From Hymenobacter sp. BRD128 (GTDB lineage: Bacteria > Bacteroidota > Bacteroidia > Cytophagales > Hymenobacteraceae): a stretch of 64,000 nt of DNA. Below are positions 1-64,000 of this stretch, piece by piece. Within the stretch, counting starts at the first letter, position 1, and each line of letters starts with the position of its first letter. Below the pieces are notes generated by a model. The model had not been told where the DNA came from. It saw only the letters and a program-made list of their open reading frames with translations, and made no database searches. The position numbers and the translations under genes were made by a program. The stretch lies in assembly GCF_013256625.1 (NCBI RefSeq), contig NZ_CP053908.1:1612001-1676000 (forward strand), written 5' to 3'.

Positions 1-341
1 GCTACTGTCGCATAAGCTTCTTCGCGGGGCGTTTCGCGGAAGCGCACCCCGGCGACCTGCATAGCGTGGTAATCGCGCCAGAAGTCGTCGGTAGTAAGAA
101 ACAAGAACACCCGGCCGCCGGTCTGGTTGCCCACCCTGGCTAGCTGCTCCGCGCCATCGGCCTGGGCCAGCAGCAGGGCGCTGCCCCCTTGCCCACCGGG
201 CGGGGCTACCAGCACCCAGCGCTTACCGCCGCCCAGGGGCGTATCGGCCACGACGCGGAAGCCAAGCCGCTGGGTATAAAAGGCCAGCGCCTCGTCGTAT
301 TCGCGCACCACCAAGGCTACGTGGGCAAGTTGTTGATGCAT
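1..341 (-). CDS. VOC-family (glyoxalase/dioxygenase-like) protein, 3' end cut by window edge
   Basis: Reading on the minus strand from the ATG at 341 gives an uninterrupted frame (MHQQLAHVALVVREYDEALAF...) that runs off the left edge after about 113 codons. The N-terminal beta-alpha-beta start, a D-x-A-x-x-F-Y helix, then G-F-x-V are typical of one half of the vicinal-oxygen-chelate fold; the visible part ends within the second half. VOC proteins include glyoxalases, dioxygenases and antibiotic-binding proteins, and the substrate cannot be told from sequence. It starts 81 bp after the hisF stop on the same strand and could be at the tail of the his transcript. Family confident, function unknown. 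Confidence 0.75.
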   Translation of the reverse strand, partial: MHQQLAHVALVVREYDEALAFYTQRLGFRVVADTPLGGGKRWVLVAPPGGQGGSALLLAQADGAEQLARVGNQTGGRVFLFLTTDDFWRDYHAMQVAGVRFRETPREEAYATV

Positions 342-422
342 AACCAGTAAAGAAATTGACACTAGACAGAAATACTAGACAGCAGGAGGGCCCGCCCGTT
401 TCAGGCAGCAAAAATTTACGGC

Positions 423-1214
423 CTACCCTACCGGGCGCATGGCCACTCCTTCGGCCAGCAGGTAGTTTTTGAGACCCGCCACCGATATGTCGCCGAAGTG
501 AAAGACGCTGGCGGCTAGCGCCGCCTCGGCCCCGCCGGGCTGCAGCACGTCGCGGAAGTGCGCCGCCGCCCCCGCCCCACCCGAGGCAATAACGGGTACC
601 CCTACGGCGGCCGCCACCGCCCCGGTTAGCCCCAGGGCGAAGCCGTCGCGGGTGCCGTCGTGGCTCATACTCGTCAGCAGGATTTCGCCCGCGCCGCGCG
701 CAGCGGCTTCGCGGCACCAGGCCACGGCTTCGCGGCCGGCGGGGTGGCGGCCGCCGTGGGTAAAGACTTCCCAGACTTCGTCGGCGGGGCTAGGGCTAGC
801 AGCGGCCTCGTTGGCTTGGCGGGCATCCACGGCCACCACGATGGCCTGCGAGCCGAAGCGCCGGGCCAGCTCATCAATCAGGCCGGGCTCGCGCAGCACC
901 GAGGAGTTGAGACTTACTTTATCGGCTCCGTTTAGCAAGAGCGCCTCCACGTCGGCCACGGCCCCGATACCGCCGCCCACGGTGAAAGGGATGTTGACCT
1001 CGCGGGCCACGTTGCGCACCAACGCGATGAGAGTGCGGCGCTTCTCCACGGTGGCCGTGATGTCGAGCAGCACCAGCTCGTCGATGCCCTCCTGGGCGTA
1101 GCGCGCGGCCAGGGCCACCGGGTCGCCGGCGTCGCGCAGGTTCACAAAGTTAGTACCCTTCACGGTGCGGCCGTTCTGCACGTCGAGGCAGGCAATGAGG
1201 CGTTTGGTAAGCAT
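423..1214 (-). CDS. hisF: Imidazole glycerol phosphate synthase, cyclase subunit HisF
   Basis: HisF is the (beta/alpha)8-barrel cyclase that, with HisH, converts PRFAR plus ammonia to imidazole glycerol phosphate and AICAR. The protein (263 aa from the ATG at 1214) begins MLTKRLIACLDVQNGRTVKG, the family N-terminus with the catalytic Asp in ACLDV; the second catalytic Asp lies in the strand V-A-V-D-A. GGGIG and ASGGAG phosphate-binding loops are present. An in-frame ATG at 1268 would add 18 residues with no family counterpart, so 1214 was chosen. A small Ala/Ser/Pro-rich insertion follows VDARQ. Last his gene of the run, 151 bp after hisA. Very secure. Confidence 0.96.
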   Translation of the reverse strand: MLTKRLIACLDVQNGRTVKGTNFVNLRDAGDPVALAARYAQEGIDELVLLDITATVEKRRTLIALVRNVAREVNIPFTVGGGIGAVADVEALLLNGADKVSLNSSVLREPGLIDELARRFGSQAIVVAVDARQANEAAASPSPADEVWEVFTHGGRHPAGREAVAWCREAAARGAGEILLTSMSHDGTRDGFALGLTGAVAAAVGVPVIASGGAGAAAHFRDVLQPGGAEAALAASVFHFGDISVAGLKNYLLAEGVAMRPVG

Positions 1215-1365
1215 AGGTATCTGCGAAAAAATCAGGTCAAAGTTCTTCAAAAGAGGCCGTAGCCTCATTCGTATGCAGGCAATAATTACTATCGGCAGAA
1301 ACCACGCACGCGTGTAGTACTGTACCCGGCCAGACAGCGGAGCCCCCCGGCGGCCGGAACAACGG

Positions 1366-2100
1366 TTAGTTCAACAAGTCCCTGGCCAGCTCTGCCCGCA
1401 ACTGCGGCTCCGTAATTGTGCCTTCGTAAATGGCCTTGCCAATGATGGCCCCCGCCAGGCCCAGCTCGCGCATCGCTGCCACGTCGGCCACGGTCGTGAC
1501 GCCGCCGCTGGCCACAAACTGCGCCGCCGGAAACTGCTGCCGCAGCGCGGTGTAGGTTTCGGTGGCGGGCCCCTGCAGCTGGCCGTCACGGCTCACGTCG
1601 GTGCAGATAAAGGTGGTGGCCCCGGCCGCCAGGTAAGCGTCAATAAAGCCGGTCAGCGTGCGGTCCGATTGCTCGGTCCAGGCACTCACGGCAATGTAGC
1701 CGTCCTTAAAATCGGCCCCGATGATGATGCGCCCGGCCCCGAAGCGGGCTAGCCACTTCCCCACCAGCGCTGGCTCGCGGGCCGCGATACTGCCGGCCGT
1801 GAGCTGCGCCGCCCCGGCCGCAAACGCCGCCTCGGCCGCCGCCGTCGTCTGGATACCGCCGCCAAAGTCAATGTGCAGCCCGGTGTGCCGGGCCAGGCGC
1901 TCGAGCACCGACAGCTGGCGCGGCGCGCGGGCGCGGGCCCCGTCGAGGTCCACTAAATGCAGTCGCGTAGCCCCGAGCTGCTCGAAGTACTGGGCCTGGG
2001 CCAGGGGGTCGGCGGCGTAGGTAGTCTGCCGGGCAAAGTCGCCGCCGGTCAGGCGCACGCACGCGCCGTTGATAAGGTCAATGGCAGGAATTATATCCAT
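1366..2100 (-). CDS. hisA: ProFAR isomerase HisA
   Basis: HisA (244 aa, normal length) is the (beta/alpha)8-barrel isomerase that opens the ribose of ProFAR to give PRFAR, the substrate of HisF/HisH. The N-terminal PAIDLING carries the catalytic Asp, and CTDVSRDG near residue 170 carries the second acid. DFGGGIQ and ASGGVTT form the two phosphate-binding loops. It lies between hisH (62 bp gap) and hisF (151 bp gap) on the same strand. TrpF-like dual function (PriA) is not expected, because the typical HisA motifs are intact. Very secure. Confidence 0.96.
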   Translation of the reverse strand: MDIIPAIDLINGACVRLTGGDFARQTTYAADPLAQAQYFEQLGATRLHLVDLDGARARAPRQLSVLERLARHTGLHIDFGGGIQTTAAAEAAFAAGAAQLTAGSIAAREPALVGKWLARFGAGRIIIGADFKDGYIAVSAWTEQSDRTLTGFIDAYLAAGATTFICTDVSRDGQLQGPATETYTALRQQFPAAQFVASGGVTTVADVAAMRELGLAGAIIGKAIYEGTITEPQLRAELARDLLN

Positions 2101-2162
2101 TTGAGAAATATACTGGCGCCAGCCTTTCGACCCACGCTTACAGCATGTATTAAATACTACTA

Positions 2163-2831
2163 CTAGGTGAGGTTAGCCGTCAGAAAATTCTTCAGAATCT
2201 GCTCGCCCACCGGGCCGCTTTTTTCCACGTGAAACTGCACGCCGTAGAAGTTGCGGTAGCGAACGCCCGCGCTGAAAGGCTGGCTAGCCGGGTAGCTGGC
2301 CTGGGCGATAGTATAGTCGCCCACCGGTGCGTAGTAGCTGTGTACGAAGTACACGTAGTCGGCCGCCGTGGGTGCGAGCAGGTGGTGCGAGTCCGACTCG
2401 AAGTTCGGGGCGGTCGGATTGCCCAGCCCCGCGAAAAGTAGCGTTTGCAGGTCGTGCAGGTTATTCCAGCCCATGTGGGGCACTTTGTGCGCCGCGTCGG
2501 GCGGCGCGAAGCGCACTACGTCGAAGGGCAGCATACCCAGCAGCTCGGTGCCGCCGGCCGGCCCTTCGGCACTGTGGCGGCCTAGCAGCTGCATGCCCAG
2601 GCAGATGCCCAGAAACGGCTGCGTAAGCGTGGGCAGCACCTTATCCAGGCCCGCAGCCCGCAGCGACTGCATGGCCGAGCTGGCCTCGCCCTCACCCGGA
2701 AAAAGCACCCGGTCGGCCCGCCGGATTACGGCGGGGTCCGAGGTGAGCGTGGCGTTCATGCCCAGCCGCTCCAGGGCAAAAAGCACCGATTGCACGTTGC
2801 CTCCCTGGTAGTCGATGACGGCGATGTTCAT
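2163..2831 (-). CDS. hisH: Imidazole glycerol phosphate synthase, glutaminase subunit HisH
   Basis: HisH hydrolyses glutamine and channels ammonia into HisF. The protein (222 aa from the ATG at 2831) begins MNIAVIDYQGGNVQS, with the class I glutamine amidotransferase nucleophile Cys in GICLGMQLL and the His/Glu pair in VQFHVEKSG. The last motif is usually H-P-E-K-S; Val replaces Pro here, which leaves the catalytic residues intact. An upstream ATG at 2876 would add 15 residues without family support. Cotranscribed between hisB (59 bp) and hisA (62 bp). Confidence 0.95.
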   Translation of the reverse strand: MNIAVIDYQGGNVQSVLFALERLGMNATLTSDPAVIRRADRVLFPGEGEASSAMQSLRAAGLDKVLPTLTQPFLGICLGMQLLGRHSAEGPAGGTELLGMLPFDVVRFAPPDAAHKVPHMGWNNLHDLQTLLFAGLGNPTAPNFESDSHHLLAPTAADYVYFVHSYYAPVGDYTIAQASYPASQPFSAGVRYRNFYGVQFHVEKSGPVGEQILKNFLTANLT

Positions 2832-2890
2832 ACTCAAACATTTGGTTAAGCAGGCAACTTTTTCAAGTTTACCCAAATGATAAATATAGC

Positions 2891-3994
2891 TTACAAGATT
2901 CCTTTCGTGCTGGGAATCACGTGCTGGCCGGCCGGGTCGCGCACCAGGGCCAGCTTAATGGACTTGGCCACGGCCTTAAAAATTGCCTCGATTTTATGGT
3001 GCTCGTTGTCACCCTCACACTTAATGTTGAGGTTGCAGCGGGCCGCGTCGGAGAAGCTTTTAAAGAAATGGTAAAAAAGCTCCGTTGGCACGTCGCCCAC
3101 CCGCTCGCGCCGGAAGTCGGCGGCCCAGACCAGCCAGGGCCGGCCCGAGAAATCGATGGCGGCCTGGGCCAGCGCATCGTCCATGGGCAGCAGGAAGCCG
3201 TAGCGGTTCACGCCACGCTTGTCGCCGAGAGCTTCGTGGTAGGCCGCGCCGATGGCAATGGCCGTATCTTCCACGGTGTGGTGCTCGTCGATGTGCAAAT
3301 CGCCGTGCGTGCGCACGTAGAGGTCGCAGCCGCTGTGCTTGCCCAGCTGGTCGAGCATGTGGTCGAAGAAGCCTAGCCCGGTCTGGCAGTCGGTGTGGCC
3401 GGTGCCGTCGAGGTTAAGGATAACCTCAATGCGCGTCTCGTTGGTGTTGCGCATCACGTGGGCCTTGCGCGGCGGGCGGCGCAGGTGCTCGTACACCCTA
3501 GCCCAGTCGGTGGTGCTGAGCGCGGCGCGCTCGTCGGCCTCGGCGTGCAGCAGGATGGCCTGGCAGCCCAGGTTCTCGGCCAGCTGCACATCGGTGCGGC
3601 GGTCGCCAATCACGTAAGAGTGCTTGAGGTCGTAGCCGGCGGCCGGGTCGAGGTAGCGGGTGAGCAGCGCCGTGCCCGGCTTGCGCGTCGGGGCCGGGTC
3701 GTGGGCAAAGCTGCGGTCGATGAGAATCTCGGCGAACTCAACCCCCTCCCCTTTCAGGATGTCCAGCATCTTTTGCTGGTAGGGCCAGAAGGTTTCTTCG
3801 GGGTAGCTAGCAGTGCCCAGGCCGTCCTGGTTGGTAACCAGGACGAGCTCGTACTCGCCGTCGCGGGCTAGCTGGGCCAGGGCCGTGATGGCGCCGGGCA
3901 CGAAGTCGAATTTATGCCAGGCATCAATCTGGAAGTCGGTCGGCGGCTCGATGAGGATGGTGCCGTCGCGGTCGATGAAGAGAACTTTTTTCAT
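2891..3994 (-). CDS. hisB: Bifunctional histidinol-phosphatase / imidazoleglycerol-phosphate dehydratase HisB
   Basis: A 367-residue fusion carrying the sixth and eighth steps of histidine synthesis. Residues about 1-165 are a HAD-type phosphatase with nucleophile motif FIDRDGT and ADP-style motif IGDRRTD. Residues about 180-367 are the IGP dehydratase with H-x-D (TGHTD), FFDHMLDQL and DEHHTVEDT manganese-binding motifs, and a C-terminal family signature. The fused arrangement is the form known from enterobacteria and many Bacteroidota. It follows the Thg1-like gene by 30 bp, so the non-histidine pair is inserted directly upstream of it. Very secure. Confidence 0.96.
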
Positions 3995-4024
3995 GTCAGA
4001 ATAAAGCGAGCAAAGAAATCGTAC

Positions 4025-4789
4025 TTAGTCAGCTAGGAGGAGCAGCGCGTTGATAAATGCTTCGTAACGCTCCCCTAGCGGCAGTTCCGCATTGGTGGTC
4101 AGCCGGCGGCGGGTGGTTTCCAGGACTTGCTGCGTAAGTGGGTTTGTCCCCGCTTTCTGGTAGTCTTCCCAGTATAAGCCCACGCCGCGCTTTTGCCAAG
4201 CGGGCAGGTCGTTGTAATTAATACCGTGGGCAAACAGCAGGTCGTGCTTGGCCGCAGTACGCAGCCCTTTTACCTGGCCCGTTGCCTCGCCCACCGAGCG
4301 GCCCTGCTTGCGCAGCAGCCAGTAACAGTGCGCATTAAGCGAGTTGCGACCGGCATCTTCCTGCCGCCATCGAAAATAATCGACCACGTCCTGGCGGCGG
4401 GGCAGCTGCGAGATACGGCAATCAAATACCCCCGGCGCCCCGAGCTGCAGCGAGAACCTAGCCGACGCCTCGCCCGCCAGCACGGACGTATATTTGCGCA
4501 GCTTGCGGCCAAAGGAATCTTCGGCCGGATGCAGCAGCAACGAGATTTCGTCGCTCTGCGTGTAGCCGTACACCAGTCGAAAACCGCAATCGAGCAGGTG
4601 GCGGGTGGTAGCCACCATGTAATCGCGCATCCGCTCATCGAAGGGTGCTTCGAAGGCGTGTACCTCCTTGGTCAGGCGCGTGAAGCCGCGCCCATCGAGC
4701 CGGGCTACCAGATAGAGGCCGGGCAGGGCACAGTGGTCGTGCGCCGTCTCGAAGATGCGCAGGCGAGCGTCAAGGTCGTCAAATTTCAT
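4025..4789 (-). CDS. Thg1-like tRNA(His) guanylyltransferase family protein (3'-5' polymerase)
   Basis: 254 aa. Family signs are ARLDGRGFTRLTK (N-terminal metal-binding Asp), YTQSDEISLL (second metal-binding Asp of the palm), and YFRWRQEDAGRNSLNAHCYWLL, matching the Thg1 WRQxDxxxN block. Eukaryotic Thg1 adds G-1 to tRNA-His; bacterial and archaeal relatives are template-dependent 3'-5' polymerases that can repair 5'-truncated tRNAs. Which role applies here is not visible. Its start overlaps the kinase gene stop by 11 nt, so the two are probably translationally coupled, and hisB follows by 30 bp. Its placement inside a histidine operon is notable, since both relate to tRNA-His. Family assignment confident, substrate inferred. 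Confidence 0.88.
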   Translation of the reverse strand: MKFDDLDARLRIFETAHDHCALPGLYLVARLDGRGFTRLTKEVHAFEAPFDERMRDYMVATTRHLLDCGFRLVYGYTQSDEISLLLHPAEDSFGRKLRKYTSVLAGEASARFSLQLGAPGVFDCRISQLPRRQDVVDYFRWRQEDAGRNSLNAHCYWLLRKQGRSVGEATGQVKGLRTAAKHDLLFAHGINYNDLPAWQKRGVGLYWEDYQKAGTNPLTQQVLETTRRRLTTNAELPLGERYEAFINALLLLAD

Positions 4790-5228
4790 CTTGCCAGTCA
4801 GTTATCGCAAATTCCTGATTGCCTTGCACACGCACAAAATAGAGCGTATCAAATCCTTCGGCGCGGGTGGGTAGCTCCAGCCGGTTGCGCGTGGCCCGAA
4901 TGCCCTTATCGGGTATCTGCCGCTCGCCGGGCCGTTGCTGGTTCCGCACCAGGGCTTCGGCGGCGATTGATTGAAAGAAATACCCAACCACTTCAAACCC
5001 GGCGGCGCGGGCGGGCGCGATATAACTCGCCCGCCCCGCCCGGGTGGGATTGGTATTATCCACCACGCACCGCATCTGCGTTTCCAGACACACCTGTAGC
5101 AAGCGCTGCTCCCGATGGCGCGTGCGCAGCAAATCGAGGCTGAGACGCACGTGAGAATGAAAGAAGCGCTGCTGGTAAAACGTAGATTTACCGGTAGCCT
5201 GAATGCCGCAGAAGAGTACGAGTTGCAT
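4779..5228 (-). CDS. P-loop kinase, polynucleotide-kinase-like (AAA_33 type)
   Basis: 149 aa from the ATG at 5228. A Walker A loop GIQATGKST lies at residues 7-15, a VVDNTNPTRAGR block near residue 80 corresponds to the D-N-T-N motif of T4 Pnk-like kinases, and arginine-rich lid segments follow. Such enzymes phosphorylate 5'-OH nucleic acid ends or small molecules. A TTG at 5240 overlaps the hisC stop and would add four residues; the ATG was preferred. It starts 8 bp after hisC and overlaps the Thg1-like gene by 11 nt. A 5'-end kinase followed by a 5'-end-extending polymerase suggests an RNA-end repair pair, which is inference. Zeta-toxin-like or small-molecule kinases are the alternatives. 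Confidence 0.75.
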   Translation of the reverse strand: MQLVLFCGIQATGKSTFYQQRFFHSHVRLSLDLLRTRHREQRLLQVCLETQMRCVVDNTNPTRAGRASYIAPARAAGFEVVGYFFQSIAAEALVRNQQRPGERQIPDKGIRATRNRLELPTRAEGFDTLYFVRVQGNQEFAITDWQDEI

Positions 5229-5236
5229 AGATTCAC

Positions 5237-6301
5237 TCAACTAGCCACCTCAAATTCCTCCAGCGCCGCCAGCAGCTTCTCGTTCTCCTCGGGCGAGCCC
5301 ACCGTGAGGCGCAGCGTGCCCGCGCAGCCGGGCTGGGTGGTGCGGTTGCGCACCACAATGCCGCGGCCCAGCAGATAATCGTACACGGCCGTGGCATCGG
5401 GGCGGAAGCGCACGAGCAAAAAATTGGCATCGGAGGGGAAAACCTCGGCTACGATGGGCAGCGCGGGCAGGCGCGCGGCCAGCCACTCGCGGCCGGCCAG
5501 CAGCTGCCCGCGCAAGCTCTCGAAGTGCGGCGCCGCCCCTAGCGCCGCCAGCGCGTGCTGCTGGGTGGCTTCGGAGATGTTGTAGGGCGGCTTAATTTTA
5601 TTGAGGTAGCCGATGATTGCGGGCGAGGCGAAGGCCATGCCCAGGCGCAGGCCGGCTAGCCCCCAGGCCTTGGAAAAGGTCTGCAGCACCACCAGGTTCG
5701 GGAATTCGGCCAGGCGCGTCGTCCAGCTGGGGGCGGCGGCGAAGTCGGCGTAGGCCTCATCGACCACCACCAGGCCGGGGAAGCCGCGCAGAATTTCCTC
5801 AATAGCTTCGGCGTGCAGCAGATTGCCGGTGGGATTATTGGGCGAGCACAGGAACACCAGCTTGGCTTGCGAGGCCAGCACACCGGCCACGATTGCGGGC
5901 GAGAGCTGGAAATCGGCCGTGAGCGGCAGGCGCTCGATGCGCACGTCGTTGAGGTTGGCGGCCACCTCGTACATGCCGTAGGTGGGCGGCAGCAGCAACA
6001 TGCTGTCTTGGCCGCCCGGCGTGCAGGTGAGGCGCACCAGCAGGTCGATGGCCTCGTCGGAGCCGTTGCCCAGGAAAATCTGGCTCGGGTCCACGCCTTT
6101 CAGTCGGGCTAGCTCGGCTTTTACGGCGCGCTGCTGCGGGTCGGGGTAGCGGTTGAACCGCGCCGGGCCGGTGCTGCCCAGGCTGTTCTCGTTGGCGTCG
6201 AGCATCACCTGGGCATCGCCCTGAAACTCGTCGCGGGCCGATGAGTACGGCTTCATGGCCCGGATATTGGGGCGAATGAGGGATTCTAAATCGAAAGACA
6301 T
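5237..6301 (-). CDS. hisC: Histidinol-phosphate aminotransferase HisC
   Basis: PLP-dependent fold-type I aminotransferase converting imidazole acetol phosphate to histidinol phosphate; 354 aa from the ATG at 6301 (MSFDLESLIRPN). Seen are LDANENS near the N-terminus, the NPTGN turn, VVDEAYADF, and TFSKAWGLAGLRLG with the Schiff-base Lys. An in-frame ATG at 6319 lies on the edge of a palindromic element; longer starts would read through the element, so 6301 was chosen. Downstream come the kinase/Thg1-like pair, upstream hisD. Very secure. Confidence 0.95.
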   Translation of the reverse strand: MSFDLESLIRPNIRAMKPYSSARDEFQGDAQVMLDANENSLGSTGPARFNRYPDPQQRAVKAELARLKGVDPSQIFLGNGSDEAIDLLVRLTCTPGGQDSMLLLPPTYGMYEVAANLNDVRIERLPLTADFQLSPAIVAGVLASQAKLVFLCSPNNPTGNLLHAEAIEEILRGFPGLVVVDEAYADFAAAPSWTTRLAEFPNLVVLQTFSKAWGLAGLRLGMAFASPAIIGYLNKIKPPYNISEATQQHALAALGAAPHFESLRGQLLAGREWLAARLPALPIVAEVFPSDANFLLVRFRPDATAVYDYLLGRGIVVRNRTTQPGCAGTLRLTVGSPEENEKLLAALEEFEVAS

Positions 6302-6315
6302 AGCGAAGTCGTTGC

Positions 6316-6410
6316 TCATGCTGAGCTTGCCGAAGCCTCTTGCTCGCCTCGTTAGGGTAGTGACCCAAGCGGCACGAGCGAGAGGCTTCGACAAGCTCAG
6401 CATGACGTTC
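6316..6410. repeat. REP/MITE-like palindromic element 1 (between hisD and hisC)
   Basis: Imperfect inverted repeat: left arm from 6316 (CATGCTGAGCTTG...), right arm about 6375-6410 ending AAGCTCAGCATGACGTTC. It shares the GCTGAGC/TCGAAGC core with elements at 7737, 23207, 35485, 52446 and 61410. It supplies an alternative in-frame ATG for hisC at 6319. Confidence 0.8.
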
Positions 6411-6412
6411 TT

Positions 6413-7723
6413 TTAAGTAGTTAATACGCCCAGCGCCTCCCGGCGCAACGCCACGGCCTGGGCGTGGGCGCGCAGGCCCTCGGCCTCGGCCATGGGCTCC
6501 ACTACCGGGGCGAGCGCGAGCAGGCCGGCGGGGGCGAGCTGCTGGAAGGTGATTTTCTTGTAAAACGAATCGAGCGACACCCCGCTATAGGCCCGGGCGT
6601 AGCCCCCGGTGGGCAGCGTGTGGTTGGTGCCGGAGGCGTAGTCGCCCACCGCCTCGGGCGTGAGGTGGCCCATGAACACCGAGCCCGCGTTGTAGATATC
6701 AGCGGCTAGCGCCTCGGGAGCGGCCACGGCCAGGATGAGGTGCTCGGGGGCGTACTGGTTGCTGAAGGCTAGCATCGTGGCCACGTCGGGCAGCAGCAGG
6801 CCGCGGCTTTCGGTAAGAGCCTGCCGGGCGATTTCGGCGCGGGGCAGCCGCGGCAACTGGCGCTCTAACTCCGTAACTACGCTGTTTAATACCGTCTCCG
6901 AATCGGTGAGCAGTACCACCTGCGAGTCGGGGCCGTGCTCGGCCTGCGAGAGCAGGTCGGCCGCCACGAAGGCCGGGTTGGCGCTGGCATCGGCAATCAC
7001 CAGCACTTCGCTCGGGCCGGCGGGCATGTCGATGGCCACGCCGCGCTGGGCGGCCAGCTGCTTGGCGGCCGTCACGTAGCGGTTGCCGGGGCCGAAAATC
7101 TTATCCACGGCCGGCACCGAGGCCGTGCCCACGGTGAGGGCGGCCACGGCCTGCGCCCCGCCCGCTTTGATAATCGTGGTCAGCCCCAGCTCCTGGGCGG
7201 CGAAAAGGATGGCCGGCGCGATGGCACCCGTGCCCCGGCCGGGCGGCGTGCACAGCACAATCTCGCGGCAGCCCGCCAGCCTGGCCGGAATGCCCAGCAT
7301 CAATAAGGTAGAGAACAGCGGCGCCGAGCCGCCCGGCACGTAGAGGCCCACCCGCGGCACGGCCACGCTGCGGCGCCAGCAGCGCACGCCGGGCATGGTT
7401 TCTACTTCGGCCTCCACGGCGGCGGGGCGCTGGGCGGCGTGAAAGGTGGTGATGTTCTGAATGGCCTGGCGGATGGCCGCCTGTAGTTCGGCCGGCACCT
7501 GAGCGGCGCCGGCGGCCAGCTCTTCGGCGCTCACGCGCAGGCTAGCCAGGCTGGGCACGCCGTCGAGCTGGGCGGCGTACTGGCGCAGGGCCTCGTCGCC
7601 GCGCCGGGCCACGTCGTCGAAAATCTCGCCGGCGCGGGTTAGCACGGCGGCGTTGCTTTCGGCCAGCGGGCGCTGCTGCAGCGCGGGCCACTGGCTAGGG
7701 TCGGGATTGCGAAAAATCTGCAT
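6413..7723 (-). CDS. hisD: Histidinol dehydrogenase HisD
   Basis: Zinc- and NAD-dependent enzyme performing the last two oxidations from histidinol to histidine. 436 aa, full length. Visible family features are the Gly/Pro-rich [15 protein letters not shown] block, [40 protein letters not shown] (zinc ligand region) and the YAPEHL motif. It sits between hisG and hisC but is separated from each by a palindromic element, so transcripts must read through two large hairpins. Very secure. Confidence 0.96.
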
Positions 7724-7736
7724 AGCAACGAGCGTT

Positions 7737-7832
7737 GGTCCTGCTGAGCTGGGCGAAGCATCTTGGCCGCTTCGGTGGGTTACTATCCCTACCGGCGCAA
7801 GCGAGATGCTTGGCCCAGCTCAGCAGAACGTT
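7737..7832. repeat. REP/MITE-like palindromic element 2 (between hisG and hisD)
   Basis: Left arm about 7738-7764 and right arm about 7804-7830 pair almost completely (CCTGCTGAGCTGGGCGAAGC with its complement). The loop is about 40 nt. Same family as the other five elements but with a diverged arm (GGGCGAAGC). Confidence 0.8.
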
Positions 7833-7844
7833 CTGTTTAAGTAT

Positions 7845-8696
7845 CTACCCGACGCGCTTCTCAATGGGCAGCACCAGGATGCCCTCGGCCCCGATGGCCT
7901 GCAGCTCGCCGGCGATGTGCCAGAACTTGTCTTCCTCCACCACCGACTGCACCGATACCCAGCCGTCTTCGGCCAGGGGCGTGACGGTGGGCGACTTGAT
8001 GCCCGGCAGCAGGGCCTTTACGGCATCGAGGGCGGCTAGCGGGGCGTTGAGCACGATGTACTTCGAGCGCTGGGCCCGGCGCACGGCCTGCATCCGGAAC
8101 CGCAGCTGGTCGAGCAGCTCCTGCTTGTCGGGGCTGAGGTTGGGAGCGGCGATGAGCACGGCCTCCGAGCGAAAGATGGTTTCGACTTCGCGCAGGCCGT
8201 TGCCGAGCAGGGTCGAGCCGCTGCTCACGATGTCGCAGATGGCCTCGGCCAGCCCGATGCTGGGCGCAATCTCGACCGAGCCCGAAATGGTGTGCAGGTG
8301 GGCCCGCACGCCCTGGCCGGCCAGGTAGTCGCCGAGCAGCTTGGGGTACGACGTGGCAATGCTTTTGCCCTGCAAGTCGGCCACCGAATTGTACTCGGCG
8401 CCGCGCGGCACGGCCAGACTCAGGCGGCACTTGCTGAAGCCCAGGGGTTCGACTTCGAGGGCCGCGCAGCCGGCTTCGACCAGCACGTTCTGGCCCACGA
8501 TGCCGAGGTCGGCCACGCCGTCCTGCACGTAGCCGGGAATATCGTCGTCGCGCAGGTAGAGGATTTCCAGCGGAAAGTTGCTGGCCTCGACCTTGAGCTT
8601 ATAGGACGACGAAACGAAGCTGATGCCGCACTCGCGGATGAGCTGAAGGGAGTCCTCCGAGAGGCGGCCGGACTTTTGAATGGCTAAACGCAGCAT
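7845..8696 (-). CDS. hisG: ATP phosphoribosyltransferase HisG (long form)
   Basis: Catalyses the first committed step, joining ATP and PRPP. 283 aa from the ATG at 8696 (MLRLAIQKSGRLSEDS). The length shows the long form, with a C-terminal ACT-like regulatory domain (about residues 205-283) that is feedback-inhibited by histidine and needs no HisZ. The SGSTLLGNGLREV PRPP loop is visible near residue 170. A longer in-frame start at 8792 would read through the leader hairpins and lacks family similarity. First structural gene of the operon, 198 nt downstream of the leader-peptide stop. Confidence 0.95.
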   Translation of the reverse strand: MLRLAIQKSGRLSEDSLQLIRECGISFVSSSYKLKVEASNFPLEILYLRDDDIPGYVQDGVADLGIVGQNVLVEAGCAALEVEPLGFSKCRLSLAVPRGAEYNSVADLQGKSIATSYPKLLGDYLAGQGVRAHLHTISGSVEIAPSIGLAEAICDIVSSGSTLLGNGLREVETIFRSEAVLIAAPNLSPDKQELLDQLRFRMQAVRRAQRSKYIVLNAPLAALDAVKALLPGIKSPTVTPLAEDGWVSVQSVVEEDKFWHIAGELQAIGAEGILVLPIEKRVG

Positions 8697-8895
8697 GAGA
8701 AAGAAAGCGCCGACGACCCGGGGCGGGCCAGCGGCCAGATTGAACGGCGTTCCGGCGGCTAGGCCCCGGAAACGCCTTCGTATAATACCCAAACGAGGAA
8801 AAAGTTATTTCCCGGCCCAGTGGCGGGGCGGCGGTGGAGACGCGAGCGGCTGGCAAAGGCTACAGGGTAGCGGCCAGCCCGGTTGCCCGGTCTCC
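8697..8895 (-). promoter_or_regulatory. his operon leader with stable hairpins (putative attenuator)
   Basis: The untranslated stretch between the leader peptide and hisG. Immediately after, and overlapping, the leader stop is a three-tier hairpin: GGAGAC (8890-8895) with GTCTCC (8836-8841), GGCTGGC (8873-8879) with GCCAGCC (8848-8854), and GCTAC with GTAGC at the tip. A second stem pairs 8766-8776 with 8746-8755. A T-run (8799-8803) exists, but I could not draw a clean strong stem directly before it, so terminator assignment is uncertain. Position and structure fit ribosome-dependent attenuation. Confidence 0.6.
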
Positions 8896-9026
8896 TACAG
8901 ATGGTGGTGATGCTGCTGCGGCGCGGCGGCCAACGGCTGCGTAGCCTGCCAGGCCGCCGCCAGCCCCGAAAAGGGGGCCGCAAGCGCGGGGCTGAAGGCA
9001 GACGTGAGGCAGTAGGCGGGGGTCAT
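8895..9026 (-). CDS. hisL: his operon leader peptide (His4 near C-terminus)
   Basis: A 43-codon ORF from the ATG at 9026 to the TAG at 8895. It begins MTPAYCLTSAF and ends APQQHHHHL, with codons CAT CAC CAC CAT consecutively at residues 39-42. The ATG lies only a few bases after the predicted transcription start of a good Bacteroidota promoter, and hairpins start at the stop codon. In proteobacterial his operons, a His-rich leader peptide senses charged tRNA-His through ribosome stalling; the arrangement here is analogous. The peptide is not related to enterobacterial HisL. The symbol reflects position and composition, not homology. Too short for standard gene callers. Confidence 0.72.
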   Translation of the reverse strand: MTPAYCLTSAFSPALAAPFSGLAAAWQATQPLAAAPQQHHHHL

Positions 9027-9033
9027 CGTGGGG

Positions 9034-9063
9034 CAAAGGTAGGCAGCGGGACCGAAATCCAAA
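9034..9063 (-). promoter_or_regulatory. Bacteroidota sigma-ABfr-type promoter for the his operon
   Basis: On the minus strand a -33 TTTG (9060-9063) is followed, after 18 nt, by a perfect TAnnTTTG -7 box, TACCTTTG (9034-9041). The start site would fall about 7 nt downstream, almost at the leader ATG (9026). Confidence 0.7.
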
Positions 9064-9143
9064 GGCCCTTACGCAAAAACACCCCCTGAGGCTAGCCAGG
9101 TTACCGACCAGGACCAGCCCGCTCCCCACCTCTGCCCACGGGC

Positions 9144-9257
9144 CTAGCTGCACAGCGCACCGGCTACCAGGCAGGCCAGCCCGACCACGGCGGCCGCTAC
9201 CCGCACCACATGAAACGCCGCCCAGCGGTCGCGCAATAGCTGCCTTGAGTGCCATTC
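9144..9257 (-). pseudogene. Possible 3' remnant of a small membrane protein gene (DUF1772-like tail)
   Basis: A minus-strand frame without a start codon is closed upstream by a stop. It reads WHSRQLLRDRW then AFHVVRVAAAVVGLACLVAG and ends at a TAG (9144-9146). A charged W-x-x-x-H-x-V-R segment followed by one hydrophobic helix resembles the C-terminus of DUF1772/anthrone-oxygenase-like membrane proteins. It may equally be chance. It occupies the 309-bp gap between the his promoter and the alpha/beta hydrolase; nothing else is seen there. Confidence 0.25.
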
Positions 9258-9335
9258 CTAATAGGGGTTTTCCTGCCAACCCCAGACGCGGCCAAGCCCG
9301 CTTTACTTTACCACATCGAACACAGCAGTTATAAC

Positions 9336-10012
9336 CTAGCCGTCGGCCGGCTGAAGAAAGTCGCGAATGGCGTCGGCCGCCAGCTGCGGGTAGAAGTAGT
9401 GGGCAAAATGGTCGCCGGGCAATGCTACGAAGGGCTCGTCGGGCAGGCGAATAACGTTGTCGCGCCGGGCGTGCAGGCGCAACTCGGGCTGACTGGTGAG
9501 CGGCGGCACCGGCGCAAACAGCACCTGCAGCTGCTGGTGCACGTAGCGGCGGCGCAGGCCAGCCATGCCCTCGACGAGCTGCGCGTGCAGGGCCCGCGAC
9601 TCGTCGCGCCGGTACTGGCGCTTGAAGCGGTTGAGCATAAACCGGCTCTGCATGAGGCCCGACAAGGCCGTGAAACCCAGCAGACGTGGGCTGCGGATGG
9701 CCGCCACAATCTTGGCCTGGTCGGTAAACGAGCTGAGCAAGATGGCCGTAGCCCCGGTCAGCTCCTTGATATGGGCCGCAATCCAGCCGCCCATCGAGTG
9801 GCCGATGAGCACGTCGGTGGGCCCGATGTGGTAGCGCGTGGCCAGGTGCCGGGCCAGGCGCACCACATTGACCCCGCCCTGGGGTGCCAGGCGGCAAACT
9901 CTTCGGCCAGGTCCAGCGAAAGTACTTCCTCAAACGGAGGCAACAGCGGCAGCAGGGGGTCAAAAATGGTGCGGTCTTCGGTGTAGCCGTGGAGCAGCAG
10001 CAGGCGTTTCAT
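9336..10012 (-). CDS. Alpha/beta hydrolase, broken by a one-base frameshift
   Basis: The N-terminal frame from the ATG at 10012 reads MKRLLLLHGYTEDRTIFDPL (oxyanion HG motif). After AWHP the homology continues in another frame: VNVVRLARHLATRYHIGPTD, then the nucleophile elbow IGHSMGGW, and a C-terminal GDHFAHYF with the catalytic His. The switch lies in C/G runs at 9872-9884. The whole gene is 677 nt; one added base would give an intact product of 225 aa. Substrate unknown. All catalytic residues remain, so a sequencing error is more likely than decay. A 48-codon ORF with its own promoter lies 15 bp upstream. Confidence 0.72.
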
Positions 10013-10027
10013 GCGGAAAAAAGGAGG

Positions 10028-10174
10028 CTAACGGGCCGAGGCCCAGCGCGCCCACAACGCGCAGGTGCAGCAGAAGCTAGCCACCACCGTGTGGGCCAGT
10101 GGCTGTAAAAGCTGATACCAAACCTCAGGCTGGGGTTTCGTCTTATTAGGAAACCCGTTTTGGTCGTGGGGCAT
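10028..10174 (-). CDS. Small ORF upstream of the alpha/beta hydrolase
   Basis: 48 codons from the ATG at 10174: MPHDQNGFPNKTKPQP, then a segment with one possible membrane helix (PLAHTVVASFCCTCALW) ending in basic residues. It begins about 20 nt downstream of a good TAnnTTTG box and ends 15 nt before the hydrolase ATG, so it could be a small membrane protein or a leader ORF. No family recognised. Support is positional only. Confidence 0.35.
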   Translation of the reverse strand: MPHDQNGFPNKTKPQPEVWYQLLQPLAHTVVASFCCTCALWARWASAR

Positions 10175-10192
10175 TACCCAACGCGCTTACTG

Positions 10193-10225
10193 CAAAGGTA
10201 GGACTAGCCACTAGGCCACCCCCAA
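10193..10225 (-). promoter_or_regulatory. Promoter for small ORF / hydrolase
   Basis: Minus-strand TACCTTTG -7 box (10193-10200), with TTG (10223-10225) 22 nt upstream, within the spacing reported for Flavobacterium promoters. Confidence 0.55.
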
Positions 10226-10263
10226 CTTTTTAGCCCTATCTAGCTAAACAGCTTAGGAATAAA

Positions 10264-12762
10264 TCAGAACCGCGCTATTGCCCGCAGATTGACTACACGC
10301 TGCGAGAGGTAGCTGGGCACGGCGTAGGTGCGGCCGTTTACGTCCTGCAGGTAGCTGTAGCCGGCCACGTTGTTGGCGCCCAAGATATTGAGGATTTCCA
10401 GGCCTAGCCACAGGCTTTCGAGCGAGTACAGGTGCGGCTGGGGAGCTACGCGCAAGCTCACCACTTTGGAGAAGCCGATATCGACGCGCTGGTAGGCCGT
10501 GGTGAGGGCGCCGTCGCCGCGGTACTGCGGCAGGCCCGGCGGGCTGAAGGGCAGGCCGGTGCCAAACACCAGGTTCACGTAGCCGCGCACCGAAGGGTTG
10601 TCGGGCAGGTGGTCCTGGAAGAAGATGCTGGCCGTAAGGCGCTGGTCCTGCGGCCGGCGGATGTAGCCGAGCGTCTGGTAGCCGGTGCGCTTGCCAGTGG
10701 CGTCGTAGGTAGCGGTGGTGTCGCCCTTTTCCTGGGTGGTGAGCAGGCCCAGGCTCAGCCACGACTCCACGCCCTTCACAAACTCGCCGCTCAGGCGGGT
10801 TTCGAGGCCGGCGGCGTAGGCCGTAGCCTGGTTGGTGGCGTAGTAGCGCAGGCGCACGTTGTCGACCTCGTAGGGAATAACGTCGGTGAGGTACTTATAA
10901 AAGGCTTCGGTGTTGAGCCGGAAGGGCCGGTTCATCAGGTGCAGCTCGACCTGGCGGCCCACCACGAAATGCAGCGATTTCTGGGCGCGCAGCTCGGGGT
11001 TGAGCTGGCCCTGGAAATTGCGCAGCTCGCGGTAGAACGGCGGCTGGGCGTAGAGGCCGGTGGCCAGCTTCCAGCTGCGCTCGGGGTGGCGGCGGTCGCG
11101 GGACGAGAATTGCAGGCGCGGGCTGATGACGAGCTGCTGATTTTCCGTCCAGTAGTGCGCCCGCACGCCGTAGGTCAGGGTTTTGAGCGAGTCGATTTGC
11201 CAGGTATGCTGCACGTAGCCCTGGGTGCGGGTGCTGAGCAAACTCAGGTCGGCCGCCAGGCGGGTGCGCCGGGCGTCGGGCACGTAGCCGGCCGAGTCGG
11301 CAAAGCTGTACTCATCGATTTGGTCGTGAATGCTTTCGCGGCCAATTTTCACCCCAAACCGCACCGTGTGCGGGCCGAGCGGGTCGCCGCCGGGGTTCCA
11401 GCGGCCGCGCAGCTCGGCCGTAAATACCCGCGCCGTGAGGTCGTTGCGGGCGTGGTTGAACGAGGAGCCGATGTTGCGCTGGCGCACCGTCTGGTTGAAA
11501 TCGGGGCTGCTGGGGTCGCGGTTGACGTCGGCGAAGGTGTAGGCCGCCTCCACGTCGCGAAACTCAAACTCGCGGGTGCTCAGGGCCGAGGCCAGCAAAT
11601 CGAGCTGCAAGCCGGGGTGGAAATTGTGGCGCAAGTCGAAGCCCGTCTGATAGGTATCGTACTGCATGCGCTCGCGCCCGTCGTAGTAAATGTTGACCCG
11701 GGAAAACTGATTGACGGCCGTCGAGAATGTCACCTGCCCGCTCACCGGCACGAAGCGGTAGTCGTTGTGGGCTACCACACCCAGGATACCCAGGCTGGTT
11801 TTCTGCATATTATCCTGCTTGCCCAGCCCGATATTTACGTAGGCCTGGCCGTCGTAGAACGTCGGGTTGTACTGGCCCTGATTCTGCTTGAGGGCGTTGA
11901 AGACGTACTGCGCATTTTTGTAGCGCACGCCGGCCAGGTAGCTCACCCGGCCGCCGGCCGAGCGCGCCTCGGTGTGCACGGCGGCGCCCACGAGGCTAGC
12001 CGTGGCCGAGGCCGCGAATTTTTCGGGCTCCTTGTACTGAATATCGAGCACCGACGAGAGCTTGTCGCCGTACTTGGGCTGCCAGCCGCCGGTACTGAAA
12101 TCGACTTTCTGCACGAGGTCGGGGTTGATGAAGCTCAGGCCTTCCTGCTGCGCCTGCGTCACCAGAAACGGCCGGTACACCTCAAAGCCATTGACGTAGA
12201 GCAGGTTCTCGTCGTAGTTGCCGCCGCGCACGTTGTAGGTGCTCGTGAGCTCGTTGTTGCTCACCACGCCGGGCAGGGTCTTGAGAATGGCGTTGAAATC
12301 GCCGAAGGGTGAGGGCAGCACCTTAGCCGTCTGGGGGTCGAGTTGCACCAGGCTGGCCTGCTCGCGGGTGTCGGCCCCGGCGGCGCGGGCGCGCACCGTC
12401 ACGCTGCCCAGGGCCCGCGCATCGACTTGCAGGGCTAGCCGCAGCGGCTGGCCGGCCGCCTCGGGCAGGCGCAGCGGCTGGCGCAGGGTTTGGTACCCTA
12501 GCCGGCGCACCACCAGCACGGCCAAGCCGCTCACCGGCCGCAGCAGGCGCAGGGTAAAGCGGCCCTGCGCATCGGTGGTGGCGCCGCCGGGCTGGCCTTC
12601 GAGGCCCACTACTACCAGCTCCAGGTGCTGGCCCTGGGCATCGCGCACGGTGCCGGTGAGCACGGTAGTCTGGGCGGCAGCCGGCGCGGAAACTTGCTGG
12701 GCCAGCACCGGGCCGGCCGCTGGCAGGCTGCTTAAGAGGATAAAAAGAGGTAGAGGCTTCAA
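10264..12762 (-). CDS. TonB-dependent outer-membrane receptor with carboxypeptidase-like regulatory domain
   Basis: 832 aa. It has a signal peptide (cleavage near LAQQ), then a carboxypeptidase-regulatory beta-sandwich at about 35-120 (GTVRDAQGQ..., TTDAQGRF). A plug domain follows at about 130-250 (LKTLPGVVSNNELTSTYNVRGGNYDENLLYVNG-like motif; STGGWQPKYGDKLSSVLDI), then a large beta-barrel ending in aromatic R-F. These receptors import nutrients across the outer membrane using TonB/ExbB/ExbD energy; a TonB cluster lies at 23,342-25,573. No SusD partner is adjacent, so a starch-utilisation-type pair is unlikely. Substrate unknown. Confidence 0.9.
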   Translation of the reverse strand: MKPLPLFILLSSLPAAGPVLAQQVSAPAAAQTTVLTGTVRDAQGQHLELVVVGLEGQPGGATTDAQGRFTLRLLRPVSGLAVLVVRRLGYQTLRQPLRLPEAAGQPLRLALQVDARALGSVTVRARAAGADTREQASLVQLDPQTAKVLPSPFGDFNAILKTLPGVVSNNELTSTYNVRGGNYDENLLYVNGFEVYRPFLVTQAQQEGLSFINPDLVQKVDFSTGGWQPKYGDKLSSVLDIQYKEPEKFAASATASLVGAAVHTEARSAGGRVSYLAGVRYKNAQYVFNALKQNQGQYNPTFYDGQAYVNIGLGKQDNMQKTSLGILGVVAHNDYRFVPVSGQVTFSTAVNQFSRVNIYYDGRERMQYDTYQTGFDLRHNFHPGLQLDLLASALSTREFEFRDVEAAYTFADVNRDPSSPDFNQTVRQRNIGSSFNHARNDLTARVFTAELRGRWNPGGDPLGPHTVRFGVKIGRESIHDQIDEYSFADSAGYVPDARRTRLAADLSLLSTRTQGYVQHTWQIDSLKTLTYGVRAHYWTENQQLVISPRLQFSSRDRRHPERSWKLATGLYAQPPFYRELRNFQGQLNPELRAQKSLHFVVGRQVELHLMNRPFRLNTEAFYKYLTDVIPYEVDNVRLRYYATNQATAYAAGLETRLSGEFVKGVESWLSLGLLTTQEKGDTTATYDATGKRTGYQTLGYIRRPQDQRLTASIFFQDHLPDNPSVRGYVNLVFGTGLPFSPPGLPQYRGDGALTTAYQRVDIGFSKVVSLRVAPQPHLYSLESLWLGLEILNILGANNVAGYSYLQDVNGRTYAVPSYLSQRVVNLRAIARF

Positions 12763-12876
12763 CGCAGAGGCAGCAGAAAAAACGGTTCCGTAAAGCTACG
12801 CCGGGGCTAGCCGGCCCGGCGGCGGGCCAGTCGGCTTTTTCAACTCCGGTCGCGCAGCTTTCCGTATGCGGCCAGC

Positions 12877-13599
12877 TTAGTTATTTGCGGCCTGCTCTTG
12901 AGCAGCTTCGCGCAAGGTTTGGCGCAAGCCGGCCAGGGTGGCCACCGGCCCGCCGCCCGACTTAAACACGAAGCTGCCGGCCACCAGCACGTCGGCCCCG
13001 GCCTGCACCAGGGCGGCGGCATTGGCCTGGCTCACGCCGCCATCGACTTCGATGAGGGCCGCCGAGCCGGCGTCGAGCAGTAATTCCTTTACTTCGGCCA
13101 CCTTCTGCAAGGTGTGCGGGATGAACTGCTGGCCGCCGAAGCCGGGGTTGACCGACATCACCAGCACGAGGTCGAGGTCGGCGGCAATGTCTACTAATAG
13201 GCTGGCCGGGGTGGCGGGGTTCAGGGCCACGCCGGCGGTGCAGCCCAGGCTTTTAATCTGCTCCACCACGCGGTGCAGGTGCGGGCAGGCCTCGTAGTGC
13301 ACCGTCAGGTGGGTAGCGCCCGCGTCGCGGAAGGCGGACAGGTAGTCCTGGGGCCGCGCTATCATCAGGTGCACGTCGATGGGCTGGCGGGCGTGGGGCC
13401 GCAGGGCTTCGAGAATGGGCAGGCCAAAGGAAATATTAGGCACAAAGCGGCCGTCCATCACGTCGAAGTGCAGCCAGTCGGCCTCGGCGGTGGCCAGCAG
13501 CTCGGCGGTGGCCTGGATGTTGGCCAGGTCGCTGGCTAGCAGCGAGGGGGCTAGCAGCGGCTCACGGCGGGCGGCGGGGCGGGAAGTAGTAGCGCTCAT
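12877..13599 (-). CDS. rpe: Ribulose-phosphate 3-epimerase
   Basis: Interconverts ribulose-5-P and xylulose-5-P in the pentose phosphate pathway. 240 aa from the ATG at 13599 (MSATTSRPAARREP). Signs are LLAPSLLASDLANI with the family Ser, WLHFDVMDGRFVPNISFG (metal-binding His and catalytic Asp), VDVHLMI, MSVNPGFGGQQFI and EVDGGV with the second catalytic Asp. A -7 box TATTTTTG lies directly upstream (13606-13613) and excludes the longer start at 13635. Very secure. Confidence 0.95.
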   Translation of the reverse strand: MSATTSRPAARREPLLAPSLLASDLANIQATAELLATAEADWLHFDVMDGRFVPNISFGLPILEALRPHARQPIDVHLMIARPQDYLSAFRDAGATHLTVHYEACPHLHRVVEQIKSLGCTAGVALNPATPASLLVDIAADLDLVLVMSVNPGFGGQQFIPHTLQKVAEVKELLLDAGSAALIEVDGGVSQANAAALVQAGADVLVAGSFVFKSGGGPVATLAGLRQTLREAAQEQAANN

Positions 13600-13605
13600 A
13601 GGCCC

Positions 13606-13613
13606 CAAAAATA
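13606..13613 (-). promoter_or_regulatory. rpe -7 promoter box
   Basis: TATTTTTG on the minus strand matches TAnnTTTG; it is about 7 nt upstream of the chosen rpe start codon and decides against a longer ORF. Confidence 0.5.
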
Positions 13614-13668
13614 CGCCGCCGGCCCGCAGGAGCACACCAGCCCGACCCTAGCCATACCTGGCACGCTT

Positions 13669-13738
13669 GGAATTAACAAGGGAGAATTAAAAATGAACAT
13701 CTCTCATTTTTAATTCTCCCTTGTTAGTTTTAATTCCT
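13669..13738. repeat. AT-rich perfect palindrome (22-bp arms)
   Basis: 13675-13696 and 13704-13725 are perfect reverse complements (AACAAGGGAGAATTAAAAATGA), with a 7-nt loop and partial outer pairing GGAATT/AATTCC. It lies just beyond the 3' end of the zinc-ribbon gene, where it could terminate transcription. Its base composition contrasts with the GC-rich surroundings. Confidence 0.7.
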
Positions 13739-13743
13739 ACACG

Positions 13744-14067
13744 CTACTCGGCTTTCTTCTCAAAGGGGCGCCAGTCGAGCTCGCCGCTATCCTTGCGGCG
13801 CAGGAAATAGGACTGGTCGTCGTCCTTGTTTTTGCCGAAGGTGAGGTCGCCCCGGCACGAGAGGCATTTGACGGAGGTATATTTAAATTTACCCTGGGCC
13901 ACGCGCGAGGTGAGGTCGAGGTTGTCGGAGCCGCAGAGGCCGCAGGCCGCCACGTCGGGAAAGCTCAGGCGGTCGTACTCGGCCACGGCTTCGTGCAGGT
14001 TGCCGCCCTGCACGGTGAAGTGAAACTGGCGGCGCCCGATGCGCTTGGTGGTCATTAGCTGTAACAT
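13744..14067 (-). CDS. Zinc-ribbon protein of unknown function
   Basis: 107 aa from the ATG at 14067; a second in-frame ATG at 14055 (MTTKRIGRRQFHF) is equally plausible. Two knuckles, CGLCGSDN and CLSCRGD, about 25 residues apart, form a probable Cys4 zinc ribbon. They are followed by an acidic/basic tail with FLRRKDSGELDWRPFEKK. The N-terminal beta-rich, basic half suggests nucleic-acid binding; similar short proteins occur in Bacteroidota, but I do not recognise a named family. Flanked by the palindrome at 13669 and the subtilase gene. Confidence 0.7.
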   Translation of the reverse strand: MLQLMTTKRIGRRQFHFTVQGGNLHEAVAEYDRLSFPDVAACGLCGSDNLDLTSRVAQGKFKYTSVKCLSCRGDLTFGKNKDDDQSYFLRRKDSGELDWRPFEKKAE

Positions 14068-14160
14068 GAAAACGGGTGGTCTGATTGACGCTTGAAAGAT
14101 ACGGCTTTTTCTGAATACAGCCAATATTATTAGGCGCATTAAGCCAATTTAATTAGCAAG

Positions 14161-15857
14161 CTACTGTCGGATGAACCGGGCCGTTTGCGCGGGCCCGCCG
14201 GCCAGCGGCTGCACCGCGCACAGGTAGGTGCCGGGGGCCAGCGCGCGGCCCGGCAGGCGCAGGGGCACCGTGGCGGCGGGGCTGGCCGGCAGCAATTGCT
14301 CACCGATGAGCGCGCCTTTGCTGTCGCGCACGCGCACGCGCAGCGCCTGCCCGCGCAGGCTGGCCGGCAGGGCCAGCATCAGCTCATCGAGGTGGCTGGG
14401 ATTGGGAAACACGGCTAGCGGCTCGCCGGCGGGGGCGGCAGTTTTAGCGGCTAGCGGGGCGCCGGGGTGCAGCAGGTTGTAGGCCGCCTTAAAATCGACG
14501 ATGCCATAGCCGAGGGTATTGTCGGGATTTTGGGCCTGCGAAGCACCCGCTTCGAGCGCGGCGATAACCTGCTGGGCCGTCAGTGTAGGATTAGCCTGCC
14601 AGAAGCCGGCTACCAGCCCGGCCAATTCGGGGCAGGCGTAGGAGGTACCGTTGCCGCGCACCGCCACCCCGCTCGGCGCCAGCACGGCCGAGGCTACGCC
14701 CATGCTGGCGAGCGTGGGCTTAAGGCGCCCGTCGGCCGTAGGGCCGTAGGAGCTGAAGCCGGCGTGGTTGCGCAGCGAATCGACGGCGCCCACGGTGATA
14801 ATGCTATCGGCATCGGCGGGCACGCCGATGTAGTGCCAGCTGTTGTTGCCATCATTGCCGGCCGAGTTTACGACTACCATGCCGGCGCGGGCGGCCCCGA
14901 GCGCGGCGAGGCTGGCGATGGCCGTGCGGCCGTTGAGCTGGGCGTAGGTGTGCGAGAGGGCCGCGTCGTCGAAGGTGTTATAGCCTAGCGACGAGCTGAT
15001 AACATCCACCCCGGCCGAGTCGGCGTACTCGGCGGCGGCCAGCCAGTTGGCTTCTTCCATCGGCGACTCGCTGTCCACATCCTCCGTGATGCAGAGGTGA
15101 AACGTGGCGCGCGGCGCGGTGCCCACGTAGTAGCCCGGCAGCTCGCCGCCGATGAGGCTGAGGCAGGCCGTGCCGTGGCCGTTGCGTAAATACACGCTGC
15201 GGCCGCCGTCCACGAAGTTGCGGGTGCTGGCCACGCGGCTCTGAGTCTGAATATTTTGCAGGGCCGTAATCTGGTTGGCGCCCGGAAAGCCGGCGTCGAA
15301 GATGGCAATCTGCATGCCCTCGCCGCGGTAGCCGGCGTCGTGCATGGCCACGGCCCCGATGAGCTGGTTTTGGGCGTAGGCTTTGCCGTAGGTGGCGCGG
15401 GGGCTGGCGGGGGCGGGCGGCGCGGGGTGGGCGTCACGGCCGGGGCGGGCGCCGGGGCCTGGGGCGGCACCAGGCTCAGCAGCTGGGCGCTGCGCACGCC
15501 GGGCAGCTGCTGCACCCGCGCCAGGGTGGCCGAGTCGCAGGCCAGCGCCGCGCCGTTGAGCCAGCGCGAAGTAAGCAGCACCTGCGGGCGGCCGCTCACG
15601 GCGCGCACCTGGGCCAGGTAGGCGGGGCTAACCGGCAAGTCGCGCGCCCGCACGGCAATGCCCTGGCGACTGCGCCGGGCCAGCGCCCGCGCCGAAAGGA
15701 AGGCTTGCGGCTGGCCTACGGTGTAGGGCGTGCCGGCTTTGTCCTTGAAATACACGAAGTAGCGGCGCACCAGCGAAGCTGTTTGAGCGTGGCTGGCCGG
15801 GGCGGCCCCCAGCAGGGTGGTCAGCAGCAGGGCTACTGAGCCGAATACATTTTTCAT
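14161..15857 (-). CDS. Secreted subtilisin-like (S8) protease with T9SS sorting domain, one-base frameshift
   Basis: Frame 1 from the ATG at 15857 gives a signal peptide (MKNVFGSVALLLTTLLG...SHAQ) and an I9-like pro-region up to a Pro/Ala-rich linker. After C/G runs at 15399-15427 the sequence continues in another frame with the catalytic core. The core has IAIFDAGFPG (Asp), NGHGTAC (His), the NSAGNDG oxyanion region and NGTSYACPELAG (Ser), then a C-terminal PNP...GTYLCAV sorting domain for type IX secretion. Total length 1,697 nt is one base short of a whole number of codons. Expected product about 565 aa, extracellular. The error lies in a low-complexity Pro-coding tract. Confidence 0.85.
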
Positions 15858-15957
15858 ATGAAGGATTTTTCTTCCAACTGGGAGAATTTACGCGCTACGT
15901 ATTCGTTGCCCGGACGAAGTAAGTACGTTGCATAGTGCAGAAGGCGGCCGCGCTAGG

Positions 15958-17244
15958 CTACCGGGCCGGGTGCGCGGCCGGGTAGGGTTGCGACGCGGAT
16001 GTCTCGTGCAAGTAAACCAGGGCATCGAATGCTTTGGACAGGGGTGCATACCACATAAACTGGCCATTCAGGCCGTTGGGCGCCGTTTCACCAATCTGCC
16101 GAAACTTGCGGCGCGTGGTCAGCCACTTGTCGGCCACGGCGGCGCTACGCAGCTGCAGGAAATAGGTGGGCGGGGTAGCCTGGTCGAGCCACGTCTCAAA
16201 GGAGTTGGGAACGGGAGGCGCTAGCCCGAGGGCCCGGAAAGACCCGTCCGGGTCGAAGACGCTGGCCGTGCCGTGGCCCGTGGCGAAGCCCACGGCCACG
16301 TAGGCCGGCCCCAGTTGCTTGGCCAGAAGCTGGCCCAGTCGTGGCTGGTCATCATCGCGCCGAATATGTTGATTGTGCGCCCACACCACGACTTTGGCCG
16401 TCGGCTCTTGCTGAAGCAGCCAAGCTACGTTGGTGGCCATTGCCTGGTCACGCACCGTGTTATACTTCGCAAAGTTTTGCCCCAGTAGCTCGGCCCGCTG
16501 CCGCAGTACCTGCCCATGCTGCTGCATCGCCGCCGGGGCCACCACCGCCTGCAGGTGCTGCACCAGCTCGTCGGAAAGGCGCACGAGGCGCTGCTTAGCG
16601 GCGGCCGAAGCCTGATTGGGCGCGGTATAGGCGGTGCGCAGGCTTCGTACCTGCCGCTGGAGCACGGTATCGGCCCGCTGGGTGGCGAAGTGCGCTAGGC
16701 GGAGCAGGTTGGGCTCGGGATTTTGCATGTCAATGCCCACGTAGCGAATCTTGGCGGCGTGCTGCTGGTTGTAGGCGCGCAGCCACTCCACCATGTCCCA
16801 GAATTCGGTAGTGTCCCAGATGTGGAAGCCCACGGCCTGGTGCACCGTGAGCGAGTCGCCCGCCCCCGTCTGGATGTACTCGTTCAAAATTTCGGCGTAC
16901 CCGTAATCGACTTCGAGAGCTAGCGTAGTGAAGCCCTGCTGCGTCACCAGGTATTCCAGCAGCCGGTGCTTGAGCTGGAATACTTCGTGCGAGCCGTGCG
17001 TGCATTCGCCCAGGCCCACCACCCGCGCCGGCGCCACCACGGGGGCCAGCGGAGCCAGGTCGGCAAACCCGCTGCCGGCCCGCACCGCTGTAATCGGAGC
17101 GACCTGCTGGTTGAGGCGGGCAATATCGGCCGGGGCCTGAGCTTGTAGCTGGCTGAAAGCCAGCAGCAAAAGTAAGCCCAGCCAGCTGCGGGCCGGCCAG
17201 TTGGCTGGAGTAGTGGGGCGGCCGTTCGGGAAGGGGCTGCTCAT
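15958..17244 (-). CDS. Erythromycin esterase-like protein, exported
   Basis: 428 aa from the ATG at 17244, with a hydrophobic signal segment (SWLGLLLLLAFSQLQAQ). Family motifs are GLGECTHGSHE, LALEVDYG, HIWDTTEFW, VGIDMQN and VVWAHNQHI, matching the erythromycin-esterase (EreA/TIKI-like EreA-ChaN fold) family. Members hydrolyse macrolide lactones, but many have unrelated roles, so resistance should not be assumed. A TACATTTG box at 17344-17351 would initiate inside the longer ORF and supports the 17244 start. Confidence 0.82.
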   Translation of the reverse strand: MSSPFPNGRPTTPANWPARSWLGLLLLLAFSQLQAQAPADIARLNQQVAPITAVRAGSGFADLAPLAPVVAPARVVGLGECTHGSHEVFQLKHRLLEYLVTQQGFTTLALEVDYGYAEILNEYIQTGAGDSLTVHQAVGFHIWDTTEFWDMVEWLRAYNQQHAAKIRYVGIDMQNPEPNLLRLAHFATQRADTVLQRQVRSLRTAYTAPNQASAAAKQRLVRLSDELVQHLQAVVAPAAMQQHGQVLRQRAELLGQNFAKYNTVRDQAMATNVAWLLQQEPTAKVVVWAHNQHIRRDDDQPRLGQLLAKQLGPAYVAVGFATGHGTASVFDPDGSFRALGLAPPVPNSFETWLDQATPPTYFLQLRSAAVADKWLTTRRKFRQIGETAPNGLNGQFMWYAPLSKAFDALVYLHETSASQPYPAAHPAR

Positions 17245-17343
17245 AGGGCGACGAAAAAAAACGTACCTACCCCCCTCGCCTACCTGCGCAGCTCCGGCAC
17301 GCATAGCGTGGGCACCACTACGTCGTTGGGGGGTGGCGGGCTG

Positions 17344-17351
17344 CAAATGTA
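17344..17351 (-). promoter_or_regulatory. -7 promoter box for the erythromycin-esterase-like gene
   Basis: TACATTTG on the minus strand fits TAnnTTTG; about 93 nt upstream of the chosen start codon. Confidence 0.4.
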
Positions 17352-17460
17352 CCACCAGGCAGTTGCCGTAGGGGGCTTAGAGTCAGTGTCTTCCACTTAT
17401 CGGCTGCGAACTCAGGATAAGAGCTGCTAAACTAGGTAGTTTGCCGGGTGCCGCCCGGCC

Positions 17461-17512
17461 CCAACGCCCACCGGCCGGCTCGCTGGGTAGCAAGCCGGCC
17501 GGTGGGCGTTGG
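17461..17512. terminator. Perfect 20-bp stem-loop downstream of the lipoprotein gene
   Basis: 17461-17480 and 17493-17512 are perfect reverse complements (CCAACGCCCACCGGCCGGCT) with a 12-nt loop. It lies 18 nt past the lipoprotein stop. No U-run follows on either strand, so it may be a transcript-stabilising or Rho-assisted hairpin. Confidence 0.6.
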
Positions 17513-17530
17513 CTTCAACTTGAGCACCAC

Positions 17531-18292
17531 CTAAATCGTGCCCGAATCAATGAGCACTTCGTCGTGCGCGGTGCCGCTTTGAACATTCTTAAATAGGTTC
17601 GTTGACCCGTCGGGGTTCGTCGTGTAAGTAGCGAAGCTGAAGCGCCGCCGCAGTATCAGGCCCACGCCGTTGGCATACACCTGCCGCAGGCCCATCTGGT
17701 TGAGGGCATTCAGATTCTCGATGCCGCCGTCGAGCGTCAGCTTAGTCAATACCGTATTGTCGTAGGTTTTGGCTGGCTGGCTGCCACTAGCGGGCGTGGT
17801 ATAGGGCGTACCCACGCTGGGACCGTAAATCCGGGTTTGACTGGTAATGGTATCGGGCGAGCCGTTGAGGGCATTGACGTTCCAGCCCCGCCCGGCGCGC
17901 GCGGGGTAAATCAGCTCCACGGTGCGCACGTTGTTGCGCGTGAGCAGCACGGCCTGGGCCGAGGGCTGCACCACCAGCACGCTGTCGTCGACCCAGGCGG
18001 CGCTGGCGCTGGCCCGCTTGGAGCGCACGAGGCGGTAGGCGGGCTTGCCAGCCGCATCGGTAAACTGCTCGCTCACGCGCTCCCGAAACTGGTAGCTCGT
18101 GGCCGCGGGCGTGGCATTGGTCCACACGGAGTCCGTCACGGCGTAGGTGCGGTAGGTGCCCACCACCACCGGAAAATAATCGACTACCGGGTTGGGCACG
18201 ACCGACTCGTGGCGGCAGCCGGCCAGCAGCAGCGGCAGGGCGAGCCACCGGCCGGATTTTAGGGCGGATAACAAGCCAAAACGTAGATTCAT
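17531..18292 (-). CDS. Lipoprotein of unknown function
   Basis: 253 aa from the ATG at 18292 (MNLRFGLLSALKSGRW); an ATG at 18310 would add MNRFSC. A hydrophobic segment ends in LLLAGC, a lipobox with the acylated Cys, followed by RHESVVPNPVVDYFP. The rest is beta-rich and ends VLIDSGTI. No domain recognised; its size and start (VDYFPVVVGTYRTYAVTDSV) resemble uncharacterised Bacteroidota envelope lipoproteins. Located between the mnmA terminator and the 17461 hairpin, so probably monocistronic. Confidence 0.75.
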   Translation of the reverse strand: MNLRFGLLSALKSGRWLALPLLLAGCRHESVVPNPVVDYFPVVVGTYRTYAVTDSVWTNATPAATSYQFRERVSEQFTDAAGKPAYRLVRSKRASASAAWVDDSVLVVQPSAQAVLLTRNNVRTVELIYPARAGRGWNVNALNGSPDTITSQTRIYGPSVGTPYTTPASGSQPAKTYDNTVLTKLTLDGGIENLNALNQMGLRQVYANGVGLILRRRFSFATYTTNPDGSTNLFKNVQSGTAHDEVLIDSGTI

Positions 18293-18310
18293 ACAAGAAA
18301 ATCTGTTCAT

Positions 18311-18353
18311 AAAAATACCTTGCCGGCCACCTAAGGAAGCAGCCGGCAAGGTA
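18311..18353 (-). terminator. Rho-independent terminator of mnmA
   Basis: Arms TACCTTGCCGGC (18342-18353 read on minus) and GCCGGCAAGGTA (18316-18327), followed on the minus strand by TTTTTA (18315 downward). It starts 37 nt after the mnmA stop. Confidence 0.7.
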
Positions 18354-18390
18354 CTAACGGTCAGCTATAACTAGGTGGTATACCGGCAGC

Positions 18391-19551
18391 CTAGGCCAGC
18401 GCAGCGCTAGCCACCAGCGCCGGCACCTCGCCGATAACGTGGCGCTGAATCCAGCCGCCGCCCAGCACGTCGTCGCCGTCGTAGAACACGGCCGCCTGGC
18501 CGGGCGTGATGGCGTGCACCGGCTCGGGAAAGTAGATATTGATGCGGTCGGCCTCTACCTGCTCCAGAAACGCCGGCGCGCCGGCGTGGTGGTAGCGCAC
18601 CTTCACCACGGCCGGCACCAAGCCGCGGCCGGCCAGGCTAGCCAGCTTGCCCATGTTGAGCTTGTGCACGGTGGTGGCGGTGCTGGCCAGCTCATCGTAA
18701 TTGCCTAAAACCACCTCATTGGTATCGGGCCGGATGGCCGTGACGTAGGCCGGGAAGCCCAGCGCAATGCCCAGCCCCTTGCGCTGCCCGATGGTGTAAA
18801 ACGGGTAGCCTTCGTGCGGGCCCAGGTCGCGGCCGTCGCGGTCTACAAACCGGCCGCCGGCCACGCGGGCCTCCAGCCCCGGCACGCGGCGGCGCAGAAA
18901 GCCCCGGTAGTCGTTGTCGGGAATAAAGCAGATTTCGTAGCTCTCGGGCTTGTTGACCAGGGCCGTGAAGCCCCGGCGCCGCGCCTCGTCGTAAATCTCG
19001 GCTTTGCGCATAGCGCCCAGCGGAAACAGCGTGCGGCTCAGGCTCTGCTGCGTCACGCCCCACAGCGCGTAGCTCTGGTCCTTATTTTCGTCGAGGCCTT
19101 TGCTCACGATAAAGCGCCCGCTAGCCTCGTCCTGGCGGATTTGGGCGTAGTGGCCGGTGGCGATGAACTCGCAGCCGAGCTGGTCGGCGCGGCGCAGCAG
19201 GGCATCCCACTTGATGTGGGTGTTGCAGAGCACGCACGGGTTGGGGGTGCGGCCGGCCAGGTATTCGTCGGTAAAATTGTCGATGACAAAATCGCCGAAT
19301 TCCTCCCGAATGTCGATGATATAGTGCGGGAAGCCCAGGCGCACGGCAATGTCGCGGGCATCGTTGATGCTGTCCAGGGAGCAGCAGCCGGTTTCCTTTT
19401 TCGAGCCGCCGGCGCTGGCGTAGTCCCAGGTTTTCATCGTCATGCCCACTACTTCGTAGCCGGCTTCGTGCAGCAGCACGGCGGCCACCGACGAGTCGAT
19501 GCCGCCACTCATGGCCACGAGGACGCGGCCCTTGGTTGGGGTTGGGTTCAT
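18391..19551 (-). CDS. mnmA: tRNA-specific 2-thiouridylase MnmA
   Basis: Thiolates U34 of tRNA-Lys/Glu/Gln wobble positions. 386 aa from the ATG at 19551 (MNPTPTKGRVLVAMSGGIDSSVA). The PP-loop SGGIDSS binds ATP; catalytic cysteines lie in PNPCVLCN and YEICFIPDNDYRGFL; GYPFYTIGQRKGLGIA and the C-terminal beta-barrel complete the enzyme. The ORF is open to 19671, but a -7 box at 19601-19608 lies inside that extension, supporting 19551. Three tRNA-related genes (mnmA, trmB, Thg1-like) occur in this window. Very secure. Confidence 0.96.
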   Translation of the reverse strand: MNPTPTKGRVLVAMSGGIDSSVAAVLLHEAGYEVVGMTMKTWDYASAGGSKKETGCCSLDSINDARDIAVRLGFPHYIIDIREEFGDFVIDNFTDEYLAGRTPNPCVLCNTHIKWDALLRRADQLGCEFIATGHYAQIRQDEASGRFIVSKGLDENKDQSYALWGVTQQSLSRTLFPLGAMRKAEIYDEARRRGFTALVNKPESYEICFIPDNDYRGFLRRRVPGLEARVAGGRFVDRDGRDLGPHEGYPFYTIGQRKGLGIALGFPAYVTAIRPDTNEVVLGNYDELASTATTVHKLNMGKLASLAGRGLVPAVVKVRYHHAGAPAFLEQVEADRINIYFPEPVHAITPGQAAVFYDGDDVLGGGWIQRHVIGEVPALVASAALA

Positions 19552-19600
19552 TAAGAGGGCTAGCCACTCAGGGAGGTGAACGTTCCGACTGGCGCCGCTG

Positions 19601-19608
19601 CAAAGATA
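19601..19608 (-). promoter_or_regulatory. mnmA -7 promoter box
   Basis: TATCTTTG on the minus strand, about 50 nt upstream of the mnmA ATG; no obvious -33 TTG partner. Confidence 0.5.
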
Positions 19609-19711
19609 GTGAACAGGGCATGGTGCGCAGTGAACACTTGTCGGAGCGACCTTTGCGGCTCGGGAGCGCACTGCTCACTGCTCCTTGTTAACGTTAACTG
19701 CTCACTGAAAA

Positions 19712-20338
19712 ATGTCTCTTGCCATTCCCGTGCTCGTGCGCGGCATCAATAACCTGTCCGACGCCCGCTACTGCGCCGGCATGGGCGCCCAGGGCCTCAT
19801 TTTCACGCTCGATGCCAACCTGCCCGACGCCGTGGCCGCCGCCACCGCCCGCGAGCTGGCCGGCTGGGTGGCCGGCGTCGACATCATCGGCGAATTCGGC
19901 CACGTGGCCGGGCCCGAAATCAACCGCCTGGTCGAAGAATGTGGCCTCACCGGCGTGCTGCTGCGCCTCGACCGCGCCCGCCAGGCCTGGCCCGAAGGGC
20001 TAGCCGTGCCCGCCCTGGTAGAGGTGCCCGGCGACCTCGTTATCAAGCAGGCGCACTTCGCGGCCGCGCTGGCCGACCTCACGGCGGCTTTTCCGCAGGG
20101 CTTCGCGCTCTTCACCACCCCGCCCCACTACTACCCTAGCGACTACGCCTACTGGCACCAACTGGCCCGCCAGGCGCCGCTGTGGCTGGCCGGCCCCACC
20201 AACCCCACCGAGGCCGCCGACCTCGCTCAGCAGGTGCACCCGGCCGGCCTCGTCCTGGCCGGCGGCGACGAAATAAAGCCCGGCCTGCGCGACTTCACCG
20301 AGCTCGAAGCCGTGTTTGAAGCGCTGGAAGAGGCCTAG
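19712..20338 (+). CDS. TrpF-like (beta/alpha)8-barrel protein lacking the catalytic cysteine
   Basis: 208 aa. The N-terminus VRGINNLSDARYCAGMGAQGLIF lines up with the start of phosphoribosylanthranilate isomerase (K-I-C-G-I-x-x-x-x-D-A). The C-terminus has WLAGPTNPTEAADL and a terminal EIKPGLRDF, like the TrpF L-A-G-G-L-x-P-x-N and K-P-G-x-K-D blocks. The catalytic Cys of KICG is replaced (VRGI), and the LLD acid strand is changed to LALFTTPP. It is therefore probably not an active TrpF; a related sugar-phosphate role or a non-catalytic role is possible. Divergent from mnmA; own terminator follows. Confidence 0.6.
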   Translation: MSLAIPVLVRGINNLSDARYCAGMGAQGLIFTLDANLPDAVAAATARELAGWVAGVDIIGEFGHVAGPEINRLVEECGLTGVLLRLDRARQAWPEGLAVPALVEVPGDLVIKQAHFAAALADLTAAFPQGFALFTTPPHYYPSDYAYWHQLARQAPLWLAGPTNPTEAADLAQQVHPAGLVLAGGDEIKPGLRDFTELEAVFEALEEA

Positions 20339-20361
20339 CCTTTGTTGAAAAACATTCTACT

Positions 20362-20400
20362 GCCCAGCCCGGGGCTAGCCAGCCACGGGCTGGGCTTTTT
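20362..20400 (+). terminator. Rho-independent terminator after the TrpF-like gene
   Basis: GCCCAGCCCG (20362-20371) pairs with CGGGCTGGGC (20386-20395), followed by TTTTT; 24 nt after the stop codon and between convergent genes. Confidence 0.85.
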
Positions 20401-20417
20401 GGCGAATCAGCTATTTT

Positions 20418-21080
20418 TTACAGCGAAAACCGCACGTACTTGATGGGCACGCCCACGGCGCGGTACTTGCCTTCGAAGTGCGTCTGGATGCCCTGGGCCG
20501 CGGCAAAAGCCGGGTCGGTTTCGGCGTAGAGGTCGCGGGTAGCTACTTCGATTTGGGCGGCAGGGCGGCTGGCCAGCATTTCCATTGTGTAGTCGAAGAG
20601 GCCGGCGCTGTCGGTTTTGAGCTGGGCCACGCCGCCGGGAGCCAGCAGTATTTGGTACATATTAAGGAAGCGCGGCGAGGTGAGGCGGCGCTTGATGTCG
20701 CGGTCGCGGGGGCGCGGGTCGGGGAAAGTTATCCAGATTTCGCTGAGTTCGCCGGGCGCAAAATGCTCGGTGAGCTGGTGGGCCATGAGGCGCACAAACC
20801 CCACGTTGCGCAGGCCCAGCGCCTCGGCGCGGGTGCTGCCGCGCCAAATGCGCTCGCCCTTGATGTCGAGGCCCAGGAAATTTTGCTCGGGGTGGAGTTG
20901 GGCTAGCCCCACAGTGTACTCGCCCTTGCCGCAGCCTACTTCGAGCACCAGCGGGTGGTCGTTGTGAAAAAAATCGCCGCGCCAATGCCCGGCCAGGCGG
21001 CCAAAAGTGGCTTTGCCCGGCTCTACGATGTCGGGGCGGGTGGCGTTATCGGCAAAGCGCTGAAGTTTGATGCGGGGCAC
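20418..21080 (-). CDS. trmB: tRNA (guanine-N7-)-methyltransferase TrmB
   Basis: Makes m7G46 in the tRNA variable loop. 220 aa. SAM-binding motif LEVGCGKGEYTVGLA near residue 50, FLGLDIKGERIWRG, and the hallmark ITFPDPRPRDRDIKRRLTSPRFL. The C-terminal THFEGKYRAVG is also a family signature. Promoter box TAATTTTG lies 30 nt upstream. Convergent with the TrpF-like gene. Very secure. Confidence 0.95.
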   Translation of the reverse strand: MPRIKLQRFADNATRPDIVEPGKATFGRLAGHWRGDFFHNDHPLVLEVGCGKGEYTVGLAQLHPEQNFLGLDIKGERIWRGSTRAEALGLRNVGFVRLMAHQLTEHFAPGELSEIWITFPDPRPRDRDIKRRLTSPRFLNMYQILLAPGGVAQLKTDSAGLFDYTMEMLASRPAAQIEVATRDLYAETDPAFAAAQGIQTHFEGKYRAVGVPIKYVRFSL

Positions 21081-21109
21081 GGCGGGCGTTTGTTAACTAA
21101 AAAGGGCTG

Positions 21110-21117
21110 CAAAATTA
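21110..21117 (-). promoter_or_regulatory. trmB -7 promoter box
   Basis: TAATTTTG on the minus strand matches TAnnTTTG, 30 nt upstream of the trmB ATG. Confidence 0.45.
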
Positions 21118-21127
21118 CGGTCGCCGC

Positions 21128-21820
21128 CTAGTTGTCGGGCGCGGCGGGGCGTTCTTCCTCCACCTTTTCTACCACCCGGCCCACGTACTTGCCCACGATG
21201 ACGCTGACCACAAAGAGGTCGTAAAAATGCCCCACCAGCCCGAGCAGCACGGTGGCCTTACGGGCCACGTTGGTGAGGGGCACGATGTCGCCGTAGCCCA
21301 CGGTGAGCAGGGTCACGAAGCTAAAGTAGTTGAGCGCCTGCACCGTACCCGGCTCGGGCGGCACATTGGCAAACGCCCCCGGCTGCACCACCTCGATGAG
21401 AATAAACAAGAACGTGCCCACCATGCCCAGCAGCACGAAGCCGCACATGGTAGCCGCCAGCAGCTCGGCCGATACGCGCCCCGCCCCCAGCACCTTGCGC
21501 AAAATACGCAGCGTAATGGCAAAGCAGAAAACACTGTATACCACCCCCGTATAAGCGCGCACCGACGGCCAGCCCCGCAGCTGGGCCGCTACCTCCAGGC
21601 CCAGCACCACCAGCAGGCACACCAGCAGCAGCCAGGGGCGCTCTTCGGCAAATACCAGCACGCCCACAGCCAGGTTTTGCAGCAGCAGGGCCGCAAACAC
21701 GTGCGGGTCGGCGGCGGCCGGCGCAAAGCCCGACCCTAGCACCAGCAGCAACAGGCTGCCCATTAGTAGCTTGTAGCGGTGGCGGGCTAGCCGGGAATAG
21801 GGGTGGCGCAGGTAGTTCAT
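21128..21820 (-). CDS. Two-pore-domain-style ion channel (potassium channel family)
   Basis: 230 aa from the ATG at 21820 (MNYLRHPYSRLARHRY). Several hydrophobic helices lead to a pore loop with the potassium selectivity filter TVGYGDIVPLT near residue 180 and a final membrane helix (LLGLVGHFYDLFVVSVIVGKYVG). The tail is acidic. The upstream ATG at 21847 is at the promoter box itself (21841-21848), so 21820 is preferred. Acts in the inner membrane as a probable K+ conduit. It follows folC closely on the same strand but has its own promoter box. Confidence 0.85.
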   Translation of the reverse strand: MNYLRHPYSRLARHRYKLLMGSLLLLVLGSGFAPAAADPHVFAALLLQNLAVGVLVFAEERPWLLLVCLLVVLGLEVAAQLRGWPSVRAYTGVVYSVFCFAITLRILRKVLGAGRVSAELLAATMCGFVLLGMVGTFLFILIEVVQPGAFANVPPEPGTVQALNYFSFVTLLTVGYGDIVPLTNVARKATVLLGLVGHFYDLFVVSVIVGKYVGRVVEKVEEERPAAPDN

Positions 21821-21840
21821 GGGCGGGGAAGCTGGCGGCG

Positions 21841-21848
21841 CAAACATA
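21841..21848 (-). promoter_or_regulatory. Ion-channel gene -7 promoter box
   Basis: TATGTTTG on the minus strand, in the narrow gap after the folC stop; decides the downstream start at 21820. Confidence 0.45.
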
Positions 21849-21852
21849 CCGG

Positions 21853-23178
21853 CTAGCCCGCTTGCTCGTACAGCTCAGTTACTTCGGCTACCACAAACGT
21901 GCTGCCGCCGATAAACACCACGTCGTCGGGCCCGGCCGCCGCGCGGGCGGCGGCCACGGCCGCCGGCACCGGCCCGTAGGCCCGTCCCGTGAGGCCCTGG
22001 CTGGTGGCGAGCGCGGCTAGCTCATCGGCCGGCAGGGCGCGCGGGATATCGGCCTGGCAGAAGTAATACGTGGCCTCGCCCGGCAGCAGGGCCAGCACCT
22101 TGGTCACGTCCTTGTCGTTGACGGTGCCGATAACCATATGCAGCTGCCGGTGCGGCACCCTGGCCAGCTGCGCCAGCACCAGGCGCAGGCCGCCTTCGTT
22201 GTGGCCCGTATCGGCCACCACCAGCGGGCGCTGGCCGATGATGCTCCAGCGCCCGCGCAGCCCGGTAAGGCGCGTAACCTCGCGCAGGCCCTGGCGCACA
22301 GCAGCTTCCGGAATAACGAATCCCTGGGCGCGCAGCTCATCCAGCACGGCCAGCACGCCGGGTAGGTTCAGGCGCTGGTAGTCGCCGAGCAGGCCCAGGT
22401 GCACCCCTTCTAAGTACGGTTGACCTTCGCGGTACACGTTCAGTACTTGCGTGCCCCTGATATAGTCATCGGCAGTAGTTTCGGCGGCCGGGTGCACCTC
22501 ATAGCGCGCGTCGGCAAAGAGCAGCGCGCTTCCCTCCTGCCGGGCCTTGGCCTCGAATACGGCCGCCACCTCGGGCTGGGTCTGGCTCACTACCACCGGC
22601 CGGCCGGGCTTGATAATGCCCGCCTTCTCGCCGGCTATTTCGGGCAGCGTGTCGCCCAGCATGGCTTGGTGGTCGTAGCTGATATTGGTTATCAGCGACA
22701 CCAGGGGGGTGATGATGTTGGTCGAATCGAGCCGGCCCCCTAGCCCCACTTCCACCACCGCCACATCAACCTGCTCGGCGGCGAAGTAGTCGAAGGCCAA
22801 GGCCACGCACATCTCAAAAAACGAGGGCTGCACGGTGGCAAATAAATTCTGGTGGCTAGCCACCCACTGCACCAGGTAGTCGGGGGCCAGCTCCTGCCCG
22901 TTCACCCGGATGCGCTCGGTAAACTCGCGCAGGTGCGGCGAGGTGTAGAGGCCCACTTTATAGCCGGCACTTTGCAGCACCGCCGCCAGCAGGTGCGAGC
23001 TGGAGCCCTTGCCGTTGGTGCCGGCCACGTGCACGCTTTTGAACCGGGCTTCGGGGTGGCCCAGGGCTTCGGCCAGCGCCTCGGTGTTGCCCAAGCCTTT
23101 CTTGAAGCCCGCCGCTCCTACGCGTTGGTACATCGGCAGTTGCGCGTAAAGCCAGGCCAGGGTTTCGGGGTAGTTCAT
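21853..23178 (-). CDS. folC: Folylpolyglutamate synthase / dihydrofolate synthase FolC
   Basis: Mur-ligase-family enzyme adding glutamate to dihydropteroate or folates. 441 aa. The P-loop HVAGTNGKGSSSHLLAAVL lies near residue 50. YTSPHLREFTERIRVNG (folate-binding), VVEVGLGGRLDSTNI, TNISYDHQAMLG and a C-terminal Mur-ligase domain with VADTGHNEGGL are all present. Upstream lies a 115-bp palindromic element separating it from the tonB gene. Very secure. Confidence 0.94.
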   Translation of the reverse strand: MNYPETLAWLYAQLPMYQRVGAAGFKKGLGNTEALAEALGHPEARFKSVHVAGTNGKGSSSHLLAAVLQSAGYKVGLYTSPHLREFTERIRVNGQELAPDYLVQWVASHQNLFATVQPSFFEMCVALAFDYFAAEQVDVAVVEVGLGGRLDSTNIITPLVSLITNISYDHQAMLGDTLPEIAGEKAGIIKPGRPVVVSQTQPEVAAVFEAKARQEGSALLFADARYEVHPAAETTADDYIRGTQVLNVYREGQPYLEGVHLGLLGDYQRLNLPGVLAVLDELRAQGFVIPEAAVRQGLREVTRLTGLRGRWSIIGQRPLVVADTGHNEGGLRLVLAQLARVPHRQLHMVIGTVNDKDVTKVLALLPGEATYYFCQADIPRALPADELAALATSQGLTGRAYGPVPAAVAAARAAAGPDDVVFIGGSTFVVAEVTELYEQAG

Positions 23179-23206
23179 AGTAACTAGTTATTGCTTAACA
23201 ACTGCT

Positions 23207-23321
23207 AAACTCAGAACGTCATGCTGAGCTTGTCGAAGCATCTCGCTCGCGCCGTTAGGGTTACTCATCCTAACGATGCGGGCGAGATGCTTCGACAAGC
23301 TCAGCATGACGTTCTGAGTTT
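23207..23321. repeat. REP/MITE-like palindromic element 3 (40-bp perfect arms)
   Basis: 23207-23246 and 23282-23321 are perfect reverse complements over 40 nt (starting AAACTCAGAACGTCATGCTG). An inner stem CGTTAGG/CCTAACG lies in the 35-nt loop. The best-preserved member of the family in the window. Confidence 0.9.
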
Positions 23322-23341
23322 ACATCTCTTACTAACGCGCG

Positions 23342-24253
23342 CTATTTCACCGTAAAGCGAAACGTGTAGAAGCCCGTGGCGCCACCCGCGCCCGCATTGG
23401 TTTTCACAAAGTTGGCGTCGAGCAGCTTATCGCGGCAAAGCTTTTCCTGGGCCGGCGACACGTTGCCCGACACCTTGGTTACCGATTCCACCTCGCCATC
23501 GTCCGAGATTTTAATTTTGAATCGGACCACGCCGGGGTTGTCGTCCAGCGCTTCGACGACGGGCGTATTCTCAAAGCGCCAGCCGCTCATTTCCAGGCCC
23601 GAGCCGCCGCCGCTGCCGGGGCGCGAGCCGCTGCCGCCGCTGCCCGGCTCACCGTAGAGGGCCTTGGCATTGAGCGAGCCCCTGGGGTCGCCCTGGTCGC
23701 CCACGGTGCCGGGGTGGTCGCCGTTGCTATTGCCGGTGGGCGCGCTGCTGCTGCCATTTACGCCGTTGCCGCCAGCCACGCCGGCGGCGCTGCCCTTGGG
23801 CGTGTAGAGCGTGCGGGGCTGCTCGCGGGGCTTAGGCGTTTCGCGCACCACTTCGGGCGCGGGCTTGGGGGCAGCTTTCTCCACGGGCGGCACGGTGGCG
23901 CCGGCGTCTTCGGCCTCGCTGGTAATTACTTTTTCCTGGGCGGCGGGCTGGGCGGGGGCGCTAGCCTCCACGCGGGGCTGGGCAGGCTGGGGCATGGGGC
24001 TGGGCTGGGCGGCGGGCGGGCGCGAGTCTTCGCGGTTCTGGGAGGCGTTGGCGGTGGCCATCGTCTGGATGTCGCCCGAGCCCGCCGCGTCGAGGCCGTA
24101 GTTCAGCTCCACGCCGTCGCCACCCAACGCTTCGAGCGGCGGGTTGGGACCGTTAAACTTGAGAAAGAAGCAGATGAGGGCTAGCAACAGCACCACGGCC
24201 GCCGTGATGCCCAAGGCTTCGCGCCGGTGCTCTTCGGGATAGTCGAGGGCCAT
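23342..24253 (-). CDS. tonB: TonB-family energy transducer
   Basis: 303 aa: short cytoplasmic N-terminus, one membrane helix (GITAAVVLLLALICFFLKF), a long Pro/Ala/Gly-rich periplasmic stretch, and a C-terminal domain. The last carries VVRFKIKISDDGEVESV and a terminal FTVK, like the TonB C-terminal beta-alpha-beta. It is the last gene of an exbB-exbD-tonB run and would transmit proton-motive force to outer-membrane receptors such as those at 10,264 and 47,103. The C-terminal domain is divergent, hence some uncertainty. Confidence 0.82.
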   Translation of the reverse strand: MALDYPEEHRREALGITAAVVLLLALICFFLKFNGPNPPLEALGGDGVELNYGLDAAGSGDIQTMATANASQNREDSRPPAAQPSPMPQPAQPRVEASAPAQPAAQEKVITSEAEDAGATVPPVEKAAPKPAPEVVRETPKPREQPRTLYTPKGSAAGVAGGNGVNGSSSAPTGNSNGDHPGTVGDQGDPRGSLNAKALYGEPGSGGSGSRPGSGGGSGLEMSGWRFENTPVVEALDDNPGVVRFKIKISDDGEVESVTKVSGNVSPAQEKLCRDKLLDANFVKTNAGAGGATGFYTFRFTVK

Positions 24254-24261
24254 TGTTTTGG

Positions 24262-24345
24262 AGTTAAGAAGTATGCGTTAAAAGTTATGAGGTAGGGTTA
24301 GAGCTGCCACGCTGCCAACTCCTAACTTTTAACTCCTACCTCTTA
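24262..24345. repeat. Imperfect AT-rich inverted repeat between exbD and tonB
   Basis: GTTAAAAGTTA in the left half is mirrored by TAACTTTTAAC in the right half, with partial pairing of flanking GAGGTAG/CTACCTC. Similar in composition to the palindromes at 13669 and 24777. Confidence 0.5.
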
Positions 24346-24768
24346 CTATTTTCCGGCTGCCTGCTGGGCCTGAGTGGCCATGACCATCTTCAGCTTCAAG
24401 CGGTTGCCGATTTCGAGTACGTCCACCAGCTTCTGCACGTTCAGGCCGGCATCGACGCGCAGCACTACCGAGGGCTGGGCCTCGGCGGGCTGGCCGGGCA
24501 CGAGTAGGGCGCGCAGTTCAGGTTCGAGCGTGGCGGCCGTCACGGGCTTTTTGTTGACAAAATACTCGCCCGCCGCGTTGATGCTTACCGTGATGGGCTG
24601 CTTCATTACCTGCTTGCTGCTCTTAGCATTGGGCAACAACAGCTTGATAACGTTAGGATTCACCATCGTAGACACAATCAGGAAGAACAGCATCAGGAAA
24701 AACATGATGTCGTTCATCGAGCTGGTCTCGACGTGCGAAGTAGCGTGACGGCGGCGGGAGAGATTCAC
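24346..24768 (-). CDS. exbD: ExbD/TolR family biopolymer transport protein
   Basis: 140 aa with one N-terminal membrane helix (NDIMFFLMLFFLIVSTMVNP; the membrane Asp is in MNDIMFFL) and a periplasmic ExbD domain (PITVSINAAGEYFVNKKPV..., VVLRVDAGLNVQKLVDVLEIGNRL). Works with ExbB as proton-driven stator for TonB. Between exbB and tonB on the same strand. Secure. Confidence 0.93.
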   Translation of the reverse strand: MNLSRRRHATSHVETSSMNDIMFFLMLFFLIVSTMVNPNVIKLLLPNAKSSKQVMKQPITVSINAAGEYFVNKKPVTAATLEPELRALLVPGQPAEAQPSVVLRVDAGLNVQKLVDVLEIGNRLKLKMVMATQAQQAAGK

Positions 24769-24776
24769 TTCGTTTG

Positions 24777-24865
24777 AATTATGAATGAGGAATTATGAAG
24801 GAGGAATTGACGCGTCAGACGCTGCTGCGTCAGCAAGGCACTTCCTCCTTCATAATTCGTAATTC
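24777..24865. repeat. AT-rich palindrome between exbB and exbD (16-bp perfect core)
   Basis: 24791-24806 (AATTATGAAGGAGGAA) pairs perfectly with 24842-24857; flanking AATTCCTAATT-like motifs extend the pairing imperfectly to the exbB stop codon. Confidence 0.7.
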
Positions 24866-25573
24866 CTAATTGTCTTGCAGGATGTCCATAAACTCGATGG
24901 CCGAGTTTTCCATGCGGAATACCATGCGCTCGACCAGGATGCTGAGCCAGTGGTAGCCGATGTGGGCGATGATGCCCACGATGAGGCCGGCCGCCGAAGT
25001 TACCATCTTGGTGTAGAGGCCGCCGGCAATCTGGGTGATGCCAAACTCGCCGCTGCTGCTGATGGCGTAGAAGATTTTGATAACGCCGATAATCGTACCC
25101 ACGAAGCCCAGCATGGGCGCGATGCCCGCGATGATGCCCAGGATGCTGATGTTTTTTTCGAGGCGGGCAATCTCGATTTTGCCCACGTTTTCGACGCTCG
25201 CCTCGATTTCGGTGATGGGCAGGCCGATGCGGCGCAGGCCCTTCTCGACCATGCGGGCCAGCGGCGAGGGGTTCTGGGCGCAGTAGAGTTTGGCCCCCTG
25301 CAAGTCACCTTTCACCATGAGCGCCCGTATGCCGCTCATAAACGACTCGGGGTTGCCGCCGGCGCTGCGAATGGTGAGGTAGCGCTCGGCAATGATGTAA
25401 ATCGAGACGATGAGCAGCAGGAAAATGGGGAGCATTATCCAGCCCCCCTTCAAAATCAGGTCGATGAGCGAGAGGCCGGGCGTGGCGTTGGCTATCGCAT
25501 TGGCATGAGCGGCGGCGGTATCAGTGGCCACCGACGTAACGGCAGCGCCGGCTTGCAGCAGTAAAACGGACAT
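24866..25573 (-). CDS. exbB: MotA/TolQ/ExbB proton channel family protein
   Basis: 235 aa. Features are a helix near residue 45 (GGWIMLPIFLLLIVSIYIIAERY), the characteristic cytoplasmic region, then two helices: ISILGIIAGIAPMLGFVGTIIGVI and LIVGIIAHIGYHWL. Pore subunit of the ExbB-ExbD motor. First gene of the exbB-exbD-tonB cluster; palindromes separate each pair, so stoichiometry could be set by partial termination (inference). Confidence 0.93.
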   Translation of the reverse strand: MSVLLLQAGAAVTSVATDTAAAHANAIANATPGLSLIDLILKGGWIMLPIFLLLIVSIYIIAERYLTIRSAGGNPESFMSGIRALMVKGDLQGAKLYCAQNPSPLARMVEKGLRRIGLPITEIEASVENVGKIEIARLEKNISILGIIAGIAPMLGFVGTIIGVIKIFYAISSSGEFGITQIAGGLYTKMVTSAAGLIVGIIAHIGYHWLSILVERMVFRMENSAIEFMDILQDN

Positions 25574-25640
25574 TCAGCGGAAGAAGGAGAACGGAAAAAC
25601 AGGAAAGCGCTGGGCGTAAGGGCTAGCCGCGGCGCAGAAC

Positions 25641-27158
25641 CTAGTACGGAAAAACGGTCAATCCTTTGTCGAGGTGCGGGTTGCGGCGTAGTTGGGTAGC
25701 GGCTGATTGGGCGGCGGGGCGGTCGGCAAAATCGGCGGCTGACAGCCGGTAGTGGCGCGTGCCGGGATAAGGCAGAATAATCTTGGCATTGGCGTGGCCG
25801 GCGTGCAGCAGGTTGCGTCGCCCCTGCTCAGCGTGGGCCATTGACCCGTAGGCGGCTACTACCAGGTAATAACGCCCGGTGCGGCTTTTAATTGCGCTGC
25901 CCGCGTCGAGAGCGGCAGCGGCGGCAGTTGCCGACTTGGCTAATGCTGGTTTGGCCACTGCTAGCGGCTTGGCGGCGACTATTATTGGCTTAGCGGCGGC
26001 TACCGGCTTGGCTGGCAATGCCTTAGCTGCTGTCGGCTTCTTGTTTACGAGCGGGCTTACGGCCGCGGGAGCAGTCGGCACGGCGGCCGGGCGGGGGGCC
26101 GTCATGGCCGCCGCGTAGGAAGTGGTCAGTAAAGGGGCCTGCGTACCGGCCTTACGCATGGCCAGGGGCACGGGCTTGGCGATGTTGCTTTCGTCGGCCA
26201 GGGCAATGGCAGCGGCGGCGGGCACCTTGCGCGCCTTACCACGGGGGCGCCCGGGAGTGGGCGCGGCGCGACGGGCCAGCAGCGCGTCAACCGGGTCGGT
26301 CTGGGCCGGGGCCGTCTGCGGCGGCGCAGGTTTAGCGGCTACTACGGTGGGAATTACTTTTTTCTCGGCGGGCGTGGGAGAGCCGTTCTTGACCGCCTCG
26401 GCTACTGGCTCAATGGGTGAGCTAGTGGACACCATCGGTTCTTCGGCGGGGAGGCTTACCGGCGCCACCGGCGCCGCGAAGCTGGGCTGCGCCAGCGCGG
26501 CCTGCTGCGGGGCGGCCGGGCTAGCGGCCTGCTCCCAGCGGGGCAGGTGGCTTTGCCAGGCCGTAGGCAGCACCGTGGGGTGCAGGTTCAGTAAGTACAA
26601 ACCAGCTACGGCCAGGCCCGCGAGCAGGCCAATGGCTGCGCCGGGCACGGCGCGCCGCAGCCGCACGCCCCGGCCCGCCGCGCGCAGGCGCGGCACCAGC
26701 TGCGCCTGCTGCTCGCGCGCCAGGCGGGCATCGGTCACCGACACGGGGTGCACCGTGAGCTCGGGCAGGCCGAAGGCCGCGGTGAGCAGGTTGTCGGTGC
26801 CGGTGTATTCAAACTGCAAGCCCCGGCCCGCCAGCTGCCGAAACACCCCAATGCCCGGCAGCTCGGCGCGCTGCTGAGTTTGCAGGTCGCGGTGCAGAGT
26901 GGCTACGGCCTGGCGCAGGGCCTCGCGGGCCTCGGCGGCAAGCAGGCCCAGGTGCTGGCGCAGCACATCAACAAGCAGGCCGTCGTTGCGGGTAAGGCCT
27001 TGATTAAAAGCCACCTGGCGGGTGGGCGGACTCAGTACGTGCCGGCCGCCGGGCTGCACCCTGGCCGGCGTGTACTCGGCCACCAGGCCGCCAAAGTCCG
27101 GAATTATCACGCAGTCGTGGTCGCGGAGCAGGGGGCGTAGGTGGTCGGCTAAGTTCAT
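25641..27158 (-). CDS. SPOR-domain protein with N-terminal HU-CCDC81-like domains and one membrane helix
   Basis: 505 aa. The N-terminus MNLADHLRPLLRDHDCVIIPDFGGLVAEY is the bacterial HU-CCDC81 pattern known from Bacteroidota, extending to about residue 150. A membrane helix (AAIGLLAGLAVAGLYLL) follows at about 180, then a long Ala/Pro/Lys-rich periplasmic linker. A C-terminal SPOR domain (RYYLVVAAYGSMAHAEQGRRNL..., HYRLSAADFADRPAAQSAA) binds denuded peptidoglycan. Likely a cell-division or envelope protein that links the cytoplasmic HU-like module to septal wall. Monocistronic appearance. Confidence 0.8.
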   Translation of the reverse strand: MNLADHLRPLLRDHDCVIIPDFGGLVAEYTPARVQPGGRHVLSPPTRQVAFNQGLTRNDGLLVDVLRQHLGLLAAEAREALRQAVATLHRDLQTQQRAELPGIGVFRQLAGRGLQFEYTGTDNLLTAAFGLPELTVHPVSVTDARLAREQQAQLVPRLRAAGRGVRLRRAVPGAAIGLLAGLAVAGLYLLNLHPTVLPTAWQSHLPRWEQAASPAAPQQAALAQPSFAAPVAPVSLPAEEPMVSTSSPIEPVAEAVKNGSPTPAEKKVIPTVVAAKPAPPQTAPAQTDPVDALLARRAAPTPGRPRGKARKVPAAAAIALADESNIAKPVPLAMRKAGTQAPLLTTSYAAAMTAPRPAAVPTAPAAVSPLVNKKPTAAKALPAKPVAAAKPIIVAAKPLAVAKPALAKSATAAAAALDAGSAIKSRTGRYYLVVAAYGSMAHAEQGRRNLLHAGHANAKIILPYPGTRHYRLSAADFADRPAAQSAATQLRRNPHLDKGLTVFPY

Positions 27159-27275
27159 CGGTAAATGGCTGGGCGAACGGGCGGGGAATAGGTTAGGCGG
27201 CTAAAGTTAGGGCCAGCCGCGGTCAGTTTCGTAGCGACAGCCTCCTTTTTATGCGCAACCAGGCTAGCCAGTTGC

Positions 27276-29044
27276 TTAGAATGAGTACGTTACCCCTCCA
27301 ATCACATTTACGCCCTGGCTTTGGTAGTTCAGGTAGCGCTGGTAGTGGCGGTTGGTGAGATTATTCCCGAGGGCAAAGATGCTGAATTTTGGCGTAATGC
27401 GGTAATCGGCCCGCAGGCTCAGGTCGATAACCGAGTTGGTCTGGCGAGGGGTTTCAACGCGCAGTATAGCTCCTGGAACAGGGGGAACCGGCTGAATTGG
27501 AGCGGGGGATAGCTGGCCCCGTAATTGGGCGAGTAATAGTAAAAATTGGCCCCGAGCAGTAGCTTGTCGAATACGTTATAAGTACCATACAGCGTGCCCA
27601 GGAATGCCGGCCGGCCATACGCCTGCATCAACGGCTTGACGCCGTAGTGGTTATAATCAGCCTTGAAGCCCACGCGCACCTTCTCGCTGGCGCTGTAGAG
27701 CGCCTCGGCGTGCACGTTCACCACGTTGATGGTGGTGCTGTCGTACACGAGGTCAAATTTGCTGGTATCGGCCAGCGCGTTGCGGTAGAAGTACAGATTG
27801 CACGAGCGCCCGAAGGTGGCGCGGGCGGCCAGCTCCAGGCCGCTCACCGGCGTCGAGGTAAAGCCGGCGTACACCGTGGGGCCGGCGTGGGTGTCGGCCA
27901 GGGTCTGGCCGGGGGCTAGCCAGGGATTTTCCTGGCTCAGGTTGTAGCGCGTGACGCGCTGAATGGCCCCGCCGAGGCCGGCGTAGAGCTGAAATTTCTC
28001 GGGGACCACGGCGTAGCCCACGCGCACGGCCGGATTAATCATGCCCTTGCCCACGCCATAAAGGGCGTCGCTGGAGTACCCTAGCGTGGCGCCCAGCGTG
28101 AGCGAGAGGCCGGTTTTTCCGGTCAGCTCGTAGGCCGGGGTAGCCTGAAAGAAATTACGGGTGCGCGTGATAAGCGGCTGCTTATCCGAGATAAACGAGC
28201 CCTGTGCATCGAGCGTAAGGCGGCTGGTTTCGCTGAGCGCGTAGCCACCCTTGGCGTTGAGCAGCAGGTTATTCTCGCTCACGCCGTAGTGGTCGCCGAA
28301 GTACTGGTACCCTAGCCCCACCTCGTACTGTAAGGCCGCATCGGTAGCCCGGTTACGGGCGTAGGCGCGCGCCCCGAAGCGGGTGAACGTCTGCTTGATG
28401 GCATCGGCATCGGGCGCATCGATGAGCTTGGTGCGGTCGTAACCGTAGAAATGGTAGGTGTCGCGGGCGAAGTCGAGCGCGCCGCCCAGCGCCGTGGTGC
28501 CCTGGTAGTACTCGCCGGTGGCAGCGGCGCTGGTAAGGCTAGCCCCCGAGTTCTTGCCATCGACCGGGCCGCTGGCCGAGCTATTGTGGCGCACGTCGAG
28601 GCCGTAGCTGTACTGCTCGTTGCGGGTCGAGTGCAGGTGGGCGCGGCCGTAGACCGAGCCGTAATTGCCCAGGCCCAGCTTGAGGTAGTTGCCGGTGAGG
28701 GGCTCCAGCTCTTCCTGGGCCACGGTGAGCACCTGCACCGAGGGGTTGAGGCGGGTGGCGGGCAGCCGGAAATCGGGATAAGTATACGTAACCTGCCGGG
28801 TGGGCTTGGGCGGCGGGGCTAGCCGGATTTTCTCGAAGTTGCGCGTGGCCTCGGGCAGGGTGTTCACCCGGTCCTTCACAATCTCAATCTCGGCGTCCTG
28901 GATGGTACCGCGCGCCCTGCCCCGGCCGGGCTGAGTTTGCGCCTGCGCGCCAAACGCCACGGCTCCGCTCAGGCCGGCGACCAGCAGCCAGGGCCGACCG
29001 GGAGCAGTAGTAAAGCTTGATTTTATCACCTCTAAACGTTTCAT
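27276..29044 (-). CDS. Outer-membrane beta-barrel protein (TonB-receptor-like barrel without plug), one-base frameshift near 3' end
   Basis: From the ATG at 29044 (MKRLEVIKSSF) a signal sequence is followed by a barrel of repeated amphipathic strands. The called frame ends at 27419, but another frame continues with barrel-like sequence (ETPRQTNSVIDLSLRADYRI, FALGNNLTNRHYQRYL) and a proper C-terminus VIGGVTYSF at 27276. The switch lies in C runs at 27481-27508. Total 1,769 nt (27276-29044) plus one base restores a single frame of about 589 aa. No plug domain was seen. Lies 66 bp downstream of the TPR gene, probably cotranscribed. Function unknown. Confidence 0.78.
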
Positions 29045-29110
29045 TAACACAGAATTTATACCAGCGGGCTACTAAGAAAATGAGTTTGGCAATCGCCCGT
29101 CATTTTCCAC

Positions 29111-32100
29111 TTACTTCACCGGTTTGCGAACGGGTGCTTTGGGGGGAGCGGGCGTCGTGGCCGGGGCCTTGGCCGGGCTAGCCTTGGCGGGCGCGGCAGG
29201 CTTAGCCGGGGCCGTTTTGGCGGGCTCCTCGGCGGCCGGGGCGGGCGCGTCGTCGCTGGCGGGCAGGGCCTTGAGGCGCTGGCGGGCGCCTTCGATTACC
29301 TCGGCTACCGGGAATTTATTATCGATAACCGAGTTGAGGGTGGCGCGGGCCTGGAAGATGTCGCGCTGAGCCGTGTACACATCAGCGAGCAGCAAAAAGG
29401 CGCGGCCCTGCCACAGCTCGTAGGCGCTGTAGTTGGAGTTCACTTTGAAGGCCTCGGTGATGGCCTCGTCGTATTTCTTCTGCTTGAAGAGCACCTCGGC
29501 CAGGGTGTACTGGGCCTCGGCGCCGGTGGCGTCGCTGGGTGCGGCGGCCACGGTGGCGGCCAGCTCGGTGGTCGCCTGGTCGAGGTTGCCGAGCTTGAAA
29601 TCGGCCTTACCCTGGTAGAGCAGGGCGGTATTGGTGGCGTTGGCAGTGGCGCCGGCCAGCCCCAGCAGGTCGGTGGCGGTGCTGCGGGCTTTGGCGTAAT
29701 CGCCGCCGTCGTAATAGGCCTTGAGCAGCCCGAGCGTGGCGGTGGCCACCTCGCGGCGGTTGCTGGAAGCCGTGCGCAGGCGCTCGTAGTACTTGATGGC
29801 CTCGGGGTAGTTCTTATTCTCTAGCTCCAGGTCGGCCACGCGGCCCACGGCGCGGTTCACAAACTCGCTCTTGTTTTCGGTCACCACGGCTTTGAGCAGC
29901 GGCAGCGCCTTGACTTTTTCGCCCGTGCGCAGGTACGAGTCGGCCAGAATAAAGCGGGCGTCGGGGGCCAGCGCGTTATCGGGGTACTGCTGCAAATAGG
30001 CCTGCACGCGGGGCAGCGCCTGAGCATATTTTTCGGCCAGATACAGTGACTTGGCGGCCTCAAACTCGACGCTTTCGGTGGCTTTGCTGGTGGGGTTTTG
30101 GGCCTTGAAGCTAGCCAGGGCCTGGTCAAACTCCTCGGTGCGGCCCAGGGCCGTGAGGCTTTCCTGCAAGCTGTAGAGGGCCTGCTGGGCGGCGCTGCTG
30201 CGCGGGTAGTCGGCCAATACTTTCTGGAAGTCGGCCACGGCCTTGTCCTGCTGCTCGAGGTTGGCGTAGGCCACGCCCCGGCGCTGGTAGGCATCGGGCA
30301 GCAGGGCCGAGGTAGGCCGGTTCTGAATGAGGCGGGTGAAGCCCTCGGCGGCGGGACCGTAGTCGCCGGCCTGAAAATCGAGCTGCGCCTGCTGAAACAC
30401 GGCTTGCTCGGCGTAGCGCGAGTCGGGGTTGCTCTTGAGCAGCGCGGCCAGGGTCTGGCTAGCCTCGTCTTTGCGGCCGAGCAGGCCCAGGGTTACGCCT
30501 TTCTGGTAGTAGGCGTAGTCCTTGTCGGGCGCATTGGCCTGAATAACCTTGTCGTACAAATCGAGCGCCTGCTGGTAGCTTTTGGCCACGTAGTAGGTAT
30601 CGGCCAGGCGCAGGGTGGCGTCGGAGTAGTTGGGGTCGGTGGGCTTGGCCGCCGGGTCATTCAAAAAAGCCTGAAATTGGGGCCGGGCCTTGTCGTACTG
30701 CTTGGTGTTGTAGTAGGCATACCCTAGCCCGTAGCGGGCCAACTGCACGTACTGGGTTTCCTCGTCGCTCACGCCACCCTGGCGGGCCGAGCGGGCGGCG
30801 GCGGCGTAGGCCGCGATGGCCTCGGGGTACTGCTGGCCTACCGAGTAGATTTCGCCGCGCAGCACCTGGGCGGCGGCGCGCAGCGCATCGTCCTGCGGGT
30901 ACTTCAGGCTCTTATCCAGTAAAGGCAGCGCCTCGCTGTATTTGCCATCGTTATATAACGTAGCGGCCTGCGCATACGCAATGCGCTGGTACGTGCCGTT
31001 GAGGGTAGCGCCCCGGTCCTCCCCCAGCCCTTCGAGGTAGCTCAGGGCCTCGGCATAGTCGGTGCTGGAGAGGAAGCCATCGCTGAGTAGCTGGTCGACC
31101 ACGGGCTGACTTTTCGAGCGCGGATACTTGCGGCGGAAGTCGCGCAGGGCCGCGATTACCTCGGGCAGATTACCCAGCTCGTACTGCACCTGGGCGTACT
31201 TAAGCGTGGCGTTTTCCGACAGGTTCTTTTGCAGCGTACTCTGGCGGGCGGCGTCGAAGGCAGCCAGGGCGGCCGTTTTCTGCCCGGCCTGCAAATAGCT
31301 TAGACCCAAATGGTAGGCCGCATTCTGCCCCAGCGAGTCGCGGCGGCTAGCCACGTTCTTGAGGTTGGCGATGGCGTGCGGGTAGTCGCCTTCCTTGTAG
31401 TTGGCAAAGCCGATTTTGTATTGCAGGCCAGGGTCGATTTTGCCCTTGTGGGCGGCGGCATACTGGTCGAAATACTGGCCGGCCGGCTTGTAGTCCTGCT
31501 TCTGGTAGTACGCATCGCCCACGAGCAGCTGAATCTCGTCGGCGCTGGTGGGCGGCGGCGTTTGCGCCAGGGCCTTGGTGGCGTAGGCAATGAGGCCGTC
31601 GTAGTTGCCCTCGCGGTAGTAAATCTGGGTCATCACGGCCGGCACCACGCCGCGGTAGGCGTCGTTTTCGGCGGCCACGAGCAGGTCTTTGCGCGCCCCG
31701 GCGTAGTCGCCGGCCCGGAAGGCCAGGTAGCCAGCGTAGTACGAGCTGGCGTAGCGATACTGGCTAGCCTCCAACTTGTTGCGGTCGAACAGAATGCGCG
31801 CCTGGTCGTATTCCTTGAGCTGAAAATGACTATAGCCCAGCTTAAAATCAGACTCGGCCCGCTGGCTAGCACTGAGGTTAGCGGGGGCTACTTTCTGAAA
31901 GTAGGTGCTGGCCTGGGCGTAGTTCTGCTGGTCGTAGTAAAACTTGGCAAGCTCGAAGTAGGCCACGGCGGCGCGCGGGTGGGCCGGGTGCTGGCGGGCA
32001 AAGTCGAGGATGAGGCCCTCGGCATCGGGGTGCAGCAGGTAGAGGCCGCTCACGGCGTAGTAGTACTCGGCATCGGCCAGGCGCTCCTGGCGGCCGCTGG

Positions 32101-32332
32101 CGGCGGCGGGCCCGCTCTGCTCGCCGACGCGGGCGGGCGCCTGCTGCATGTACTGCTGCATGGCCTGCTGGGCGGCGCCGTACTGCTGCTTGTCGAACAG
32201 GTCGAGCCCCTCCTGGTAGTAGCGGTCGGCGGTGGTATTGGCCTGGGTAAGCTGGGCGTGGGCTAGCTGGGGCTCGGCCGCGACGGCGCCCAGCAGGACG
32301 GCGGCCAGCGTGAGCCGGGGGGGTAGCTTCAT
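29111..32332 (-). CDS. Large tetratricopeptide-repeat protein, exported
   Basis: 1,073 aa from the ATG at 32332 (MKLPPRLTLAAVLLG...LAHAQ, a signal peptide). Nearly the whole length is TPR-type helical repeats, with recurrent A-x-x-x-Y-x-x-G/A-x-x-x-x-x-L and P-x-A patterns such as YYDQQNYAQAS and YYNTKQYDKA. It ends in a Pro/Ala/Lys tail. Such periplasmic or outer-membrane-associated TPR proteins scaffold complexes; no enzymatic domain is seen. A TACTTTTG promoter box lies at 32393-32400. It precedes the beta-barrel gene on the same strand, which suggests a joint envelope role. Confidence 0.85.
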   Translation of the reverse strand: MKLPPRLTLAAVLLGAVAAEPQLAHAQLTQANTTADRYYQEGLDLFDKQQYGAAQQAMQQYMQQAPARVGEQSGPAAASGRQERLADAEYYYAVSGLYLLHPDAEGLILDFARQHPAHPRAAVAYFELAKFYYDQQNYAQASTYFQKVAPANLSASQRAESDFKLGYSHFQLKEYDQARILFDRNKLEASQYRYASSYYAGYLAFRAGDYAGARKDLLVAAENDAYRGVVPAVMTQIYYREGNYDGLIAYATKALAQTPPPTSADEIQLLVGDAYYQKQDYKPAGQYFDQYAAAHKGKIDPGLQYKIGFANYKEGDYPHAIANLKNVASRRDSLGQNAAYHLGLSYLQAGQKTAALAAFDAARQSTLQKNLSENATLKYAQVQYELGNLPEVIAALRDFRRKYPRSKSQPVVDQLLSDGFLSSTDYAEALSYLEGLGEDRGATLNGTYQRIAYAQAATLYNDGKYSEALPLLDKSLKYPQDDALRAAAQVLRGEIYSVGQQYPEAIAAYAAAARSARQGGVSDEETQYVQLARYGLGYAYYNTKQYDKARPQFQAFLNDPAAKPTDPNYSDATLRLADTYYVAKSYQQALDLYDKVIQANAPDKDYAYYQKGVTLGLLGRKDEASQTLAALLKSNPDSRYAEQAVFQQAQLDFQAGDYGPAAEGFTRLIQNRPTSALLPDAYQRRGVAYANLEQQDKAVADFQKVLADYPRSSAAQQALYSLQESLTALGRTEEFDQALASFKAQNPTSKATESVEFEAAKSLYLAEKYAQALPRVQAYLQQYPDNALAPDARFILADSYLRTGEKVKALPLLKAVVTENKSEFVNRAVGRVADLELENKNYPEAIKYYERLRTASSNRREVATATLGLLKAYYDGGDYAKARSTATDLLGLAGATANATNTALLYQGKADFKLGNLDQATTELAATVAAAPSDATGAEAQYTLAEVLFKQKKYDEAITEAFKVNSNYSAYELWQGRAFLLLADVYTAQRDIFQARATLNSVIDNKFPVAEVIEGARQRLKALPASDDAPAPAAEEPAKTAPAKPAAPAKASPAKAPATTPAPPKAPVRKPVK

Positions 32333-32392
32333 GTGGAGGGCAGCGGTTCGGTGGGGCGGGCGGGGCAAAACGGAGTCCTGCTCGCGAACGGT

Positions 32393-32400
32393 CAAAAGTA
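32393..32400 (-). promoter_or_regulatory. TPR gene -7 promoter box
   Basis: TACTTTTG on the minus strand, about 60 nt upstream of the chosen ATG (32332), inside the longer ORF. Confidence 0.45.
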
Positions 32401-32581
32401 GCGAAAAAACGCGGGCTGGGGCATTTGCGCGCCCCAGTAGATGGGGAAAACGCCGCCGGGCGCTGGTTTGGTACGCGCACCCCGGCGGCTACCGGCCCCG
32501 CTGGCGGGCGGCGGTCGCCTGCTTAGCTTCGCGGCGGCAAGGCAGCCAGTTCGTTGCCCCCTACTTCGCAGGCCCCTAAAA

Positions 32582-32968
32582 ATGGATTTCAAGCTGGAGC
32601 TCATTCCCGTGCCGGTAACGGATATTGACCGCGCCAAGCAGTTCTACCAGAACCAGGTCGGCTTTCGGCTCGACCACGACGTGCAGCCTAGCCCCGGCGT
32701 GCGGGTGGTGCAGCTCACGCCGCCGGGCTCGGGCTGCTCCATTGTGCTGGCCCAGGGGCTGGCGGGCCTGGCCATGCCCGCCGGCTCGCTACGCGGCCTG
32801 CACCTGGTGGTAGCGGCTATTGGGCTAGCCCGGGCCGAACTGGCGGGCCGGGGCGTGGCGGTGGGCCCGGTGCAAGACATGGGCGGCGTAAAGTACGCCG
32901 CGTTCCAGGACCCGGAAGGCAATGCCTGGGTGCTGCAAGAGCTACTGCGCCGCCCGGCTGCCGGCTAA
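32582..32968 (+). CDS. VOC-family (glyoxalase-like) protein
   Basis: 128 aa from the ATG at 32582 (MDFKLELIPVPVTDIDRAKQ). The pattern V-T-D-I-D-R-A-K-x-F-Y, G-F-R-L-D, then FQDPEGNAWVLQE near the C-terminus with the metal-binding Glu region is typical of VOC enzymes. The ORF is open upstream to 32441 but without family similarity. No neighbour points to a substrate. Divergent from the TPR gene. Confidence 0.85.
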   Translation: MDFKLELIPVPVTDIDRAKQFYQNQVGFRLDHDVQPSPGVRVVQLTPPGSGCSIVLAQGLAGLAMPAGSLRGLHLVVAAIGLARAELAGRGVAVGPVQDMGGVKYAAFQDPEGNAWVLQELLRRPAAG

Positions 32969-33013
32969 GTGCCGCGGGCGGGCAGCGTACCTTGCCCCGT
33001 CATTCGTTAGGTA

Positions 33014-33991
33014 ATGCCCATTTCCAGCTCACCCGCTATCCGCGTGTCGCACCTCACCAAGCGCTTCGGGGCGCAGCTGGTAGTCGATGACCTATCGTTT
33101 GACGTCGCCCAGGGCGAAACGCTGGTGCTGCTCGGCCCCAGCGGCTGCGGCAAAACCACGCTGCTCAAAACCCTCAACCGCCTCATCGAGCCCGATGGCG
33201 GCACTATTGAGCTCAACGGCTCCGACGTGCGGCGGCAGGCGCCCGAGGCGCTGCGGCGCGGCATCGGCTACGTCATTCAGCAGGTGGGCCTGCTGCCGCA
33301 CTACACGGTGGCCCAAAATGTAGCCGTGGTGCCCGGCCTGCTGGGCCGCCCGGCGGCCGAAACCACCGCCCGCACCACCGAGCTACTCGAGCGCCTGCAC
33401 CTGCCGGCCGCCCGCTTTGCGGCCATGCTGCCGGCCCAGCTTTCGGGCGGGCAGGCCCAGCGCGTGGGGCTGGCCCGCGCCCTGGCCGCCGACCCGCCCG
33501 TCATTTTGCTCGACGAGCCCTTCGGCGCCCTCGACCCGATAACCCGCGCCGCCGTGCGCCGCGACTTTCGCGAGCTCGACGAGCTGCGCCGCAAAACGGT
33601 GGTGCTCGTGACCCACGACGTGCAGGAGGCCTTTGAGCTGGCCGACCGCATCCTGCTGCTCAATAATGGGCAGATTCAGCAGCTGGGCCCGCCGCGCGAG
33701 CTGCTGCGCCGGCCGGCCAACGACTTCGTGCGCAGCTTCTTCCGGGCCGAGCGGCTGGCGCTGGAAATGCGGGTGACGACCCTAGCCGAGGTGCTGCCTT
33801 TTTTAGACTTAGACCGAGCAGGGCTAGCCCCGCCCGCCCAGGCACCTACCCTGCCCCTCACGGCCAGCGTGCAAGAGGCAATGGCCTTGCTCAACGAAAG
33901 CGGCGCGCCCGCCTTGCGCCTGGCCGATGCGCCCGCCACGGTCATTGCGTTGGGGCCGTTGCTGGCCGCTTTTGGCCAAACCCTGGGCTAG
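33014..33991 (+). CDS. Osmoprotectant-type ABC transporter ATP-binding protein
   Basis: 325 aa. Walker A GPSGCGKTT, Q-loop YVIQQVGLLP, signature LSGGQAQRVGLARAL, Walker B VILLDEPFGALD and H-loop VTHD are complete. Residues about 240-325 form a C-terminal extension where OpuCA/ProV proteins carry CBS domains; here it is short and divergent. The partner permease/binding protein lies at 35,651, beyond two unrelated genes, so the transporter genes are not contiguous. Predicted import of glycine betaine/choline-type compounds. Confidence 0.85.
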   Translation: MPISSSPAIRVSHLTKRFGAQLVVDDLSFDVAQGETLVLLGPSGCGKTTLLKTLNRLIEPDGGTIELNGSDVRRQAPEALRRGIGYVIQQVGLLPHYTVAQNVAVVPGLLGRPAAETTARTTELLERLHLPAARFAAMLPAQLSGGQAQRVGLARALAADPPVILLDEPFGALDPITRAAVRRDFRELDELRRKTVVLVTHDVQEAFELADRILLLNNGQIQQLGPPRELLRRPANDFVRSFFRAERLALEMRVTTLAEVLPFLDLDRAGLAPPAQAPTLPLTASVQEAMALLNESGAPALRLADAPATVIALGPLLAAFGQTLG

Positions 33992-34001
33992 CGAGCCGGA
34001 G

Positions 34002-34703
34002 CTAGGCTAAGTAAGCCAGCACGTCAGCTAGGGTATCGACCCGCCCGAAATCGAGGCCTACAAGCTGCTCGGCGGGCACTTCTTCGTGCACCCAGGTAGT
34101 GTGGTAGGGCACGTGAATGGCCTGGCCGCCCAGCGCCAGCACCGGTAGAATATCAGACTTGAGCGAGTTGCCAATCATCAGAAAGGCGGCGGGGTCCACG
34201 CCGTGGCGGGCCAGCACGCGCCGGTAAGTGGGCACGTCCTTCTCGCTCACAATCTCGACGTAGTCGAAAAAATCGCCCAGGCCCGAGCGCGCCAGCTTGC
34301 TTTCCTGGTCAAAAAGGTCGCCCTTGGTGAGCACCATCAGGCGGCGGCCGCGCCGCTTCAGCTCGCTCAGCACCTCGACCACGCCGGGCAGGGGCTCGAT
34401 GGGAAAGTCGAGCAGACGCTTGCCCAGGTCGAGCAGCTGCTGAATTTCGCGGCCCGTCACGGCGCCGCCGGTGAGCTGAATGGCGGTTTCCGTCATGGTC
34501 AGCATCAAGGACTTGGCGCCGTAGCCATACAGATGCATGTGGTGGCGCTGCACCTGGTAGAGGTGGCGGCCGATAGTATCCGCATCGCCGCAGTGCGCCA
34601 GGATGGCGCACATTTCGCGCTCCACGTGGTCGAAGTGCGGCTGGTTGGGCCACAGCGTATCGTCGGCGTCGAAGGCAAGGAGCTGGGGCGGGCGCTGGAG
34701 CAT
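34002..34703 (-). CDS. HAD-family hydrolase
   Basis: 233 aa from the ATG at 34703 (MLQRPPQLLAFDADDTLW). Motif I FDADDTLW supplies the nucleophile Asp, LTKGD fits motif II, a Lys lies in the SEKD region, and FLMIGNSLKSDI fits motif IV. A substantial helical cap is present. Substrate unknown; likely a phosphatase of small phosphorylated metabolites. Promoter box TACTTTTG at 34745-34752. Convergent with the ABC ATPase gene (10 bp apart). Confidence 0.85.
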   Translation of the reverse strand: MLQRPPQLLAFDADDTLWPNQPHFDHVEREMCAILAHCGDADTIGRHLYQVQRHHMHLYGYGAKSLMLTMTETAIQLTGGAVTGREIQQLLDLGKRLLDFPIEPLPGVVEVLSELKRRGRRLMVLTKGDLFDQESKLARSGLGDFFDYVEIVSEKDVPTYRRVLARHGVDPAAFLMIGNSLKSDILPVLALGGQAIHVPYHTTWVHEEVPAEQLVGLDFGRVDTLADVLAYLA

Positions 34704-34744
34704 GGCTAGGGTAAAACGGGCGGTCAGTAGGCGGCCGCTCGCCC

Positions 34745-34752
34745 CAAAAGTA
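34745..34752 (-). promoter_or_regulatory. HAD gene -7 promoter box
   Basis: TACTTTTG on the minus strand, about 42 nt upstream of the HAD ATG (34703), in the 64-bp gap between divergent starts. Confidence 0.45.
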
Positions 34753-34767
34753 CCGAACTTGCCGCCC

Positions 34768-35400
34768 ATGCGCCATTTAGTTGACCTGGCCACCTGGCCC
34801 CGCCGCGAGCATTTCGAGTTTTTCTCCGCCTTCGAAGAGCCCTTTTTTGGGCTGGTTTCGGAAATTGACTGCACCCCGGCCCGCGATGAGGCGCGGCGGC
34901 TAGGGGTGCCGTTTTTCCTCTACTACCTCTACCACGCCGTGCAGGCGGCCAATGCAGTGGAAGCCTTGCGCCAGCGCATCGAGCAGGGGCAGGTGTATAC
35001 CTACGACCGGGTGCACGCCTCGGCCACCATCGGGCGGCCCGACCACACGTTCAGCTTCTCGTTTATCGAGCAGCAGGCTAGCCTGGCCGACTTTGTGGCC
35101 GGCGCGCAGGCCGAAATCGCGGCCATCCGGGCCACCAGCGGCCTGGGCCTGAGCGAGCGCACTGCCCGGCCCGATGTGCTACACTGTTCGGCCCTGCCGT
35201 GGGTGCGCTTCACGGGCCTGACGCACGCCCGCAGCTTCCGCCACCCCGACAGTGCTCCCAAAATTTCCTTCGGCCAGGTGTTCCCCGCCGGCGGCGCCCA
35301 GCGCATGGCCGTGGCCGTAAACGTGCACCACGCCCTGGCCGACGGCTACCACGTGGGCCAGTTTCTGGATGGGTTTCAGCAGCGGCTAAGCGGCGGGTAA
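34768..35400 (+). CDS. Chloramphenicol acetyltransferase-like protein
   Basis: 210 aa from the ATG at 34768 (MRHLVDLATWPRREHFEFF). The start W-x-R-x-x-H-F-x-F-F, the tract FFLYYLYHAVQAANAV and the C-terminal VHHALADGYHVGQF (catalytic HHxxxDG) are the CAT family pattern. Many Bacteroidota carry such chromosomal CAT homologues with no proven resistance role. It sits between the two halves of the ABC transporter. The longer ORF from 34603 overlaps the HAD gene and is rejected. Confidence 0.85.
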   Translation: MRHLVDLATWPRREHFEFFSAFEEPFFGLVSEIDCTPARDEARRLGVPFFLYYLYHAVQAANAVEALRQRIEQGQVYTYDRVHASATIGRPDHTFSFSFIEQQASLADFVAGAQAEIAAIRATSGLGLSERTARPDVLHCSALPWVRFTGLTHARSFRHPDSAPKISFGQVFPAGGAQRMAVAVNVHHALADGYHVGQFLDGFQQRLSGG

Positions 35401-35484
35401 TGCCAAAAAACAGCTGCGTTGCGAGCCCAGCAACGCGCCGCACCTACGGCAACTTCTTCTAAAGCAAGCACTAGCATTCGCTGG

Positions 35485-35593
35485 CATGCGGAGCGTAGTG
35501 CAGTCGAAGCATCCTGGCAAGCATCCTGACTGGGCACGCGTGAGCCGCTCAACGAAGCGCCCAAGATGCTTCGACTGCGCTGCGCTCGGCATG
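35485..35593. repeat. REP/MITE-like palindromic element 4
   Basis: Left arm 35485-35513 (CATGCGGAGCGTAGTGCAGTC...) and right arm 35565-35593 pair with three mismatches over 29 nt. The TCGAAGCATC core is shared with the other elements. It fills most of the 250-bp gap before the permease gene. Confidence 0.75.
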
Positions 35594-35650
35594 ACGAAAT
35601 GATTGGGGTTGACAATTTCCCACCTAGCCTCGCTTTCTTATCCTAACGAT

Positions 35651-37222
35651 ATGCACACCCTTACCGACCTCTTTACCTTCTGGCACGAGCAGGCCGGCAA
35701 GCTGGGCCAGCAAACGCTGCAGCACGTGGCCCTGACGGCGGCGGCGCTGCTGCTGGGGGTGGTGGTGGGCGTGCCGGTGGGGCTGTGGCTTACGCGGCGG
35801 CCGCGCTGGGCGCCGGCCGTGCTGGGAGTGGCCGGCGTGCTCCAGACCGTGCCGAGCATCGCGCTGCTCGGGTTTCTGATTCCGCTGCTTGGCATTGGGG
35901 CGACGCCGGCCATCCTGGCGCTGCTGCTGTACTCGCTGCTGCCCATCATTCGCAATACCGTGGCGGGTATTCAGGGCGTGCCGCCGGCCGTGGTGGAGGC
36001 TGCCCGCGGCCTGGGCTTCACCGATAGCCAGATTTTGCGCCGCGTGGAGCTGCCGCTCGCCCTGCCGGTGCTCATGGCGGGCATCCGCACGGCCACGGTC
36101 ATTAACGTGGGCGTGGCCACCCTGGCGGCCTACGTGGCGGCGGGCGGCCTGGGCGAGTTCATTTTTGGCGGCATCGCGCTGAATAACCCGGTGATGATAC
36201 TGGCCGGCGCCATCCCGGCCGCAGGCCTGGCGTTGGCTTTCGATGCGGGGCTGGGCGCGCTGGAAAAACTTTCGGCCCGGCGGCTGCGCGCCGTGGGCGG
36301 CGGGCTGCTGCTGGCCCTGCCGCTGCTGGCGGCCGGCTACTGGCTGCCGCAGGCCAGCGGGCGGCTGCGGGCGGGCTTCAGCCCCGAGTTTATTGGCCGG
36401 GCCGACTGCCTGCCGGGCCTCACCAAAGCCTACCACCTCACCCACCTGCCCAACGTGGTGCTGGCCCCGGCGCTGGTCTACGAAGCCGCCCGCGCCGCCC
36501 AGGTCGATGTCATCGACGGCTACTCGACCGACGGGCGCATCCGGGCCTACGGCCTGCGCGTGCTGCGCGACGACCGCCACGCCCTACCGCCCTACTACGC
36601 GGCGCCCGTAGTGCGCCCGGCCCTGCTGCGCGCCCACCCCAAGCTCGGCCCGGTGCTCGACCAGCTCAGCGGTCGGCTATCCGACTCAGCCATGACCAAT
36701 CTCAACTACCAGGTCGACTATTTACATCTGGAACCCCGCGCCGTGGCCCTGGGCTGGCTGCGCCGCAAGGGCCTTTGGAAAGCACCGCGCCCGCTGCCGC
36801 CCGGCGCGGCGGTAGTGCGGCTGGGGTCCAAGATTTTTGCCGAGCAATACATTTTGACAGAAATGTATGCCGCCCTTATTCGGGGCAATACCGACCTGGC
36901 CGTAGCCACGAAAACCGGCCTCGGCGGCACCACCATTTGCTTTGAGGCGCTGCGCGGTGGCCAGATAGATATGTACCCGGAGTACACCGGCACTGGCTTA
37001 CAAGTGCTATTACAACCTTCGGCTGCGGTGCTCGATTCGCTGGGAGGGCGCCCGGCCGCGGTGTTTACGTATGTGCAAGCCGAGTTTCAGCGCCGCTACG
37101 ACCTGGCCTGGCGAGCTCCGCTAGGGTTTAATAATGCGTACTGTCTGCTGATGCGGCGGCAGCAGGCCCGGCAGCTGGGCATTGCCAGCATCTCCGATTT
37201 GGGCGGCTACCTGGGGCGGTAG
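35651..37222 (+). CDS. Osmoprotectant-type ABC permease fused to a substrate-binding domain with swapped halves
   Basis: 523 aa from the ATG at 35651 (MHTLTDLFTFWHEQ). Residues about 20-235 form an OpuCB-like permease with helices and an EAARGLG coupling loop. Residues about 242-376 then show what is normally the C-terminal half of the binding protein (FSPEFIGRAD, VDVIDGYSTDGRI, PPYYAAPVVR, LNYQVD). Residues about 388-523 show what is normally the N-terminal half (LGSKIFAEQYILTEMY, KTGLGGTTICFEAL, IDMYPEYTGTGL). The binding domain is therefore circularly permuted relative to OpuCC. It would pair with the ATPase at 33,014. Confidence 0.82.
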   Translation: MHTLTDLFTFWHEQAGKLGQQTLQHVALTAAALLLGVVVGVPVGLWLTRRPRWAPAVLGVAGVLQTVPSIALLGFLIPLLGIGATPAILALLLYSLLPIIRNTVAGIQGVPPAVVEAARGLGFTDSQILRRVELPLALPVLMAGIRTATVINVGVATLAAYVAAGGLGEFIFGGIALNNPVMILAGAIPAAGLALAFDAGLGALEKLSARRLRAVGGGLLLALPLLAAGYWLPQASGRLRAGFSPEFIGRADCLPGLTKAYHLTHLPNVVLAPALVYEAARAAQVDVIDGYSTDGRIRAYGLRVLRDDRHALPPYYAAPVVRPALLRAHPKLGPVLDQLSGRLSDSAMTNLNYQVDYLHLEPRAVALGWLRRKGLWKAPRPLPPGAAVVRLGSKIFAEQYILTEMYAALIRGNTDLAVATKTGLGGTTICFEALRGGQIDMYPEYTGTGLQVLLQPSAAVLDSLGGRPAAVFTYVQAEFQRRYDLAWRAPLGFNNAYCLLMRRQQARQLGIASISDLGGYLGR

Positions 37223-37403
37223 CTGACCGAAGGAGCCAGGTAATTCGGGCCGTCACTAACTGCCACCCTGCAAGCATCCGGCAACTCTGCGAACTGCCCC
37301 GCCTGGCCAGCCCTACATTCTTCACCCGGCGCTTAACTAAACCACCCGGCCAAGGTTAAGCTCTGGCTGGCCCGGCGGTACCGGGCGGCCCCTCCTTTTG
37401 CCG

Positions 37404-38750
37404 ATGGCTCTTTCTACTCCTGCGGTCCGCGCCGCTACGCCGCCCTTCACTGAGCGCCGCTACATTCTCACCCTGTGCTTCGTGGTGTCGCTGTTTATGC
37501 TCTGGGGCGTGGGCGTCACGATGGGCGACATTCTCAATAAGCACTTTCAGGAGGTGCTGCACGTGAGCAAGGCCGACTCGGCGCTGGTGCAGCTGTCCAT
37601 TTTCGGGGCATATTTTATCATGGGCCTGCCCGCCGGCTGGTTTATGAAGCGCTTTGGCTACCAGAAAGGCGTGCTGCTGGGGCTGGGGCTGTACGCGGCC
37701 GGGGCCTTTTTGATGGTGCCCGCCGCCACGGCCCTTTCATTTGGCTACCTGCGCCTGGCGCTCTTCGTGCTGGCTTGCGGGCTAGCTACCCTGGAGGCCG
37801 TGGCGCACCCCTTCCTCGACGGCCTCGGCGACTTACACAGCTCCGACCGCCGCATCAACTTTGCCCACGCCATCAACGGCATCGGGGCGGTGTCGGGGCC
37901 GCTTATCGGGGGCTATTTTGTGCTGCGCGGCGCCCACGCCAGCGGCGACCTCACGTCGGTGAAGGTGCTCTACTCGGCCATCGGGGCGGTGGTGGGCAGT
38001 ATTGGGCTGGCGTTTTTCTTCGTGAAAGTGCCCCCCCTTATCGATGAGCCTGCCGATGAGCAGGTGGCAGCCCCCACCGAAGCTCCCACCAACCTGGCGG
38101 CCGACAAGAAATTGTTTCAGCACCCGCACTTTGTGTGGGCCTGCGTGGCCCAGCTCTTCAATACGGCGGCGCAGGGCGGCACCTGGGCGTACTTCATCAA
38201 CTACGGCACCGACTACATGGGCCTGCGGCCGGGGCCGGCCGTGCAGGGCTTCTGGCAGGTGGGCACCCTTTTCTCGCGCACCGTGGGGCTAGCCCCCGGC
38301 CTGCCGCACCTGGCCAACGACGTGGCGGCTTACTTCTTCTCCCTGAGCCTGGTAGGCATGATGCTGGGGCGTTTTCTGGGCACCTACCTCATGCAGTTCA
38401 TCGCCCCCAACCGCCTGCTGGCCGCCGTGGCCCTGGCCAACATTGGCATGTGCCTGCTGGTGGCCCAGCATCTGGGCTGGGTATCGTTTGGGGCGCTCAT
38501 TGCGCTCAATTTCTTTTTCAGCATCATGTTTCCGACCATTTACAGCCTGGGGCTCAAAGACCTGGGGCGGCACAAGCAGCTCGCTTCGTCGTTCATCGTG
38601 ATGGGCGTGGTGGGCGCGGCACTTTTTCCGCGCTTCGTGATGGGCCCGGTGGCCGATGTGAGCGTGGCCCACGCCTATTACCTACCCATTATTTGCTACG
38701 CGGTGGTGTTTTTGTACGGGGCTAAGCTCTACAAAGTATCGCGCGCTTAG
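37404..38750 (+). CDS. FucP-like sugar:H+ symporter (MFS)
   Basis: 448 aa from the ATG at 37404 (MALSTPAVRAATPPFTERRY). About 12 membrane helices are visible. Features typical of the fucose/glucose-galactose permease subfamily are an N-terminal GVTMGDILNKHFQ, the GLPAGWFMKRFGYQKG loop between helices 2 and 3, and INFAHAINGIGAVSGPLIGG. Predicted sugar import through the inner membrane. The GH92 mannosidase nearby may supply mannose, but linkage is only positional. A TTG two codons upstream is an alternative start. Confidence 0.88.
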   Translation: MALSTPAVRAATPPFTERRYILTLCFVVSLFMLWGVGVTMGDILNKHFQEVLHVSKADSALVQLSIFGAYFIMGLPAGWFMKRFGYQKGVLLGLGLYAAGAFLMVPAATALSFGYLRLALFVLACGLATLEAVAHPFLDGLGDLHSSDRRINFAHAINGIGAVSGPLIGGYFVLRGAHASGDLTSVKVLYSAIGAVVGSIGLAFFFVKVPPLIDEPADEQVAAPTEAPTNLAADKKLFQHPHFVWACVAQLFNTAAQGGTWAYFINYGTDYMGLRPGPAVQGFWQVGTLFSRTVGLAPGLPHLANDVAAYFFSLSLVGMMLGRFLGTYLMQFIAPNRLLAAVALANIGMCLLVAQHLGWVSFGALIALNFFFSIMFPTIYSLGLKDLGRHKQLASSFIVMGVVGAALFPRFVMGPVADVSVAHAYYLPIICYAVVFLYGAKLYKVSRA

Positions 38751-38841
38751 GAAAGAAAACCAGCGTAATACGACCAGTGGCCAGTGGCCGGCTTCGGCCG
38801 CCGGCCGGGGTGGCACCGGCTCCCTAGTCCCGGCTAGCCCT

Positions 38842-38849
38842 TATTTTCG
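38842..38849 (+). promoter_or_regulatory. Methyltransferase gene -7 promoter box
   Basis: TATTTTCG, one mismatch from TAnnTTTG, 68 nt upstream of the ATG at 38917 and just before the GTG at 38854, arguing for the downstream start. Confidence 0.35.
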
Positions 38850-38916
38850 CCGCGTGGCCAGCCTACGCCCCTGGTCGCCGGTTTTTCCTTCCTTTTCCTG
38901 GCGCCTTTTGTTGTTC

Positions 38917-39732
38917 ATGACCGTCAGTACGTTTTTTGACTTGTTTCTCGACGAGTTACGTGGCAACTCCCAGCTTACCAGCTACTACAAGATGCTCGAA
39001 AGCCCGGCCAGCTTTGAGTTTCGCAAGGCCTACGTAGTGCAGCGGCTAGAATATATTCTGGCGCATTTGCCCGACAAAGAGGCGGCTATCTGGGACTGCG
39101 GCTGCGGCTACGGAACCACGGCTATCTTCTTGTCTCTCAACGGCTATAAGGTGCACGGCACCACGCTCGAATTTTACTACGCCCACCTGCCCGAGCGCCT
39201 ACGCTACTGGGCGCAGTTTGGCGACGTGTCGGGCTTCACTTACAGCTACGAAAACCTGTTTGACTCACCGCCCGCGCCGGCTTCCTACGACCACATCATT
39301 ATCCAGGACACCCTGCACCACCTCGAGCCGCTGCAAGACGCGCTAGCCATCTTTCAGCGCACGCTGCGGCCCGGCGGCCAGCTCGTGGTGGTAGAAGAAA
39401 ACGGTGGCAACGTAGTGCAAAACTTCAAGCTGTACTTGCGCCGGGGCAATAAGCGTATCATCGAAATTTACGACGAGACGCTCAAAAAGCACATTACCAT
39501 TGGCAACGAGAACATTCGTAACCTAGCCACTTGGCAGCGCGAGCTCGCTCAGAAGGGCCTGTGCATTGCCGAAGCCGACGTGCAGTACATTCGGCTGTTT
39601 CCCCCCTTTCTATTTAGAAATGGCAACGTGCCGCAGCTGCTGGCCCGTGAAGCTACTATTTGGCGGCGCAACTCCCTGCTGAAGGAAACCCTGTATTTCG
39701 GCCTGAATTTTACGGCGGCCCGGCGGGGCTAG
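38917..39732 (+). CDS. Class I SAM-dependent methyltransferase
   Basis: 271 aa from the ATG at 38917 (MTVSTFFDLFLDELRGNS). Motif I WDCGCGYGTTAIFL near residue 60 binds SAM, followed by HGTTLEFYY, IIIQDTLHHLEPLQDAL and RPGGQLVVVEENGGN. The C-terminal half contains no further recognised domain. Substrate unknown; the HHLEP style is common among small-molecule and lipid methyltransferases. Starts after the FucP-like gene and is followed 48 bp later by GH92. Confidence 0.83.
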   Translation: MTVSTFFDLFLDELRGNSQLTSYYKMLESPASFEFRKAYVVQRLEYILAHLPDKEAAIWDCGCGYGTTAIFLSLNGYKVHGTTLEFYYAHLPERLRYWAQFGDVSGFTYSYENLFDSPPAPASYDHIIIQDTLHHLEPLQDALAIFQRTLRPGGQLVVVEENGGNVVQNFKLYLRRGNKRIIEIYDETLKKHITIGNENIRNLATWQRELAQKGLCIAEADVQYIRLFPPFLFRNGNVPQLLAREATIWRRNSLLKETLYFGLNFTAARRG

Positions 39733-39780
39733 CCCCGCCAAAATACGAGCCAACGGTGGGCAGGCCCGTATTTTGGCGCC

Positions 39781-42090
39781 ATGAAGCATGTTTTACTGGC
39801 CGCGCTGCTGGTGCCGGGGGCCACCCTGGCCCAGCGCCCCGCCCCCGCTAGCCCCGAAAACCTCGTGCAGTATGCCCACCCGCTGGTGGGCACGGCCAAG
39901 ATGGGCCACACCTACCCCGGCGCCACGGTGCCCTTCGGCGCGGTGCAGCTCTCGCCCGATACCGATACGCTCAGCTACGAGCAAAACGGCAAGTACAACC
40001 CCGAAATCTACTCGTACTGCGCGGGGTATCAGTACAAAGACCCCACCATCGTGGGCTTCAGCCACACGCATTTCAGCGGCACGGGCCACTCCGATTTGGG
40101 CGATTTTTTGGTGATGCCCACCACCGGGCCGCTGCAGCTCAACCCCGGCACGGCCGATAAGCCGCTGGGCGGCTACCGCTCGGCCTACTCGCACGCCTCG
40201 GAAGTAGCCGAGCCGGCTTACTACAAAGTGCGGCTGGCCGACCACGATATTCTGGCTGAATTGACCGCCACCACCCGGGTGGGTATTCACCAATATACCT
40301 TCCCGCAAGCCGACCAGAGCCACATTATTCTGGACCTAATGGCCGGGATTTACAACTACCCCGGCAAGAACGTCTGGACGTTTGTGCGGTTCGAGAACGA
40401 CTCGCTCGTGACCGGCTACCGCCAAACCAACGGCTGGGGCCGCACCCGCACGGTGTACTTCGCGCTCAGTTTTTCGCGGCCTTTCAAAACCTACGGCAGC
40501 CAGAATTATGACCCCAAGCAGACCTACCGCGGCTTCTGGGGCCGCTTCGACCAGGCGCACAACTGGCCCGACCTGGCCGCCCACCAGCTGCGCCTGCACT
40601 TCGACTTCGGGCCGACCCTAGCGGGCGATAAAGTCAAGCTCAAAATGGCGCTCTCGCCCGTGAGCACCATCGGGGCGCTGGCCAACCTGCGCGCTGAGGC
40701 TCCCGGCTGGAATTTCGCCGACTACCGGCAAAAGGGCCAGGCCCAGTGGCAGCAGGAGTTGGCCAAAATAACCATTAGCGCGCCGCGCCGGGTCGATAAG
40801 GAGAATTTCTACACGGCCATGTACCACGCCTTTACGGGCACCACCATCTACCAGGACGTGGATGGGCAGTATCGCGGCCTCGACCAGAACAACCACTTGG
40901 CCAAGGGCTTCACCAACTACACCACCTTCTCGCTCTGGGATACCTACCGGGCGCTGCACCCGCTCTACAACCTTGTGCAGCCGAAGCGCAACGCCGATAT
41001 GGTGCAATCCATGCTCGCCCACTTCGACCAGAGCACCGAGCACATGCTGCCCGTGTGGAGCCACTACGCCAACGAAAACTGGTGCATGATTGGCTACCAC
41101 GCGGTGCCGGTGCTCTGCGATGCCATCGTGCTCGGCAACGCGCCCTTCGACCAGAACCACGCCCTCGACGCCTGCGTCACCACCGCCCGCCAGCGCTGGT
41201 ACGACGGGCTAGGCCTGTACATGGACCAGGGCTACGTGCCCGAGGACAAGAGCGGCGCCTCCGTATCGAAAACGCTGGAATACGCCTTCGACGACTACTG
41301 CATTGCCCAGGCCGCCAAGCAGTTGGGCCGGACCGATATTGAAAAGGAATTCCGTCAGCGGGCCGCCAACTGGCAGAACGTGTACGATGCCCGCATCGGC
41401 TTCATGCGCCCGCGCTCGGCCGACGGCTCGTTCCGGGCCAAGTTTGACGTGCTGACTACCAGCGACCCGGCCTACATCGAGGGCAACGCCTGGAACTACA
41501 GCCTCTACGTGCCGCAGGACCCTAGCGGGCTCATCGCCAAGATGGGCGGCAGCGCCCGCTTTGTGCCTCACCTCGACTCGCTCTTCACGATGAACCTGCC
41601 CGACAAGTTCTTCGCCGAAACCGAGGATATCACCCGCGACGGCATCATCGGCAACTACGTGCACGGCAACGAGCCCGCCCACCACGCCGCCTACCTCTAC
41701 AACTGGACCAACCAGCCCTGGAAAACCCAGCCCCGCATTCGCATGATTCTGAACAAGATGTACCACCAGGGCCCCGACGGCCTCGGCGGCAACGACGACT
41801 GCGGCCAGATGAGCGCCTGGTACATCTTCTCGGCGCTGGGCTTCTACCCCGTGGCCCCCGCCTCGGGCGAGTACGCGCTCGGCAGCCCCGCCGTGCACGG
41901 CGCCGTGCTGCAAGTCGGCGAGGGCAAAACCTTTACCGTGACGGTTAAAAACCAGTCCGATAAGAATGTCTACGTGCAGTCGGCTAGGCTCAATGGCAAG
42001 CTGCTGGCTAGCCCGTTTCTACCGGTGAGCGAGGTGCGGCAGGGCGGCACGCTGGAGTTTGTGATGGGGGCACGGCCGGCGCGCCACTAG
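39781..42090 (+). CDS. GH92 family alpha-1,2-mannosidase
   Basis: 769 aa with a short signal peptide (MKHVLLAALLVPGATLAQ). The N-terminal beta-sandwich has HPLVGTAKMGHTYPGATVPFGAVQLSPDT-type motifs and FSHTHFSGTGHSDLGDF. The C-terminal alpha-barrel carries PVWSHYANENWCMIGYH, GNEPAHHAAYLYNW and GNDDCGQMSAWYIFSALGFYPV (near residue 669), which are GH92 hallmarks. GH92 enzymes are calcium-dependent inverting exo-mannosidases acting on N-glycans or mannans, normally periplasmic or surface-exposed in Bacteroidota. Very secure. Confidence 0.95.
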   Translation: MKHVLLAALLVPGATLAQRPAPASPENLVQYAHPLVGTAKMGHTYPGATVPFGAVQLSPDTDTLSYEQNGKYNPEIYSYCAGYQYKDPTIVGFSHTHFSGTGHSDLGDFLVMPTTGPLQLNPGTADKPLGGYRSAYSHASEVAEPAYYKVRLADHDILAELTATTRVGIHQYTFPQADQSHIILDLMAGIYNYPGKNVWTFVRFENDSLVTGYRQTNGWGRTRTVYFALSFSRPFKTYGSQNYDPKQTYRGFWGRFDQAHNWPDLAAHQLRLHFDFGPTLAGDKVKLKMALSPVSTIGALANLRAEAPGWNFADYRQKGQAQWQQELAKITISAPRRVDKENFYTAMYHAFTGTTIYQDVDGQYRGLDQNNHLAKGFTNYTTFSLWDTYRALHPLYNLVQPKRNADMVQSMLAHFDQSTEHMLPVWSHYANENWCMIGYHAVPVLCDAIVLGNAPFDQNHALDACVTTARQRWYDGLGLYMDQGYVPEDKSGASVSKTLEYAFDDYCIAQAAKQLGRTDIEKEFRQRAANWQNVYDARIGFMRPRSADGSFRAKFDVLTTSDPAYIEGNAWNYSLYVPQDPSGLIAKMGGSARFVPHLDSLFTMNLPDKFFAETEDITRDGIIGNYVHGNEPAHHAAYLYNWTNQPWKTQPRIRMILNKMYHQGPDGLGGNDDCGQMSAWYIFSALGFYPVAPASGEYALGSPAVHGAVLQVGEGKTFTVTVKNQSDKNVYVQSARLNGKLLASPFLPVSEVRQGGTLEFVMGARPARH

Positions 42091-42098
42091 CCAAAAGC

Positions 42099-42423
42099 CT
42101 AGGCTACCCGCGCAAAAATACCATCGATGGAGCCTGCTCGCTCTAGGTCATTGATTACCTGCACAATACTTTCCCTATCAATACGGTCGATTAAAATCAT
42201 ATCGCTCGCCCAGAAATATTTTCCGTGCAAGCACTCCCCCGTCGCGGCATAGCTTCTTCTTAATCGGTCAATGTTATCATAAGTGAAAAAAAGTAGCGAC
42301 GTACCTAGTCCCATCAGTAAATCCCACCTCAACATCGGTGTTATCATCCGTTGGGCCAGAACTACCAACTGTTACCCCAACTGCCTCATTACCAATCCAG
42401 ATGGCTTGAATTAGTCTTGCCAT
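42099..42423 (-). CDS. Small AT-rich orphan gene, one-base frameshift in an A/T run
   Basis: From the ATG at 42423 the frame reads MARLIQAIWIGNEAVGVTV, continues to YVATFFHL and stops. Removing one base from the seven-A run at 42286-42292 (plus strand) joins it to a second frame (TYDNIDRLRRSYAATG...DGIFARVA). The restored product is 107 aa. Length 325 nt is one base too many. No family recognised; an acidic small cytosolic protein, perhaps an immunity-like or regulatory protein (speculative). Clearly lower GC than both neighbours, suggesting recent arrival. Confidence 0.55.
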
Positions 42424-42511
42424 TATACTTAAGATTTACTTGGCCGTCCATACCCTTTCCCATCGTACTAGTTCTGGTAGCTATATGTCGGCTACTGGTT
42501 TAAAGCTGCGC

Positions 42512-44170
42512 TTACTGCTTGCTCACCTTCACCCGCTGCGTCCCACCCGGCCCCTGCACCACCAGCACGTACACGCCCGCGCGCAGGGCGCTTAGGTCGA
42601 CGGCGCCGCCGCTGACCTTGGTTTGCAGGGCTAGCCGGCCGGTCACGTCCAGGACTTTTACCGGCGTGTTTTCGGCCACGTTGGTAAGCTGGCAGGTGGC
42701 AGCTACGGGATTGGGGAAAGCCGCAGTTGAGGGGGCTAGCGCCGGGGCGGCGGTGGCCGTCACGACCTGGTTGGCGTAAACGCGCACCCAATCGACGTAC
42801 ACATCGGCCGGGAAAGTGGCCCCGGCGGCGATGGGGCCGCCGTAGGTGTTGTTGCTGCCGCCCACGCCGGCGCTCAGGATGGCATACAGCTTATGCTCGA
42901 AGGGGTGCCACTCGGGATACATATTCGAGTATTCCGACTTCAGCACTTTTTTACCGTTGAGGAGGACTTCCGCTTCTTCATTTTGCCCGTCTACGGCGCC
43001 CGACACCGCGCCGTCGTTGAAGTAGTGGATGTGGTAGACGTTGTTATCGACAAAAAACTCCATGCGGTCGGTGTACCAGTCGAGGCCGTAGGTGTGCCAG
43101 CCGTTGGCCCCGATGGCGGAGTCGGTGGTGCTGGCTGGTGCGCAACACTGGTAGGGCGGGTTGCGGTAGGCGCTGGCCCAGCGGGTTTTAGCGTCGCCAT
43201 CCACGGCCAGGGCCGGCCCCAGCGCCGCGCGCTCGACGCTCGACGACGTGGCGAGCTTGTTCAGGGCCAGGTTGACGTAGCTGCCGTCGGCAAATACCTG
43301 CAGCTCATACAGCGAGTAGCCGTACTGGTTGACGCGCAGCGTGCCCGTGACGCGCACGAAGCGGGCGCTCACGGCCGCAAACGTGAGGTCGCTCACGCCG
43401 TTTTTGCCGGTGCTGGTGCGGTAGGCGGGCTGCCAGGTGGTGCCGTCGGTCGAGGTTTCGACGACGTAGCTTGTACCGTTGTTTTCCCAGTTTAGAATCA
43501 CGCGGCTCACGTTGTAGAGCGCGCCCAGGTCCACCTGCAGCCATTCGGGGGCATCGGGTAGCTGCTGCTCGGCAAAGCTGTAGTAGGCTCCGTGCGAGCC
43601 GTGGTTCCAGTCGGCATACTGGTTGTTATTGTACTGGTAGGCGTAGTGCACCGTGCCCAGGTTGTAGGCCGCCAGCGAGCCCACGTACTCCATAATGTCT
43701 ACTTCGCCCACTTGGGGCCAGGTGAGGCTCGCTACGCCGGCCGGAGCCTCGTTGCCCAGCAGCCAGAAGGCAAAACCCTGGCCCTGCGTGCGCACGCCCT
43801 GGGGCCACACCCTAGCCACGATGCGGTGGCCCGGCCCCCAGGCGGCCTTGTCTTTGGTGTTGAGACGGCCGCTGGTGTAGTTGCGGTCGAGGTAGGTTTC
43901 GCGGCGGGTGCTGATGCGCAGGGCGCCGCCGTCGGCCCCGGCGATGCCGGCCTCAATGGCCACGTTTTCGGGCCTAGCGGTGGCCCGGTCGAGCTGGCCG
44001 GTGCCAAAGTCGCCGTTGACCCCAGTGCCGGTTTCGTAGCTCCACTTGGTCTGGTCGAGCACGGGGCCGTTAAATTCATCGCTCCATACCTGGGTCCAGG
44101 TGGGGCTGGTTTGGCCGTGGGCCAGCAGGCTGGCGCCCAGCCCGGCGGCCAGGAGAAGAAGTTTTTTCAT
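42512..44170 (-). CDS. GH16 beta-glucanase with an inserted discoidin (F5/8C, CBM32-like) module and T9SS tail
   Basis: 552 aa: signal peptide (to about residue 20), then GH16 with VWSDEFNGPVLDQTKW and the catalytic GEVDIMEYVG (Glu156, Glu161). The domain is interrupted at about 180-345 and resumes with NGWHTYGLDWYTDRMEFFVDN and the DYVRVYA-like end VDWVRVYA. The inserted segment is discoidin-like but in reversed halves: LQVDLGALYNVSRVILNW...YGYSLYELQVFAD (210-294) precedes NLALNKLATSSS...DGDAKTRWASAY (300-335). The C-terminal PNP...GVYVLVVQ sorting domain implies type IX secretion. Likely laminarin or other beta-glucan hydrolysis. Confidence 0.85.
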   Translation of the reverse strand: MKKLLLLAAGLGASLLAHGQTSPTWTQVWSDEFNGPVLDQTKWSYETGTGVNGDFGTGQLDRATARPENVAIEAGIAGADGGALRISTRRETYLDRNYTSGRLNTKDKAAWGPGHRIVARVWPQGVRTQGQGFAFWLLGNEAPAGVASLTWPQVGEVDIMEYVGSLAAYNLGTVHYAYQYNNNQYADWNHGSHGAYYSFAEQQLPDAPEWLQVDLGALYNVSRVILNWENNGTSYVVETSTDGTTWQPAYRTSTGKNGVSDLTFAAVSARFVRVTGTLRVNQYGYSLYELQVFADGSYVNLALNKLATSSSVERAALGPALAVDGDAKTRWASAYRNPPYQCCAPASTTDSAIGANGWHTYGLDWYTDRMEFFVDNNVYHIHYFNDGAVSGAVDGQNEEAEVLLNGKKVLKSEYSNMYPEWHPFEHKLYAILSAGVGGSNNTYGGPIAAGATFPADVYVDWVRVYANQVVTATAAPALAPSTAAFPNPVAATCQLTNVAENTPVKVLDVTGRLALQTKVSGGAVDLSALRAGVYVLVVQGPGGTQRVKVSKQ

Positions 44171-44289
44171 GCGGGGTGGGAATTGGCAGCAGCCAGAATA
44201 GCCTAGCCGTTGCGGCTCGCCTTAAAGCTACTACTTCTTGCAGAGGCTAGCGAGGCCAACCCTCCCCTGCCACCCACCAGATGCCGGCG

Positions 44290-44733
44290 CTAAACCACGT
44301 CAGTATCGATTCCCGAAGCAATGCCGCCCGGCGCCAGGCGCATGTCGCGCGTGTTCTTCTGCACGGCGATGGCCCCGAACAGCCCGAGCAGAAAGGCCAT
44401 AGCGTAGAAGCCCTTCTCGCTGAGCGTGAGCGTCGCGTTCCAGAGGCCGACGAGCAGCAGCAGGATGGCCAGCAGCGTAGCAAACCAAGCCAGGCCGTAA
44501 TAAAGGCCCGTGACGGGGATTTTCTCCAGCTGGTCGCGCACCGTTTTTTGCAGCGAGATGGCGGCAAACAGGCCAAACATCAGCACGGTAAAGTAGTAGC
44601 CTTTCTCATTGAGCGCCATCGTGGCGTTCCAGAGGCCGATGATGAAGCCGCCCATGCCCGCGAGCAGGGCAAACCACGAGGCGGCAATAAAGGCGGCGGA
44701 AGGACGGGCGGTGGCAACAGGAGCTGAAGACAT
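44290..44733 (-). CDS. YiaA/YiaB-type inner-membrane protein
   Basis: 147 aa made of two homologous two-helix units. Each has a W/F-x-x-L-L-A start, then GLWNATMALNEKGYYFTVLMFGLFAAISLQKTVRD in the first and GLWNATLTLSEKGFYAMAFLLGLFGAIAVQKNTRD in the second. This internal duplication is the YiaAB pattern. Four membrane helices, function unknown in the family. TACTTTTG promoter box at 44760-44767. Monocistronic. Confidence 0.85.
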   Translation of the reverse strand: MSSAPVATARPSAAFIAASWFALLAGMGGFIIGLWNATMALNEKGYYFTVLMFGLFAAISLQKTVRDQLEKIPVTGLYYGLAWFATLLAILLLLVGLWNATLTLSEKGFYAMAFLLGLFGAIAVQKNTRDMRLAPGGIASGIDTDVV

Positions 44734-44759
44734 GGTTAGTGAGGGGTGAAAGGTTGGCT

Positions 44760-44767
44760 CAAAAGTA
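44760..44767 (-). promoter_or_regulatory. YiaA-like gene -7 promoter box
   Basis: TACTTTTG on the minus strand, 27 nt upstream of the ATG at 44733. The rest of the 363-bp gap to 45,097 holds only this and the box at 45020 as recognisable signals. Confidence 0.45.
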
Positions 44768-45019
44768 GCGCGCTCATCCAGGGCGCCGAAAGACGATTTC
44801 TTGTTTGAGCAGACTTTTCATTCCTTGCTTCAAGGTAATTTTCTTGATACAAAGGCTTGATTGTAAACAGAAAACAACAATAGATTTCCCGACATTAGAC
44901 CTGCGCAACTTATCAGCCCAATTGACGGGCCAACCCTGGCTGGTAGCTTGCCGGTGGCCACGCTGAAAAAGGACTGGCTCCTATGCGCTTCGTTCATCTA
45001 CTGACCTGCTGGCCGGCCC

Positions 45020-45027
45020 TACCTTCG
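45020..45027 (+). promoter_or_regulatory. M28 peptidase gene -7 promoter box
   Basis: TACCTTCG, one mismatch from TAnnTTTG. It lies inside the longer ORF that begins at 44983 and so supports the start at 45097. Confidence 0.35.
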
Positions 45028-45096
45028 CAACGGCAGCCGCTGCCTGGAGCAGGCAGCAAGCTGCAACCTTATCATCCCCCTAACACCCTTTTTTTC

Positions 45097-46815
45097 ATGC
45101 GTTTTTCTACCCTACGACCCTGGCTAGCCCCGGCGGCGGCCGGCCTGCTGCTAGCGGGCTGCCAGAGCAATTCTTCCACCTCCCAAACCACCGCCACCGG
45201 CCAGCCCACCGAGGCGGCGCCCACCGATACGGCCAGCGTGCCCACGCCCAACGACGGCATTACGCCCGCGCTGCTGGCCCGGCACATCAAGGTGCTGGCC
45301 TCGGATGAGTTTCAGGGCCGGCGGCCGTTTACGGCGGGCGAGGAAAAGGCCACTGATTACCTGGCCAGCGAGTTTAAGAAGCTTGGGCTGAAGCCGGGCA
45401 ACGGCAGCAGCTACTTTCAGCCGGTGCCGCTTGTCGAGATTGCCGGCAAGCCCGACTCCACGGCGACCATCGCTGGCAAAGGCAAGAGCCTGACGCTGCA
45501 CTACCGACGCGACTACATGTTTTTGACCGAGCGCGAAAAGCCTATGGTTGAAATCAAAAATTCGCCGCTGGTATTTGCCGGCTACGGCGTCACGGCCCCC
45601 GAATATAAGTGGGATGACTACGCCGGCCTCGACGTGAAGGGCAAGACCGTGGTGGTGCTCATCAACGACCCCGGCAACGCGGGCCAGGACACTACTATGT
45701 TTAAGGGCAAGGAGATGACCTACTACGGCCGCTGGATGTACAAGTACGAAGAGGCCGCCCGCCACGGCGCCACCGGCTTGGTCATTATCCACGACACCAA
45801 GCCCGCTTCTTATCCTTGGACGGTGGTGCAAAGCAGCAACGGCGGCTCTAAGTTGCACCCGACCACGCCCGACCACGGCGCCAGCAAGGTGGCCCTCGAA
45901 GGCTGGATGACCCTCGACGCGGCCAAGCGGATGTTTGAGGCCGCCGGCCTGCAGTACGACGCCCTGTACGCCGCCGCCAACAAGCCGGGCTTCAAGGCCA
46001 CAGACCTGGGCCTGAGCCTGACGACCACGCTGCACAATAAAATCACCTACAAAACCTCCAAGAACGTGGTGGCCGTGCTGCCCGGCACCACCCGGCCGCA
46101 GGAGTATATTATTTACTCGGCGCACTGGGACCACCTCGGCATTGGCCCGGCCGTGAAGGGCGACTCGATTTACAACGGCGCGCTCGACAACGCCAGCGGC
46201 TGCGCGGGCCTGCTGGCCATCGCCAACGGCTTCGTGCAGGCCAAGGAGAAGCCCCAGCGCAGCATCGTGTTCCTGGCCGTGACGGGTGAGGAGCAGGGCC
46301 TGCTCGGGTCGGACTACTACGCCCAGCACCCGATTTTCCCGCTCAAAAACACGGTGGCCGATATTAACATGGATGAGCTGCTGGCCTTCGGGCCGATGCG
46401 CGACGTGACCATCACCGGCTACGGGCAGTCGGAACTCGACGATTATGCCCGCACTGCCGCCAAGGAGCAGAACCGCTACGTCATCCCCTACCAGCACCCC
46501 GAAACTGGCAGCTTCTACCGCTCCGACCACTTCAGCTTTGCCAAGGTGGGCGTGCCGGCGCTCTACGCCAGCGGCGCCTTCGAGAGCCGCCTGCACGGCA
46601 AGGCTTTCGCCGAAAAGCAGCGCGAAGAGTTTGAGGCTAACAACTACCACCAGCCTTCCGACCAGTTCGACCCCAAGTGGGACCTGCGCGGCGCGGCCCA
46701 GGATGCGCGCCTGCTCTTCCGCATCGGCCAGCGGCTAGCCAGCGAAACCACCTTTCCGCAGTGGAAAGCCGGCTCCGAGTTCCGGGCCGTGCGCCTGAAA
46801 AGCCGGCCGCAGTAA
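45097..46815 (+). CDS. M28 family metallopeptidase lipoprotein with PA domain
   Basis: 572 aa from the ATG at 45097 (MRFSTLRPWLAPAAAGLLLAGC), with a lipobox LLAGC, so an envelope-anchored lipoprotein. A protease-associated domain region lies at about 170-330. The M28 zinc site is visible as SAHWDHLG (His), GALDNASG (Asp), TGEEQGLLGS (Glu pair), DINMDE (Asp) and RSDHFSFAKVGVPAL (His). Predicted aminopeptidase supplying amino acids. A 12-bp stem terminator follows. Monocistronic. Confidence 0.9.
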   Translation: MRFSTLRPWLAPAAAGLLLAGCQSNSSTSQTTATGQPTEAAPTDTASVPTPNDGITPALLARHIKVLASDEFQGRRPFTAGEEKATDYLASEFKKLGLKPGNGSSYFQPVPLVEIAGKPDSTATIAGKGKSLTLHYRRDYMFLTEREKPMVEIKNSPLVFAGYGVTAPEYKWDDYAGLDVKGKTVVVLINDPGNAGQDTTMFKGKEMTYYGRWMYKYEEAARHGATGLVIIHDTKPASYPWTVVQSSNGGSKLHPTTPDHGASKVALEGWMTLDAAKRMFEAAGLQYDALYAAANKPGFKATDLGLSLTTTLHNKITYKTSKNVVAVLPGTTRPQEYIIYSAHWDHLGIGPAVKGDSIYNGALDNASGCAGLLAIANGFVQAKEKPQRSIVFLAVTGEEQGLLGSDYYAQHPIFPLKNTVADINMDELLAFGPMRDVTITGYGQSELDDYARTAAKEQNRYVIPYQHPETGSFYRSDHFSFAKVGVPALYASGAFESRLHGKAFAEKQREEFEANNYHQPSDQFDPKWDLRGAAQDARLLFRIGQRLASETTFPQWKAGSEFRAVRLKSRPQ

Positions 46816-46834
46816 GCGCATTTAAGTTAGTACT

Positions 46835-46878
46835 AAAGCCCTGGCAACGACCCGACAAGCGGCCGCTGCCAGGGCTTT
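46835..46878 (+). terminator. Terminator after M28 peptidase gene
   Basis: AAAGCCCTGGCA (46835-46846) pairs perfectly with TGCCAGGGCTTT (46867-46878); the 3' arm ends in TTTTA. It begins 20 nt after the stop codon. Confidence 0.75.
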
Positions 46879-47102
46879 TAGCGCTAATGATGCAACTTAT
46901 TTACATTAATATTTTAATGCTTATTTGTAATCACGTTGCCTTAATTTCCTTTTAGCTAGCTTACAATAGCTAAGTATTGCGGGCCGTGCCGCATCTTTAC
47001 GCCTTGTATACTAAAGGCTAAACTATTTCGCCAGCTGCCCGTGCATGCTCGTTATCCGGTCAGCTGGCGAAGGTAGGTTTGCGCTGGTTCTTTTACCGTT
47101 AT

Positions 47103-49574
47103 ATGTTCGTACGCGCTGCGTTATTTCGACTAAGTTTAGGGGTTTATCGAGCGGGGGGAGTAGTAACAATGGGATTGCTGGCGGCGCCGCTGGCCAGCCA
47201 CGCGCAGGCGCGTGCGGCCGTGCGCGGCACCGTGGCTAGCCCGGCCGGCGCGGCCGTGGAGTTTGCCACCGTCACGCTGCACCGCGCCGCCGATTCGGTG
47301 GTGGTCAAAACCGAGTTCAGCGATGCGCAGGGCGCGTTTCGGCTCGACGCGCCGGCCAGCCGAAGCTACCGCGTGTCAGTGGCGCAGGTGGGCTACGGGC
47401 GCTACTGGAGCGCGCCGTTTGAGCTGCCCGAGGGCGGGCTAGCCCTGCCGGCTATCCGCTTAGTAACTAGCCAGGCCACGGCGTTGAAAGAAGTAACCGT
47501 GACGGGCCGCAAGCCGCTTTACGAGCGCCGGGCCGACCGCACCGTGGTCAACGTGGCCGACAGCCCACTCTCCTCAGGAGCCACCACGCTCGACGTGCTG
47601 GGCCGCTCGCCCGGCATCACGCTAAGCACCTCTAATGAGCTTAGCCTGCGCGGCCGCCAAGGACTGCTTGTGGTTATCGACGGCAAGCGCACGCCGCTCT
47701 CCGGCAACGACCTGGCCGAGTACCTGCGCTCCTTGCCCGCCGAGCAGCTGCAAAGCATCGAGCTGATTACTAACCCACCCGCCAGCTATGATGCCCAGGG
47801 CGGGGCCGGCGTCATTGCCATTAATCTCAAGAAAGACCAACGCCTGGGCACCAATGGCACCGCTAATGCCAGCTACGGCTACAGCGAGCAGGGCAAGTTT
47901 ACGGGTGGGCTAGCCCTCAACCACCGCCGCAAAAACCTGAACGTGTACGGCAACTACGCCTACACCGACCGCCACTATTTCTCCCGCATTGATTTCAACC
48001 GGCAGTTTGCGGCTACGGCAGCGCTCCCGGCTGGCGGCACGGTGCAAAGTAATGACCAGCTCGCGCACCTGCGCTCACACTCGGGCAAGGTGGGCCTCGA
48101 CCTCAACCTCTCGAAGCGGACGCTGCTGGGTGCGTCGGTGACGGGCTTGGCTAGCAATTCTTCGCTCGCGACTACCAGCCAAACCGTGTCGGTAGACGAG
48201 GCGGGCACGCCCACCGACCGCTACCACGCCCTCACGGCCTGGGACGTGAGCCGGCCCAGCGGCAGTGCCAATATCAATCTGCGCCATGCCTTTGCCGACT
48301 CGGCCAACGCCGCCACGCTCACGGCCGATGCCGACTACGCCCGCTATAACCTCACCCGCCTGAGCAATCAGAACGTGTATTATGACACGTCGGGCCAGCC
48401 CGGCAGCTTGCTCAGCGGCAACCAGCACAGCCGCCTCGGCATCGGGGCGGCTAAGGTCGATTTTAGCCAACCCCTGCCCCACCGCACCCGCCTCGACGTG
48501 GGCGCCAAGGCCACGCAGGTGGTATCGGACAACGATGTAGCCTTTGCGAGCACAGCTAATAATCAGACCTACCCGCGCCCCGATATTTCGAGCCAGTTCA
48601 GCTACCACGAAAATGTGAACGCCGCCTACGCCAGCCTGCGCGGAGCCTTGCCCAAAACCACGCTTCAAGCTGGCCTGCGCGCCGAACAAACCAACATTCT
48701 GGCCACGCAGTACGGCGCTACGCTACGCGAGCAGCACTACCTCCAGCTATTTCCCAGCGCCCTGGTCGAACGTACCGTCAACGACCGCCACGCGCTGACC
48801 CTGGCCGTGGCCCGGCGCATCGACCGGCCCAACTACCAGCAGCTCAACCCGCTGCGCACCTACCCGGATGCCACCTCCTATATCTCGGGCAACCCTAACC
48901 TGATGGCTTCGACTAGCTACAACTTCGAGCTGACGCATACCTACCGCCAGAAATTCAGCACCGGGCTAGCTTACTCGCGCTCCGACCTGCCCATCGTGAG
49001 CGTGGTGCAGCCTTCGCCCGACGGTGGGCGCCTCGTGGTCAGCCAAAATGTAAACTTAAGTACCCGGCATTTTTACACGCTTACGTTCACCGCGCCGCTT
49101 ACGCTTACCAAGTGGTGGACGCTCTACGCTAATGCTTTACTTTATTACAACCGCTACGTGGGCGAGCTAAATGGCACCAACCTTGACCGTGGCCGCTTTG
49201 CCTGCAACCTCACCGCCAACAACAGCTTCACCATACCCAAGGGTTGGCTAGCCGAGCTCAACGGCCTCTACGAATCGCGCGAAGTCTATGGCTTTCAGGT
49301 TATTCAGGCGCGTGGCCAGGTGTCGGCAGGCCTGCAAAAAAGCCTCTGGCACAAGCAGGGCACCTTTCGCCTGAACGTGGCCGACATCTTCTACACCACG
49401 CCCAATCGCGCCACCACTACCTACGACAACTTCACCGAGAGCTACTACTCGCGCCTCGACACGCGCATCGTGACGGCCGCTCTCACCTACCGCTTCGGCA
49501 ATGGCAAGGTGGCCGCCGCCCGCCGCCGCGCCGCCGGCGCCGATGAAGAGCTGCGCCGCGCCGCCGGGCAGTAG
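47103..49574 (+). CDS. TonB-dependent receptor / outer-membrane beta-barrel family protein
   Basis: 823 aa from the ATG at 47103 (MFVRAALFRLSLG...LASHAQ, signal peptide). The carboxypeptidase-regulatory domain (about 35-115: GTVASPAGAAVEFATVTL, FSDAQGAFRL) is followed by a reduced plug (VTVTGRKPLYERRADRTVVNV, DVLGRSPGITL, VVIDGKRTPLSGNDLAEYLRSLP, INLKK). A barrel of the OMP_b-brl_3 type comes next, with RIDRPNYQQLNPLRTY and ISGNPNL. Substrate unknown. The C-terminus ends in a basic Ala/Arg tail after the last strand YRFGNGK, which is unusual, because barrels normally end in an aromatic residue. Confidence 0.88.
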   Translation: MFVRAALFRLSLGVYRAGGVVTMGLLAAPLASHAQARAAVRGTVASPAGAAVEFATVTLHRAADSVVVKTEFSDAQGAFRLDAPASRSYRVSVAQVGYGRYWSAPFELPEGGLALPAIRLVTSQATALKEVTVTGRKPLYERRADRTVVNVADSPLSSGATTLDVLGRSPGITLSTSNELSLRGRQGLLVVIDGKRTPLSGNDLAEYLRSLPAEQLQSIELITNPPASYDAQGGAGVIAINLKKDQRLGTNGTANASYGYSEQGKFTGGLALNHRRKNLNVYGNYAYTDRHYFSRIDFNRQFAATAALPAGGTVQSNDQLAHLRSHSGKVGLDLNLSKRTLLGASVTGLASNSSLATTSQTVSVDEAGTPTDRYHALTAWDVSRPSGSANINLRHAFADSANAATLTADADYARYNLTRLSNQNVYYDTSGQPGSLLSGNQHSRLGIGAAKVDFSQPLPHRTRLDVGAKATQVVSDNDVAFASTANNQTYPRPDISSQFSYHENVNAAYASLRGALPKTTLQAGLRAEQTNILATQYGATLREQHYLQLFPSALVERTVNDRHALTLAVARRIDRPNYQQLNPLRTYPDATSYISGNPNLMASTSYNFELTHTYRQKFSTGLAYSRSDLPIVSVVQPSPDGGRLVVSQNVNLSTRHFYTLTFTAPLTLTKWWTLYANALLYYNRYVGELNGTNLDRGRFACNLTANNSFTIPKGWLAELNGLYESREVYGFQVIQARGQVSAGLQKSLWHKQGTFRLNVADIFYTTPNRATTTYDNFTESYYSRLDTRIVTAALTYRFGNGKVAAARRRAAGADEELRRAAGQ

Positions 49575-49601
49575 GCTAGCGCGAGCAAAAACGCGAAAGG
49601 A

Positions 49602-49668
49602 TTTAAAAGCAAGGCCCCCGTCAGTGCATTCCGAACCGAATGCGACTGACGGGGGCCTTGCTTTTAAA
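49602..49668. terminator. Bidirectional terminator, 24-bp arms
   Basis: 49602-49625 and 49645-49668 pair perfectly (TTTAAAAGCAAGGCCCCCGT...), with an inner stem GCATTC/GAATGC. A/T-rich ends on both sides serve convergent genes ending at 49574 (plus) and 49676 (minus). Confidence 0.85.
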
Positions 49669-49675
49669 GCGCAGC

Positions 49676-49861
49676 CTAGCTAGCTAGCTGCTTACCTTTG
49701 GCGCGCTTGTAGAGGTAGGCGGCACCGGCGGCCAGCAGGGCGCCGCTCAGTACTTTATGGGTGGCCGTAAAGCCGCCGCTCGTGCTATCATCGCTATTTC
49801 TACGGCCAAACAGGCTGGAAATCATGCCGCCCAGGGTGCCGCTCGGTTGGTTATCGCTCAT
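49676..49861 (-). CDS. Small protein with C-terminal membrane helix
   Basis: 61 aa: a polar Ser/Gly/Asp-rich N-terminus (MSDNQPSGTLGGMISSLFGRR) and a hydrophobic helix HKVLSGALLAAGAAYLYKRAKGKQ with a basic end. No family recognised. It uses a clean ATG, lies between a strong bidirectional terminator and holA, and its composition is protein-like, so it is probably a real small gene. Confidence 0.6.
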   Translation of the reverse strand: MSDNQPSGTLGGMISSLFGRRNSDDSTSGGFTATHKVLSGALLAAGAAYLYKRAKGKQLAS

Positions 49862-49918
49862 GAGTGAAATCAGGTTAAGATGAACTACCTGCTTTCTACG
49901 CTAGTCACGCGCCCCGCG

Positions 49919-50977
49919 TTACTCTACGGCTGCCACCGGCACCGGGTGCAGTATCAGCCACACCAGCTCACGTAGAATTTCGCCCTCATCCATGCTACCG
50001 CTCTCGATGCCCTTGCTCTGGGCATCGGCCCGCCGGATGAGGTGGATGAGGTCGATGGTGCGCTCGGGGCCGAACTGGCGCTGAGCCAGTTGGTATTCTT
50101 TCTGGGCAAACTTGTTGATGCCCATCTTCTGCAGTTCCGCATCCGAGGGATTAGGGCCAGCTTGGTGCAGCATCAAGAGTCGGGTGAAGAAATTAAACAG
50201 CAGCGTAAGATTGGGAATCAGCGGGTTAGCCTTGGGATTAGCCGCAAAGTGCGTGAGAATGCGGTTGGCCTTGAGCACGTCGCGCTGCACCAGCGCCCGC
50301 TGCAACTCAAAAATATTGTACTCCTTGCTAATGCCCACCAGGCGCTGCACCAGGTCCTCGTCGATGGCCTGGCCGGGCTTCACGTTGAGCAGCAGCTTGT
50401 TCACCTCGTTGGCTAGCCTCCCCAGGTCGGCGCCGATGTACTCGGCCAGCAGGGCCGTGGCGCCGGGCGTAATCTGCTGCTTGCGCGCCCGCACGTAGCC
50501 GCCCAGCCACTGCGGCACCTGGTTGTCGTAGAGCTTTTTGCTCGTCATTAGGGCCACGCCGGGCGCGTCCTTGCCGGCCAGCAGCTTGCCGAGCTTCTTG
50601 CGCGAGTCGAGGGTTTTGTGCTTGTAGCAGAGCACGAGTACGGTGCTGGCGAGCGGGTTTTTGAGGTAGGCCTCCAGAAAAGGCCAGGCTTTCTCGCTCT
50701 CCAGGTCAGCCACGGCCTGGGCTTCTTTCACGATTACCACCGAGTAATCGCTCATCATCGGAAAGCGCTTGGCCTGACCCAGAATGCCCGCCGTATCGGT
50801 GTCCTTGCCGTAGAGCACCGTTTGGTTAAAGCTGCGCTCGCTCGCGGGCAGCACGCTGGCTTCGAGCGCGTCGGCCACGGTATCAATGAAATACGGTTCC
50901 TCGCCCTGCAAAAAATACACCGGCTGAAACTGCCGCTGCTGCACAGCTTTGAGAATGGCGTCGGCGTCGGTATTCAA
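49919..50977 (-). CDS. holA: DNA polymerase III subunit delta HolA
   Basis: 352 aa. Clamp-loader delta subunit that opens the beta clamp. The N-terminal PVYFLQGEEPYFIDTVADALE and FPMMSDYSVVIVKEAQ are family signatures, with the degenerate AAA+ fold lacking a Walker A, as expected. The C-terminal collar has NIFELQRALVQRDVLKANRIL. A TAnnTTTG box at 51025-51032 lies upstream, divergent from tyrS. Secure. Confidence 0.92.
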   Translation of the reverse strand: MNTDADAILKAVQQRQFQPVYFLQGEEPYFIDTVADALEASVLPASERSFNQTVLYGKDTDTAGILGQAKRFPMMSDYSVVIVKEAQAVADLESEKAWPFLEAYLKNPLASTVLVLCYKHKTLDSRKKLGKLLAGKDAPGVALMTSKKLYDNQVPQWLGGYVRARKQQITPGATALLAEYIGADLGRLANEVNKLLLNVKPGQAIDEDLVQRLVGISKEYNIFELQRALVQRDVLKANRILTHFAANPKANPLIPNLTLLFNFFTRLLMLHQAGPNPSDAELQKMGINKFAQKEYQLAQRQFGPERTIDLIHLIRRADAQSKGIESGSMDEGEILRELVWLILHPVPVAAVE

Positions 50978-51023
50978 GGCAACAGAAGTAGAAAAGCGAA
51001 AAACTAGCCGCTCGGCCAGGTCA

Positions 51024-51053
51024 GCAAAGGTAAAACAGCCGCTTTACCTTTGC
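51024..51053. promoter_or_regulatory. Divergent holA/tyrS promoters forming an 11-bp inverted repeat
   Basis: GCAAAGGTAAA (51024-51034) and TTTACCTTTGC (51043-51053) are perfect reverse complements, 8 nt apart. Each contains a TACCTTTG -7 box, one for holA (minus) and one for tyrS (plus). Confidence 0.6.
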
Positions 51054-51132
51054 CCTTCGTTCTTGGGTAACTGATTTACTCAATGAGCCTGGCAGAATCT
51101 AAAAAAGTTGTTTACCAGAATCTATTTTCTCC

Positions 51133-52437
51133 TTGGATTTACTCTCTGAACTTCGCTGGCGCGGCATGTACCACGACGCCATGCCCGGCACGGCCGAGCA
51201 CCTGGCCAGCGCCGCGCCCGTGTCGGGCTACATTGGCTTCGACCCCACGGCCGCCTCGCTGCACATCGGCAACCTGGCCACCATTATGCTGCTCGTGCAC
51301 TTGCAGCGCGCCGGCCACCGCCCGGTGGCGCTGGTGGGCGGCGCCACCGGCATGATTGGCGACCCTAGCGGCAAGAGCGCCGAGCGCAACCTGCTCGACG
51401 AAACTACCCTGCGCGCCAACCAGGCCGGCATTCGGGCCCAACTCGAAAAATTCCTGGAGTTCAACGACTCGCCCACCGGGGCGGTGCTCGTCAATAACTA
51501 CGACTGGTTCAAGGACTTCGGCTTCCTGCAATTTTTGCGCGAGGTGGGCAAGCACCTCACCGTGAACTACATGATGGCCAAAGACTCGGTGAAGCGCCGC
51601 ATCGGCGGCAATGAGGACAGCGGCTCGGAGGGCATCAGCTACACCGAGTTTAGCTACCAACTGCTGCAGGGCTATGACTTTTACCACCTCTACCAAAACC
51701 TGGGCTGCACCCTGCAAATGGGGGCTAGCGACCAGTGGGGCAACATCACCACCGGCACCGAGCTCATCCGCCGCCTCACCGATGGCCAGGGCAAGGCCTA
51801 CGCCCTTACCGGCCAGCTCATCACCAAGGCCGACGGCACCAAGTATGGCAAATCGGAAACCGGCACCGTGTGGCTCGACCCGGCCCTGACCTCGCCCTAC
51901 CAGTTCTACCAGTTTTTCCTGCGCGCCGAAGACGCTGATGCCCCGCGCCTCATCCGCGTCTTCACGCTGCTCAGCCAGGCCGAAATCGAAGCCCTCGAAG
52001 CCGAGCACGCCCAAAACCCCGGCCTGAAAACCCTGCAAAAGGCGCTGGCTAAAGACGTAACCATCCGGGTACACTCCGAGGCGGCCTACGAGGCGGCCGT
52101 GGCCGCCTCGCAGGTACTCTTCGGCGGGGGCGACCTGGCCGCGCTCGACGAAGCCACGCTGCTCGACGTGTTTGCCGGCGTGCCCCACCTGCGCGTGCCG
52201 CGCGCCGAGGCGACCGGCCTGACCCTAGCCGTGCTGCTGAGCGAGGCTACCGACAAGCAGATTTTGCCCTCGCGCGGCGAAGTGCGCAAGCTTGTACAGT
52301 CCAACGGCCTCAGCCTCAACGGGCAGAAAGCGACCTCGCCCGATGCGCCGGTGGCGGAGCTGCCGCTGCTCCTGGATAAATATCTAGTGGTAAAAAAAGG
52401 TCGGAGAGATTATTTCCTACTCGAAATGACTAATTGA
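51133..52437 (+). CDS. tyrS: Tyrosyl-tRNA synthetase TyrS
   Basis: 434 aa from the TTG at 51133 ([18 protein letters not shown]). Class I motifs HIGN ([13 protein letters not shown]) and KFGKS-like KYGKSETG, tyrosine-binding [26 protein letters not shown], and a C-terminal S4 RNA-binding domain ([14 protein letters not shown]). The start is uncertain: the only upstream ATG (51083) is in another frame, so either TTG is used or one base is missing in the A6 or T4 runs at 51101-51128. Protein identity very secure. Confidence 0.93.
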
Positions 52438-52445
52438 AAAGCAAG

Positions 52446-52539
52446 GTCCTGCTGAGCCTGTCGAAGCATCTTTCCCACACCGCTCTAGGCATACTACCCA
52501 ACCGGCGCGAGCACAATGCTTCAACAGGCTCAGCAGGAC
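52446..52539. repeat. REP/MITE-like palindromic element 5
   Basis: GTCCTGCTGAGCCTGTCGAA... (52446-52469) pairs with 52516-52539 with one mismatch over 24 nt; loop about 46 nt. It begins 9 bp after the tyrS stop. Confidence 0.8.
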
Positions 52540-52563
52540 GTGCTTTAGCAGAGCAGCTTAATA

Positions 52564-52618
52564 TTTTAAGTGCAAAAAGCCCCGCTAGCTAGGCTAGCGG
52601 GGCTTTTTGCACTTAAAA
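52564..52618. terminator. Bidirectional terminator, 24-bp perfect arms
   Basis: 52564-52587 pairs perfectly with 52595-52618 (TTTTAAGTGCAAAAAGCCCC...), loop 7 nt, T/A-rich on both ends. Serves tyrS (plus) and the Hc1-like gene (minus). Confidence 0.85.
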
Positions 52619-52668
52619 ATCCGTCCACTAAATCCGAAAAATCCGACCGAATCCGTGGCTCAGATAAC

Positions 52669-52950
52669 CTACTTCTTCTTGGCAGCCGGAGCAGCCTTCT
52701 TGGCAGCGGCCGGCGCCGCTTTTTTGGCCGGAGCGGCCTTTTTAGCCGCCGGGGCAGCGGCAGCGCCGTCTTTCGACGTATTCTTCATATTCTGTACTTC
52801 CAGGCGGATGGCCTGGGCGTGGTTTTTCAACTCCTGCATCCCTTTGCGCACGCGGGTGCCGGCAGCGGCGTTGTGCTTATCATACGACTTCTCAAAGTCG
52901 TCTTCCAGCGAATGAATCAAGTCCTTGAGCTTGTTGAAAGGGTTAGCCAT
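52669..52950 (-). CDS. Histone H1-like protein (Hc1 type)
   Basis: 93 aa. The N-terminal half is an acidic/basic helix (MANPFNKLKDLIHSLEDDF). The C-terminal half is a low-complexity tail of AAPAKK-type repeats, as in eukaryotic H1 tails and chlamydial Hc1. Presumed DNA-binding and nucleoid-associated; the tail would bind DNA through lysines. Monocistronic, 282 bp coding, with a 262-bp gap to the next gene. Family assignment rests on composition and length. Confidence 0.8.
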   Translation of the reverse strand: MANPFNKLKDLIHSLEDDFEKSYDKHNAAAGTRVRKGMQELKNHAQAIRLEVQNMKNTSKDGAAAAPAAKKAAPAKKAAPAAAKKAAPAAKKK

Positions 52951-53149
52951 GAAAGTTGGTTGGGTATTGGGTGAGAAAAAAGGGAATTGTGCTTACGCGG
53001 CCCTAATATACAGGCACTTTCTACGCAAGCAAGTTTTCCAGGTTTTTTTCAAAACCGCATTTCTGGCCTTGTAAGCGGGTTTTTTTTGAAAAAATGCTTT
53101 TTTGATGAAATTTTAGGCACGCGATGGCCTTAGAAATGTACAAAAACAA

Positions 53150-53183
53150 GCGCGCCGGCCGCCCTAGCGGGCAGCCGGCGCGC
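53150..53183 (-). terminator. Rho-independent terminator of the alpha-oxoamine synthase gene
   Basis: GCGCGCCGGC (53150-53159) and GCCGGCGCGC (53174-53183), with an inner GCCC/GGGC pair. On the minus strand it is followed by TTGTTTTTG. It lies 30 nt after the stop at 53213. Confidence 0.75.
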
Positions 53184-53212
53184 GGGCAGCAGCTCCGCTA
53201 GCTGCCAGTGTA

Positions 53213-54450
53213 TTAGGCAGTAGCGGCCTGCTTGCTGTAGAGGCCCTTGTCGAGCTTGGCCGAGATGGCTTCGAAGGCGGCGATGGTTTCACGTACATCT
53301 TCGAGGGTGTGCACGGCTGTGGGGATGAGGCGCAGCATAATGACGCCCTTGGGCACCACCGGATACACCACGATGGAGCAGAAAAGGCCATGATTCTCAC
53401 GCAAATCGAAGGTTAAGGCCGTAGCATCGGGAATTTGCCCGTTGAGGAACACCGGCGTGACGGGCGACTCGGTGGTACCGATATTAAAGCCTTTTTCGCG
53501 CAGGCCGCTCTGCAGGGCGCGCACGATGGTCCAGAGGTTTTCGCGGTACTCGGGGTGGTTGCGAATAAGCTCCAGGCGCTTGAGGGCGCCCACTACGAGC
53601 GGCATGGGCAGCGACTTAGCGAAAATCTGGCTGCGCATGTTGTAGCGCAAATATTCAATAACGCCCTCCGGCCCGGCCACGAACGCGCCGATGCTGGCCA
53701 TGCTCTTGGCAAAGGTGTAAAAAATTAGGTCTACGCCCTCTGTAACGCCCAAATGCTCGGCCGTGCCAGCCCCGGTGGGGCCTAGCGTACCGAAGCCGTG
53801 GGCGTCGTCTACGAACAAGCGGAAGTTGAACTTCTCCTTGAGTTTTACAATTTCGCGCAGCTTACCGAGGTTGCCCGACATGCCAAACATGCCCTCGGTG
53901 ATGACCAGGATGCCGCCACCGGTTTCGTCGGTGAGGCGCTTGGCGCGCTCCAGCTGCTTTTCGAGGTTCTCGATGTCGTTGTGCGGAAACACGAAGCGTT
54001 TGCCCTGGTGCAGGCGCACCCCGTCGATGATGCAGGCGTGCGACTCGGCATCGTACACGATAGCGTCGTGGCGGCTCACGAGGGCATCAATAATACTTAC
54101 TACACCCTGGTAGCCGAAGTTGAGCAGCAGCGCGGCGGGCTTGTGCACGAAATCGGCCAGCTCGTTTTCGAGCTGCTCGTGCAGCGTCGAGTTGCCGCTC
54201 ATGATGCGGGCGCCCATCGGGTAGGCCATGCCGTATTCGGCCGTGGCGTCGGTATCGGCCTGCCGCACCTCGGGGTGGTTGGCCAGGCCCAGGTAGTTGT
54301 TCAGGCTCCAGGTCAATACTTCTTTCCCCGAAACATCATCCGGGGCTTAATCTCGCCTTCGAGCTTGGGAAACGTGAAGTAGCCGTGGGCATAGTGTGAG
54401 TGCGAACCCAGCGGGCCCCGGTTGGCCGAAACGCGGTCGAAAATATCCAC
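53213..54450 (-). CDS. Alpha-oxoamine synthase family PLP enzyme (KBL/AONS/SPT-like), one-base frameshift near 5' end
   Basis: The N-terminal frame starts at a GTG (54448-54450) with VDIFDRVSANRGPLGSHSHY and YFTFPKLEGEIKPRMMFRGK, then stops. Adding one base to the C run at 54326-54329 (G run on the minus strand) joins it to the main frame LTWSLNNYLGLANHPEV. The joined product is about 412 aa. PLP motifs are LNFGYQG, DDAHGFGTLGPTG and TFAKSMASIG (Schiff-base Lys). Members condense acyl-CoA with an amino acid; Bacteroidota relatives are annotated as KBL, BioF or serine palmitoyltransferase, and sequence alone does not choose. Promoter box at 54529. Confidence 0.83.
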
Positions 54451-54528
54451 TGAAAACTAGGGGGAATAAGTTTGAGAGAGCGAGGAAAGCGGGCACAACC
54501 AGCCCGCGCAGCAATATCAGCTAAACGA

Positions 54529-54536
54529 CAAAGATA
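54529..54536 (-). promoter_or_regulatory. Alpha-oxoamine synthase -7 promoter box
   Basis: TATCTTTG on the minus strand, about 80 nt upstream of the GTG start; supports transcription of the whole N-terminal part. Confidence 0.5.
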
Positions 54537-54642
54537 GGCCGCGCTCAGGTTTTGTACATAATTTGGGCGTAGCGGCAGGCTAGCCAGCGCTTACTTAAGT
54601 ACCAAGGTACCGGTTTAAGGTTTTCTTTGTGATTGTAAAACT

Positions 54643-54743
54643 GTAGCGCGCAGCTTCGGCTTCGTGCGCGAGCGCAGCGAGCATCCTGCGTTCGGGTCGT
54701 CCGGCTCCGCCTGTTCATGCACGAAGCCGGCGCTGCGTGCTAC
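54643..54743. repeat. Palindromic element of a second family
   Basis: GTAGCGCGCAGCTTCGGCTT... (54643-54667) pairs with 54719-54743 with four mismatches over 25 nt. It differs in sequence from the six REP-like elements but has the same about 100-bp size. It occupies the gap upstream of accC. Confidence 0.65.
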
Positions 54744-54764
54744 TGCCTTTCCCTCCCACCCCGC

Positions 54765-56275
<1,511 letters not shown>

Positions 56276-56292
56276 ATCCACTCGCATAGCTT

Positions 56293-56820
56293 ATGCAGCC
56301 CGACCAGACCCTAGCCACCCTTAAAACCGATTTCTTTTCGCCCGATTCAGCCGTGGCAATGGCGGCGGCCGATAAGCTCAGTGAGATTGGAGGCGATGAG
56401 GTGCTGGATTTTTTAATCTCAGTTCTCAAAAGCCCTAACGCCTTGCGGCGTAACAGCGCCGCCCTGGCCCTGCGCAACATCGGCGACAACCGGGCTGCGG
56501 AGCCTCTCTGGCGGGAAATCCTGAACCCGCAAAACCGAAATCAGCGAGCCACAATGATTTACGCTCTTGAGAGGCTGGATTGCTCGCAAAAGCTACCGGA
56601 ATTATTTGACTTGCTTTTTTACGGTAGCTACGAGGCCCAGATGTATGCGGGGACTATCCTCGAGGAACAGGATTTTGAGTTTTCGGAAGCTGATTTGCAT
56701 GCTATTCAAGGCAAGTGGGATGACTTACAAAAGCATCCTGAAAAATGCGTTGATTTTGAAATGCGCAAGGATGACATTCAGCATTTTGTAGAAGGATTTA
56801 CCAGCTACTTAAACGACTAA
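56293..56820 (+). CDS. HEAT-repeat protein
   Basis: 175 aa from the ATG at 56293. Two to three HEAT-like helical repeats (VAMAAADKLSEIGGDEVLDFLISVL, LRRNSAALALRNIGDNRAAEPL, NQRATMIYALERLD) precede an acidic C-terminal part. Such repeats mediate protein-protein contacts; no catalytic residues. AT content is higher than in neighbouring genes (codon use less GC-rich), which may reflect transfer. Starts 17 bp after the restored accC stop. Confidence 0.75.
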   Translation: MQPDQTLATLKTDFFSPDSAVAMAAADKLSEIGGDEVLDFLISVLKSPNALRRNSAALALRNIGDNRAAEPLWREILNPQNRNQRATMIYALERLDCSQKLPELFDLLFYGSYEAQMYAGTILEEQDFEFSEADLHAIQGKWDDLQKHPEKCVDFEMRKDDIQHFVEGFTSYLND

Positions 56821-56825
56821 AGCTC

Positions 56826-57740
56826 TTGCTCTACCTCGTGCGCGACCACCTCTTCCCGGTGCTCGTGTTTCTGCACGCGCTGCTGGCGGGCCGGCCGCCC
56901 GATGATGGCCACGGGCGCTTTGCCCGCCAGCGGCACTACCGGGTGGCGCGGCTAGCCCGCCTGCCCGCGCCCATCCGCGAAAGCTCGGGGCTGGCGCCTG
57001 GCGACTCGGCCGGGCTGGTGTGGACCCACGGCGACGGCGGCACCCCGGCTACGCTCTACCAGGCCAGCCTAGCCGGACAACTGCGCGGCACGCTGCCGCT
57101 AGCCCCGCTGCCCAACCGCGACTGGGAAGAGCTGACCCGCGACCCGGCCGGGCGCTTTTACATCGGCGATTTTGGCAACAATCGCAACGACCGGCGCGAT
57201 TTGGCCATCTACCGGGTGACGCTGGGTGCCACCGGCCTGCCGCGGGTCGATACCATCGCCTTTCGCTACCCCGACCAGACGGCCTTTCCGCCGCCCCCGG
57301 CCCGGCGACATTTCGATTGCGAGGCATTTATCTTCTACCACGATACACTACACCTTTTTACCAAAGACCGGGGGCGAGCCCACCGCACGCGCTACTACGT
57401 GGTGCCGGCGCGGCCCGGCCGCCACGTGGCAATCTTGCGCGACAGCCTGCGCCTGCGCACGCTCGTGACCGGCGCCGCGCGGCGGCCCGATGACCAGGGC
57501 GTAGCCTTGCTAGGCTACGGCGCGATGTTTTTATTTGCGGGACCGCCCGGCGTGCGGCTTTTTCAGCAGCCGAAAAATTATCGCCGGCTGCCCACTACCG
57601 GGCAGGCCGAGGCGGTGCTTTATCTTGACAACCAAGATTTACTCATAAGCAATGAGCGTGGGCAGCTGTTTCGGGTAAGCCGGCGCAACCAGCACCTCGC
57701 CCCCCGGCCCCGTCGCCTAACAAGAGGGGGCGCCGGCTAG
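56826..57740 (+). CDS. Conserved protein of unknown function (possible beta-propeller-like)
   Basis: 304 aa from a TTG at 56826, 5 nt after the HEAT gene stop; a GTG at 56838 is an alternative. A hydrophobic N-terminus (FPVLVFLHALLAG) may be a poor signal. Motifs: LTRDPAGRFYIGDFGNNRNDRRDLAIYRV, HFDCEAFIFYHDTLHLFTKDR and YLDNQDLLISNERGQLFRVS. Repeated D-G/N-x-L strands suggest a beta-propeller or NHL-like fold, but I do not recognise a named family. Convergent with the LacI gene. Confidence 0.65.
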   Translation: MLYLVRDHLFPVLVFLHALLAGRPPDDGHGRFARQRHYRVARLARLPAPIRESSGLAPGDSAGLVWTHGDGGTPATLYQASLAGQLRGTLPLAPLPNRDWEELTRDPAGRFYIGDFGNNRNDRRDLAIYRVTLGATGLPRVDTIAFRYPDQTAFPPPPARRHFDCEAFIFYHDTLHLFTKDRGRAHRTRYYVVPARPGRHVAILRDSLRLRTLVTGAARRPDDQGVALLGYGAMFLFAGPPGVRLFQQPKNYRRLPTTGQAEAVLYLDNQDLLISNERGQLFRVSRRNQHLAPRPRRLTRGGAG

Positions 57741-57749
57741 GCTTAGCAA

Positions 57750-58811
57750 TTATTCCGCCTGCCTGTGCCGCGACGACTCGCGCACGAACAGCTCGGGCTG
57801 GAGCACCACCTGGCGCTGCACGAAGGGCGCATCGGGGGCGGCGGCCAGCTCCAGAAACAGGCGCACGGCGGCCTGGCCCATTTCTTCGCAGCGCTGGTCG
57901 ACGGAGGTTAGCTGGGGCTCGGTAATGGCCGTAAAGCCTTCATTACTAAAGCCAGCGAGGGCAATATCCTGCGGCACGCGAATACCCTGCCCCTTCAGTA
58001 CCTGCAAGGCACCCAGAATGGCCGAGTCGCCGGCCGCAAACACGGCATCGATGGGTAAGGGTAAGGCCAGCAGCTGGCGCATGGCCTGGGCGCCGTCGTC
58101 GGTAGTCATGTCGGAGGTAACAATCATTGACTCGTCGGGGGCAATGTTGTGGGTGGCCAGCGCATCGAGGTAGCCCTGGCGGCGGTGCTGGTAAATGTTG
58201 AGGTGCGGCGGGCCTGCCAGGTGGGCAATGCGGCGGCAGCCCTGCGCCAGCAGGTGGCGCGTGGCCTGAAAGGCGCCCTCGCGGTCGTTGAGCACCACGG
58301 AGTTTACCTGCTCAGCGGCCGGAATGCGGTCAAAAAACACCAGCGGCACCCCGCGGCTCCGCACCTTATCGAAGTGGTAATAATCCTGGGTGTTGCGGGC
58401 CAGCGATACCAGTACGCCCGCCACCTGGGCATTGAGCAGCGTTTCCACGTTGCGGCGCTCCAGCTGCACTTCCTCGTGCGACTGGCACACGATGACGCTG
58501 AAGCCGGCCTTGCTGGCCGCCGTTTCAATGCCTTGAATAACCGAGGGAAAAAACTTGCCTTCGATGTAGGGCACCACGACCCCCAGCAGCCGGCTCTGGC
58601 CCTTGCGCAGGGCGGCGGCCAGGTGGTTGGGTTGGTAGTTAAGCTTCTTGGCCAGCTTTAGTACGCGCTGCTTGGTGGCAGCCCCGATGCTGTGGTGGTC
58701 GCTCAGCGCCCGCGAAATTGTCGTCATCGACACGCCCAGCTCACGGGCCAGGTCGGCCATCGACACGGCGGTTGGCGCAGCGCTGGGCGTTGTTTTTTTT
58801 ATAGAACTCAT
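57750..58811 (-). CDS. LacI-family transcriptional regulator
   Basis: 353 aa from the ATG at 58811 (MSSIKKTTPSAAPTA). The helix-turn-helix SMADLARELGVSMTTISRALSDHHSIG lies at about 17-40, followed by the LNYQPNHLAAALRKG hinge. Residues 65-353 form a periplasmic-binding-protein-like effector domain (LLGVVVPYIEGKFF..., VSLARNTQDYYHF, AVFAAGDSAILGALQ). A second in-frame ATG at 58913 gives a longer ORF without HTH-family support. It is divergent from GH43 arabinanase and two LacI-type operators lie between. Likely represses the locus until a pentose/oligosaccharide binds. Confidence 0.9.
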   Translation of the reverse strand: MSSIKKTTPSAAPTAVSMADLARELGVSMTTISRALSDHHSIGAATKQRVLKLAKKLNYQPNHLAAALRKGQSRLLGVVVPYIEGKFFPSVIQGIETAASKAGFSVIVCQSHEEVQLERRNVETLLNAQVAGVLVSLARNTQDYYHFDKVRSRGVPLVFFDRIPAAEQVNSVVLNDREGAFQATRHLLAQGCRRIAHLAGPPHLNIYQHRRQGYLDALATHNIAPDESMIVTSDMTTDDGAQAMRQLLALPLPIDAVFAAGDSAILGALQVLKGQGIRVPQDIALAGFSNEGFTAITEPQLTSVDQRCEEMGQAAVRLFLELAAAPDAPFVQRQVVLQPELFVRESSRHRQAE

Positions 58812-58955
58812 GCGAATAAATTTGGCTGGGCCCTCTGCAGAGAATGCAGCCTTAGCTACAAATTTAAGCGGGTTTGCGCAATGCTTTTCCAACTTTCCCA
58901 TTCTACCAAGCACGTCTCCTCATTCCGCCCGTTAACGCGATTATCCAATTCTACC

Positions 58956-58973
58956 TACGCAAACGATTGTGTA
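58956..58973. promoter_or_regulatory. LacI-type operator O1
   Basis: TACGCAAACGATTGTGTA, a near-palindrome with central CG, 15 of 18 bases identical to the site at 59103-59120. It lies 145 bp upstream of the regulator ATG, so autoregulation is possible. Confidence 0.65.
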
Positions 58974-59102
58974 GGTAATCGTAGTCAGGCACAGGGCTAG
59001 AAAATATTGCAAATATTTCCCCAAACGCTCTCCCTATTACTTTGCCATAAGAGCGCCGCAATGCATAAAGTCTGGCAAAAAATGCCGTAATTGCCGCCGA
59101 TT

Positions 59103-59120
59103 TACACAATCGATTATGTA
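59103..59120. promoter_or_regulatory. LacI-type operator O2
   Basis: TACACAATCGATTATGTA, palindromic with a central CG, ending 14 bp before the GH43 ATG, a classical repression position. Its centre is 147 bp from that of the site at 58956. Confidence 0.7.
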
Positions 59121-59134
59121 AATCACTTGTCGGC

Positions 59135-60121
59135 ATGAAAAACCTGCTGCTCGCGGCGCTGCTGGCTACCGGCCAACAGCTCGCGGCCCAAGCGCTCCCA
59201 CCCGCCATTCCTATCCACGACCCGGTGCTGACGCGCCAGCACGGGACGTACTACCTCTTTGGCACCGGCAACGGCATCACGGTGTGGTCGTCGCCGGACC
59301 GGCAGCGCTGGACGCCCGAGAAGCCCGTATTTGCCACGCCGCCGGCCTGGGCGCAGCACGACGTGCCGGGCTTTAAGGGGCACATCTGGGCGCCTGATAT
59401 TTCGTATTTCAACGGGCAGTACAGCCTGTTTTACTCGGTATCAACGTTTGGCAAAAACCGCTCGGCCATTGGGCTAGCCACTAATAAGACGCTGGACCCC
59501 AAGGCCAAAGATTTCAAGTGGGTCGACCACGGCGCGGTGATTGAGTCGGTGCCGGGGCGTGATATGTGGAACGCTATCGACCCCAACCTTATCCGCGATG
59601 AGCAGGGCACTCCCTGGCTAGCCTTCGGCTCGTTCTGGAACGGTATTAAGCTGGTGCGGCTGCGGCCCGACCTCACCGGGCCGGCCGCGCCCGCCCAGTG
59701 GCGCACGCTGGCCCGCCGCCCCCGCACGGCGGCCCTCACCGACTCGCTGCCCGGCGACGGGGCCATTGAGGGGCCGTTTATTTTTCGGCACGGCGGCTAT
59801 TACTATTTGTTTACCTCGTTTGACTACTGCTGCCGGGGCCCGCAGAGCACCTACAAGATGATGGTGGGCCGGGCGCGGGCCGTCACGGGGCCCTACCTCG
59901 ACCAGGCCGGCACGCCGCTGGAGCAGGGCGGCGGCACGCTCGTACTGCAGGGCGACGCCAACTGGTACGGCGTGGGCCACAACGCCGTGGCGACTTTCGA
60001 CAACGTCGACTACCTGATATTCCACGGCTACGACGCCCACGACCAGGGCCGCCCTAAATTGCGCATCGAGCCCCTGGCCTGGAGCGCCGACGGCTGGCCT
60101 ACCGTGGCGGTTAAGCCCTAG
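59135..60121 (+). CDS. GH43 endo-alpha-1,5-L-arabinanase, exported
   Basis: 328 aa with a signal peptide (MKNLLLAALLATGQQLAAQ). GH43 five-bladed propeller triad: IPIHDPVLTRQ (base Asp), WNAIDPNLIRD (pKa-modulating Asp), and GAIEGPFIFRHGGYYYLF (acid Glu). FTSFDYCCRGPQSTYKMMVGR, WAPDISYFNGQYSLFYSVS and GVGHN blocks are arabinanase-like. Operator O2 sits in its 5' region, so it is the immediate target of the LacI regulator. Predicted to hydrolyse arabinan backbone. Confidence 0.88.
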   Translation: MKNLLLAALLATGQQLAAQALPPAIPIHDPVLTRQHGTYYLFGTGNGITVWSSPDRQRWTPEKPVFATPPAWAQHDVPGFKGHIWAPDISYFNGQYSLFYSVSTFGKNRSAIGLATNKTLDPKAKDFKWVDHGAVIESVPGRDMWNAIDPNLIRDEQGTPWLAFGSFWNGIKLVRLRPDLTGPAAPAQWRTLARRPRTAALTDSLPGDGAIEGPFIFRHGGYYYLFTSFDYCCRGPQSTYKMMVGRARAVTGPYLDQAGTPLEQGGGTLVLQGDANWYGVGHNAVATFDNVDYLIFHGYDAHDQGRPKLRIEPLAWSADGWPTVAVKP

Positions 60122-60245
60122 CCCCGGCAGAGCTGCCAACCATAGCCCGGCCTAAGCGGTTGGGTTATACGTACTATCCAAGGCCGGGCCGGCGCTTGTG
60201 CCGGCTGGGCTTACCCTCCCCCGTTTCACCCAAGTTCCCCCAACC

Positions 60246-61388
60246 ATGAATCCTTTAGTTGACATTCGCCGCTTTGACCAGAGCCTGTGGCTCGACTTTA
60301 TCAGCCGCAAAGTGCTGCAAAACGGCGAACTGAAAGCCCGCATCGACCACGACGCGCTGCGCGGTGTGACCTCGAACCCCGCCATTTTTGAGAAAGCCAT
60401 TGGCGGCAGCGCCGACTACGACGATACCATTAAGGCGCAGGCCCAGCAGGGCAAGTCGGCCGAAGACATCTACGTGGGCCTGGCCGTGGCCGACGTGCAG
60501 GCCGCCTGCGATTTATTCAAAGGCCTGTACGACAGCCACGATAATTCCAGCGACGGCTACGTGAGCCTGGAAGTATCACCCAAGCTGGCCCACGACACCG
60601 AAGGCACCATTGCCGAAGGCCGCCAGCTGTGGCAAGACGTGAGCCGCCCCAACGTAATGATAAAAGTGCCGGCCACGCTCGAAGGCCTGCCCGCCATTCG
60701 CACGCTCATCTCGGAAGGCATCAACGTGAACGTGACGCTGATTTTTGGGCTGGACCGCTACAAGGCCGTGACCGAAGCCTTCATCGCGGGCCTTGAGGAC
60801 CGGGTGAACGCCGGGCATTCGCTCGAACATATCGACTCGGTGGCTAGCTTCTTTTTGAGCCGCATCGACGTGCTGATTGACCCGCAGCTGGAAAAAATTG
60901 CGGCCGAGGGCGGCGAGAAAGGCCAGCTAGCCCAGTCGCTGGTGGGTGAAGTAGCGATTGCCAGCGCCAAGCAGGCGTACCAGCTATACAAGGAGATTTT
61001 TGCCGGCCCGCGCTGGCAGGCCCTGGCCGACAAAGGCGCCAACACCCAGCGCCTGCTGTGGGCCAGCACCGGCAATAAAAACCCCAAGTACGACGACCTG
61101 AAGTACGTGGAAGGCCTCATCGGCCCGAAAACGGTGGACACGGTGCCCGTCGAGACGATGGATATTTTCAAGCAGCGCGGCAAGTCGGCCAACACCCTGG
61201 AGCAGGGCCTCGACCACGCGCAGCAGGTGCTGCGCGACCTGCCCAAAGTAGGCATCGACCTCAACGCCCAAACCGAGCAGCTCGAAAAAGAAGGCGTGCA
61301 GAAGTTCATCGAGCCCTTCGGCAAGCTGATTGACTCGGTGGAGAAAAAGCGCCAGGCCGCGGTGGGCGAAGCCAAGCAGCCTGCGTAA
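60246..61388 (+). CDS. tal: Transaldolase
   Basis: 380 aa from the ATG at 60246 (MNPLVDIRRFDQSLWLDF). GVTSNPAIFEKAI, SLEVSPKLAHDTEGTI, NVMIKVPATLEGLPAI (Schiff-base Lys) and NVTLIFGLDRY are the transaldolase motifs of the longer subfamily. It transfers dihydroxyacetone units between sugar phosphates, linking pentose phosphates to glycolysis. Placed between two GH43 genes, it fits pentose catabolism from arabinan/xylan. An in-frame ATG at 60198 is an alternative start. A palindromic element follows. Confidence 0.92.
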   Translation: MNPLVDIRRFDQSLWLDFISRKVLQNGELKARIDHDALRGVTSNPAIFEKAIGGSADYDDTIKAQAQQGKSAEDIYVGLAVADVQAACDLFKGLYDSHDNSSDGYVSLEVSPKLAHDTEGTIAEGRQLWQDVSRPNVMIKVPATLEGLPAIRTLISEGINVNVTLIFGLDRYKAVTEAFIAGLEDRVNAGHSLEHIDSVASFFLSRIDVLIDPQLEKIAAEGGEKGQLAQSLVGEVAIASAKQAYQLYKEIFAGPRWQALADKGANTQRLLWASTGNKNPKYDDLKYVEGLIGPKTVDTVPVETMDIFKQRGKSANTLEQGLDHAQQVLRDLPKVGIDLNAQTEQLEKEGVQKFIEPFGKLIDSVEKKRQAAVGEAKQPA

Positions 61389-61409
61389 TAACATTCAGTT
61401 GTCAAGTAT

Positions 61410-61497
61410 AAGAACGTCATGCTGAGCCTGTCGAAGCATCTCTACCGCGCCGTATCGTTCGGTAGAGATGCTTCGACAGGCTCAGGATGACGTTCTT
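61410..61497. repeat. REP/MITE-like palindromic element 6
   Basis: 61410-61446 (AAGAACGTCATGCTGAGCCT...) pairs with 61461-61497 over 37 nt with one mismatch; loop 14 nt. It lies in the gap between transaldolase and the second GH43 gene. Confidence 0.85.
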
Positions 61498-61540
61498 TTT
61501 TTACATAGCAGATTTATTTACAATTACTTATACCATTCGC

Positions 61541-62500
61541 ATGAGAATTCTCTTTACCTGCCTACTGCTGGCAGCTGGCGCGGCGCGGGCGCAGGCCCCT
61601 ACCCCCCCGCCGGCCGGTAACCCCGTTATCAAGAGCAAGTACACGGCCGACCCGGCGGCGCTGGTGCAGGGCGGCACGGTGTACCTCTACACTGGCCACG
61701 ACGAGGCGCCGCCGCCCCAGGAGCGCTACGTGATGCACGAGTGGCTGTGCTTTTCCTCGACCGATATGGTGCACTGGACCGAGCACCCCTCACCGCTGAA
61801 AGTTAGCGACTTTGCCTGGGCCAAGGACGACGCCTGGGCCTCGCAGGTAATTGCGCGCAACGGCAAGTTTTACTGGTACGCCGCCGTGGAGCACGGCACC
61901 ATTCCGGGCAAGGCCATTGGGGTGGCGGTGGCCGACAACCCGGCAGGGCCGTTTAAGGACGCGCGCGGCGCGGCCCTGATTACCAACGACATGACTAAAG
62001 GCGCCAGCATTAGCTGGGATGACATTGACCCGACGGTGATTATCGACAAGAGCGGCCAGGCCTACCTGTTTTGGGGTAATACGGCCTGCTACTACGCCAA
62101 GCTCAAGCCCAACATGACGGAGCTGGACGGGCCCATTCAGCAGGTGACCGGGCTGCCGCGCTACACCGAGGCGCCCTGGGTGCACGCGCACGCCGGCTGG
62201 TACTACCTGAGCTACGCCACCGAGTTTCCGGAAAAAATAGTCTACGCTATGAGCCGCAGCCTCAATGGGCCCTGGCAATACAAAGGCATTCTGAACGAGC
62301 TGGCCGGCAACTCCAACACCAACCACCAGGCCATCATCGACTTTAAAGGCAAATCGTATTTCATCTATCACAACGGCGGGATGGACACGCACGGCGGCAG
62401 CTTCCGCCGCTCGGTATGCATTGACTACCTGTACTATAACCCAGACGGCACGCTCAAGCGCGTGCAAATGACGACGGAAGGCGTACAGCCGGCCCAGTAA
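61541..62500 (+). CDS. GH43 family glycoside hydrolase, exported
   Basis: 319 aa from the ATG at 61541 (MRILFTCLLLAAGAARAQ, signal peptide). Triad: YTADPAALV (Asp), SWDDIDPTVI (Asp) and YTEAPWVH (Glu). The pattern KSKYTADPAALV, YLYTGHDE, CFSSTDMVHW and FKGKSYFIYHNG suits the arabinofuranosidase/xylosidase-type GH43 subfamilies rather than the arabinanase subfamily. The ORF is open upstream to 61487, but that start lies in the repeat element. Terminator follows at 62529. Confidence 0.88.
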   Translation: MRILFTCLLLAAGAARAQAPTPPPAGNPVIKSKYTADPAALVQGGTVYLYTGHDEAPPPQERYVMHEWLCFSSTDMVHWTEHPSPLKVSDFAWAKDDAWASQVIARNGKFYWYAAVEHGTIPGKAIGVAVADNPAGPFKDARGAALITNDMTKGASISWDDIDPTVIIDKSGQAYLFWGNTACYYAKLKPNMTELDGPIQQVTGLPRYTEAPWVHAHAGWYYLSYATEFPEKIVYAMSRSLNGPWQYKGILNELAGNSNTNHQAIIDFKGKSYFIYHNGGMDTHGGSFRRSVCIDYLYYNPDGTLKRVQMTTEGVQPAQ

Positions 62501-62528
62501 TCCGTACACTGCTTTTCGCGCTTCTCTC

Positions 62529-62583
62529 CGCCCACCCGCACTGCCCCTGGCCGCCTGGCCGGGGCACGCCGGGTGGGCGTTTT
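62529..62583 (+). terminator. Rho-independent terminator after the second GH43 gene
   Basis: CGCCCACCCG (62529-62538) pairs with CGGGTGGGCG (62570-62579), with an inner TGCCCC/GGGGCA stem, then TTTT. Confidence 0.8.
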
Positions 62584-62645
62584 GGTGCGCGGCCGGGCTC
62601 GCAACGGTAATTTTGAGGGGGCAGATGCCCACTTGCGAATAGCTT

Positions 62646-63821
62646 ATGAATGCAACTACGAAGAGCCGGGTGGCGGTGAGCGCTTTCTTTTTCCTGCCCG
62701 GCCTGTGCTTTGCGAGCTGGGCCTCGCGCATCCCCGACATCAGTGCCAAGCTGGGGATGAACTCGGGGCAGCTGGGGCAGCTGCTGCTGGCCATTCCGGC
62801 GGGCTCGCTGGTGTCGCTGCCGCTGGCGGGCTGGCTGGTATCGACCTGGGGCAGCCGGCGCACGGTGCTGCTGGCCTCGGTGCTCTACGCCTGCTTTTTG
62901 CCGCTGCTGGGCTGGGCGGGCAGCTTCTGGACACTAGCCCCGGCGCTGGCCTTGTTTGGCTTTGCGGGCAATATGCTGAATATTTCCGTGAACACACAAG
63001 CCATTGGCGTACAAGAGTTTTACGGCAAGCCCATCATGGGTTCCTTTCATGGGCTCTGGAGCCTGGCGGGGTTTCTGGGCGGGGCGCTGGGCACGGCGCT
63101 CATTGGCTGGCACCAGCCGCCGCTGCACCACTTTTTGCTGGTGCTGGTGGTGTGCCTCGCCATTGCGGCCCTGGCCCACAGCTACACGCTGCGCCGCGAT
63201 GTGAGCAAAGCCGACGAGAGCGGCCCGGGCTTCAGCCTGCGCCACCCCGACCCGTATTTGCTGCGCATCGGCTTCATTGCTTTCTGCGGCATGATGAGCG
63301 AGGGAGCCATGTTTGACTGGGCCGGGGTGTATTTTCAGAAGGTGGTGCGGCCCGATGCGGCGCTGGTCACGGCCGGCTACGTGGCCTGCATGAGCACCAT
63401 GGCGCTGGGCCGGTTTTTGAGTGATTTCTTCACCCACCGTTTCGGCACTATTCGTATGCTTCAACTTAGCAGCGGGCTCATTGTGAGCGGCTTGCTACTA
63501 GCCGTGGGCTTCCCATACCTAATACCGGCGGTGGGTGGCTTTCTCTTGATTGGCTTCGGCATTGCGTCGGTGGTGCCGCTCTCGTACAGCGCGGCAGGGC
63601 GGGCCACGTCGGTTTCGCCGGGCGTGGCGCTGGCCTTGGTATCTACCATCGGCTTTCTGGGCTTCTTGATGGGCCCGCCGCTGATTGGCTTTCTGGCCCA
63701 GATTTTCTCGCTGCGCACGGCCTTTGGCCTGGTGGCCATCGTGGCCACGGGCATCGGTGTGCTAGCCTCGCTGCCCAACCAGGCGCCGGTGACCACGCCG
63801 CAAACCGAGCCGGTGGCCTAA
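62646..63821 (+). CDS. MFS transporter
   Basis: 391 aa with about 12 helices. The N-terminal FFFLPGLCFASWASRIPDISAKLGM with the loop WLVSTWGSRRTVLLAS and the central HGLWSLAGFLGGALGTAL block are typical of a sugar-efflux/fucose-permease-related MFS subgroup. It carries no substrate signature. Position at the end of the pentosan locus suggests a role in sugar or oligosaccharide transport, but a terminator at 62529 separates it from GH43. Confidence 0.85.
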   Translation: MNATTKSRVAVSAFFFLPGLCFASWASRIPDISAKLGMNSGQLGQLLLAIPAGSLVSLPLAGWLVSTWGSRRTVLLASVLYACFLPLLGWAGSFWTLAPALALFGFAGNMLNISVNTQAIGVQEFYGKPIMGSFHGLWSLAGFLGGALGTALIGWHQPPLHHFLLVLVVCLAIAALAHSYTLRRDVSKADESGPGFSLRHPDPYLLRIGFIAFCGMMSEGAMFDWAGVYFQKVVRPDAALVTAGYVACMSTMALGRFLSDFFTHRFGTIRMLQLSSGLIVSGLLLAVGFPYLIPAVGGFLLIGFGIASVVPLSYSAAGRATSVSPGVALALVSTIGFLGFLMGPPLIGFLAQIFSLRTAFGLVAIVATGIGVLASLPNQAPVTTPQTEPVA

Positions 63822-63832
63822 CTGGCAGTGGC

Positions 63833-63850
63833 GCGAACTTTATAGTTCGC
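63833..63850. terminator. Short hairpin between convergent genes
   Basis: GCGAACT (63833-63839) pairs with AGTTCGC (63844-63850), 4-nt loop, in the gap between the MFS gene and the right-edge gene. No long T-run. Confidence 0.4.
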
Positions 63851-63907
63851 GACCCGGAACGAGCTAGCAGTGCGGGCACGCGCACTGCAAAGTTTGCGCT
63901 AACGGCT

Positions 63908-64000
63908 CTACCAGCTCAGGCGCAGCAGCGAAACCCCGTGGCGCGGCAGCGTGAAGTGTAAGGTAGTTTGGCCGTTTTGGAGGCTTACCGAAGCGGGCGC
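63908..64000 (-). CDS. C-terminal end of a probable glycoside hydrolase, cut by window edge
   Basis: Minus-strand frame entering from the right edge reads APASVSLQNGQTTLHFTLPRH and GVSLLRLSW, then stops at 63908. A beta-rich end with LPRHGVSLLRL is typical of the C-terminal beta-sandwich of GH51/GH39-type arabinofuranosidases or xylosidases, and the neighbourhood agrees. Only 30 residues are visible, so the family is a guess. Confidence 0.45.
   Translation of the reverse strand, partial: APASVSLQNGQTTLHFTLPRHGVSLLRLSW

Follow-up and report, generated by a model that had tools for sequence, protein, structure and literature searches.

A probable histidine-sensing leader peptide attenuator upstream of hisG in Hymenobacter, and related leaders across the Bacteroidota

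Introduction

The his leader of Enterobacteria (Rfam RF00514) consists of a short ORF with a run of histidine codons ahead of hisG, followed by hairpins, and it operates through ribosome stalling. The locus described here lies on the minus strand of a 64-kb window of Hymenobacter DNA (the window being the whole stretch analyzed), and it likewise pairs a short ORF and a histidine run before hisG with a hairpin after the run. Unlike the enterobacterial leader, it carries no canonical terminator, its histidine codons sit at the extreme end of the ORF, and the leader stop codon forms the foot of the hairpin.

According to an excerpt of a 2010 paper, leader peptide systems had to its authors' knowledge been shown only in Proteobacteria and Actinobacteria, besides ermC, and the paper itself contributed a Firmicutes case (PMC2965389). 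Candidate histidine leader-peptide attenuators from the Firmicutes, in the Bacillus cereus group, Eubacteriales, and Erysipelotrichales, resemble the present locus, in the excerpted part of their description, in having three to five consecutive histidine codons just upstream of the candidate attenuator structure (PMC9413887); they belong to another phylum, however, and terminator and antiterminator hairpins are described for them. Closer in lineage, a transcriptome study of Flavobacterium psychrophilum reports, in the part available, a structured 5′ element before hisG in Flavobacteriaceae, without an Rfam match (PMC9723704); as far as that part describes it, the Hymenobacter leader differs in lacking its terminator and in having other hairpins. 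Excerpts of two further papers mention leader-like small ORFs in Bacteroides (PMC7366714) and list Bacteroid-trp, a Bacteroidetes motif (PMC2864571). Among the matches listed by a literature search that mostly covered papers outside subscription, none dealt with a Hymenobacteraceae his leader.

Results

The leader and its operon

A preliminary description of this window had pointed to a promoter of the form TTTG-18 nt-TACCTTTG, a 43-codon ORF with four histidine codons, and a hairpin at 8836-8895 that starts at the stop codon. Each of these is present on the minus strand at exactly the coordinates it gave (Table 1). TTTG and TAnnTTTG are the consensus elements of Bacteroidetes promoters, and because the -7 element lies so close to the leader ATG, the transcript likely has a very short 5′ untranslated part or none. 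The ORF ends in QQHHHHL, the leucine codon being followed by TAG at 8897-8895 (-), and the last base of this stop codon is also the first paired base of the hairpin, here called S. From this foot at 8895, 198 nt separate S from hisG; beyond hisC the operon continues with more genes, to about 423 (-). The 339-nt leader as a whole folds better than shuffled sequence (z -2.09; 3 of 100 shuffles equally good).

No Rfam family reached its gathering score anywhere in the window, including RF00514 His_leader and the T-box riboswitch. Against the leader region, His_leader gave no match up to E 10, and the four matches that did appear were at chance level and to unrelated families. Among 18 loci scanned, two Bacteroidota relatives gave sub-threshold His_leader matches (36 bits in L141 and 33.4 bits in L142, against a cut-off of 49). 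At the second of these loci, a sub-threshold match to the Rfam Phe_leader (L142:214-302; 37 bits, cut-off 55) also appeared upstream of the his leader, at a distance of about 440 nt.

Table 1. Positions of the leader elements and adjoining genes within the window
Feature	Position	Strand	Basis or remark
-33 promoter element TTTG	9060..9063	(-)	sequence; 18-nt spacer to -7 element
-7 promoter element TACCTTTG	9034..9041	(-)	7 nt upstream of leader ATG
Leader peptide ORF, 43 codons, MTPAYCLTSAFSPALAAPFSGLAAAWQATQPLAAAPQQHHHHL	8895..9026	(-)	ATG 9026; His-rich C-terminus in 118/119 relatives
Four candidate regulatory His codons	8901..8912	(-)	sole four-His-codon run in six frames of the 64-kb window
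Hairpin S	8836..8895	(-)	fold and alignments of types A and C; 60 nt
Hairpin T (CCCcGCC..GGCcGGG), weak terminator candidate	8811..8828	(-)	81% of cells paired
U run and conserved TCGTTTGGGT box	8787..8803	(-)	alignments
Hairpin M (GGCGTTTCCGG..CCGGAACGCC)	8746..8776	(-)	both-side-changed cells at several pairs, 11 close relatives
Hairpin H2, second terminator candidate	8709..8735	(-)	U-rich GCTTTCTTTCTC after it
hisG, first gene of his operon	7845..8696	(-)	PF01634, E 5e-51; ATG at 8696
hisD	7723-6413	(-)	his operon
hisC	6403-5237	(-)	his operon
Thg1-like gene and AAA_33 kinase gene	4025-4789 and 4779-5240	(-)	profile matches

Conservation and leader types in the genus

Of 120 genomes of the genus, 119 yielded at least a partial hisG. 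Its upstream regions, drawn from 30 loci, 49 further Hymenobacter-type loci (L031-L079), and 53 regions, came to 119 distinct sequences once identical regions had been merged and one locus that was too short (L011) had been dropped. In each region, the best ORF with its end 90-320 nt upstream of hisG was picked, and it was counted as a leader if its last 14 residues included at least three histidines. By this rule, 118 of the 119 regions contain a leader; among controls, the same rule selects an ORF in 2 of 119 cases for reverse complements, in 3 of 66 for regions 560 nt farther upstream, and in 25 of 595 for shuffles. The histidine codons of the leader tails are divided between CAT (368) and CAC (243). 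The sole region lacking a leader (L204) comes from a genome in about 450 contigs (G018), in which an S-type motif is located at one end of a different contig, and its missing leader may be a matter of assembly. In two other genomes, hisG is recovered as three overlapping pieces each, behind histidine-rich leaders (L222 and L223), suggesting frameshifts or sequencing errors.

A TAnnTTTG box precedes 115 of the 118 leaders, compared with 35 of 590 shuffled regions, and lies 6-8 nt from the ATG in 49 leaders and 16-25 nt from it in 66. An upstream TTG or TTTG at an allowed spacing accompanies the box in 45 of the 115 and is not found in the other 70.

All but one of the 119 regions can be assigned to four types, which we defined by the tail that follows the histidine run. 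The window belongs to type A (n = 20), with tails HHHHL* or ..HR*; type B (n = 65) ends in ..HHSSF* or ..HHSS*; type C (n = 29), found in a sister lineage, ends in HHHHLWEAGLCAGC and variants; and type D (n = 4) ends in HHHHHSSPGEE and similar tails. The outer stem of S is common to types A and C. In type C, TGG replaces the TAG of type A, so that the ORF stays open across the 5′ arm of S; most sequences have their stop codon within the inner hairpin, in its loop.

It is conceivable that this ORF encodes a histidine-rich small protein with a function of its own, such as metal binding, and is not a regulator at all; the histidine-rich C-terminus is, after all, the conserved part of the ORF. But the N-terminal part varies by type, the tails beyond the histidine run differ among types A-D, and the ORF is located upstream of hisG, where a conserved RNA hairpin lies at its stop codon. 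We therefore consider such a protein very improbable.

Hairpin S

The outer stem of S pairs GGAGACCGGGC (8895-8885) with GCTCG-C-GTCTCC (8847-8836) and encloses the inner stems. The minimum free energy of the hairpin region is -49.6 kcal/mol for 121 nt, compared with -41.1 (sd 3.5) for shuffles (z -2.45; 3 of 200 equally good). In alignments of types A and C that were made from sequence, without fitting to structure, the outer stem is paired in 176 of 176 cells in type A (16 of the 20 sequences) and in 280 of 280 cells in type C (28 of the 29 sequences). Over the whole structures, 94.7% of cells in type A and 98.5% in type C are paired, falling to 33-50% when the partners are slid by 1-3 columns.

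Covariation within the types is limited. In type C, S contains no both-side changes, and partner shuffles equal the observed alignment on every measure; in type A, 16 to 37 of 500 shuffles match the observed covariation measures, with one further measure matched by 174 of 500. The two types were also compared with each other. Since a joint alignment misplaced the 5′ arms, the arms of S were anchored by letter patterns in 48 of the 49 sequences (L181, whose arms were unmatched, was dropped). All 480 cells are then paired largely by construction, only the 96 of the third and fifth pairs having been able to fail, and because the anchors fix most letters this comparison was used for compensation alone. 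The fifth pair is A-U in 14 sequences, G-C in 20, and G-U in 14; the third includes one G-C alongside A-U and G-U. S is thus both placed so that the position of a ribosome can decide its formation and compensated at its fifth pair.

The core pattern of S occurs exactly once per genome in 40 of the 120 genus genomes, whereas a reversed control pattern gave two matches in total. By coordinates, it lies directly before a hisG match in 39 of these 40, the exception being the fragmented genome already mentioned. S was not present in leaders of types B or D, or in L181. The preliminary description had proposed conservation of the histidine codons and the stems in relatives as a check on its reading; both are kept in the genus, with stem S confined to types A and C, and the leader itself extends through much of the phylum, as described below.

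A proposed mechanism

The locus has the form expected of an attenuator leader, in that the biosynthetic operon is preceded by a short, presumably translated ORF in which codons for the operon's end product stand in a row. The promoter would yield a transcript whose 5′ end nearly coincides with the leader ATG. Under a shortage of charged tRNA-His, a ribosome would stall on the four histidine codons, S would fold just downstream of it, and transcription would probably continue into hisG. With ample histidine, the ribosome would reach the stop codon at the foot of S and cover the 5′ arm, and S would not form; the C-rich 3′ arm, thereby freed, may lead to an early end of transcription at a weak hairpin or U-rich site, or via Rho. 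We propose, then, that S is the antiterminator (2:3), blocked by a ribosome at the stop codon, and that expression of the his operon would respond to charged tRNA.

Termination before hisG

Terminators were scored as a hairpin plus a U-tract, after the published d'Aubenton-Carafa form, with the cut set at zero; hairpins of up to 45 nt were considered, and in the Pontibacter group only the last 120 nt. No canonical terminator was found in the window leader (best score -20), in agreement with the preliminary description, which could not name an unambiguous one. For that reason, "complete" in the title that it nonetheless carried, "Complete his attenuator," is an overstatement: before hisG, the window offers T and H2 only, both of them weak. 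Scores above the cut were obtained in 2 of 20 type A leaders (9 of 80 shuffles), with the window among the 18 below, in 2 of 65 of type B (2 of 260), in 6 of 29 of type C (14 of 116), and in none of the four of type D (0 of 16). None of 31 Pontibacter, Rufibacter, and Adhaeribacter regions scored above the cut (0 of 124 shuffles), and again none did so when this group was rescored with 170 nt and hairpins of up to 70 nt.

This scarcity leaves several ways in which transcription might be stopped. Median scores exceed those of shuffles in type A (-16.4 vs. -20), type B (-30.5 vs. -42.3), type C (-17.5 vs. -29), and the Pontibacter group (-38 vs. -70), and there is therefore room for weak terminators in each of these groups. 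A consensus terminator scan over 2.5 kb around the leader returned three sites, not above shuffle level. Among the 36 gene ends that simple ORF rules define in the window, 3 have a terminator score above zero (4 of 180 shuffles), and the genome may thus seldom use canonical terminators at all. Because they are rare at its gene ends too, their absence from the leader is not diagnostic.

Weak intrinsic terminators, either T with a run of five U or H2 with its U-rich tail, could accordingly suffice if the polymerase tolerates imperfect U-tracts. T, M, and H2 are conserved between S and hisG, with some both-side-changed cells. In the window, 12 nt separate the end of H2 from the hisG ATG, and this distance is 11-13 nt in 12 of the 20 type A leaders; in L014 and L016, the score of H2 exceeds the cut. 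The U run at 8803-8799 (-) lies 7 nt past the T stem. Against this reading, the 18 type A leaders below the cut, the window included, leave the type roughly at shuffle level, and T forms in several type A sequences whether or not S does. We regard weak termination as a serious candidate, if one falling somewhat short of an even chance.

A second possibility is that attenuation depends on Rho: translation to the stop codon would open S, and Rho would bind the exposed C-rich, G-poor strand, with no intrinsic terminator involved. Canonical terminators are few in Hymenobacteraceae leaders, and yet the leader is retained; in type A, C exceeds G in the 3′ arm of S and its flank more than in most other stretches of the leader (mean skew 0.26, median rank 0.09), and 18 of the 30 bases at 8850-8821 (-) are C. 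The skew is weaker in type C (0.14, rank 0.215), however, and type C has a 3:4 hairpin with a U-rich tail. We regard Rho dependence as a candidate mechanism, but a rather unlikely one.

The preliminary description had also allowed for a translational stop. In such a model, the leader switch would hide or expose the hisG start. H2 does lie close to the start codon, but the predicted openness of that start is nearly equal in both states: between S (or its counterpart) free and blocked, the mean difference is -0.03 in types A and B, -0.04 in type C, and -0.06 in type D. This option thus finds no support in the folding, and we consider it improbable.

A long-range helix between a GTTTGGG box and the hisG start was not used as evidence; it is nearly invariant and includes G-U pairs and a mismatch.

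Exchange between alternative structures

If S is an antiterminator, its 3′ arm might be expected to pair elsewhere once S is blocked. When the 5′ arm was removed, the outer 3′ arm paired further downstream in the minimum free energy fold of 24 of 28 type C sequences (L181 could not be anchored) and in 13 of 20 of type A, with varied partners; both counts stand without a shuffle control. In type C, a 3:4 hairpin exclusive with S is paired in 83% of cells and is followed by U-rich DNA among the sequences listed. It contains 10 both-side-changed cells compared with 4.4 in shuffles (reached by 0 of 500), and its covariation score is likewise higher (0 of 500), while the number of pairs with a both-side change (254 of 500) and of further pair types (216 of 500) is not above shuffles.

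In type A, including the window, folding gave no consistent partner for the segment freed by blocking S. Tests of the S 3′ arm for complementarity elsewhere in the leader gave p values of 0.02-0.76, with p<=0.05 in 2 of 20 leaders (L003 and L004, which are close to each other). The folding check that the preliminary description recommended, a search for a terminator/antiterminator pair, thus returned no clean exchange in the window's own sequence. The stalling mechanism that it inferred draws its support from homology, through the pairs found in other Bacteroidota and the covarying exclusive hairpin of type C, and not through an exchange in the window itself.

In two Adhaeribacter leaders (L085 and L100), a classical exchange can be seen by eye, GGGGAATAAT or GAGGAATAAT at the stop codon being complementary to a later ATTATTCCTC that is followed by T-rich DNA. 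These hairpins have long loops and score -10 and -56, below the cut.

Distribution across the Bacteroidota

A recognizable hisG is present in at least 252 of 296 genomes of the phylum. From these, 60 upstream regions were hand-picked for spread, with close hisG relatives over-represented, and 47 of the 60 contain a histidine-rich leader; the control counts were 9 of 60 for reverse complements and 6 of 60 for regions taken 400 nt farther upstream. Two of the 13 misses (L129 and L163) have histidine clusters farther from the end of the ORF, with a terminator present. In Pontibacter, Rufibacter, and Adhaeribacter, the leader was found at 31 of 31 loci (8 of 31 reverse complements).

Terminators above the cut, few in Hymenobacteraceae, occur in 35 of the 60 phylum regions (1 of 240 shuffles), including 33 of the 47 with a leader. 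In the 35, the segment right after the histidine codons is complementary to the 5′ arm of the terminator (p<=0.05 in 23; mean z -2.3 vs. shuffles). On the strength of this predicted pairing, the segment is a textbook antiterminator, its sequence changing between relatives. The Flavobacteriales-like regions sampled combine leader, antiterminator, and terminator.

A second motif at the stop codon

Type B leaders and those of Pontibacter and Rufibacter carry a different element at the same place. Here, the leader stop codon lies in the loop of a near-invariant hairpin, ATTCCTC..GAGGAA, followed after 8-10 nt, a near-fixed distance, by an unpaired ATATNG. One alignment (A3) covers 32 of the 65 sequences of type B and shows no variation in TTCCTC, GAGGAA, or CATAT; its consensus fold leaves CATAT unpaired. 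TATAT replaces CATAT at some loci of the Pontibacter group. The exact pattern occurs at one site per genome in 70 of 120 family genomes, from 3 of 6 genera, and a control pattern matches none; the 22 matches in the genus Hymenobacter were located before hisG by coordinates. The motif was also observed upstream of hisG at individual type B, Pontibacter, and Rufibacter loci, L021, L030, L080, and L108 among them. From its geometry, we would guess that ATATNG is a polymerase pause site. A cloverleaf-like fold of type B, drawn by eye, was set aside, as the consensus fold retains three hairpins only.

The motif was not found in the window's genome; in that lineage, stem S occupies the place of the ATTCCTC hairpin. 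Because the purine and pyrimidine arms of S and of ATTCCTC/GAGGAAT are opposite, we do not propose a stepwise evolution of one hairpin into the other. In a separate family of the same order (f2; L113, L114, and L116), the ATTCCTC hairpin is followed by a shared ACACACCCA..CCGGTGA..GGATT..TTCACC, without a T-rich terminator.

Discussion

The conservation of the leader, of the S stem, and of the terminators and antiterminators elsewhere in the phylum together provide good support for a stalling attenuator read through histidine codons. The underlying observation is real, and its assignment to the attenuator class is very likely right, as a lineage-specific form of a well-known type of switch. 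More specifically, and as far as comparative sequence analysis can carry the argument, the window element is probably a ribosome-mediated leader of the his operon that senses histidyl-tRNA. For the window itself, reading the ORF as a regulator accounts for what would otherwise resemble noise.

Leader-peptide control of histidine synthesis is thereby extended over much of the phylum Bacteroidota. It may be, though we hold this only as a doubtful suggestion, that the Hymenobacteraceae his leader kept its stalling peptide and had its intrinsic terminator swapped for another mechanism of stopping or pausing. The leaders in any case form a natural series, constant in the sensing part and variable in the stop signal, in which it can be asked how attenuators change their output. 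Shine-Dalgarno sites are rarely used in these bacteria, and the same series also bears on the coupling of transcription and translation under that condition.

The operon itself holds a further feature of possible relevance. Between hisC and hisB lie a Thg1-like gene, of the tRNA-His guanylyltransferase family (PF04446, E 2.6e-28), and an AAA_33 kinase gene. A tRNA-His enzyme family beneath a leader that would itself respond to charged tRNA-His makes a suggestive combination. Thg1 is present in 17 of 61 genus genomes, and in 13 of these 17 it lies, by coordinates, on the same strand as hisG and no more than about 5 kb downstream of it.
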